A stretch of DNA of 34,482 nucleotides from Lentisphaeria bacterium (lineage in GTDB: Bacteria; Verrucomicrobiota; Lentisphaeria; Victivallales; Victivallaceae): positions 1 to 34,482 of the forward strand of contig JAFVQX010000040.1 in assembly GCA_017504585.1 (NCBI GenBank), written 5' to 3'. Shown one piece after another: positions 1 through 34,482 of this stretch. The position numbers were made by a program, and so were the translations under genes. Within the stretch, counting starts at the first letter, position 1. Each line of letters opens with the position of its first letter. The notes beneath the pieces were generated by a model. It was not told the DNA's origin. It worked only from the letters and a program-made list of their open reading frames with translations, and did not search any database.

Positions 1-1
1 C

Positions 2-301
2 GAACTGAATACCCTTAAAAGGGAAAAACAGTTGAATGCTCTGGCTGGGGATTATCACTTCAACGATGTTGAGTATCTGGATTTTATATTGCAGAAAAAC
101 AATATTTCTCCTGATAATAAAGAGCAGACAGCTGCCTTTATGCAGGATTTCAAAAACCGTAATCCCCGCTATTTTATTCTGCCGGTCAAATCCGGCGCAG
201 GCAGCCGCCCCGGCAGCGCGCCCCGAAGCGTGAGTGTTCAAAGCGGCAGCCGCATGGATGCTCTGGAAATGATGCTTTCCGGAGCGCCCGAAATAAACTG
301 A
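2..301 (+). CDS. C-terminal part of a phage scaffold-like protein (5' end outside window)
   Basis: The reading frame is open from the left edge, so only the last 99 residues are visible. A TTG at base 32 could be read as a start, but the frame continues upstream with charged, coiled-coil-like residues (ELNTLKREKQLNAL), so the gene is treated as truncated by the window. After the coil come an acidic segment, the motif NPRYFILPVK and a Gly/Ser/Pro-rich, probably flexible tail (residues about 60-85). It ends 26 bases before the major capsid gene. Phage scaffolding proteins commonly lie directly upstream of the capsid gene, are coiled-coil and end in a short capsid-binding tail. The scaffold call rests on position and composition, not on a recognised domain. 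A head-maturation protease or other head-assembly protein is possible. Confidence 0.5.
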   Translation, partial: ELNTLKREKQLNALAGDYHFNDVEYLDFILQKNNISPDNKEQTAAFMQDFKNRNPRYFILPVKSGAGSRPGSAPRSVSVQSGSRMDALEMMLSGAPEIN

Positions 302-327
302 TTTTTTAACAAAAAAGGATTTTTACT

Positions 328-1473
328 ATGATTTATGCTTACACTTTTGTCAACAAAAAACGCGATCTTTCCGACATTCTTTCGACTGTGGTAAAAGATG
401 AACCCCGTTTTATATCCAACTTCAAAACCGTTCCCGAAGCCACCGCCCAGAAACACGAATGGCTGGAAGATCAGATCTCCGGCCGCAGCATTGCTGTTAC
501 CGCAGTAGAAAACAACACCGTTACTGCGGTTGCCAAAGATGTCGCCAAGCTTAAAGTCGGCACCCTGCTGGTTGCCCAGAACGATCCGGCATTGTTCCGT
601 GTTACCGGCATTGCCGGCGAAACCTTTACGCTGGAACTGGCCGGTGCCAACGGGTCGGCAAATACGATGGTAAAAGCTGATGCCATTCTCAATATCGTAA
701 GCTCGCCCATGGCGGAAGGTTCTGTCAATGGCGACGGCGAAGAAACCAGCCATTTGAGCGGCAGCGAATACAACTATATGCAGATCTTCCGCAAAGACAT
801 CGTTCTGACCGGTTCTGCGCTGGCGATCAATCTTTATGGCTCCATTGACAACATGGTCAACCGCCAGACTGCCTTTGCTTTGAGCGAACTTGCCCGCGAC
901 CTCAACCGGGTGGCGCTCTTTGGGGTTCGTCGCGAACCCGGGGCAGATACCCGTGGCGAAGCCGGTGGGCTTTATCACTTTGCCGCCGACGGTGACGGTA
1001 TGGAAGTGGATGCCGAAGCCCTTGCACTGGACAGTTTCATGATCAACGATGCTGCGCAGAATATCCTTTCTGAAGGCGGCGAACCCATGCAGATCTTGTG
1101 CAGTCCCGGGCAGGCTCGGGTGATTTCCAACGAATACAAAAACTCGCTGCAGGTTCTGCGCAGCGATGAACGTCGCGGAGCTTACGTTGCAAGCGTGGTC
1201 AACGAAATTTCCGGTCGCGGTATGACCATTATGGCAGACCCCGATGTGCCGGATACCGACGTGTGGGTGCTGGATGCCACCGGTCTGGGACTTGCCAGCT
1301 TGAAGGGACGCAGCATTACCGATGTGGATGCCACTCCCCGCGGATTTGACGGCATCAAACGCATGGCGATCGGCGAACTTACTTTTGAGTTCAAAAACGC
1401 CAAACAGCGCATGTGCCGTATCCGCAACGTAATGCCCAGCATGGAAGCTTTGAGAACGTTGCGCAATGCGTAA
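328..1473 (+). CDS. phage major capsid protein, SU10/DUF5309-like (HK97 fold)
   Basis: A 381-aa protein resembling the SU10-type major head proteins (DUF5309 family), which build the icosahedral shell of tailed phages. Features of that family seen here are an N-terminal stretch on opening and mutually adjusting head subunits (FVNKKRDLSDIL), an aromatic EWLEDQI segment, a central insertion (about residues 55-110) rich in Val/Thr/Ala like a beta domain, the stretch EYNYMQIFRKDIVLTGSA, and a C-terminal half with the LNRVALFGVRR helix followed by a beta-rich region. The ATG at 328 is preceded by AAAAAGGAT at suitable distance. It follows the scaffold-like gene and is closed by a strong intrinsic terminator. 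The gene is intact and shows no stop or frameshift, so it may still be functional. The family call is from remembered sequence character and is not verified by a search. Confidence 0.75.
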   Translation: MIYAYTFVNKKRDLSDILSTVVKDEPRFISNFKTVPEATAQKHEWLEDQISGRSIAVTAVENNTVTAVAKDVAKLKVGTLLVAQNDPALFRVTGIAGETFTLELAGANGSANTMVKADAILNIVSSPMAEGSVNGDGEETSHLSGSEYNYMQIFRKDIVLTGSALAINLYGSIDNMVNRQTAFALSELARDLNRVALFGVRREPGADTRGEAGGLYHFAADGDGMEVDAEALALDSFMINDAAQNILSEGGEPMQILCSPGQARVISNEYKNSLQVLRSDERRGAYVASVVNEISGRGMTIMADPDVPDTDVWVLDATGLGLASLKGRSITDVDATPRGFDGIKRMAIGELTFEFKNAKQRMCRIRNVMPSMEALRTLRNA

Positions 1474-1491
1474 GCTTTTTTGAGTATAATA

Positions 1492-1526
1492 AACTCCGGG
1501 GCAAGCAAACTGCTCCGGAGTTTTTT
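1492..1526 (+). terminator. intrinsic terminator after the capsid gene
   Basis: A 12-bp stem with one G-U wobble (1492-1503 pairs with 1511-1522), a 7-base loop and a run of six T at 1521-1526. It lies 18 bases after the capsid stop codon and separates the capsid gene from the connector-type gene. Confidence 0.9.
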
Positions 1527-1568
1527 CAGAGTTTTTTTATATAAACAGCAAAAAAAAGAGTAGTTAAT

Positions 1569-1991
1569 ATGCAAGTATCCATGTTTCAGGTCGAGGAATA
1601 TTTCAACTGTCACTTGCAGCGGCGTTCATGGCAGAGTCTGCACAAAGATACCCGGCAAGCCGCAGTAAAAATGGCGGAAGAAGATGTTAAACTTGCGCTG
1701 GGCACCAACACTTTGGATATCGGTGATCTGCTGATATTCTGCGCGGTGTGCGAACAGGCATTGTTTCTGGCAATGCGCGAAGCCCGCCGGCAGATCCGCC
1801 CGCGCAATCACGGTGCGCTAAAAAGCGAAACCATCGAAAATCTCGGCAAAAGAGAGTATTACGACACCGCTGCCGAACCAGAGTCCGACAGCAACAGTAA
1901 ATCTGCCGGAGTACTCTCTCCGCGCAGCGAACTCTTTTTATCCCGCTTGCCGGGGTATGGGAAATCGACTGTGCGCCTCGGTCGGGGCTGA
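1569..1991 (+). CDS. small phage neck/head-tail connector-type protein
   Basis: A 140-aa protein. The N-terminal two thirds is a helical domain with the pattern EYF..HL..RSW..L.......A...A..D, followed by ALGTNTLDIGD and then CAVCEQALFLAMREARR. This resembles the DnaT-like/gp6-like connector proteins that tailed phages encode just after the capsid gene (short YL...W...A.....AL..A..L domain, then an AV.EQAL helix). The last 50 residues are polar and probably disordered (SDSNSKSAGVLSPRSEL). The ATG at 1569 has only a modest ribosome site (AAGAG). It sits behind the capsid terminator and is followed by its own terminator. No tail genes follow: the next gene is a host copper ATPase on the other strand. 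The connector role is an inference from position and pattern. Confidence 0.45.
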   Translation: MQVSMFQVEEYFNCHLQRRSWQSLHKDTRQAAVKMAEEDVKLALGTNTLDIGDLLIFCAVCEQALFLAMREARRQIRPRNHGALKSETIENLGKREYYDTAAEPESDSNSKSAGVLSPRSELFLSRLPGYGKSTVRLGRG

Positions 1992-2016
1992 AAAAAATCA
2001 ATAACTTATCACTACG

Positions 2017-2049
2017 CGGCAGAGCGGTAAATCACTCTGCCGTTTTTTT
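2017..2049 (+). terminator. intrinsic terminator closing the phage-like block
   Basis: A perfect 8-bp stem CGGCAGAG/CTCTGCCG (2017-2024 and 2035-2042), a 10-base loop and seven T at 2043-2049. The right arm and loop contain the stop codon of the convergent copper ATPase gene. On the minus strand the stem lacks an adjacent T run, so it mainly serves the plus strand. Confidence 0.85.
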
Positions 2050-4254
2050 CTGTTTTTTATCCAGATCCAAATGCCACAAACGCAGCGAATTAAACACCAC
2101 AAGCAAACATGATCCCGACATGGCTATGCTGCTGCAAACCGGGGTAAACTGCCAATTCAGCAAAGAGTAAAATGCTCCGGCCGCCAAGGGTATAAGCATG
2201 ATATTATAAACAAAAGCCAGCATCAGATTAAGTTTGATCGTACCATTGACCGCCGCACTTAACCGGAAAAGTTTGCCCAATTTGCCGATATTGCCTGCCA
2301 AAAGCGTGATCTGGGCGTTTTCCAGCGCGGCATCCGAGCCGGAACCCATGGCAATACTTACATCGGCAGCCGCCAGTGCCGCGGCATCATTGACGCCATC
2401 GCCCACCATGGCAACGCATCTGCCGAAAGCCTGACGGGCGCGGACTTTCTCAAGTTTATCCTGAACTTTCAACGCCGGGTAGTACTCTTCGATCCCCAGA
2501 GTATCAGCCACAAGCTTGACCTGTTCGGCATTGTCGCCCGAAATTATCACCGGATCAACCGCATTTTGTTTGAACTCATTGACCACTTGCTGCGCCTCCG
2601 GGCGGATAATATCGCTGACGGCAAAAACACCCCATACACGCCCCAAGGCAGCAAGGTAAGTCAAACTGTTTGCCGGCAATAGACTGCGATCGATGTCGTT
2701 TTGGGCAAAAAATCCATCGACATCAACCTTTTCATTAAGCATGAAATCCTTGCTGCCCAGCACGATGCGCACATCATTGACAATGCCGCACACCCCCTGC
2801 CCGGGCAGCGAAGTAAAGTCTTCCACTTCCGGCAGGCTGTCTGCATAAAGCTTGAACTCTTTCATTGCCATAACGGCTTTGGCCTGGGGGTGGCGACTGT
2901 TGTTTTCCAAAGCAAAAAGTGTCCGGTAAAATTGCTTTTTATCTGTGTTATGATCTACACATACGCAGCGCACCTGCAATGTATTTTCGGTCAGGGTGCC
3001 GGTTTTATCCAGCATCAGAGTATCGACTTTTTTCATACTTTCCAGTGCTGATGGATCTTTTATCAGAATACCGTTGCGGGCGCCGGTGCCTACCCCCACT
3101 GTTACCGCCAGTGGCGCCGCCAGCCCCAATGCACAGGGACAAGCCGCCAGCAATACTGCTATAAATGCCCCCAGCGCCATGGACCAATCCCGGGCAATGA
3201 GTCCCCAGCAGAAAAAGGCGATCAATGCCACTGCCAGAACTGCCGGCACAAAAAACGCCGAAACTTTGTCAGCAAGTTTCTGAACAGGTAATTTGGTTTT
3301 TCTGGCTGTTTTGACCAGTTCTACTATATGGGCAAGCAAAGTATCGCTGCCTACTTTTTCGGCTTGCATGGTCAATACAAACTCGCCGTTGACTGTACCG
3401 GCAGAGAGCTTGCTGCCCACTGTTTTTTCCACCGGAACAGCTTCGCCGGTCAACATGGATTCATCCACCGGGCCGTGACCTTCGACCACAAAACCATCTA
3501 CCGGGATCTTGTCGTGGGGCAGGATCTTCAACCAATCACCCAACTGTACTTCGTTTAAGGGAATTTCAACAACACTTCCGCAGCACTTTTTGACTTTTCG
3601 CGCCATCGGCGGCACCAATTCCATCAGCGACTTGATCGCCCTCCCTGCCCCGCGGCTGGCACGACCTTCCAGATACTGGCCCAGAATGACCAGTGCCGCG
3701 ATCATGGCTGCCGGAGCAAAATGCAGCTTGGCATTACCCGCATCATCCAGAAGCGAAGCTGGCAGAGTCCCGGCAAAAAACAACGCATATACGCTGTAAA
3801 AATATGCCGAACCGATCCCCATACTGATCAGAGTAAACATATTGAGCTTAAAGTTTTTCAGCGATTTTACCCCCCGCAGCAAAAGAAATCCGCCGGGTCC
3901 GAAAACTGCTATACTGGATAACCCCCACGCCAGACAGGCCACCCCACGCCGGTCAAGTTCCGGCAAATGCTCAATTACCATGATCAAAACGGTTATTACC
4001 GCAGCAATAATAAATCCGGTCAGCAGCCCATGCAAACGTTTTTCCACTTTAACATCATCGTCTTCAAAGGCTTCGGAGCAGCAGCAACATGGCTCTGCCG
4101 GAGCATTACTGCTCAAATAAAGCTCCGGATCTTGGGCAAATTTAACTTTGCAGTTGGGGTTGCAAAAGTAGTATATCGTGCCTTTGTACTCATACGTTGC
4201 CGCCGCCCGTTCCGGCGGAAAAGTCATCTTGCATACGGGATCGGTAACCATCAT
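2032..4254 (-). CDS. copA: Cu(+)-transporting P1B-type ATPase with N-terminal YHS domain
   Basis: A 740-aa heavy-metal P-type ATPase that exports monovalent copper across the inner membrane at the cost of ATP. Residues 3-47 form a YHS/TRASH metal-binding domain (DPVCKM ... YYFCNPNC) in place of the usual HMA domain. They are followed by a CCCC cluster at 56-59. Further landmarks are TGEA at 269-272 (actuator), CPC at 372-374 in the metal-binding helix, DKTGT with phosphorylated Asp416, an RHPQA nucleotide-domain motif, GDGVNDAAAL, and the YN and NSLRL motifs of the last two helices. In the final helix the usual MxxSS reads M712-SGS-C716, so the second Ser of the copper exit site is Cys. Two Met codons are possible (4254 or 4251). 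It lies 26 bases after a pseudopilin gene on the same strand and may be read from that promoter. Specificity for Cu(I) rather than Ag(I) is by family. Confidence 0.92.
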   Translation of the reverse strand: MMVTDPVCKMTFPPERAAATYEYKGTIYYFCNPNCKVKFAQDPELYLSSNAPAEPCCCCSEAFEDDDVKVEKRLHGLLTGFIIAAVITVLIMVIEHLPELDRRGVACLAWGLSSIAVFGPGGFLLLRGVKSLKNFKLNMFTLISMGIGSAYFYSVYALFFAGTLPASLLDDAGNAKLHFAPAAMIAALVILGQYLEGRASRGAGRAIKSLMELVPPMARKVKKCCGSVVEIPLNEVQLGDWLKILPHDKIPVDGFVVEGHGPVDESMLTGEAVPVEKTVGSKLSAGTVNGEFVLTMQAEKVGSDTLLAHIVELVKTARKTKLPVQKLADKVSAFFVPAVLAVALIAFFCWGLIARDWSMALGAFIAVLLAACPCALGLAAPLAVTVGVGTGARNGILIKDPSALESMKKVDTLMLDKTGTLTENTLQVRCVCVDHNTDKKQFYRTLFALENNSRHPQAKAVMAMKEFKLYADSLPEVEDFTSLPGQGVCGIVNDVRIVLGSKDFMLNEKVDVDGFFAQNDIDRSLLPANSLTYLAALGRVWGVFAVSDIIRPEAQQVVNEFKQNAVDPVIISGDNAEQVKLVADTLGIEEYYPALKVQDKLEKVRARQAFGRCVAMVGDGVNDAAALAAADVSIAMGSGSDAALENAQITLLAGNIGKLGKLFRLSAAVNGTIKLNLMLAFVYNIMLIPLAAGAFYSLLNWQFTPVCSSIAMSGSCLLVVFNSLRLWHLDLDKKQKKTAE

Positions 4255-4280
4255 TGTACTTCTGTTTATCGGGTTAAAAA

Positions 4281-5051
4281 TTATTTACTTATTTCTTCAT
4301 AACAGGCGGCAAAGCCAGCCCATTTCCAATCTTTTGCCTGGTCGGCGGTCGAAATAGTTATCGGTACGCCATGTCCGCCCAAATGCACAGCATTGATCGA
4401 GTTGGGGTGAATTGGCGCAGAACTGCTTTTCTGCGAAAGTTTTGCTGCCAGACTCCCCGGCGCATCGTGGATTATCATAGCATTGGGGTCATCCCTCCCC
4501 ACGATACGCCTGCCGATACCATTGCCGGAACTGTCTTTCAGGTCGTGCCCCGCGATGGTTTCGGTTTCATCCGCCGCCTGCTGCGGGGTGTGATATAAGA
4601 ATATGTATGATGTATTCACATAATAGCCTTCTTCCGCCGAGGTCGTACCGAACAGCACACTGTCGCTGGGGCAGCGGAAATTGGGCTCAATATCAGTTTT
4701 TTGCAGATTGGTCGCTTCCGGCGACGGCATAAAGCCCATGTAGCCGCCGCACACCAGCAAATTGGGCACCGCATGGCGGCCGCTGATGATCCGGCAGGAG
4801 CTGCCGTAACCGCACATGCGCGCCATCTCTTCTTCGCTGCTGTGATGAAACGATACTGCAATGGAACCTTTATGATCGTTGGCGTAAAGATTTTGCCCCA
4901 TCCACAGATTTTTCAATTTAGACAAACAAACTGTACTGCGCGCCCGCTCCCGGGCTGCCGAAAGCGCCGGTAAAAGCATAGCTGCCAATATAGCAATTAT
5001 TGCAATTACAACCAGCAGTTCAATGAGGGTAAAACGTTTTATTTTCTTCAT
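4281..5051 (-). CDS. pseudopilin-like protein (prepilin N-terminal methylation motif)
   Basis: A 256-aa protein with the class III/type II secretion prepilin leader: a short basic start (MKKIKR), then [20 protein letters not shown] with the invariant Glu five residues after the processing point, and a single long hydrophobic helix. A prepilin peptidase would cleave just before Phe and methylate it. The remainder is a soluble domain with Cys and Gly residues and the late motif NAVHLGGHG, typical of the large DUF1559-like pseudopilin families of Lentisphaerae and Planctomycetes. Substrate and assembly partners are unknown. The start is fixed by the motif, an AAGGTG ribosome site and a good promoter (5075-5102). 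No secretion ATPase or secretin is nearby, so it is an orphan minor pseudopilin or surface protein. Confidence 0.88.
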
Positions 5052-5074
5052 TTAGACACACCTTACTTTGAATA

Positions 5075-5102
5075 AATATAGCATCAAAACGTTTTTTGTC
5101 AA
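5075..5102 (-). promoter_or_regulatory. sigma70-type promoter for the pseudopilin gene
   Basis: On the minus strand a perfect TTGACA (5097-5102) is followed by a 16-bp spacer and TATATT (5075-5080). The predicted start of transcription is near 5068, 17 bases before the ATG. The spacer contains the perfect palindrome AAAACGTTTT (5086-5095). Confidence 0.7.
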
Positions 5103-5116
5103 ATAAAAAACACCGT

Positions 5117-6874
5117 TTAACGGGCTTTGTACCACTTGGGAACACCTTTTTTGCGCAAGCGTTCTATCAGATTTTTTCTGCGTTTGCTTAAAAAATCTGC
5201 CTGATTGTTCAGACCGGGGTCGCTGTATGGGGTGCCGGCGGTGGAGTCAAATATGATATGTTTTTCTTTTTCTGACAACTCTGTATTGCCGGAACTCTCC
5301 CCCAGCCATGCCACGGTACCGCCGCGCCGTCTGCCGAAAGATGGCGTTTCGCCCACCAGAAAACCTGCCTTATACATGGCCCCTCTTACACTGGGGGAAC
5401 TACTGTAAGTCAGGAGCAGCGCCGATTGCTGAACCATGATACGGCGGCAGCAGCGCAAAAACTGCCAGCTCCACAACTCCGGATTTACATCGCTGGAAAA
5501 TGCATCGAGCCACACCAGATCAAAGTGATTTTCCGGCAAAAGCTGTACCGATTTACGGGCATCCTCCAGTAATAGAGTTATGGAAGAATTTTTATAACTG
5601 CTCCGGCGTTTTTCCAAAAGATCAGTCAAAACTTTTTGCTGCCATTGCGCTGTTTGATAAAACTGCATGGCGGCGCGAAGGGTTCGCTCATCATTTTCCA
5701 GCGAAACTATCTCCAGTTGAGCCCCGGGTATATCAGCCGCACACGCCATTGCCGCAAAGGCGTTGCCGCCCAGACCGAAACCGATATCCAGCAAACGCAA
5801 CGTTTTGCCTTGTCGGGCAAATTCATCAAGTTTTTCTGCCAAACGGGAGGGTTCGGCAAATTTCTTTTCTGCTTCGCTCCCTGCCCCGGCTAAAGAATGA
5901 AAATGCTGCCGGTAAACGGGGTGATAAAGCGTGGGAGTACCGTCAGAAGTACGGGCAACAACAAAAGAACCGGCATTGGAGCTTTCATCGTAAAAATACT
6001 GCTCAAAAAAGCTTAAAAACTGCCCTTTCTGCATCCACCATTTCGGGGCTTCCAGCTCGTCGGCAGCCGCATCTGCCATCAAACGCATCAGGAGCCAATT
6101 TTCCGGCAATTTCTGCAAAAAAGCTTTCAATCCGGCAGCATATTCGTACTCATTAAGCGGCGAAACATAGCTTTTATTGGCCCCGTATCGCCGTGCCAGA
6201 ACCGTATTTTTCAGCACCATAAGCTGATGAAGCTTGACTGCGCTCAATGGCAAATCGGCAGCTTTTTCCGCAGTAGCCGCCCAATCGTCCATGGTTTCGC
6301 CGGGCAACCCCAGAATAAAGTGTCCGGCGATTTTGATATTCCTTGCCGCCAAACGCTGACAAGCCTGTTGCACCGCGGTAAAGTCATGCCCCCGGTTGAT
6401 CTCCGCCAAAGTCCTGTCGTGGGCGCTTTGAATACCCAATTCAACAAAAAGTTCATAACGCAACGATAACTCCGCCAGATAATCCAAAACATCATCCGGC
6501 AAAGCATCAGGACGGGTGGAGATGATAACCACCTTGAAATCGGCTTGAGCGAGAACTTTTTCATAAAGATCGCGCAAAATCTCCACCGGAGCATTGGTCG
6601 AGGTGAAACTCTGAAAATAAGCTATATAGCTGGAACACTCGCCATAACGCCGTTTTATATACTCTTTTCCCCGCGCCACTTGCTCAACGAGATCCAGTCC
6701 GGTGCGTGATAAATGCCGCGCCCGCGCCCCGTCTTCGGAGCAGAAAATACACCCTTCGCCAAAACCGCCGCTGCTGCGATTGGGACACCCCAGCGCCAGA
6801 TCAATGGGGATTCGCTGCAGCGAACTGCCATATTTTTGCTGCAAGTATTTACTGAAATGGAACAAATGTTTCAT
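5117..6874 (-). CDS. fused YhcC/YtqA-type radical SAM enzyme and MnmD-like tRNA methyltransferase
   Basis: A 585-aa two-domain protein. Residues 1 to about 300 match the TIGR01212 radical SAM family (YhcC, YtqA/MnmL): cluster cysteines C30, C42 and C45 (spacing CX11CX2C, inside GCPNR...GCIFC), then SFTSTNAP, RPD at 121-123, VELGIQSAHD and HFILGLPGET. Residues from about 305 to 525 form a class I SAM-dependent methyltransferase of the MnmC2/MnmD (DUF752) type: GTPTLYHP, FHSLAGAGSE, the SAM loop LLDIGFGLGGN at 361-371 and WLDAFSSDVNPELW at 455-468, equivalent to the LDGFAP.KNPDMW signature of E. coli MnmC. YtqA/MnmL acts in conversion of cmnm5s2U to mnm5s2U at tRNA position 34, and MnmD methylates nm5s2U, so the fusion probably does consecutive steps. 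This is inference from domain pairing. No Shine-Dalgarno sequence is visible before the ATG. Confidence 0.85.
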   Translation of the reverse strand: MKHLFHFSKYLQQKYGSSLQRIPIDLALGCPNRSSGGFGEGCIFCSEDGARARHLSRTGLDLVEQVARGKEYIKRRYGECSSYIAYFQSFTSTNAPVEILRDLYEKVLAQADFKVVIISTRPDALPDDVLDYLAELSLRYELFVELGIQSAHDRTLAEINRGHDFTAVQQACQRLAARNIKIAGHFILGLPGETMDDWAATAEKAADLPLSAVKLHQLMVLKNTVLARRYGANKSYVSPLNEYEYAAGLKAFLQKLPENWLLMRLMADAAADELEAPKWWMQKGQFLSFFEQYFYDESSNAGSFVVARTSDGTPTLYHPVYRQHFHSLAGAGSEAEKKFAEPSRLAEKLDEFARQGKTLRLLDIGFGLGGNAFAAMACAADIPGAQLEIVSLENDERTLRAAMQFYQTAQWQQKVLTDLLEKRRSSYKNSSITLLLEDARKSVQLLPENHFDLVWLDAFSSDVNPELWSWQFLRCCRRIMVQQSALLLTYSSSPSVRGAMYKAGFLVGETPSFGRRRGGTVAWLGESSGNTELSEKEKHIIFDSTAGTPYSDPGLNNQADFLSKRRKNLIERLRKKGVPKWYKAR

Positions 6875-6888
6875 ATTTTTTGTCTAAT

Positions 6889-6894
6889 ATTATA
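6889..6894 (-). promoter_or_regulatory. candidate -10 box (TATAAT) close to the start of the fusion gene
   Basis: A perfect TATAAT on the minus strand, 15 bases upstream of the ATG at 6874. No convincing -35 is seen at 16-18 bp. If used, transcription would begin about 8 bases before the start codon, leaving no room for a ribosome site. Confidence 0.35.
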
Positions 6895-6971
6895 GAGATA
6901 CATGATTTCAAAGCTCTTTCCGGCAAACATTCCAAGGCCGAAACAAAGAGTTTTCGTTTGTATAATATAAC

Positions 6972-6990
6972 TTGAAAAGTTCAAAAGTTC
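6972..6990 (+). repeat. tandem AAAAGTTC repeat and TTGAA/TTCAA palindrome upstream of the oxidoreductase
   Basis: AAAAGTTC occurs twice back to back (6975-6982 and 6983-6990). The first copy overlaps the inverted repeat TTGAA-AAG-TTCAA (6972-6984). The element lies just after a TATAAT (6961-6966) and 20 bases before the ATG at 7011, where an operator would sit. No -35 box matching that TATAAT was found. Confidence 0.4.
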
Positions 6991-7010
6991 CATAAAAGGG
7001 AGATTTTTTT

Positions 7011-8168
7011 ATGAATATAGTTATTGCCGGTGGTGGTGCGGCGGCTGCGGCGGCTGCGGAAAAGTGTCGTTTGTTATCCCCCGACAGCGATATAACGATA
7101 TTTTCCGACGAAGCCGTTTTACCTTACCGCCGTCCCCGGTTGGTCGATCTGCTGAACAAAGATGTTCTGCCCGAAAACTTTTTTATCCGCCCCGAAAAGT
7201 TTTATAAAGAACATAATATAAAAATCCATCTCCAAAGCTCTGTTATCGGAATCGATATAGCCGAAAAACGTATTACTCTGCTGAATAATCGAACTGTAAA
7301 TTTTGACCGTCTGCTGCTGGCAACCGGCGCGGAAAGCCGCAAATTGCCATTCCGGGAGCTTAATGATAACGTGTTTTACCTCAACAGTTTTGCTGATCGG
7401 CAAAAGATAAAAAGCGAGCTTGATTTTTGCCGCAACATTGCCGTGATCGGCGGTGGCGTGCTGGGGTTGGAAATCGCCGCCAAGCTTTTATCCTGCGAGC
7501 ATAATGTGACGCTTCTGGAGCGTAATCACGATCTGCTCAATGGCGTGCTGGATAAAGAATGCAGCACATTTCTGCGCAATAAACTTTTTACCCACCCCAG
7601 ATTACGGATCATAAGCAACTGTCAGGCAACAGGTTTTACTAAAAGATCCAGTCAGCTCTGCTGTCTGCTGGATAACAGTGTAAATCGGCAAATACCCGCC
7701 GACATGGCGATTTGCGCCATCGGCACCCGCCCCAACAATTTTCCCGGCAGCGACAGTCCTGTCGTTACCGATGAATATTTGCGCACGTCATACAGCCCAG
7801 ACATCTTTGCGGCCGGCAGTTGTGCTTTGGTAAATGGCAAGAGCTGCGAATATTATATACCGGCATTGCGTCAAGCCGAAACCGCCGCCGCAAACTTATT
7901 GTGCAGCCAAACAGAAGATATGCATAAATACCGCTTTCCGGTGCCGGAGTTCCGCTGCAATCTCGATAATATAAAGATTTATTGCGCCGGCAACGCGCTT
8001 GATCCCGCGCTGGCAACAGAAACGCAAAATGATGGTATATCGCTGAAAAAACTTTATTACCGGCAAAATCACCTGGTGGGTTGCGCCATGATCGGCGAAC
8101 ATGCCGCCACCGGCGAAATATACGATACTATCTGCCGCAATACAGAAAAAATCAATGCTCCGGCTTGA
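7011..8168 (+). CDS. FAD/NAD(P)-dependent pyridine nucleotide-disulfide-type oxidoreductase
   Basis: A 385-aa flavoprotein of the NADH oxidase/rubredoxin reductase/nitrite reductase-like group. The N-terminal FAD dinucleotide fold is IVIAGGGAAAAAAAEKCR. The segment LPYRRPRL matches the family's Y.RP.LS motif, ATGAESR is the second FAD motif, and AVIGGGVLGLEIAAKL near residue 146 is the NAD(P) fold. ICAIGTRPN and PDIFAAGSCALV form the C-terminal FAD contact. No redox-active CxxC or CxxxxC pair is seen, so it is not a disulfide reductase. It may pass electrons to a separate small partner such as rubredoxin, which is not in this window. The ATG at 7011 follows AAAGGGAGA. It converges on tyrA and overlaps its 3' end by 17 bp. 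The exact substrate cannot be told. Confidence 0.82.
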   Translation: MNIVIAGGGAAAAAAAEKCRLLSPDSDITIFSDEAVLPYRRPRLVDLLNKDVLPENFFIRPEKFYKEHNIKIHLQSSVIGIDIAEKRITLLNNRTVNFDRLLLATGAESRKLPFRELNDNVFYLNSFADRQKIKSELDFCRNIAVIGGGVLGLEIAAKLLSCEHNVTLLERNHDLLNGVLDKECSTFLRNKLFTHPRLRIISNCQATGFTKRSSQLCCLLDNSVNRQIPADMAICAIGTRPNNFPGSDSPVVTDEYLRTSYSPDIFAAGSCALVNGKSCEYYIPALRQAETAAANLLCSQTEDMHKYRFPVPEFRCNLDNIKIYCAGNALDPALATETQNDGISLKKLYYRQNHLVGCAMIGEHAATGEIYDTICRNTEKINAPA

Positions 8169-9066
8169 GTTGGGCTTTTTGCTCTTGTTTGTACGCCATC
8201 CAGTTATCGCGCAAAACTTTTCCCCGGGCAAAAAGCTCTTCAAAACGGTCAAAATCTCCGTCTTCGATGGAGCTTACGATCTCGTGATAGATCTTTTCGC
8301 ACTTTCTGGCAGCAGCAACTACAGCCGGCTGGTTGTTTTCGATGATCTCGCGCCACATTACCGGCGAACTCGATACGATACGCGAGGTATCCCGGAACCC
8401 GGTGGCGCAACCCGTGTAACGCAAAGCCTCTTCTGCTTTACTGCTGCAATCCAATACCGACAAGGTCAATGCCAGGGCAAGCAAGTGTGATATATGACTG
8501 GTGTGCGCCACCAGATCATCGTGTAATTCCGGGTCGATGCGCTGCACCCGGGCAATATTCAGCAGTTTCCAGAAATCTTCCACCATATCCACCGCAGCAT
8601 CATTGGCTGTGCCGGTCACGGTTACAAAAACTTCCGCATTATCATAAAGTTCAGCAAAAGCTGCCTGACAACCATTTTTTTCGGTACCTGCCATGGGGTG
8701 CGACCCCACAAAGTACACCCCGTAAGGCGCCAGAGCAGACTCTCCGGCGGATACGATACCCCCCTTATCGCTGCCGATATCAGTAACAATAGAGCCTTTT
8801 TTGAAGTCCGGAGCATGTTCCCTGATAAATTGGGAAATAACCGGTATGGGCAGACAAAGCACAGTGATATCGGCTTGCTTCAATACATCGGCCACATCAT
8901 CAAAAGTTTCATCAATAACATTGTGTGCAATACACCAGTGGCGGGTTTCGCTTTTTCGCGCCCAGCCCAACCGGTGGACCCCACTTTTTTCAAGCGCCAG
9001 CCCCAAAGAAGCCCCCAACAGCCCCAAACCGATGACTGCCACGGATTTATCAACCGGAAAGCTCAT
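8152..9066 (-). CDS. tyrA: prephenate/arogenate dehydrogenase
   Basis: A 304-aa NAD(P)-dependent dehydrogenase that oxidatively decarboxylates prephenate (or arogenate) in tyrosine synthesis. Near the N terminus is the Rossmann motif VIGLGLLGASLG. Further on come VLCLPIPV, IVTDIGSDKG, the substrate motif GSHPMAGTE and the helical dimer domain with HDDLVAHTSHISHLLA. No fused chorismate mutase or ACT domain is present. The ATG at 9066 is preferred: a GTG in the same frame at 9087 would add seven residues and overlap the upstream gene, whereas 9066 lies 5 bases after that gene's stop behind AAGTAAG. It is probably cotranscribed with the small membrane protein upstream. Other aromatic pathway genes (aroK, aroC) are 14 kb away. 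Confidence 0.9.
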   Translation of the reverse strand: MSFPVDKSVAVIGLGLLGASLGLALEKSGVHRLGWARKSETRHWCIAHNVIDETFDDVADVLKQADITVLCLPIPVISQFIREHAPDFKKGSIVTDIGSDKGGIVSAGESALAPYGVYFVGSHPMAGTEKNGCQAAFAELYDNAEVFVTVTGTANDAAVDMVEDFWKLLNIARVQRIDPELHDDLVAHTSHISHLLALALTLSVLDCSSKAEEALRYTGCATGFRDTSRIVSSSPVMWREIIENNQPAVVAAARKCEKIYHEIVSSIEDGDFDRFEELFARGKVLRDNWMAYKQEQKAQLKPEH

Positions 9067-9071
9067 AATAC

Positions 9072-9464
9072 TTACTTGATGTTCCACTTGAAGAACAGCG
9101 CCAGAAGCACCGCTGCCAGCAGTGTGATACTCCCCACATGGATCGCCGCCAGACGGAATCGCAGCTTATGGGTAAAGCGCGGGATAAGCAATCTGCCCAA
9201 AACCGCCAGACTCCAGATCCACCCCAGCAGTATCAGTTCGTGCATACCGTTATGGGAATTGCGCGCAACGAAACTCCAGTTGTATTTATACATGACCAGC
9301 CAGACGATAAGCGGCAGAAAAAAACTTATGATATCCGCCCGGAAAAGCGGCATTGCAGCCGAACGTTTGGCAATCAACCAGATAAAAAATCCGATCACAG
9401 CCCCCGGTAAATACCCAACAGCAAAGGCGACAAGCAAATCAAGCAAAGCAGATGACGTTCCCAT
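9072..9464 (-). CDS. small integral membrane protein of unknown function
   Basis: A 130-residue protein that is mostly hydrophobic. About four membrane segments can be seen: near residues 8-30 (LLVAFAVGYLPGAVIGFFIWL), around FFLPLIVWLVM, around ELILLGWIWSLAVL, and a C-terminal helix ITLLAAVLLALFF. Short basic stretches (AKRSA, RFTHKLRFR) lie between them. I do not recognise the family. A longer reading from 9533 is possible but is ruled unlikely because the promoter -10 (9505-9510) would lie inside it. The ATG at 9464 has a CAGGTG ribosome site. It is the first gene of a unit with tyrA, but nothing in its sequence ties it to tyrosine synthesis. Confidence 0.7.
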   Translation of the reverse strand: MGTSSALLDLLVAFAVGYLPGAVIGFFIWLIAKRSAAMPLFRADIISFFLPLIVWLVMYKYNWSFVARNSHNGMHELILLGWIWSLAVLGRLLIPRFTHKLRFRLAAIHVGSITLLAAVLLALFFKWNIK

Positions 9465-9504
9465 AAAACACCTGATTTTTAGTTTTTGTAAAAAAATTTT
9501 ATAT

Positions 9505-9533
9505 AATATATTGCTTTTTTGACTAAAATGCAA
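9505..9533 (-). promoter_or_regulatory. promoter for the membrane protein-tyrA unit
   Basis: On the minus strand TTGCAT (9528-9533), a 17-bp spacer and TATATT (9505-9510). It points to transcription starting near 9498, 34 bases before the ATG at 9464. Confidence 0.6.
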
Positions 9534-9607
9534 TAAAAAACGGGCAATTTTTTTTATTTGAGCTATATTACTGAATATTAATGATAAAACTGACAGGAGT
9601 TTGTTAT

Positions 9608-9982
9608 ATGCAGAAAATCATGTTGACCGGCAAGATCCACCTTGCCCGTATAACCGCATGCGAATTGGATTACGAAGGCTCTTTGGAAATCGACCCGCTT
9701 ATCCTTAAAGAAGCCAATATTTTGCCGTACGAAAAGATCCTGGTGGTAAACCGCAACAACGGCGAACGGCTGGAAACTTACGCCATCCCCGGTAAGAGCG
9801 GCAGCAAAGTTTTCTGCCTCAACGGTCCGGCGGCTCACAAAGGCAACGTGGGCGATGTGATAACGATCATGGCATTCTCGCTGCTCGATGCAGAAGAAGC
9901 AAAGACTTTCGATCCGGTGGTGGTGGTTTTGGATGCGCAAAACCATATCGTGGAGAAAAAAGGCCGCAAAATCATTGAGTAA
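9608..9982 (+). CDS. panD: aspartate 1-decarboxylase (pyruvoyl proenzyme)
   Basis: A 124-aa proenzyme that makes beta-alanine from aspartate for pantothenate and coenzyme A. It self-cleaves at Gly24-Ser25, turning Ser25 into the pyruvoyl group. The site DYEGSLEID is at exactly the canonical position (Y22, G24, S25), and K9 and the RIT segment match the family. NRNNGERLETYAIPG and the NGPAAHKGNVGD loop complete the fold. The ATG at 9608 is chosen over an upstream in-frame ATG at 9581 because of the CAGGAG ribosome site and the fixed distance to the cleavage site. It is the first gene of a plus-strand series running to 14858. No panB or panC is seen here. Confidence 0.96.
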   Translation: MQKIMLTGKIHLARITACELDYEGSLEIDPLILKEANILPYEKILVVNRNNGERLETYAIPGKSGSKVFCLNGPAAHKGNVGDVITIMAFSLLDAEEAKTFDPVVVVLDAQNHIVEKKGRKIIE

Positions 9983-10061
9983 GTTCTGTTTGCAGTTTGC
10001 ATTTTGCTGCCAATGGAGATATCTTTCAGAAAATTGTTTTTTTTCAACGGAGCCAGATAAT

Positions 10062-10433
10062 TTGAAAAGAGTTATACAAATAATTCTTCTTGCAGTCATG
10101 CTGACCGGTGCGTGGGGTTTTTCTCCGCGTGCGATGGCTTTTGAGCCGATCACGGTGGCGCTGCTGGCTCCGGTAGCACTGAAAGTCTACGAAGCTGCCG
10201 AGCCGCGTTTGGTACGCGGTGCCATGTGCGGCGGCAAAAAAATGGTGCAGATCGGCGGCAATCTGTTGGAGTTCTTCTGTCTGCCTTTGGGGCTTATACA
10301 GGCAACTTTAGGTGCGCCTTTCGGGTGCTTTGGCAGCGGCATGCAAAATATTGTACGGGGAGCGGTCGCTCCGGTCAAGATGGTGGGCAATATACTGGTG
10401 TTGCCTTTTGCGCTCTTTGGTGTAACGCTGTAG
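10062..10433 (+). CDS. small exported hydrophobic protein, function unknown
   Basis: A 123-residue protein beginning with a typical signal peptide: basic KR, a hydrophobic core (IQIILLAVMLTGAWGF) and a likely cleavage after RAMA. The mature part has Gly-rich amphipathic stretches (LGLIQATLGAPFGCFGSG) and a hydrophobic tail (VKMVGNILVLPFALFGVTL), suggesting association with a membrane surface. The start used is TTG at 10062, placed nine bases after GGAG. An ATG at 10098 is an alternative but would cut off the signal peptide's basic end. It lies between panD and dciA in the same direction. I recognise no family and infer no function. Confidence 0.6.
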   Translation: MKRVIQIILLAVMLTGAWGFSPRAMAFEPITVALLAPVALKVYEAAEPRLVRGAMCGGKKMVQIGGNLLEFFCLPLGLIQATLGAPFGCFGSGMQNIVRGAVAPVKMVGNILVLPFALFGVTL

Positions 10434-10451
10434 TTCGGCAAGGTCAGGCAA

Positions 10452-10898
10452 ATGGGTTATCGGCACCACACAGGCGTATATGATCCCAAATACAAAACTT
10501 CCAGAGAACGCCGCGAAATGGAAGATCTTTTAAGCGAATGGTACGGCTCCCGGGCTGCTGCACAGGAGATCACCAAACGCACCGAAGAACCGCGTCTGCT
10601 TGCCGAAAGTCTGGACTCTTTACTGGAACAGTCATTATCCCAAAACAATGTACGGCTTATAGAAATGCGCAACAACTGGGCGAAACTTATCGGGCCGCCG
10701 CTGAATAAATTCACCGATCCGGTAAAACTTGAAAACGGCACCCTTTTTGTGGAAACCACCCATCCGGCATTTTTAATGGAGTTGCGCAAGCCATCGACCG
10801 TTCAGGCATGGCTGAAACGGTTGTCTGCGGCTTACGAAGATCTTGAAATTCAGGATATAACATTTGCAATGACAGGTCAGACCCCACGCGAAAAATAA
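10452..10898 (+). CDS. dciA: DUF721/DciA-like replicative helicase loader
   Basis: A 148-aa protein. The C-terminal half (about 65-140) carries the DUF721 pattern: NNWAKLIGPPLNKFTDPVKL, GTLFVETTHPAFLMEL and a following helix, matching W..ivG..la.ht.p..l..g.L.v.v.s..w..eL. The N-terminal part is charged and helical. DciA is the ancestral bacterial factor that loads DnaB helicase where DnaC/DnaI is absent. Two genes downstream is dnaG primase, so helicase-loading and priming functions appear to share a transcript. The position supports the assignment, although DUF721 proteins are diverse. It begins 18 bases after the preceding stop. Confidence 0.78.
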   Translation: MGYRHHTGVYDPKYKTSRERREMEDLLSEWYGSRAAAQEITKRTEEPRLLAESLDSLLEQSLSQNNVRLIEMRNNWAKLIGPPLNKFTDPVKLENGTLFVETTHPAFLMELRKPSTVQAWLKRLSAAYEDLEIQDITFAMTGQTPREK

Positions 10899-10914
10899 TT
10901 TTATTTAAATAAAA
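10899..10914. repeat. 16-bp perfect AT palindrome between dciA and nagB
   Basis: TTTTATTTAAATAAAA lies directly after the dciA stop codon, 14 bases before the nagB start. It is AT-only, so a hairpin would be weak. It may be incidental. Confidence 0.5.
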
Positions 10915-10928
10915 ATGAGGTATAAAAC

Positions 10929-11714
10929 ATGCAAGTAATCATCCAACCCGACACCCAATCAGCGGTAAAACTTACTGCCGCTGTTTTGGCTGATGCCCTG
11001 CGCAGAAATCCGGAAATGACCTTTGGTCTGGCGACCGGAGCCACCATGGAAGGCGTGTACGCCGAACTGGTACGCATGTACCGGGAAGAAAAATTGGATT
11101 TTTCATCGGCTAAAACTTTTAATCTCGACGAATACATCGGGCTGCCGGTCGAGGATAAAAACTCCTACCGCAGTTATATGGATAAACACCTCTTTGACCA
11201 TATAAATATCAAAAAATCCAACACCCATCTGCCCAATGGCATGACACCGGATATCCCCGGCGAAGGCAGCCGCTACGAAGCGGCGATCAAGGCTGCCGGC
11301 GGGCTGGATCTACAGCTTTTGGGTATCGGACAGGATGGGCATATCGGTTTTAACGAACCGTTGTCCTCGCTGCGTTCACGCACCCGGGATAAACTGCTGG
11401 CGCCCCAGACGCTGCAGCAGAACTCCATATATTTCGATCCGCCGGAAAGTATGCCTCGCCGGGCCTTTACCATGGGTATCGGCACGATACTGGATGCCCG
11501 GAAAATCGTTATGCTGGTTACCGGCGAAAGCAAAAGCGACATCATTGCCCAGGCTATCGAAGGGCCGGTCAGCAGCATGGTGACAGCTTCGGCAATACAG
11601 TTTCATAACGATGCAACAGTCATTCTGGATCAGGCGGCAGCATCCAAACTCAAAGCGCAGGATTATTATCACTGGTGTTTTGAAAATGAACCGTACTGGG
11701 ATAAATTCCGCTGA
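10929..11714 (+). CDS. nagB: glucosamine-6-phosphate deaminase
   Basis: A 261-aa cytoplasmic enzyme converting glucosamine-6-phosphate to fructose-6-phosphate and ammonia in amino-sugar catabolism. The phosphate/sugar loop GLATGATMEGVY, the general base in FNLDEYIGL (Asp67) and the ring-opening motif GIGQDGHIGFNEP (Asp136, His138, Glu143) are all present. Each sits five residues before its E. coli NagB counterpart. SYRSYMDKHLFD and the GPVSSMVTASAIQ segment also fit. Length is normal. The start follows GAGGT. With the fucosidase two genes on, it suggests use of host glycans. No nagA is in the window. Confidence 0.96.
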   Translation: MQVIIQPDTQSAVKLTAAVLADALRRNPEMTFGLATGATMEGVYAELVRMYREEKLDFSSAKTFNLDEYIGLPVEDKNSYRSYMDKHLFDHINIKKSNTHLPNGMTPDIPGEGSRYEAAIKAAGGLDLQLLGIGQDGHIGFNEPLSSLRSRTRDKLLAPQTLQQNSIYFDPPESMPRRAFTMGIGTILDARKIVMLVTGESKSDIIAQAIEGPVSSMVTASAIQFHNDATVILDQAAASKLKAQDYYHWCFENEPYWDKFR

Positions 11715-11738
11715 AAACTCCCGGAAATGACGTAAAAA

Positions 11739-13553
11739 ATGGCAATGATCCCGGAAAGCGTAGTTGCGGAAATAATCCAGCGCAACAATATTGTGGAAGT
11801 GATCAACTCCTTTGTGCCGCTGAAAAAGGCGGGCAACGGCAGTTGGAAAGCCTGCTGCCCGTTTCATCAGGAAAAAACGCCATCATTTCATGTCAGCGAA
11901 ACCAAACAGCTCTACTATTGCTTCGGTTGTCAGAAGGGCGGCGATGCAGTAAAATTCATGCGCGATTACCTTAATCTGGACTACGTTGAAGCCCTGCAGC
12001 AGCTCGCCCAGCGCGCCGGTGTGGTGATACCGCAAAATGTCACCCCCGAAGAAGAGGCCGCTTACCGCAAAAGACGCTCCGAAGCCGGGCGCATGTACGA
12101 TCTGCATGAAGCGTTGGCAAGTTTTTACCGGCAGGAACTTCTGCAAAACCCCAATTCTCCGGTGGCCCAATACTTTGCCACCCGGCAGATCCCCGGAGAA
12201 TATGCCGAAAAATTCCGGATCGGAGCCGCCCCGGACAGCTGGGATGCTTCGATAACTTTTCTGAAAAGCCGTGGATTTACCGAACAGGAGATCATTGCTG
12301 CCGGTGTGGCGATCGAAAAATCCCCCGGCGGCAGATGTTATGACCGTTTCCGCAACCGTCTGGTATTTGCCATAACCGACGAAAACAACCGGGTCATCGG
12401 CTTCAGCGCCCGTATCATTGTTAAAGATGATACTGCGCCCAAATATGTCAACAGTCCGGAAACTGCGATCTTCCATAAAGGCAGTATCCTTTACGGCCTG
12501 GCACAGGCAAGAGACTCGATCCGGCGCAACAAATTTGCCATTGTTTGCGAGGGGCAGCTCGATACTATCGCTCTTCACCGGGCGGGGCTGGATATGGCAG
12601 TAGCACCGCAAGGTCTGGCGTTCCGCAGCGAACAGGCTGAATTGATAAAGCGCTATACCGATAAACTCTATTTGTGTTTTGACTCCGATTCCGCCGGGCA
12701 GCAAGGTACATTGCGGGTGCTGGAGTTTCTGCTGCCGATGAATTTCGAAATTTACGCGCTGCAAATCGCCGGAGGTAAAGATCCGGATGAAATAATGCGT
12801 ACCCAAAGCGCCGATGTTTTGCACGATGCGTTAAAAAATGCCATTCCCCTCACCCGGATCATTCTCAACGGCTTGCAGCGCAGTTACAATTTAGCGACCC
12901 CCAACGGCAAAGTTGCCGCAGCCGAAGAAGCCGTCAAGTTGCTGGGGGCTGTACCCAACCCCATGCTGCGGGAAGCTTATTTTGAAGAGATCGCATCAGC
13001 ATTGCGGCTGCCGATAAATAGATTATTTGAATTTCACCGCAAGCAGAAACGTTTTGCCGACAATACGTTTTCGGGCAATCAGGGCAAATCCGATGCCGCA
13101 GATAATGCTCCGGCAAAATATAACGATATGCGCAGCGAAAATATCCGCCACGCCGAAGCTTCGCTGCTGCTGTTGGCGTTGAACTCGGCTGACGGACCGC
13201 GACAGATAGCAGAGTGTCTGGATGAAAAACTTTTAAGCGATTCCCCCACTGCTTTGATATTGAAAGAACTGATGAATATGGCGCTGAATGGCGAATGGTT
13301 TTCCGGTTCGGAGTTGTTGAGTCACCTGCCGGAAAAGCTTGCGGGCGATCCGGAAGTGGTAAAAATGCTGATCCGCGATGTGGAGCTTACAGCCGAACAA
13401 TGCCGCCAGATATTGGAGGATTGTCCGCGGGAACTGCAAAAGGATTACTGCAAAAGGAAAAGTCAGGAGCTGCTGTACGAATTGCGGGAAACCAACGATA
13501 TAGTCCGGCAGGCAGCCATATTGGAAGAGTTGAAAAATCTACGGAAGCAATAA
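11739..13553 (+). CDS. dnaG: DNA primase
   Basis: A 604-aa primase that synthesises RNA primers for chromosome replication. The N-terminal zinc ribbon has Cys40, His43, Cys61 and Cys64, the same numbering as E. coli DnaG. The catalytic core contains YDRFRNRLVFAI, VIGFSARI, the TOPRIM Glu in CEGQLDTIAL (Glu271) and the metal-binding Asp pair in CFDSDSAGQQ (Asp315, Asp317). The C-terminal part (about 430-604) is helical and would bind DnaB, though little sequence identity is expected there. An ATG two codons later (11745) is an equally possible start. It follows nagB by 24 bases, within the panD-to-fucosidase series. Confidence 0.96.
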   Translation: MAMIPESVVAEIIQRNNIVEVINSFVPLKKAGNGSWKACCPFHQEKTPSFHVSETKQLYYCFGCQKGGDAVKFMRDYLNLDYVEALQQLAQRAGVVIPQNVTPEEEAAYRKRRSEAGRMYDLHEALASFYRQELLQNPNSPVAQYFATRQIPGEYAEKFRIGAAPDSWDASITFLKSRGFTEQEIIAAGVAIEKSPGGRCYDRFRNRLVFAITDENNRVIGFSARIIVKDDTAPKYVNSPETAIFHKGSILYGLAQARDSIRRNKFAIVCEGQLDTIALHRAGLDMAVAPQGLAFRSEQAELIKRYTDKLYLCFDSDSAGQQGTLRVLEFLLPMNFEIYALQIAGGKDPDEIMRTQSADVLHDALKNAIPLTRIILNGLQRSYNLATPNGKVAAAEEAVKLLGAVPNPMLREAYFEEIASALRLPINRLFEFHRKQKRFADNTFSGNQGKSDAADNAPAKYNDMRSENIRHAEASLLLLALNSADGPRQIAECLDEKLLSDSPTALILKELMNMALNGEWFSGSELLSHLPEKLAGDPEVVKMLIRDVELTAEQCRQILEDCPRELQKDYCKRKSQELLYELRETNDIVRQAAILEELKNLRKQ

Positions 13554-13583
13554 TGCTTTTATCCCAATAAGGAGAAATTTTTC

Positions 13584-14858
13584 ATGAAAAGTTACGAAGA
13601 ACGGTTAAAGTGGTTCCATGAGGCAAGACTGGGTATTTATGTGCATTTCGGGCTGTATAGTTTGCTTGAACGCGGCGAATGGACTATGTACTCCGAACGG
13701 ATAGCGCCCAAAGATTACGATCACCTTGCCGATCAGTTCAATCCCCTCCCCGGCGCAGCCCGGGAATGGTGCCAGATCGCTAAAGCCGCCGGGGCAAAGT
13801 ATATAGTGTTGACCACGCGGCATCACGAGGGCTTTTCGCTTTTTGACAGCCAATACTCTGACTTTACCAGCGCCAAACGGGGATGCAAACGGGATATTGT
13901 GCGCGAATATGTAAATGCCGCCAGAGCCGAAGGCCTGAAAGTCGGGTTGTATTACTCATTGCTGGATTGGCGCTACCCCGGATACTTCAACCCCGAAAAA
14001 TATCCGGAAAATAAAGCCGCCCTGGTGGAATATGTGCATAACCAGGTGCGGGAGCTGATGACCAATTACGGCGAAATATCTTTGTTGGAATACGATGGCG
14101 GCTGGATGGCAGACCTTAATCCGGATAAAGAATACCAGATCAACTTCTGGAAAGCCCGGGAACTTAACGCCATGGTCCGCAGCCTGCAGCCTGATATCAT
14201 CATCAACAACCGCTCCGGACTGCCGGAAGACCTTGACACTCCAGAACAGGTCATAAAATCCGCCGTTCCCGGACGCGGCTGCGAAAGCTGTATGTGCATT
14301 GGCGACAGCTGCTGCTGGGGATACACCCGGAACAACCCCAACTGGAAAACCTCCACCCAGCTTATTCAGCATCTGGTCAACGCCGCGCAAGGCGAAGCGA
14401 ATTATCTTTTGAATATCGGCCCCATGCCCGACGGCAGAGTCCGTACCGAAGAAGCCGAAAGACTTAAGGAAATCGGCTGCTGGATGCAGAAAAACGAAAA
14501 AGCCATCCGCAACAGCCAGCGCTGCGAACTTATCGGTTCATCACAGCCCGGTGTGGTGGATCTGAATTTGCAAGGTCCCTGGACCCGACAGGGCAAAACC
14601 GGGTACTGGCATCTGTTCCGTTACCCCGGGAGCGAGGCAACTGCAGTCCGGGTGGGAACCCGTCCGATCAGCGCCAGACTGCTGGCGACCGGCGAAGAAC
14701 TGGCTGTGGAATATAATGAAAAAGCCGGCAAAATGACCCTCCGCAATCTGCCGCCGCTGCCGCCTGACAACAACTGTACGGTTATCGAAGTGGAATTTGC
14801 CGATACGCCGCGCCTGATGCCGGAACCGGATCTGGCGGCTTGGCTGGTCGAGCAGTAA
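13584..14858 (+). CDS. alpha-L-fucosidase-like glycoside hydrolase, GH29
   Basis: A 424-aa protein with the GH29 layout: WFHEARLGIYVHFG near the N terminus, AKYIVLTTRHHEGFSLFDS, the EGLKVGLYYSLLDW strand, LLEYDGGWM with Asp171 as the probable nucleophile, INNRSGLPEDLDTPEQ, WGYTRNN and LLNIGPMPDG. A C-terminal beta region of about 90 residues follows. It should release terminal L-fucose by a retaining mechanism. There is no signal peptide, so it acts in the cytoplasm on imported oligosaccharides. The usual WFDG before the nucleophile reads EYDG, and the usual WE motif is replaced by a Cys-rich segment (GCESCMCIGDSCC), so specificity may differ. The start follows AAGGAGA. It is the last gene before a terminator. 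Confidence 0.9.
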   Translation: MKSYEERLKWFHEARLGIYVHFGLYSLLERGEWTMYSERIAPKDYDHLADQFNPLPGAAREWCQIAKAAGAKYIVLTTRHHEGFSLFDSQYSDFTSAKRGCKRDIVREYVNAARAEGLKVGLYYSLLDWRYPGYFNPEKYPENKAALVEYVHNQVRELMTNYGEISLLEYDGGWMADLNPDKEYQINFWKARELNAMVRSLQPDIIINNRSGLPEDLDTPEQVIKSAVPGRGCESCMCIGDSCCWGYTRNNPNWKTSTQLIQHLVNAAQGEANYLLNIGPMPDGRVRTEEAERLKEIGCWMQKNEKAIRNSQRCELIGSSQPGVVDLNLQGPWTRQGKTGYWHLFRYPGSEATAVRVGTRPISARLLATGEELAVEYNEKAGKMTLRNLPPLPPDNNCTVIEVEFADTPRLMPEPDLAAWLVEQ

Positions 14859-14872
14859 ACTGCCGTAAACAG

Positions 14873-14913
14873 AAAAAGGACTGCGGAAAACTCAACTTGC
14901 CGCAGTCCTTTTT
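14873..14913. terminator. bidirectional intrinsic terminator
   Basis: A 14-bp perfect inverted repeat (14873-14886 and 14900-14913) with GC-rich core GGACTGCGG/CCGCAGTCC, flanked by A5 on the left and T6 on the right. It lies between the convergent fucosidase and unknown exported-protein genes and can serve both strands. Confidence 0.93.
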
Positions 14914-14932
14914 TATGGTCAAATCAAATGTA

Positions 14933-16204
14933 TTACGGAACTATCACTCCGCTTATACTGCAGCCTAGTTTGCTGTTATCCTTGGGCGTTACCGAAAGGG
15001 TAATGGGGTAAAAAGCAGAACGCTCAAAAATATCTGAAGCCTGCCAGACCTTGCCGCCTACTGCAAATGGATGCATGGCGGCGATTTCCACCCGCTGTTC
15101 GCTCTGGATATTACCGCTGGCTTTGATAACTTTGCCGATAAGTTCGCAATCCCCAACCGGCACAAGCGGAACGAATTCCAAATGCAGATTGGTGCCTCTG
15201 GGCACAGCGCTGTAACCTATGATCCAATTATCATTTACAGCATCCACCCGGGTCAGACCTTTTACAGTAACGATGCGGAATTTGATGCTTTTGCTCTCCC
15301 GGCGTTTGAGGGTAAGCACCCACGATGGAACAGCTTCCGCCAATTGGTCATCCCAGCCGATCTCCCAATACTGCATATTTTTTTGCGATCCCAACGATGC
15401 TACATCCCAAATCAGATTGGTTCTTCCGGGCAAGCCGACAAAACTGAAGTATGCCGGAGCAGAAAGATCTCCTTGGTCGAAAGGAATACGTTCACGCGAA
15501 GCAAATTCAATAAAATCTGATTTTGTCGCAACCTGACGCCACCAGAAAGAGGCAGGATCGCCCCGGGTGATAACTTCTTTTTCGCCATAATAGAATTTGT
15601 GGGGTTTACCGCCGATATATCCGTTGAAAGAGCGGGGCATCATGAAGGTAAATTCGCGATTGCGCAAAAAGGAAAAAGCCGGATAAAAATCCACCTGACA
15701 CTCGTTGCGGCTCAAATTGGTAAATTTAGCCTCCACAAAGATCTCGGCTTTGCTTTCGGAGAATTTTATTTCCACCTCCGAAAAAATTTTATTGCTGCCG
15801 CGCTGCCAGTAACGGGAGTATTTGGCGCCGCACCCCTGCTGCAGCGGTTCCAGCTTCCAACGGTTTTGACCTACCAGATATTCCCGGCGGCGGCCGACCA
15901 TCCAAGCTCGCATATTGGGTTTGAAAAACATCCGGATCTTGGCGTTGTTTTCGTCAAAAGTCGGTAAATCGCTGCTATCCACCGGCGGCAGATTGCGATT
16001 GAATTCATCGTATTTTATAGCAGAACGATGGTGCGAGGGATTCAAAAAACCGATCGTCGAATACTTATTGCCGCAACTGAAGCCGATTTTCAGCCCCGGA
16101 TCTTTTTCGCTGCCAATATCGACAGTTTTGCAGTAAGCAGTCCCCCAAAAGCACAATAAAAAAGCAGAAAATAAATAAAAAATATTTGTATTTTTCACAA
16201 CCAT
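14933..16204 (-). CDS. exported protein of unknown function
   Basis: About 423 residues with an N-terminal signal sequence: NTNIFYLFSAFLLCFWGTAYC, preceded by Lys. The mature protein is rich in aromatic residues, Gly and beta-type stretches (KIGFSCGNKYSTIGFL, FFKPNMRAWMVGRRREYLVG, WRQVATKSDFIEFASRE, NLIWDVASLGSQKNMQYWEIGWDD). It looks like an all-beta secreted or periplasmic protein, perhaps carbohydrate-related, but I recognise no family. A strong GGGAGG lies only three bases before the ATG at 16204. The GTG at 16198, two codons on, is at a more usual distance and may be the true start. A longer frame to 16318 would run through the promoter and is rejected. It is a single-gene unit with its own promoter and terminator. 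Confidence 0.75.
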   Translation of the reverse strand: MVVKNTNIFYLFSAFLLCFWGTAYCKTVDIGSEKDPGLKIGFSCGNKYSTIGFLNPSHHRSAIKYDEFNRNLPPVDSSDLPTFDENNAKIRMFFKPNMRAWMVGRRREYLVGQNRWKLEPLQQGCGAKYSRYWQRGSNKIFSEVEIKFSESKAEIFVEAKFTNLSRNECQVDFYPAFSFLRNREFTFMMPRSFNGYIGGKPHKFYYGEKEVITRGDPASFWWRQVATKSDFIEFASRERIPFDQGDLSAPAYFSFVGLPGRTNLIWDVASLGSQKNMQYWEIGWDDQLAEAVPSWVLTLKRRESKSIKFRIVTVKGLTRVDAVNDNWIIGYSAVPRGTNLHLEFVPLVPVGDCELIGKVIKASGNIQSEQRVEIAAMHPFAVGGKVWQASDIFERSAFYPITLSVTPKDNSKLGCSISGVIVP

Positions 16205-16233
16205 TACCTCCCATACACAATAAATCGTTTGGT

Positions 16234-16262
16234 AATATACACACAATTTATGCAAAAAGCAA
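16234..16262 (-). promoter_or_regulatory. promoter for the exported-protein gene
   Basis: On the minus strand TTGCTT (16257-16262), a 17-bp spacer and TATATT (16234-16239). Predicted transcription start is near 16227, about 23 bases before the ATG. Confidence 0.55.
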
Positions 16263-16335
16263 ATCCAATCCGCAAAATCAGCCGCTGTTTGCGCCGATAC
16301 GGTGTAATATAACAGCATAATATAGTCACTGCAAG

Positions 16336-16364
16336 TTGCAATATTACAACAATGAATGTATATT
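16336..16364 (+). promoter_or_regulatory. promoter for the gltS-ligase unit
   Basis: TTGCAA (16336-16341), a 17-bp spacer and TATATT (16359-16364). The predicted start near 16371 lies after an in-frame ATG at 16356, which supports the ATG at 16410 as the gltS start. Confidence 0.6.
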
Positions 16365-16409
16365 AAGAAGATATTGTTTTACAGGTTTATTCGGGAAAGG
16401 ATCCATTTT

Positions 16410-17762
16410 ATGACAGCTATCATAGTTTTCTGTCTGTTGTCAATGCTGCTGATCGTTGGCAAACTGCTGCGTTCGACTTTCAGCTTTTTTCAGAAGCTCT
16501 ATCTGCCCAGTTCGGTCATCGGCGGGCTGGTGGGGCTGCTGTTGGTATCGCTCTTGCGTGAATATATACCGGGTGATTGGATCAATGCCACTAAAAAATT
16601 GCCGGGGTTTCTGATCAATGTGATTTTTGCCACGCTTTTTCTCGGTGCGGCAACTCCCAAATTCAAAGAAGTTTTCCGCATCGCCCTGCCCCAGCTCTGT
16701 TTGGGGCAGATAATAGCTTGGGGGCAATATGTTTTGGGATTGGGACTGGCCGGTTTTTTACTGGCCAAGGCATTCGGAGTACCGCCGGCATTCGGCAATT
16801 TGCTGGAAATCGGCTTTCAGGGCGGCCACGGCACCGTCGGCGGCATGAGCGAAAGTTTTACTGCTTATAACTGGAGCGATGGGATCGCACTGGGATATAC
16901 AGTGGCCACTTGCGGCATGATCATTGGGATCATTGTCGGCATGGTGCTGGTGAATTGGGCGCTGAAAAACGGTCATGTCAAATCGGTGCGTACTTTCAAA
17001 AACCGCAACACCAGCGAACGGATCGGGGTTTACAAGTCAAACGAGCGCCCCAGCGCCGGAGTGCAGACTGTTTTCAGCGACTCCATAGACTCGTTGGCAC
17101 TGCATCTGGCATTTATCGGCATGGCGATCATGATAGGTTTTCTGGCGCTTCGCGGTATGCAACATCTGGAGATCGCATTGTTCCCGGATTGCAAGACCCG
17201 GATCTTTCAAGGTTTTCCGCTCTTTCCGCTGTGTATGATCGGTGGAGTCATATTGCAGCTTTTTGCTCAAAAGACCCACTTGGATATTCTGATAGACCAC
17301 CAGCAAATGAGCCGTATTTCGGGTGCGGCGCTGGATTATCTGGTGGTATCGGCAGTAACTACGATTCAGTTGTCGGTAGTGTTGAAAAATTATCTGCCGC
17401 TTTTGATATTGATCGTTGCCGGCAGTATTGCGGCAGTAGTTTCTGTTGTTTACATTGCCCCCAAACTCTTCAAAGAAGCGTGGTTTGAGCGTGCTATTGC
17501 AGACTTCGGTCAAGCCACCGGGGTCACTGCCACGGGGTTGATGCTGCTGCGCACGGTCGACCCGGACAACAAAACCATTGCAGCATCAAGTTTTGGCTAC
17601 AAACAGTTGATCCACGAACCTGTTATGGGCGGTGGATTGTGGACCGCGCTGGCATTGCCGCTGGTATTCACCATGGGGTGGCTGCCGGTGTGGGTATTCA
17701 GCTGTATAATGCTGGCTGTTTGGAGCGTTGTTGCCGTTGTGATTGCTTACAAAAACCGCTAA
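16410..17762 (+). CDS. gltS: sodium/glutamate symporter, GltS family
   Basis: A 450-aa membrane carrier with about ten to twelve hydrophobic helices that imports glutamate with sodium. The family's hallmark Gly-rich re-entrant motif FQGGHGTVGGMSESF is present in the first half. A related one (DFGQATGVTATGLMLLR) is in the second half, matching the inverted two-domain repeat of GltS. LYLPSSVIGGLVGLLL near residues 30-45 is also typical. The ATG at 16410 is chosen because AAAGGA lies eight bases upstream and the promoter excludes an ATG at 16356. It is followed after 21 bases by an acyl-CoA ligase-like gene. Substrate could be another dicarboxylate or amino acid. Confidence 0.85.
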   Translation: MTAIIVFCLLSMLLIVGKLLRSTFSFFQKLYLPSSVIGGLVGLLLVSLLREYIPGDWINATKKLPGFLINVIFATLFLGAATPKFKEVFRIALPQLCLGQIIAWGQYVLGLGLAGFLLAKAFGVPPAFGNLLEIGFQGGHGTVGGMSESFTAYNWSDGIALGYTVATCGMIIGIIVGMVLVNWALKNGHVKSVRTFKNRNTSERIGVYKSNERPSAGVQTVFSDSIDSLALHLAFIGMAIMIGFLALRGMQHLEIALFPDCKTRIFQGFPLFPLCMIGGVILQLFAQKTHLDILIDHQQMSRISGAALDYLVVSAVTTIQLSVVLKNYLPLLILIVAGSIAAVVSVVYIAPKLFKEAWFERAIADFGQATGVTATGLMLLRTVDPDNKTIAASSFGYKQLIHEPVMGGGLWTALALPLVFTMGWLPVWVFSCIMLAVWSVVAVVIAYKNR

Positions 17763-17783
17763 AATACGACAGGAAAAATATTT

Positions 17784-19421
17784 ATGTTGATCACCGAAAT
17801 CCTTGAACGCAATGCCAAGATGTACGGCAATGATATTGCGTTGGTCGAAATAAACCCGCAGGAGCTGGAAAAACGCCACACCACCTGGCGCGAATACTCG
17901 CTTATCGAAGCCAGCCCCGCCGACTCTTTCCGCAGCGAAATGAGCTGGAACGAGTTCGAGAAAAAAGCCAATCGCATGGCAAACTTTCTGCTTTCGCGCA
18001 ACATCCGTAAGGGTTGTAAAGTTGCGATCCTGCTGATGAATTGTCTGGAATGGCTGCCCATATACTTCGGTATTCTCAAAAGCGGCGCTATGGCGGTGCC
18101 GCTGAACTTCCGCTACACTCCGGAAGAGATCAAATATTGTCTGGAGCTTGCCGATGTGGATTGTCTGGTGTTCGGCCCCGCCTTTACCGGACGTATCGAA
18201 GCGATCTGCGACCGTATACCACGGGTCAGAACACTGCTTTATACCGGCGAAGACTGCCCGAGTTTTGCTGAACCATATTCGCTGGCGTCCTATTGCTCAA
18301 GCGTGGCTCCGGCAATACATATCGAAGAAGACGACGAAGCGGCGATCTACTTTTCCAGCGGAACCACCGGATTTCCCAAGGCTATCGTACATTCACACCG
18401 CAGCTTGATGCATGCCTGTATCGTGGAACAGAAACACCACCATCAAACCCGACAGGATAATTTTCTCTGCATACCGCCTTTGTATCACACCGGGGCAAAA
18501 ATGCATTGGTTCGGCAGTTTTCTGGTGGGGGGCAAAGCGGTTCTGCTCAAAGGGATCAAGCCGGAGTGGATCATCCGGGCAGTTTCCGAAGAACATTGTA
18601 CTGTGGTGTGGCTGCTGGTCCCCTGGGCACAGGATATTCTTGATGCCATCGAGCGCGGCGATATACGTCTGGAAGATTACCAGCTTGCTCAATGGCGGCT
18701 CATGCACATCGGCGCCCAGCCGGTGCCGCCCAGTTTGATCAAGCGCTGGAAGAGCGTATTTCCCCACCACGACTACGACACCAATTATGGTTTGAGCGAA
18801 TCCATCGGTCCCGGCGCGGTACATTTGGGGATCGAAAATATCGATCACGTCGGCGCCATCGGCAAAGCCGGATACAACTGGCAGACCAAGATCGTGGACA
18901 GCAGCCGCAAGGAAGTCGCCCAGGGGGAAGTCGGCGAATTGGCGGTAAAAGGCGCTGGGGTGATGCTGCGTTATTATAAAGATGAAAAAGCCACTGCCGA
19001 AGTACTTTCCAATGACGGCTGGCTCTTTACCGGCGATATGGCCAAAGAGGATAAAGATGGCTTCATTTATCTGGTAGACCGCAAAAAAGATGTTATTATC
19101 ACCGGCGGCGAAAATCTTTATCCCGTGCAGATCGAAGACTTTTTGCGTCGGCACAATGCCATCAAAGACGTGGCGGTTATCGGGTTGCCTGATCCCCGGC
19201 TGGGGGAGATCGCCGCAGCCATTATCGAAGTAAAGCCGGATATGACTCTGACCGAAACCGCGATCAACGATTTCTGCATGGATCTGCCCCGCTATCAGCG
19301 TCCGCGCAAAATCATCTTTGCGGAAGTGCCGCGCAATCCAACCGGCAAGATCGAAAAACCCGTGCTCCGCAAAAAATACGGTGCTTCATTGCTGGTGGCA
19401 CAGCAAAATGAAATAAGTTAA
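17784..19421 (+). CDS. class I adenylate-forming acyl-CoA synthetase-like ligase
   Basis: A 545-aa member of the ANL superfamily, which activates a carboxylic acid as an acyl-AMP and usually passes it to CoA. The ATP loop IYFSSGTTGFPKAI is at about 188-201, NYGLSESIGPG is the A5 region, GWLFTGDMAKEDKDGFIYLV carries the ribose-binding Asp, and the hinge is DRKKDVIITGGENLYPVQIED. The C-terminal catalytic Lys lies in NPTGKIEKP. The N-terminal 50 residues contain a short polar insertion (PQELEKRHTTWREYSL) not usual in FadD. The acid substrate cannot be read from sequence; a medium/long-chain or aryl acid is possible. Cotranscription with gltS is likely but gives no clear functional link. Confidence 0.85.
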   Translation: MLITEILERNAKMYGNDIALVEINPQELEKRHTTWREYSLIEASPADSFRSEMSWNEFEKKANRMANFLLSRNIRKGCKVAILLMNCLEWLPIYFGILKSGAMAVPLNFRYTPEEIKYCLELADVDCLVFGPAFTGRIEAICDRIPRVRTLLYTGEDCPSFAEPYSLASYCSSVAPAIHIEEDDEAAIYFSSGTTGFPKAIVHSHRSLMHACIVEQKHHHQTRQDNFLCIPPLYHTGAKMHWFGSFLVGGKAVLLKGIKPEWIIRAVSEEHCTVVWLLVPWAQDILDAIERGDIRLEDYQLAQWRLMHIGAQPVPPSLIKRWKSVFPHHDYDTNYGLSESIGPGAVHLGIENIDHVGAIGKAGYNWQTKIVDSSRKEVAQGEVGELAVKGAGVMLRYYKDEKATAEVLSNDGWLFTGDMAKEDKDGFIYLVDRKKDVIITGGENLYPVQIEDFLRRHNAIKDVAVIGLPDPRLGEIAAAIIEVKPDMTLTETAINDFCMDLPRYQRPRKIIFAEVPRNPTGKIEKPVLRKKYGASLLVAQQNEIS

Positions 19422-19423
19422 GT

Positions 19424-19457
19424 GTTTTATGACGGCATCCGTTGCCGGATATAAAAC
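19424..19457. repeat. two-part stem-loop after the ligase gene
   Basis: GTTTTAT (19424-19430) pairs with ATAAAAC (19451-19457), and inside it CGGCA pairs with TGCCG around a 5-base loop. It lies 2 bases after the ligase stop, is not followed by a T run, and is the first of three consecutive hairpins. Confidence 0.6.
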
Positions 19458-19461
19458 AAAC

Positions 19462-19504
19462 AAAAACTGCCGCAATGACCGATCGGGTTACTGCGGCAGT
19501 TTTT
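19462..19504. terminator. intrinsic terminator after the ligase gene
   Basis: A 13-bp perfect stem AAAAACTGCCGCA/TGCGGCAGTTTTT (19462-19474 and 19492-19504) with a 17-base loop. T5 and A5 flanks allow use on both strands. Confidence 0.88.
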
Positions 19505-19523
19505 GATTGTGTTGCTTTAAACG

Positions 19524-19567
19524 AAAAAAACGGAGCTGCTGCTTTTTCCTGGCGGCAGTTCCGTTTT
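19524..19567 (-). terminator. intrinsic terminator of the argB-to-acetyltransferase operon
   Basis: On the minus strand AAAACGGAACTGC (19555-19567) pairs with GCAGCTCCGTTTT with one G-U wobble, followed by a run of seven T (plus-strand A at 19524-19530). It lies 19 bases after the last stop codon of the operon. Confidence 0.85.
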
Positions 19568-19585
19568 GCTTGCTTAATCCGATCT

Positions 19586-20356
19586 TTATTCCCAGATATA
19601 ATCGTTGTCGGTCAGACGCTTGATCACTTTTTCGGGCGTGGTCTGCAAGATGGGCAGCACCGTTTTCCGCAATATTTTTGCATCGCACAATCTTGCCATG
19701 CCGGTACCGACTTCGCCGTAAACCAGACCGCCGGCGGCGGCTACCACATGTTCCATATCCACATAGTAGTCCTTTTTGCGGGAATGCCAGTGGTGATCGA
19801 TCACATGCAGATCGTTGTTGTAGTCAAAGATATAGAGTTTGCTGGTATCTTTGGTGTGCAGACCCGGCACTCTGGCTTCGATCTCCAAAGCATGGATACA
19901 GGTGTTGCAGGTAAAGTTGGTACCCAGGAAAAGGATAAAACCGTTTTCTTCGCGCATTAATTTGCCGTAGGGGCTGTCGGGCGACCACGGAGTGTTGGCT
20001 TCCAGATGGCCGTCGGTGATGTATTTGGCACGGGGGCCGCAACCGGCAACGGAGTGCACCGGGTGCAAGCTGCGTACCACATTGTCACGCTTCATAAATA
20101 CATTAACGAGAGTCCCCACTGTTGCGGGGGTGTATTTAACATGATAAACCGGCTGATCGGGATTTACATTGCCCGACACGCCCGACATCAAAAGGGTACC
20201 GTTTTCGCCCAGCACTTCCAAAAGTGCGTCAATAATGGTATCGGCACCGCCATCGACTTTGCCCACCCGACGGAGCGAGCTGTGCACCAGAAGAGTCATT
20301 CCGGGTTTGATGCCCAGAGCCTGAAACTGTTTTACCAGAGTTGCTTTATCAGTCAT
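19586..20356 (-). CDS. AAC(3)-fold N-acetyltransferase family protein
   Basis: A 256-aa protein of the antibiotic_NAT/AAC(3) superfamily, which transfers acetyl from acetyl-CoA to an amino group. It shows the N-terminal GIKPGMTLLVHSSLRRVG, the catalytic-region motif SLHPVHSVAGCGPRA, a SPDSPYGKL segment, FLGTNFTCNTCIHALE and a C-terminal helix. These match AAC(3)/YokD-like enzymes. Many chromosomal members are not resistance enzymes and act on unknown amines. Its position as the last gene of a biosynthetic operon (9 bases after cutC) argues for a metabolic role. The ATG at 20356 follows AAGGA. Confidence 0.82.
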   Translation of the reverse strand: MTDKATLVKQFQALGIKPGMTLLVHSSLRRVGKVDGGADTIIDALLEVLGENGTLLMSGVSGNVNPDQPVYHVKYTPATVGTLVNVFMKRDNVVRSLHPVHSVAGCGPRAKYITDGHLEANTPWSPDSPYGKLMREENGFILFLGTNFTCNTCIHALEIEARVPGLHTKDTSKLYIFDYNNDLHVIDHHWHSRKKDYYVDMEHVVAAAGGLVYGEVGTGMARLCDAKILRKTVLPILQTTPEKVIKRLTDNDYIWE

Positions 20357-20365
20357 TTTTTATCC

Positions 20366-21145
20366 TTATTCGTATTTGTTGAAAATGTCACGCAATTCAC
20401 GGACGGCACTTTCTTCCAGATAGTCGATCTTGCCCAGTTTTTTCTTCAGGTGATCGTCGTCCAGAGCTTCGCCGCCGGGCACAAACTTCATATTGCTCAA
20501 ACGCTGACGGTAGCCGTTGACGATGTGGTATTCAGTAGCACCGGACTGCTTGATTATGGGTTCCAGCAGATCCACGGTAAAGCCGGAGCCTAAAGCGACC
20601 ACGATCTTGATGCGGTTATCGGCTTTTTCAATGAGTTTGGCAAGGCGGGCAGTATCCAGACCGCCGCCGGGAATAAGACCGCCGGTAAGGATGTAGTCGA
20701 TCCCCAGATCCACACATTCTTCCAGTGTGCGGAACTGGTCACGGGTGCTTTCAAAAGCCCGGTGCAGAGTAAAAGGCTTGCCGGGGACCCGCTTCAAAAC
20801 TTCCTTCATGCGTTTGATATCCAACTGACCGTCGGCGGTGATGACGCCTGCCATGTAGCCATCGGCACCAGCTTCGTACAAAATTTCCGCATCCCGCAGC
20901 AGAGTATCAAAATCCGCATCGCTGTAAAGAAAATCTCCGGCACGGGGACGCAGCATACAGTACAAACCCAAGTTGCTGCCGGCGGCTTTTTTGGCCGCCA
21001 CTGCCGAATATACCAAACCGGCACTGGGAGTCAAAGCTCCTTCGGTGGGGCTTACATACAACTCCACACGGTCTGCTCCGCCCCGCCATGCACTCATGGC
21101 ATCTTCAACGGTACGGGCGCCCACTTCCAACTGATATTTAGCCAT
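20366..21145 (-). CDS. cutC: CutC family protein
   Basis: A 259-aa TIM-barrel protein of the CutC family. Diagnostic segments are LEVGARTVEDA, GGADRVELYVSPTEGALTPSAG, MLRPRAGDFLYSD, GADGYMAGVI, FTLHRAFEST and LGIDYILTGG. The family was named for copper tolerance in E. coli, but its biochemical role is unsettled and a direct copper function is doubtful. Here it sits between pyrF (11 bases upstream) and an AAC(3)-fold gene, not beside the copper ATPase, which is more than 16 kb away. That context gives no support for copper homeostasis. Confidence 0.93.
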   Translation of the reverse strand: MAKYQLEVGARTVEDAMSAWRGGADRVELYVSPTEGALTPSAGLVYSAVAAKKAAGSNLGLYCMLRPRAGDFLYSDADFDTLLRDAEILYEAGADGYMAGVITADGQLDIKRMKEVLKRVPGKPFTLHRAFESTRDQFRTLEECVDLGIDYILTGGLIPGGGLDTARLAKLIEKADNRIKIVVALGSGFTVDLLEPIIKQSGATEYHIVNGYRQRLSNMKFVPGGEALDDDHLKKKLGKIDYLEESAVRELRDIFNKYE

Positions 21146-21156
21146 ATAAGTATTCC

Positions 21157-21972
21157 TTATTTTACAGCGCGCATCTGGTCACGCAAAAGTTTTGCTGCTT
21201 CACCGGCGGCGGCGGCAAAATCATCGCCCTTACCGGCGTAGATGATACCACGGGAGCTGTTTACGATAAGCCCGTAGCCATCGGCACGGCGGCCGTAAGA
21301 AACCACCTTTTCCACATCTCCGCCCTGGGCACCAACGCCGGGAACCAGAAACGGCATATCGGGGCAGAGTTCACGCACCGCTTTGAGTTCTTCGGGGAAT
21401 GTGGCACCCAAGACCATCATAACATTGCCATCCTTGTTCCAGACATCACGGGCAAGCAAGGCTACATGTTCGTAAAGTTTTTTGCCTTCGGTGGTCACCA
21501 GCTCCTGCAATTCTTTGCTGCCGGGGTTGGAGGTACGGCAGAGCACCACCACGCCTTTATCAGCATACTTGAGGAAGGGGTTGATCGCATCGCTGCCCAT
21601 GTAGGGGTTCACCGTTACCGCGTCAGCGTGGTAGCGGTCGAAGGCTTCTTTGGCGTACTGTTCGGCAGTGGAGCCGATATCGCCGCGTTTCACATCCAGA
21701 ATAACCGGGATTTCCGGGTAGTTTTCCAGAATATAATCAATGGTCATAGCCAGCTCGTCGTCGCAATCCTGTCCGGCATAGTAGGCAGCCTGGGGTTTGT
21801 AGGCACAAACATAAGGTGCAGTAGCGTCGATGATAGCTTTGTTGAATTCAAAAATCGGGTATTCGGCACCTTTGACACATTCCGGGAGTTTCCCCAAATC
21901 AGGGTCAAGGCCCACGCAGACCATTGAGTCGTTTTTACGCCAGATATTGGCAAATTTCTCCATGCAATTCAT
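21157..21972 (-). CDS. pyrF: orotidine 5'-phosphate decarboxylase
   Basis: A 271-aa enzyme making UMP from OMP in pyrimidine synthesis. It belongs to the longer type-2 PyrF group: MVCVGLDPDLGKLP at the N terminus, FNKAIIDATAPYVCAYKPQAAYY, the catalytic Lys/Asp motif ILDVKRGDIGSTAEQYA, DAVTVNPYMGSDAI, FLVPGVGAQGGD and IVNSSRGIIYAG. The ATG at 21972 is preferred over an in-frame start at 21996 because AAGGAG lies eight bases upstream of it. It begins 20 bases after the aroC stop and is the only pyrimidine gene of the operon. Confidence 0.95.
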   Translation of the reverse strand: MNCMEKFANIWRKNDSMVCVGLDPDLGKLPECVKGAEYPIFEFNKAIIDATAPYVCAYKPQAAYYAGQDCDDELAMTIDYILENYPEIPVILDVKRGDIGSTAEQYAKEAFDRYHADAVTVNPYMGSDAINPFLKYADKGVVVLCRTSNPGSKELQELVTTEGKKLYEHVALLARDVWNKDGNVMMVLGATFPEELKAVRELCPDMPFLVPGVGAQGGDVEKVVSYGRRADGYGLIVNSSRGIIYAGKGDDFAAAAGEAAKLLRDQMRAVK

Positions 21973-21992
21973 AACTTTTTCTCCTTTTATAA

Positions 21993-23048
21993 TCAAATCC
22001 TTGCAGATTTATTTCTCAACATCATATCAGCTAAAACTATGGCGGTCATAGCTTCCACCACCGGCACCATCCGGGGGCACAAGCAGGGATCGTGGCGGCC
22101 GTGGATCTCGCACTCCACAGCGTTACCGGCTCTATCCATGGTCTGCTGTTTTTGAGCGATGGAAGGTGTGGGCTTTACAGCAATGCGGAAAACTATCTTT
22201 GCTCCATTGCTCATACCCCCCAGCACTCCTCCGGCGTGATTGCTTGCCCAGCCATCGGCAGTCGGGCTGTCATTATTTGAGCTTGCCAGACTTTCGGCGG
22301 CAGCAAAACCGTCGCCAAACTCTATACCTTTGACTGCTCCCAGCGAAAGCATGGCGTGAGCCAAAACGGCATCGAGTTTATCGAAAACCGCTTCGCCCCA
22401 ACCGGCGGGAACATTTTCAACTACGCACTCAATAGTGCCGCCAATACTGTCAAGGTTCATGCGGGCATTGTTGATGGCTTCTGCCATAGCTTCGGCTTTA
22501 TCCGGGTCAGCGGTACGCACCGGATTTTTTTCCACAAAGCTCCAATCAAACTTTTCGGCATAGATCTTACCCACCGAGCGGGTGCAGGCTTTGATTTTTA
22601 CGCCCAATTCGTTCAAAAGCAGTTTTGCCACCGCTCCGGCAGCGACCCGGGCGGCAGTTTCCCTGCCCGAAGAACGCCCGCCACCCCGGTAGTCCCGGAT
22701 GCCATATTTGGCAAAGTAGCTGTAATCGGCGTGACCGGGGCGGAAGATTTCGCTTAAATTGCCGTAATCGCGGCTCCGCTGATCGGTATTGCGGATCATC
22801 ATTGCCAGAGCTGTGCCGGTAGAAACGCCTTCAAACACGCCGGAAAGTATCTCCACAGCATCGGCTTCGCTGCGTTGAGTGGTCAGTATGGACTGACCGG
22901 GCTTGCGGCGGTCAAGCTCTTTTTGTATATCTTCTGCGGAGATCTTCAAGCCCGCCGGGACCCCGTCAATGATCACGCCCAATGCGGGGCCGTGAGATTC
23001 ACCGAAGGTGGTGATCCTGAAAATTTCGCCAAAACTGTTGCCGCTCAT
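21993..23048 (-). CDS. aroC: chorismate synthase
   Basis: A 351-aa FMN-dependent lyase making chorismate from EPSP, the last shared step of aromatic synthesis. Family signatures are FRITTFGESHGPALGVIIDG at the N terminus, RRKPGQS, RPGHADYSYFAKYGIRDYRGGGRSS, SLGAVKGIEFGDG and GVLGGMSNG. The first His is the catalytic residue of the GESHG motif. Length is normal. The ATG overlaps the aroK stop by four bases (ATGA), so the two are translationally coupled. Confidence 0.97.
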   Translation of the reverse strand: MSGNSFGEIFRITTFGESHGPALGVIIDGVPAGLKISAEDIQKELDRRKPGQSILTTQRSEADAVEILSGVFEGVSTGTALAMMIRNTDQRSRDYGNLSEIFRPGHADYSYFAKYGIRDYRGGGRSSGRETAARVAAGAVAKLLLNELGVKIKACTRSVGKIYAEKFDWSFVEKNPVRTADPDKAEAMAEAINNARMNLDSIGGTIECVVENVPAGWGEAVFDKLDAVLAHAMLSLGAVKGIEFGDGFAAAESLASSNNDSPTADGWASNHAGGVLGGMSNGAKIVFRIAVKPTPSIAQKQQTMDRAGNAVECEIHGRHDPCLCPRMVPVVEAMTAIVLADMMLRNKSARI

Positions 23049-23617
23049 ATATTCTCCAAAAACTTCTTTTCTTTCAAGGTGTTATAAATCAATTCAGCGA
23101 TTTCGCTTTTTACCGGTTCTTCCGGCAGATTTATAACTATATCGGCTATTTCGTTGTAGCGGGGTAAGCGTTTATCGTACATTGCCAGAAATTTTGCATA
23201 AGGGTCATCGCCTTGCAGAAATGGCGGTATGCCTCCGGCGGCGATCCTTTTAAATGCAGTATCTGCTGAAATCGCCAAATGGAGCATCACGCCCAGACTT
23301 TTGAGTTCACTTGTACTCAAAAAATCATTGCAAGGTACTCCGCCGCCTAAAGCCAGTACATCGCCATTATCCCGATTTTTTTCAAGATAATCCCGGATGA
23401 CTTGAGCTTCAAACTTGCGGAAAAATTCTTCGCCATGCTTTTTCATTATCTCCCGGGGAGCAGCTTCCGCAGCCGGACAGCCGAACTTTTCCTGATAAGC
23501 CATTGACAGCATATCATCGGTATCCAGAAACCGGCGGTCCAAGCGTTCCGCCAAGAGTTTGCCGTGGGTGCTTTTGCCGCAATGCTTGATCCCCAGGAAT
23601 ACGATATTTTTACTCAT
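23045..23617 (-). CDS. aroK: shikimate kinase
   Basis: A 190-aa P-loop kinase phosphorylating shikimate at the 3-hydroxyl. The Walker A loop is GIKHCGKST at 9-17, the shikimate-binding Asp residues lie in LDTDDM (32-35), and EEFFRKFEAQVI and ALGGGVPC follow the usual order. The lid region is less typical (AGGIPPFLQGDDPYAKF) but keeps an R/P-rich pattern, and the late segment RLPRYNEIADIVI matches R...Y.e.Ad. It is 21 bases after argB and overlaps aroC by four bases. Confidence 0.93.
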   Translation of the reverse strand: MSKNIVFLGIKHCGKSTHGKLLAERLDRRFLDTDDMLSMAYQEKFGCPAAEAAPREIMKKHGEEFFRKFEAQVIRDYLEKNRDNGDVLALGGGVPCNDFLSTSELKSLGVMLHLAISADTAFKRIAAGGIPPFLQGDDPYAKFLAMYDKRLPRYNEIADIVINLPEEPVKSEIAELIYNTLKEKKFLENI

Positions 23618-23638
23618 AGCCGCACACTGAAAAAACGA

Positions 23639-24535
23639 TCACATCTCCGAATCCGGCCGGACGATCTGGGTGCCGACGCCTTCATCGGTAAAGATTTCCA
23701 GCAGCAAAGTGTGCCGCACTCTGCCGTCGATCATGTGGACTTTGTTGATCCCTGACTCCAGAGCGTGAACACAGCTGTTGATCTTTGGCAGCATGCCGCC
23801 GGAAAGGACTTTATCCCGGATAAGTTCCGGAATTTTGTCGGTGCGGATAGTGGGTATGACCGTGCTTTCGTCAGCAGCATCCCGCAAAACGCCGGGTACG
23901 TCGCTCAAAAACACCAATTTACGCGCATGTACCGCTTCGGCGATCTGACAGGCAGCGACGTCGGCATTGATGTTGTAGATCTGACCGTCTTTGCCGGTAC
24001 CGAGGGGGGTGATGATCGGGATCTGACCGGCAGCCAGTGCCGCCTGAACCGGAGCAACGTCCACATTGGTAATGCCGCCCACAAAGCCCACATCCTGTTC
24101 CACACCGGTATTGGGGTCTTTGCTCATGACTTTTTCGGCAGTCAGGATATTTTTGCCGGAAATGGATACCGCGGGGCCGCCGAACCCTCTGGCAAGTTTG
24201 ACCAGATTGGCGTTGACCTGATTATGCAGAACATCGTCCACAACTTTAATGGTGCGTTCGCAGGTATGCCGCAGACCGTTGACGAATTTGACCGGAATAT
24301 CCTGCTTTTTCAATTCGGCCGAGATCGCTTTGCCGCCGCCATGAACTACAATGGGCTTAAAGCCGATACATTCCATCAAAACAATATCCCGCATGGTGCT
24401 TTTCACCAGTTCGGGGTCTTCCATGGAAGATCCGCCGAATTTGACCACGATCAATGCTCCGCGGAATTTTTGAATATACGGCAACGCTTCCAGAAGCGTG
24501 TCGGCTTTCCTGATCCATTCATCCATTCTTCTCAT
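23639..24535 (-). CDS. argB: acetylglutamate kinase
   Basis: A 298-aa amino acid kinase family enzyme phosphorylating N-acetylglutamate in arginine synthesis. It shows an N-terminal helix (EALPYIQKFRGALIVVKFGGS) like that of arginine-sensitive hexameric forms, the phosphate loop VVHGGGKAIS, FVNGLRHTCE, VNANLVKLARGF, NINADVAACQIAEAV and a C-terminal GGMLPKINSC. The N-terminal helix suggests feedback inhibition by arginine, as known for that subgroup. The ATG at 24535 is used: an ATG at 24547 directly abuts AAAGG, which is too close, while 24535 is about 12 bases from it. It is the first gene of the operon. Confidence 0.95.
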   Translation of the reverse strand: MRRMDEWIRKADTLLEALPYIQKFRGALIVVKFGGSSMEDPELVKSTMRDIVLMECIGFKPIVVHGGGKAISAELKKQDIPVKFVNGLRHTCERTIKVVDDVLHNQVNANLVKLARGFGGPAVSISGKNILTAEKVMSKDPNTGVEQDVGFVGGITNVDVAPVQAALAAGQIPIITPLGTGKDGQIYNINADVAACQIAEAVHARKLVFLSDVPGVLRDAADESTVIPTIRTDKIPELIRDKVLSGGMLPKINSCVHALESGINKVHMIDGRVRHTLLLEIFTDEGVGTQIVRPDSEM

Positions 24536-24594
24536 AAGACAAAACATCCTTTCTTAACAGTCTTCTGACCGAATAAAATTTTGATACTTTTGAT

Positions 24595-24622
24595 AATATA
24601 GTGCAAATATACTATTCGGCAA
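24595..24622 (-). promoter_or_regulatory. candidate promoter of the argB operon
   Basis: On the minus strand TTGCCG (24617-24622), a 16-bp spacer and TATATT (24595-24600). Predicted start near 24588, about 53 bases before the argB ATG. The 200-bp region to galU also holds AT-rich sequence with TATAAA (24686-24691), perhaps a galU -10, but no matching -35 was found. Confidence 0.45.
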
Positions 24623-24735
24623 ATGCTAAAACGCACTTTTATACTACTTTTAGCTTGCAAAAACAGCATTTTCGGGTTAATTTAATATAAAAGAAGAATT
24701 TTTGCATATAAAAAAAGGGCTTTCAGCAAAGGATC

Positions 24736-25629
24736 ATGAGTTTATCGGGCAATAAAAAAATCACCAGAGCGGTCATTCCAGCGGCGGGATTCGGCACCCG
24801 ATTTCTGCCCTTTACCCGGGCGGTTCCCAAAGAGATGATACCGTTGGTGGATAAACCGGTGATCCAGTATGTGGTGGAAGAAGCCGCCGCTGCGGGCATT
24901 ACAGATATACTCATAATCACCAGCTCCGGCAAAGAGGCTATGCAAAACCACTTTCTGCCGGATAATGAGTTGGAAAGCCGTCTGCTTGCCACCGGCAAAA
25001 CTGAATTGCTTGCGGATCTGAAAAAGATCCAAAGCCTTGCCCGCCTTACTTTTGTGGAACAGAAAGTACTCAACGGTCTGGGCGGAGCCTTGATGCTTGC
25101 CGAAGAGTTTGCAAATGGTGAACCATTTGCTGTGCTTTTGGGCGATACTGTGGTCAAAAGCAATAATGCCATTCCGGCGATCGGTCAGCTTATAAAGTGC
25201 CATGAGCAATACAACTTGCCGGTGACCGGCTTGGAACGGGTCCCCCGGGAGCGTATCTCCAATTACGGAGTGGTGTCGGGCAAAATGGTTGACCATAATG
25301 TTATGCAAATAAGTGGTCTGGTGGAAAAACCCCGCCCGGAAGAGGCTCCCTCGGATCTGGCGATCGCCAGCAGGTATGTGCTTGTGCCGGAGATTTTTGA
25401 GTATCTGAAAAAATCCCCGCCCCACGGTGCCGCCGGAGAGATCTATTTGACCGACGCCTTGCTTATGCAGAGTGCCGCCAACGGGCTTATGGGCTGTATA
25501 GCCGATGCCAAACGCTACGATATAGGCAATAAACTTGAATTTCTCAAGGCAACTGTTGAGTTTGGCTTGCAAAGTGAAGTATACGGCGAAGCCTTCCGTA
25601 AATTTTTGAACGAGCTGCCGCAGAAGTGA
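24736..25629 (+). CDS. galU: UTP-glucose-1-phosphate uridylyltransferase
   Basis: A 297-aa nucleotidyltransferase making UDP-glucose for surface polysaccharide and other glycosylation. Typical motifs are VIPAAGFGTRFLPFTRAVPK with the nucleotide loop at the N terminus, MIPLVDKPVIQYVVEEA, ILIITSSGKEA, FAVLLGDTVV with the metal-binding Asp, ISGLVEKPRPEEAPSDLA and GEIYLTDAL. Length is normal for bacterial GalU. A weak AAAGGA lies close to the ATG. It is divergent from argB and is followed after 34 bases by a DEAD-box helicase gene. Confidence 0.96.
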   Translation: MSLSGNKKITRAVIPAAGFGTRFLPFTRAVPKEMIPLVDKPVIQYVVEEAAAAGITDILIITSSGKEAMQNHFLPDNELESRLLATGKTELLADLKKIQSLARLTFVEQKVLNGLGGALMLAEEFANGEPFAVLLGDTVVKSNNAIPAIGQLIKCHEQYNLPVTGLERVPRERISNYGVVSGKMVDHNVMQISGLVEKPRPEEAPSDLAIASRYVLVPEIFEYLKKSPPHGAAGEIYLTDALLMQSAANGLMGCIADAKRYDIGNKLEFLKATVEFGLQSEVYGEAFRKFLNELPQK

Positions 25630-25663
25630 ATCCGGCGGCAAAAAACAGGAAAGATGTTGAAAA

Positions 25664-27223
25664 TTGTTTAACTTACTTAAAACCATCCGGGAACTCCTGA
25701 CCAAACCCGGTAATCAGGAACGGGCGGAAAACGCCAAAAAAAGCAATCCGGAACGCAAAAAATCCGCCAACAACTCCCGCCGGAAAAACAGCAATCCCCG
25801 GGAACGGTTAGAGAAAACGGCTGATACCGGAAATGTATCAAAACACAGCAAAAATAAAAAGAAATCAGCGAAAAAAAGCTCCAATGTTCAAGCCGTCATC
25901 CCCTTCCCCGCACCGAAAGTCAAGCCGGAGCGCCCGGCGGCGCTCAAAGATGTTCCGGTGGCGGCAGATAAAAAACGCTTTCTGGATTTTCCGCTGCCGG
26001 AAGCGATCCAGTTCGGCATCCAAAATATGAACTTTGAGTATTGCACCCCCATTCAGGAACAGGCTCTGCCGGAACTGCTTGCCGGTCGTGACCTGGGCGG
26101 CAAAGCTCAAACCGGCACCGGCAAAACAGCGGCATTTCTGCTGGCGGCATTTACCCGCATAGCCAACAATCCCCTGCCCGATCAAGCCGATGCCACCCCC
26201 CGGGTGCTGGTTTTGGCACCCACCCGCGAGCTTGCCATCCAAATCCACAAAGATGCCGAAGCGATCAATGTTTTTGCCGACTACACCAATGTGGTGGTCT
26301 TTGGCGGTATGGATCACGATAAACAGCGTAAAACTTTGCAGCAGAAAATCGACATCCTTGCCGGAACTCCGGGGCGTATCATCGACTATGTCCGCAGCGG
26401 GGCATTGGATTTAAGTAAAGTAGAAGTTCTGGTCATCGACGAAGCCGACCGCATGCTGGATATGGGCTTTATACCCGATGTGCGGCGGATCGTGGCGCAA
26501 CTGCCGGAAAAAGGCATCCGCCAGACCATGCTTTTTTCGGCAACATTGGAGCCGGAGATCATGCGTCTTGCCCAGAGCTTCCTCCAGGATCCGGTCATGG
26601 TGGAAACCGAACCGGAACAGGTGGTTGGTGCCACCATTGAACAAACATTCTATTCGGTGGCAGGTTCGGAAAAACTTGCCATGCTGCTTTACATAATCAA
26701 GCACGAACCCTTTGAACGCATGATCATTTTCGGCAACCGCAAAGATAAAAACCTTGATGTTTTTGAAGCGTTGCAAAAATGCGGTATTGCCGTGGAACTC
26801 ATGTCTGGCGATATACCCCAGCAAAAACGGATGCGGATATTGGAAGATTTCCGCAGCGGCAAAGTCAAGATCGTTATCGCCACCGACGTTGCGGCACGGG
26901 GTATCCATGTAGACAATGTATCGCTGGTGGTCAACTACGATCTGCCGGAGCGTTCCGAAGATTATGTGCACCGTATCGGCAGAACCGGTCGTGCCGGTCA
27001 GCAGGGCAAAGCGGTCAGCTTTATTTGCGAATATGGAGCTTACTACATGCCGGATATTGAAAAATATGTGGGCGAAACGTTCAACTCCACTTTGCCCACC
27101 GAAGAGATGGTGCAGATCCCGGAAGAGTACAAAGAACTGCTTAAAAAGCGCTCCCATCACTCCCGTCAGCGGGAACATGGCGGTTATTCCGGCGGCAAAA
27201 ACATCCGCAGCCGCCGCAGATAA
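25664..27223 (+). CDS. DEAD-box RNA helicase, RhlE/RhlB-like
   Basis: A 519-aa ATP-dependent RNA helicase. Residues 1-105 are a Lys/Asn/Ser-rich, probably disordered N-terminal extension. Then follow the Q motif ([13 protein letters not shown]), Walker A AQTGTGKT at 148-155, [28 protein letters not shown], the SAT motif, and in the second domain [15 protein letters not shown] and [12 protein letters not shown] short basic tail (RSRRR) ends the protein. Such enzymes remodel RNA in degradation and ribosome assembly. Because the extension is at the N terminus, the closest relatives are RhlB-like in layout. The start is TTG at 25664, ten bases after AGGAAAG; no better start exists upstream. It lies just before the katA hairpin. 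Confidence 0.92.
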
Positions 27224-27259
27224 ACAAACACTCTGCAACAAAAACTTTTTTTGCAAGTC

Positions 27260-27290
27260 AAAAACCTCTGTCAACCACGGAGGTTTTTTT
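27260..27290 (+). terminator. terminator-like hairpin covering the katA ribosome site
   Basis: An 11-bp stem (27260-27270 pairs with 27278-27288, one G-U wobble) with a 7-base loop and a T run to 27290. The right arm contains GGAGG (27279-27283), the only good ribosome site for katA, whose ATG is at 27291. It can act as terminator of the helicase gene, as attenuator, or as an SD-sequestering switch. Confidence 0.75.
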
Positions 27291-28748
27291 ATGGATAGAA
27301 ATCAGCAGGACAAACTGACCACCAACTTCGGCGCTCCGGTCGCCGACAATCAGAACAGCCGTACCGCAGGGCCGCGGGGGCCGCTTTTGATGGAAGATGT
27401 GAATTTGCTGGAAAAACTTGCAAATTTCAACCGCGAAGTCATCCCGGAACGCAGAATGCACGCCAAAGGCGCCGGAGCTTACGGGACTTTTACAGTAACA
27501 CATGATATTACCCGATACACTTGTGCTGATATATTCAGTGAAATCGGAAAAGTCACCGAAGTATTTGTCCGATTTTCCACCGTAGCCGGTTTCCGCGGCG
27601 CCCCGGATGCCCAGCGGGATATTCGGGGTTTTGCCGTAAAATTTTATACCAACGAAGGTAACTGGGATCTGGTGGGCAATAATACTCCGGTGTTTTTTCT
27701 GCGTGACGGCAACCACTTTTCCGACCTGAATCATGTAGTAAAAAAATCCCCTGCCACCGGCTTGCACAGCCCGACCGCCAACTGGGATTTCTGGACAAGT
27801 CTGCCCGAAGCTCTCCACCAGATAACTATAACCATGAGCGACGACGGCATACCGGCAAGTTACCGCAATATGCACGGCTTCGGCAGTCATACATTCAGTT
27901 TTTATAACTGCAAAAAAGAACGTACCTGGGTGAAATTCCATTGGCTCTGCCAGCAGCCCATAAAGTTTCTTACCGACGAAGAAGCCTGTAAACTTTGCGG
28001 AAAAGATCCCGACAGCCACATCCGCGACCTTTACGAAGCTATCGAAAGCGGCGATTACCCCAAATGGCAGCTCTGCGTACAGCTTATGAGCGAAAAAACA
28101 GCGCGGCACATGAAGTACAATCCCTTTGACCTTACCAAAGAGTGGTACGTTGAGGAGTTTCCGCTGCATCCGGTAGGTATGCTGGAACTCAACGCAAATT
28201 ACAGCAATTATTTTGCCGAAGTTGAGCAATCCGCATTCAACCCGGCAAATATCGTGCCCGGTATCGGTTTTTCGCCGGATAAAATGCTGCAGGCGCGCCT
28301 CTTTGCCTATGGCGACGCCCAGCGTTACCGGTTGGGAGTAAATCATCATTTGATCCCGGTAAATAAAGCCCGCTGCCCGGTCAATGGTTATTCACGGGAT
28401 GGCTTTATGCGTACCGATGGCAATTACTATGACAAAATAAGCTATGAACCAAACAGTTTTGGTATGTGGCAGGAACAGCCGGATAAACGCATGCCCCCTA
28501 CCCCGGTGGATGGCAATGGAGATAATTACGATTTCCGTCAGGATGACGATGATTACTTCACCCAGCCGGGCAACCGTTTCCGCAAAATGACCCGCGAGCA
28601 GCAGGAGCGGCTCTTTGCCAACACCGCCCGCAGTATGCAAGATGTACCTGACTTCATCAAACGCAAACATATAAAACATTGTTTTGCTGCCGATCCGGAA
28701 TATGGCAAAGGCGTGGCCAAAGCTCTGAATATGGAGTACAAAAATTAA
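27291..28748 (+). CDS. katA: monofunctional haem catalase
   Basis: A 485-aa small-subunit (clade 3-type) catalase that breaks hydrogen peroxide into water and oxygen. It begins [17 protein letters not shown], as many KatA proteins do. The distal His57 lies in [13 protein letters not shown], the distal Asn in [12 protein letters not shown], the family signature around [13 protein letters not shown], and the proximal haem-ligand Tyr in [14 protein letters not shown]. There is no C-terminal flavodoxin-like domain. The ATG at 27291 follows GGAGG by seven bases, but that site is inside a hairpin. Longer readings upstream overlap the helicase gene in another frame and are rejected. A cytoplasmic oxidative stress role implies exposure to oxygen. 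Confidence 0.96.
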
Positions 28749-28749
28749 G

Positions 28750-29415
28750 ATGCGTCATTATCAATTCACCATGGTGGAACTCCTGACCATTATAATCATG
28801 ATCTGTCTTTTGACCGGCTTGCTGCTGCCGGCGCTTTCCGGCAGTATCAACCGGGCAAAATTGGCAGCTTGCGGCAACAATCTGCGGCAGATCGGGCAAA
28901 GTGTCCAGCTCTATTGCGCCGACAACAACGGCATGATCCCCAATATCCTCCGGGGTATGGAAGAAAACTCCATACCTGTACTCCGGCTGCCGGGCAATAT
29001 GGTGCTGGCGCTGGGCAGACTTATGGATTTTTATGTGGATAACGCACATATTTTCGGCTGCCCCGGGTCGCCGGGGTATCAGGAAGCAGATGTGGAAAAA
29101 CTCTGGCAGGGCAATACCATGGTCTGGACGGCATATTTGTACCGCGGGCAAAATAATAATTTTTCCGGGAAATTGAACAGTCCGGAAAACTTCAACAAAG
29201 CTTACATAATGGACTTTGCGTGCATCACCAATCAGGGCGAGCAGTTTGCGCCGCATAACTACCTGGCAGTAAATATATTATACAACGATTGTCATATAGA
29301 AAACCGCCCCAATAACAAAACTCCGTTCAGGTATTATACTGCTCAAGCCGCCCGTCATGGCGAAATAACGCCCGACTGCACAAAATTGTGGCAGCACGCC
29401 GACAATAGAAAGTAA
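28750..29415 (+). CDS. second pseudopilin-like protein
   Basis: A 221-aa protein with a prepilin-type leader: MRHYQ, then FTMVELLTIIIMICLLTGLL with the essential Glu five residues after the processing point and one long hydrophobic helix. The rest resembles the soluble part of DUF1559-like pseudopilins: ACGNNLRQIGQSVQLYCADN, a CPGS motif and YNDCHIE near the C terminus. Partner proteins are unknown and no secretion machinery is near. It begins one base after the katA stop codon, with no separate ribosome site of note, so translation is probably coupled to katA. That association of a surface pseudopilin with catalase is unusual. Confidence 0.85.
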   Translation: MRHYQFTMVELLTIIIMICLLTGLLLPALSGSINRAKLAACGNNLRQIGQSVQLYCADNNGMIPNILRGMEENSIPVLRLPGNMVLALGRLMDFYVDNAHIFGCPGSPGYQEADVEKLWQGNTMVWTAYLYRGQNNNFSGKLNSPENFNKAYIMDFACITNQGEQFAPHNYLAVNILYNDCHIENRPNNKTPFRYYTAQAARHGEITPDCTKLWQHADNRK

Positions 29416-29505
29416 GTTCCCCGGTCAGGAATGTAAAAAATCTCCGTTATAAGTTTTTTATACTGTAAACAGGTCGCTTTTTTAGTTTTTTGCAGGGCAA
29501 ATAAG

Positions 29506-29534
29506 TTGCTAAAAACATATTTCTGCAGTATATT
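29506..29534 (+). promoter_or_regulatory. promoter for uvrA
   Basis: TTGCTA (29506-29511), a 17-bp spacer and TATATT (29529-29534). Predicted start near 29541, about 32 bases before the uvrA ATG at 29573. No LexA-type palindrome was recognised around it. Confidence 0.6.
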
Positions 29535-29572
29535 ATATGTTCGTACCCGATAATATAACCTGTTGCAGAAAT

Positions 29573-32419
29573 ATGGTCGATAACATTATAATCAAAGGCG
29601 CAAGCCAGCACAATCTTAAAAATATCAATGCAGTCATCCCCCGCAATAAGCTGGTGGTCATTACCGGCTTGTCCGGTTCGGGCAAAAGCTCGCTGGCGTT
29701 TGATACGCTCTACGCCGAGGGGCAACGGCGATATGTAGAGAGTTTGTCGGCATACGCCCGGATGTTCCTTGACCAGATGCAGAAGCCCAAAGTTGAGCAT
29801 ATCGAAGGGCTTTCGCCTGCTATTGCCATCGAACAGCGTTCAGCGGGCAGCAATCCCCGCTCCACCGTGGCAACAGTTACCGAAATATACGACTATTTGC
29901 GATTGCTCTACGCCCATGCCGGAACACCCCACTGCCCCAAGTGCGGTCGAGAACTCAAGCGGCAGTCGGCACAAGCCATAACCGATCAGATCATGGAGCT
30001 GCCGGAAGGCAAAAAACTGATGATCCTCTCTCCGGCAGTAGATGGCAGAAAGGGCGAACACCGGGATATTATCGAAAAAATCCATACCGACGGTTTTCTC
30101 CGCTGCCGCATCGACGGCGAAATCATCACCATTGATGACCCCGAAGAAATCAAACTTGCCAAAACCCTCCGCCACTATATAGATATTGTGGTGGATCGTC
30201 TGGTATCGGGCAATATGGATCGCTCCCGGGTCAACGACTCCGTGGAAACCGCCCTCAAACACGGCAACGGAATGTTGACTTTGCTGGTGCAGGATCCTGC
30301 CAGCGGCGAGTGGGAGGAAACCAAATACAGTGAACACCTTGCCTGCGTGGAGTGCAAAGTAAGTTTCGGCGAACTCCTGCCAAGAAATTTTTCGTTCAAC
30401 AGCCCCTATGGAGCCTGCACTACCTGTAACGGTTTGGGGGTGCAAATGGTGATGGCTGCCGAACTTGCCATCCCCGACGACAGCAAATCCATCCGCAACG
30501 GCGCCATTCCCGGCTGGCGGCGGGGCCCCCGGCATTTGATAATGTATTACAACATGCTGCTGCGGAAGATCGCCGAGTGGAAGAATATACCCAACATGCT
30601 GACCACACCATTCCGGGATTTGCCGGAAGATATAAAACATTTACTGCTATACGGCAGCGGCGAAGAACATCTGGAATTCGATTATTATATAAGAGGCAAA
30701 AAGTTCCACTGGTCAAAACCCTTTGAAGGTATATTGGAAAATATGCGCCGCCGGATGGTGGAAACCGAAAGCGACTCGGTGCGGGAACGGCTGAAAAGCT
30801 ATCTTGCTCCGCAAATCTGCCCGGCTTGTCACGGTGCAAGGCTCAATCCGGTAAGTCTGGCGGTAACAGTAGGCGGGCTTTCCATTGATAAATTCAATGC
30901 GTTAAGTATAGCCGAAGCGGCAGAATTTCTCAATGATCTTGAGCTGGATAAAGAAAAAAGCCAGATCGCCGAAGATGTGTTGCGGGAGATTCGCTCCCGG
31001 TTGAAATTTCTCTGCGATGTGGGATTGTCTTACCTCTCTCTTGACCGCTCATCCGGCACACTTTCCGGCGGCGAAGCCCAACGCATCCGCCTTGCCACCC
31101 AGCTGGGTTCGGCATTGGTGGGGGTTTTGTATATTCTGGACGAACCCTCCATTGGTCTGCACCAGCGGGATAATGATCTTTTGATCGACACCTTGAAAAA
31201 GCTCCGGGATATCGGCAATACAGTGATCGTGGTGGAACACGACCTCGACACCATCCGTTCGGCTGATTATGTTATGGATCTGGGTCCGGGTGCCGGTCGT
31301 GCCGGGGGCGAGATCGTTGCCGAAGGTTCGCCGGAAGAGGTGGCAAAAGTGGTCGGTTCGCCCACCGGGGATTATCTGGCAGGCAGAAAAAATATTCTTG
31401 TTCCAGCAAAACGATATCCGGGGAACGGCAAAAGCATCAAGCTCAACGGCTGCTGCCACAACAATCTGAAAAATATCGATGTGGAGATCCCGCTGGGGAC
31501 TTTTACTTGCGTTACCGGCGTATCCGGTTCGGGCAAAAGCTCGCTGGTCAACGAAATACTGGTGCGGGCACTGAATCAACAGCAGAAGATCATGGATCTG
31601 GCGCCCGGCAAACACGAAAGCATCGAAAATCTGGAGTTGATCGACAAAGCAATCATCATCGACCAGAGCCCCATCGGCAGAACTCCCCGCAGCAATGCGG
31701 CAACCTACATCGGGGCATTTGATATGATCCGCAAACTGATGGCGGAAACGCCCGAAGCCAAGCCCCACGGCTACACGCCGGGGCGTTTCAGCTTCAACAT
31801 GAAGGGCGGCCGGTGCGAAGAATGCAAAGGCGACGGCATCAAGAAAATCGAAATGCAGTTTCTCTCCGACGTCTATGTGGAGTGCAGTGCATGCGGCGGC
31901 AAGCGGTTCAATTCGGAAACGCTCAATGTGCGTTACAAAAAACACAATATTGCCGAAATATTGGATATGACCGTAAATCAGGCGGTGGATTTCTTTGAAA
32001 ATGTTCCGCCGTTAAAACGCAAACTTGCCACTTTGCAGGAAGTGGGTCTGGGGTATATCAAACTGGGTCAACCCGCCACCACCTTATCCGGGGGCGAAGC
32101 CCAGCGGGTGAAACTCGCCAGCGAACTCTGCCGGATCCCCCGTGGCCATACCATGTATATATTGGACGAACCCACCACCGGCTTGCATCTGGCGGATGTG
32201 GATCAGCTATTGAAAGTGCTGTTCAAACTCCGGGATATGGGCAACAGTGTGCTGGTTATCGAACATAATCTGGATGTGATCAAAACCGCTGACCATATTA
32301 TTGATATAGGTCCGGAAGGCGGCTCGGCGGGCGGCGAACTCATTGCCAGCGGCACGCCCGAAGCGGTGGCAAAAAACCGTAAATCACATACCGGGAGATA
32401 TTTGAAGGATTATTTATAA
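29573..32419 (+). CDS. uvrA: excinuclease ABC subunit A
   Basis: A 948-aa damage-recognition ATPase of nucleotide excision repair, which loads UvrB at lesions. Two ABC modules are present: Walker A GLSGSGKSSLAFDT near residue 30 and GVSGSGKSSLVNEI in the second half, and two signatures LSGGEAQRIRLA and LSGGEAQRVKLA. Walker B segments are YILDEPSIGLH and YILDEPTTGLH. Zinc fingers are seen as CPKCGREL and CEECKGDG...CSACGGKRF. The ATG at 29573 (MVDNIIIKGA) is chosen; an in-frame ATG at 29537 would lie at the transcription start. The ribosome site is weak. It is followed one base later by an AEC carrier gene. Confidence 0.97.
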   Translation: MVDNIIIKGASQHNLKNINAVIPRNKLVVITGLSGSGKSSLAFDTLYAEGQRRYVESLSAYARMFLDQMQKPKVEHIEGLSPAIAIEQRSAGSNPRSTVATVTEIYDYLRLLYAHAGTPHCPKCGRELKRQSAQAITDQIMELPEGKKLMILSPAVDGRKGEHRDIIEKIHTDGFLRCRIDGEIITIDDPEEIKLAKTLRHYIDIVVDRLVSGNMDRSRVNDSVETALKHGNGMLTLLVQDPASGEWEETKYSEHLACVECKVSFGELLPRNFSFNSPYGACTTCNGLGVQMVMAAELAIPDDSKSIRNGAIPGWRRGPRHLIMYYNMLLRKIAEWKNIPNMLTTPFRDLPEDIKHLLLYGSGEEHLEFDYYIRGKKFHWSKPFEGILENMRRRMVETESDSVRERLKSYLAPQICPACHGARLNPVSLAVTVGGLSIDKFNALSIAEAAEFLNDLELDKEKSQIAEDVLREIRSRLKFLCDVGLSYLSLDRSSGTLSGGEAQRIRLATQLGSALVGVLYILDEPSIGLHQRDNDLLIDTLKKLRDIGNTVIVVEHDLDTIRSADYVMDLGPGAGRAGGEIVAEGSPEEVAKVVGSPTGDYLAGRKNILVPAKRYPGNGKSIKLNGCCHNNLKNIDVEIPLGTFTCVTGVSGSGKSSLVNEILVRALNQQQKIMDLAPGKHESIENLELIDKAIIIDQSPIGRTPRSNAATYIGAFDMIRKLMAETPEAKPHGYTPGRFSFNMKGGRCEECKGDGIKKIEMQFLSDVYVECSACGGKRFNSETLNVRYKKHNIAEILDMTVNQAVDFFENVPPLKRKLATLQEVGLGYIKLGQPATTLSGGEAQRVKLASELCRIPRGHTMYILDEPTTGLHLADVDQLLKVLFKLRDMGNSVLVIEHNLDVIKTADHIIDIGPEGGSAGGELIASGTPEAVAKNRKSHTGRYLKDYL

Positions 32420-32420
32420 A

Positions 32421-33341
32421 ATGAATGTAGCATATCAGACTTTTCTGGCAATATTGGAAACTTTTATTGCCTTCGGCATCGGGGCATTCCTGACCCGCAA
32501 AAAAATCATAGATAAAAACGGCATCCAGCAGCTTTCCAATTTGACATTGGATATACTTTTCCCTTTGATGACCATCGGCAGCATTACCCGCAACTTCAAA
32601 GCCGACCAGCTGCTGGGCACCTGGATACTGCCGGTAATGGGTTTTGCCATAATGGCATTCGGCATGCTGCTGGGCAAATTTTTCAGCCGCTTTATGCGGT
32701 ATGGCACTAAAGAACGCAAGGCGATGTTTCAGCACTTCTGCACTTGCAATAATTACCTTTTTCTGCCGCTGATCGTGCTGGATAATTTGTGGGGCGATAA
32801 ATATGTAAGTTTGCTGCTGTTGATGAACATCGGTTCCACCATCGGGTTCTGGACACTGGGGATCGCGGCATTCGGCGGCAGTTCCCGGCAGGAAACGTTA
32901 AAAAATATCTTTTCGGTCAACCTCTACTCGGTGGTGATCGCCTTATTGCTGGTTGCATTCGATATCCAGCTGCCCACAGTGCTTGCCAAAGTGTGCAATA
33001 CCATGGGCAACGCCGCATTGCCGCTGGTGCTGATCGGCATCGGGGCGGCGATCTACAACAGCGCGGGCAAACTGACCAATCACTTGTTTGATGTATTTTA
33101 TTTGAGCGTGGTGCGGCTGATTCTGCTGCCCATAGCAATTATATTGCTTTTGAAACTTTTGCCCATACCCGAAGATATATTCCGGGTGCTGGCTGTGGTT
33201 TCTCTGATGCCGGTATCCTCCAGTTCGGTACTGGTGGCGCGCCGTTACGGCGGCGATATAGATTTGGCAAGTCAGGCGATCATTATAACCACACTGCTTT
33301 CCATTGTTACCGCTCCGCTGATGCTGAAAATACTTTTGTAA
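32421..33341 (+). CDS. AEC-family (auxin efflux carrier-like) membrane transporter
   Basis: A 306-aa membrane protein with about ten hydrophobic helices. The N-terminal FIAFGIGAFLTRKKIIDKNG, LSNLTLDILFPLMTIG and the second-half VSLMPVSSSSVLVARRYGGD with a preceding LLPIAIILLL helix are characteristic of AEC carriers. Bacterial members export or import malate, malonate or other organic acids, but the substrate here is not readable. The start codon is one base after the uvrA stop, so it is cotranscribed with uvrA, though no functional link is known. Its stop codon lies in the loop of a large inverted repeat. Confidence 0.87.
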   Translation: MNVAYQTFLAILETFIAFGIGAFLTRKKIIDKNGIQQLSNLTLDILFPLMTIGSITRNFKADQLLGTWILPVMGFAIMAFGMLLGKFFSRFMRYGTKERKAMFQHFCTCNNYLFLPLIVLDNLWGDKYVSLLLLMNIGSTIGFWTLGIAAFGGSSRQETLKNIFSVNLYSVVIALLLVAFDIQLPTVLAKVCNTMGNAALPLVLIGIGAAIYNSAGKLTNHLFDVFYLSVVRLILLPIAIILLLKLLPIPEDIFRVLAVVSLMPVSSSSVLVARRYGGDIDLASQAIIITTLLSIVTAPLMLKILL

Positions 33342-33357
33342 ATATTTTCAGCATCGG
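33318..33357. repeat. inverted repeat spanning the AEC carrier stop codon
   Basis: GATGCTGAAAATA (33320-33332) is perfectly repeated in inverse at 33343-33355, extendable by a T-G and a C-G pair. The loop is 10 bases and holds the stop codon. There is no T run after the stem, so it is not a standard intrinsic terminator. It separates convergent genes. Confidence 0.75.
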
Positions 33358-33374
33358 GAGCAGCCGGCAACCGA

Positions 33375-34482
33375 TCAAGCTTCAACCGGCGGCAGACAGA
33401 CAAATTTTATCTTGCCGTCATCACCGGCAGAAACCTGCAATTCGCCGCCATTGACCAGTTCGCCCGAAATTATCAGGCGCGATACCGGTGTTTCAAGCTC
33501 GCGGATAACAGCCCGTTTAAGCGGACGGGCGCCGAATGCCGGATCAAAACCGTTTTCCACGATCAGCGATTTGGCTTCATCGGAGATTGAAAGCTTGACG
33601 TCGTATTCACTTAACCGTTTGCGGAAACGCTCCAGCTGGATATCCACGATCTTGAGCATATCGCTCATGCCCAACTGCCGGAAGATCAGTACTTCATCGA
33701 TACGGTTGAGAAATTCCGGGCGGAAGTGGCGTTTTAATTCATCGCTGACCACATCTTTGACCTCGTCGACATTGCCTTTATGCTCGAGGATCAAATGGCT
33801 TGCCAGATTGCTGGTCATGATGATAATGGTATTTTTAAAGCTCACCACCCTGCCCTGCGAATCGGTTATTCTGCCATCTTCCAATATCTGCAAAAGAATA
33901 TTGAATACGTCGTAATGGGCTTTTTCGATTTCATCAAAAAGCACTACCGAATAAGGCTTGCGCCGCACCGCTTCGGTGAGCTGCCCGCCTTCTTCGTACC
34001 CCACATATCCGGGAGGCGCCCCCACCAGACGGGAAACATTGTGCTTTTCCATATATTCAGACATATCGATACGCACCACTGCACGTTCATCGTCAAACAA
34101 CTGTTCCGCCAAAGCCCGCGCCAATTCGGTTTTGCCGACCCCGGTGGGACCGAGGAAGATGAAACTGGCAATAGGCCGGTTGGGGTCCTGCAGGCCGGCA
34201 CGCGCCCGCAAAACCGCGTCAGAGACCGCCTGAACAGCTTCGTCCTGCCCTACGACTCTTTCGTGCAAAGTATCTGCCAGCTTCAAAAGTTTGGCCTTTT
34301 CGCTTGCCAGCAGCTTGCTTACAGGTATGTGGGTCCAGCGGCTGACGATATTGGCAATATCTTCGGCATCGACTTCCTCTTTGAGCAGCCGTTCGCCCTG
34401 ATTGTTTTTAATGGTTTCTTCGGCAGCTTTGATCTGTTTTTCGATGCCGGGGATAACCCCGTGACGCAGTTCGGCGGCTCGA
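33375..34482 (-). CDS. clpB: ATP-dependent disaggregase ClpB, C-terminal part (5' end outside window)
   Basis: The last 368 residues of a Hsp100 chaperone that rescues aggregated proteins with DnaK. Visible are the linker after the middle coil ([20 protein letters not shown]) and the second AAA+ module: Walker [15 protein letters not shown], pore loop [17 protein letters not shown], Walker [27 protein letters not shown] with the arginine finger, and sensor 2 [14 protein letters not shown]. The frame runs open to the right edge without a start. The usual WTGIPV reads WTHIPV. Absence of a UvrB-like motif in the visible linker favours ClpB over ClpC. Converges on the AEC carrier gene. Confidence 0.93.

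Follow-up and report, generated by a model that had tools for sequence, protein, structure and literature searches.

In the synthesis of mnm5(s2)U, MnmE and MnmG make cmnm5U and MnmA adds s2. Most bacteria keep separate the two enzymes that are joined in the protein considered here; Bacillus has its radical SAM enzyme and its methylase as separate proteins. The MnmC2 of Aquifex also stands alone, and is described as active without an oxidase domain. One review, citing Jaroch et al. 2024, gives MnmL as an alternative enzyme, in place of MnmC, at the nm5s2U step (PMC12548931), and a YtqA-family enzyme is cited in this and a second paper as the reported missing step in Gram-positives (PMC12548931, PMC12245174). 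The FAD site of E. coli MnmC is about 45 Å from its SAM site, and channelling between the two was thought unlikely by the authors of the structural work; a loop containing F67, G68, G70 and N72 provides SAM-binding residues, and E101 and D178, both conserved in Aquifex MnmC2, apparently play a critical part in binding SAM and transferring the methyl group (PMC3648344).

The window analysed here is a stretch of 34,482 nucleotides from a Lentisphaeria bacterium (GCA_017504585.1, contig JAFVQX010000040.1), in which the original prediction recognized a fusion of an MnmL-type radical SAM enzyme with an MnmD-type methyltransferase. The relevant ORF (Table 1) starts with ATG and has no internal stops. 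Both domain identities were borne out: in profile searches residues 6-304 scored 250.5 bits against TIGR01212 (cut-off 180), placing them in that family, and residues 410-523 scored 78.2 bits against PF05430 (cut-off 22), and the solved structure nearest to the methyltransferase half proved to be that of Aquifex aeolicus MnmC2 (3VYW; phmmer, E=4.3e-31). With NF033855 (MnmC2), residues 317-521 reached 94.5 bits, under the cut-off of 136; we dropped this as an argument against MnmD identity, because a 241-aa stretch of the verified Aquifex MnmC2, used for calibration, misses the same cut-off (113.1 bits). Profile searches of the 585-aa ORF found neither the FAD domain of MnmC1 (DAO, TIGR03197) nor PF06962, so it is neither an E. 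coli-type MnmC nor an MnmM.

Table 1. Coordinates of the fused gene, its parts and neighbour in the window, and of other fusions in the phylum (locus handle before the colon)
Feature	Position	Strand	Basis
Fused radical SAM / MnmD-type methyltransferase gene	5117..6874	-	585-aa ORF, both halves by profile
Radical SAM domain, residues 6-304 (TIGR01212, with Radical_SAM and Radical_SAM_C)	5963..6859	-	Profiles
MnmC2/MnmD-type methyltransferase domain, residues 317-521	5312..5926	-	PF05430, phmmer, Foldseek
[4Fe-4S] cluster cysteines C30, C42, C45	6740..6787	-	Invariant in 51 fused proteins and in 46-row alignment
SAM-binding loop LLDIGFGLGGN, residues 361-371	5762..5794	-	Alignment with E. coli MnmC
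Catalytic/SAM motif DAFSSDVNPELW, residues 457-468	5471..5506	-	98% conserved in fused proteins; D457 = MnmC D178
FAD/NAD(P) rubredoxin- or ferredoxin-reductase-family flavoenzyme, divergent from the fusion	7011..8168	+	Profiles
FAD oxidase-MnmM fusions, family f25	L205:1032-2690; L206:1642-3318; L207:1227-2879; L208:1098-2774		
TGT-MnmD fusions	L074:1800-3998; L212:2764-4827; L213:1728-3806; L214:2366-4396; L215:1783-3879		

The joined gene is genuine and widespread and not a local oddity, since several bacterial phyla carry the same one. Three genomes of the same genus have it (at 66-70% identity). Two genomes of this genus are Lentisphaerae bacterium SIG86 and SIG95 (L139 has the neighbour matches of L006, and L137 those of L007), in support of the lineage that the prediction had guessed. 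Among relatives, where the prediction had proposed to look for it, 72 of the 388 genomes sampled from the phylum carry it, and these belong to the window's order and to several further families. Independent isolates, among them Sulfurospirillum diekertiae JPD-1 (whose genome is complete), Desulfogranum marinum DSM 2058 and Lentisphaerae bacterium WC36, likewise have it as a single ORF. From these occurrences, the fusion is no accident of assembly: internal stops do interrupt some distant copies in metagenome-assembled genomes (MAGs), but the single ORFs in complete and isolate genomes from different phyla make it scarcely credible that a frameshift, a chimeric assembly or read-through brought the two halves together.

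Named genomes with the one-ORF fusion belong to Kiritimatiellae (Pontiellaceae), Lentisphaeria/Victivallales, Desulforhopalus, Desulfogranum marinum DSM 2058 and Sulfurospirillum; it was found too in MAGs labelled Sulfurovum, Termititenax, Cloacimonadota and Gemmatimonadetes, whose labels may be wrong, whereas the isolates are secure. Of the 399 Campylobacterales genomes examined, it was found in 38 (as a partial match in two of these). This spread is the reason for regarding the fusion as an old architecture, probably transferred, and not as a speciality of Lentisphaerota; the lineage is therefore not where the novelty lies, as had been supposed. Unfused copies occur in a few families (f28, f66, f60, f74 and f12). 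Their radical SAM domains fall inside or adjoin the fused clade in our trees, the pattern expected from secondary splitting. The f28 methyltransferase branches outside the fused methyltransferases, so that in this family the separate genes may have come first. One further methyltransferase (G291, L052) was left out of account, having a very long branch and perhaps a frameshift.

Which member of the TIGR01212 family is fused here? The current NCBI name of the model, 'tRNA modification radical SAM protein MnmL/YtqA', might seem to answer this, and we considered the score as proof of MnmL. It had to be dropped: E. coli YhcC scores higher (473 bits), and E. coli already has MnmC. As the model cannot separate subfamilies, trees were built with the fused type, E. 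coli YhcC, Campylobacterales paralogues and the YtqA of Anoxybacillus (whose gene overlaps one specifying a protein 42% identical to MnmM). The trees resolved three clades: that of YhcC, that of YtqA, and one of the fused type, which stands apart with 100/100 support. The fused domain thus lies outside the YtqA clade of Bacilli and does not group with E. coli YhcC; its mean identity is 31.2% to the YtqA group (Bacilli) against 31.5% to the YhcC group, and a search for residues diagnostic of YtqA versus YhcC, by which it might have been placed, found none. Judged from these trees, it is a third TIGR01212 clade. No MnmM gene was found within 3 kb of clostridial stand-alone radical SAM genes.

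In its strict sense, therefore, the term 'MnmL-type' was not borne out: the domain probably acts like MnmL, but we do not class it as an orthologue of YtqA. As it is outside the YtqA clade and equally distant from YhcC, the family to which it belongs does not decide which reaction it catalyses. The fused domain might, in principle, be a YhcC-type enzyme of unrelated function that was joined to MnmD by chance; the family name is no bar to this, TIGR01212 giving YhcC 473 bits against 250 for the fused domain. The trees disfavour it, however, with YhcC paralogues forming a separate clade and coexisting with the fusion in Sulfurospirillum, and the fusion has been kept across phyla with every cluster residue invariant, so we consider such a chance union very improbable. 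For the same reasons (a clade of its own, and a coexisting YhcC-type paralogue), the suggestion that the fusion supports a tRNA-34 role for the YhcC family has to be withdrawn. A YhcC-type TIGR01212 paralogue of about 325 aa is present in many of the sampled Campylobacterales, also in those that have the fusion (G388; L187-L190, L200, L201).

Both active sites look functional, to judge from conservation of the cluster cysteines and of the SAM-binding and catalytic residues. C30, C42 and C45, the loop LLDIGFGLGGN and LDAFSSDVNPELW are all present as originally described. In an alignment with E. coli MnmC, F366, G367, G369 and N371 of the fusion match F67, G68, G70 and N72, and E393 and D457 match E101 and D178. 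Across 51 fused proteins these six residues, together with D438, F459 and W468, are 96-100% conserved (98-100% for E393, D457, F366 and G369, the counterparts of E101, D178, F67 and G70). An AlphaFold model made with an alignment of 46 fused proteins had a mean pLDDT of 90.6 and a pTM of 0.74. Using Foldseek, the methyltransferase half of the model had 3VYW as its top match (E=2.5e-19) and also matched 2QY6 (TM(target) 0.72), and the best PDB folds for the radical SAM half were those of Elp3. Elp3 is a tRNA U34 radical SAM enzyme, so that MnmC2 and Elp3 are both U34 enzymes.

The genome from which the window comes (2.94 Mb, 81% complete) has mnmE, mnmG and mnmA, all above profile cut-offs, as predicted. 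It contains a single PF05430 domain, that of the fusion itself, and a single TIGR01212 match above the cut-off. No MnmC1 match above 30 bits was found in this 81%-complete genome, only Rossmann-sized fragments, and a profile search of it found no MnmM (PF06962). The predicted lack of mnmC1, mnmC and mnmM thus holds for what is assembled, and the radical SAM domain does take the place of the FAD domain of MnmC. Neither of the outcomes named beforehand as fatal to the prediction, membership of another methyltransferase family or a full mnmC in the genome, turned up. Because the genome is incomplete, complete genomes were examined: those of S. diekertiae JPD-1 and Lentisphaerae bacterium WC36, in which every candidate was scored, have no MnmC1 at E<=1e-10, and WC36, likewise a carrier of the fusion, has no MnmM.

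Across the phylum, MnmM is present in 61 of the 388 genomes, none of which has the fusion (Fisher p=2.4e-6, with shared ancestry ignored); the exclusion tracks family lines, so that it represents few independent events. MnmC1 was above the cut-off in five of the 388, again none with the fusion, in a scan that scored the best four candidates per genome and in which absence is accordingly softer than in the complete-genome scan. A Sulfurovum MAG (G400; L202, L203) has the fusion and an MnmC1-like ORF scoring 169 bits, just below the cut-off of 174; either the two coexist or the bin is mixed. In genus g4, of the window's own family f1, the listed genomes (e.g. G016, G022 and G031) lack the fusion, and those of them listed in the MnmC1 and MnmM scans had neither. 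Loss of the final mnm5 steps is possible in this genus.

We think it quite probable that the fusion is an enzyme with two activities at the tRNA wobble uridine (U34), which together complete mnm5(s2)U. MnmE and MnmG, whose genes are present, would, like known members of their families, first provide cmnm5U, with s2 added by MnmA. The radical SAM domain would then use a 5'-deoxyadenosyl radical to strip the carboxymethyl group from the aminomethyl nitrogen, giving nm5(s2)U, as is suggested by the reported role of MnmL and by the position of the domain in the place of MnmC1. Finally, the MnmD-type domain, a close relative of Aquifex MnmC2 that retains the SAM-site residues, would methylate the amine with a second SAM to give mnm5(s2)U. 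The fusion would in this way replace MnmC without a flavin oxidase, and such a route would suit anaerobic or microaerophilic carriers.

Alternatively, only the methyltransferase half might act in mnm5U formation, with nm5U coming from MnmEG and ammonium, and the radical SAM half might act on that tRNA by some other reaction, at U34 or elsewhere in the anticodon. That this half belongs to neither the YtqA nor the YhcC clade of TIGR01212 but to a third is compatible with that, and MnmEG is able to make nm5U with ammonium (PMC3936742). Moreover, MnmD-type domains also occur joined to TGT, which acts at position 34 but is a different enzyme, so the fusion partner of MnmD is not always the upstream enzyme. 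Genomes with the fusion, however, have no clear MnmC1, so that cmnm5 would then be a dead end, and the reports that a YtqA-family enzyme supplies the missing Gram-positive step (cited in PMC12548931 and PMC12245174) also argue for dealkylation; we therefore regard a role for the methyltransferase alone as unlikely, and prefer the bifunctional enzyme.

Among the neighbours, the divergent reductase (Table 1) adjoins the fusion on the opposite strand at 22 of 26 loci of the same family, most of these reductases being only about 27-37% identical. It could be the electron donor of the radical SAM cluster, but we treat this as no more than a lead, as no such reductase was seen beside the fusion outside the window's order. 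A pseudopilin gene on the other side (4281-5051) is kept there in the same genus only.

We also draw attention to other fusions in the phylum. Family f25 has ORFs of 551-559 aa in which an FAD domain (DAO; MnmC1/ThiO-like) is fused to MnmM (NF053511, 188.7 bits; cut-off 135), and in f19 and f49 (L191, L192, L193, L194, L204) a DAO-family FAD gene directly adjoins MnmM on the same strand, unfused. From f19 and f49, two radical SAM proteins (L071, L072) were placed in the tree, and both lie on the YhcC side. Several genomes of the phylum, including other members of f25, have the queuosine enzyme TGT joined to a methyltransferase domain of MnmD type; f25 ORFs of about 690 aa that had been taken for full MnmC are in fact such TGT-MnmD fusions. 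The existence of FAD oxidase-MnmM fusions and pairs beside the radical SAM-MnmD fusion makes the dealkylating and methylating modules seem interchangeable. A bolder synthesis, offered tentatively and with rather less than even confidence, is that the fused domain represents a third, unrecognized TIGR01212 subfamily that needs neither flavin nor oxygen for the MnmC1 step, and that two dealkylating modules (FAD oxidase and radical SAM) have mixed freely with two methylases (MnmD and MnmM), all four pairings existing, two of them as reciprocal fusions (radical SAM-MnmD and FAD oxidase-MnmM), and several within one phylum.

How much of this is new? The components of the fusion were already known. 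A 2024 abstract by Jaroch et al. reportedly mentions that fusion proteins occur and that the biosynthetic components can be arranged in other ways, and these authors may have listed a fusion of this sort. Apart from that work, we found no description of a radical SAM-MnmD fusion among the searched papers that mention MnmL, and a search for MnmC2 fused with radical SAM gave general reviews only. The value of the fusion is that a natural one-chain version, with a structurally known methylase, provides a link, by the logic of genomes, between the radical SAM step and the mnm5 pathway, and that a single gene carrying both proposed steps can be tested as one unit in an E. coli mnmC mutant. The TIGR01212 label 'MnmL/YtqA' moreover spans at least three clades, which makes it unsafe to call YhcC-type proteins automatically as mnm5 enzymes.

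Compared with known systems, the fusion resembles E. coli MnmC in having both activities from cmnm5(s2)U through nm5 to mnm5 (proposed ones, in the fusion) in one chain, with homologous methyltransferases in which the equivalents of E101 and D178 are kept; it differs in having a radical SAM domain instead of an FAD oxidase, and in the order of the halves, the methyltransferase being N-terminal in MnmC and C-terminal in the fusion. With MnmL (YtqA) and MnmM (YtqB) of Bacillus it shares the pairing of a TIGR01212 enzyme with a tRNA methyltransferase, and probably the product, but it is one chain, its methyltransferase is MnmD-type and its radical SAM domain is outside the YtqA clade. The stand-alone Aquifex aeolicus MnmC2 (DUF752) provides the nearest solved structure to the methyltransferase half, but has no dealkylating domain fused to it. 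E. coli YhcC is of the same TIGR01212 family and has the same cluster motif, but is in a separate clade, is unfused, and occurs alongside MnmC, just as YhcC relatives occur alongside the fusion in Sulfurospirillum. Lastly, the f25 proteins of the same phylum likewise join a dealkylating module to an mnm5 methyltransferase, but in the opposite pairing, FAD oxidase with MnmM.
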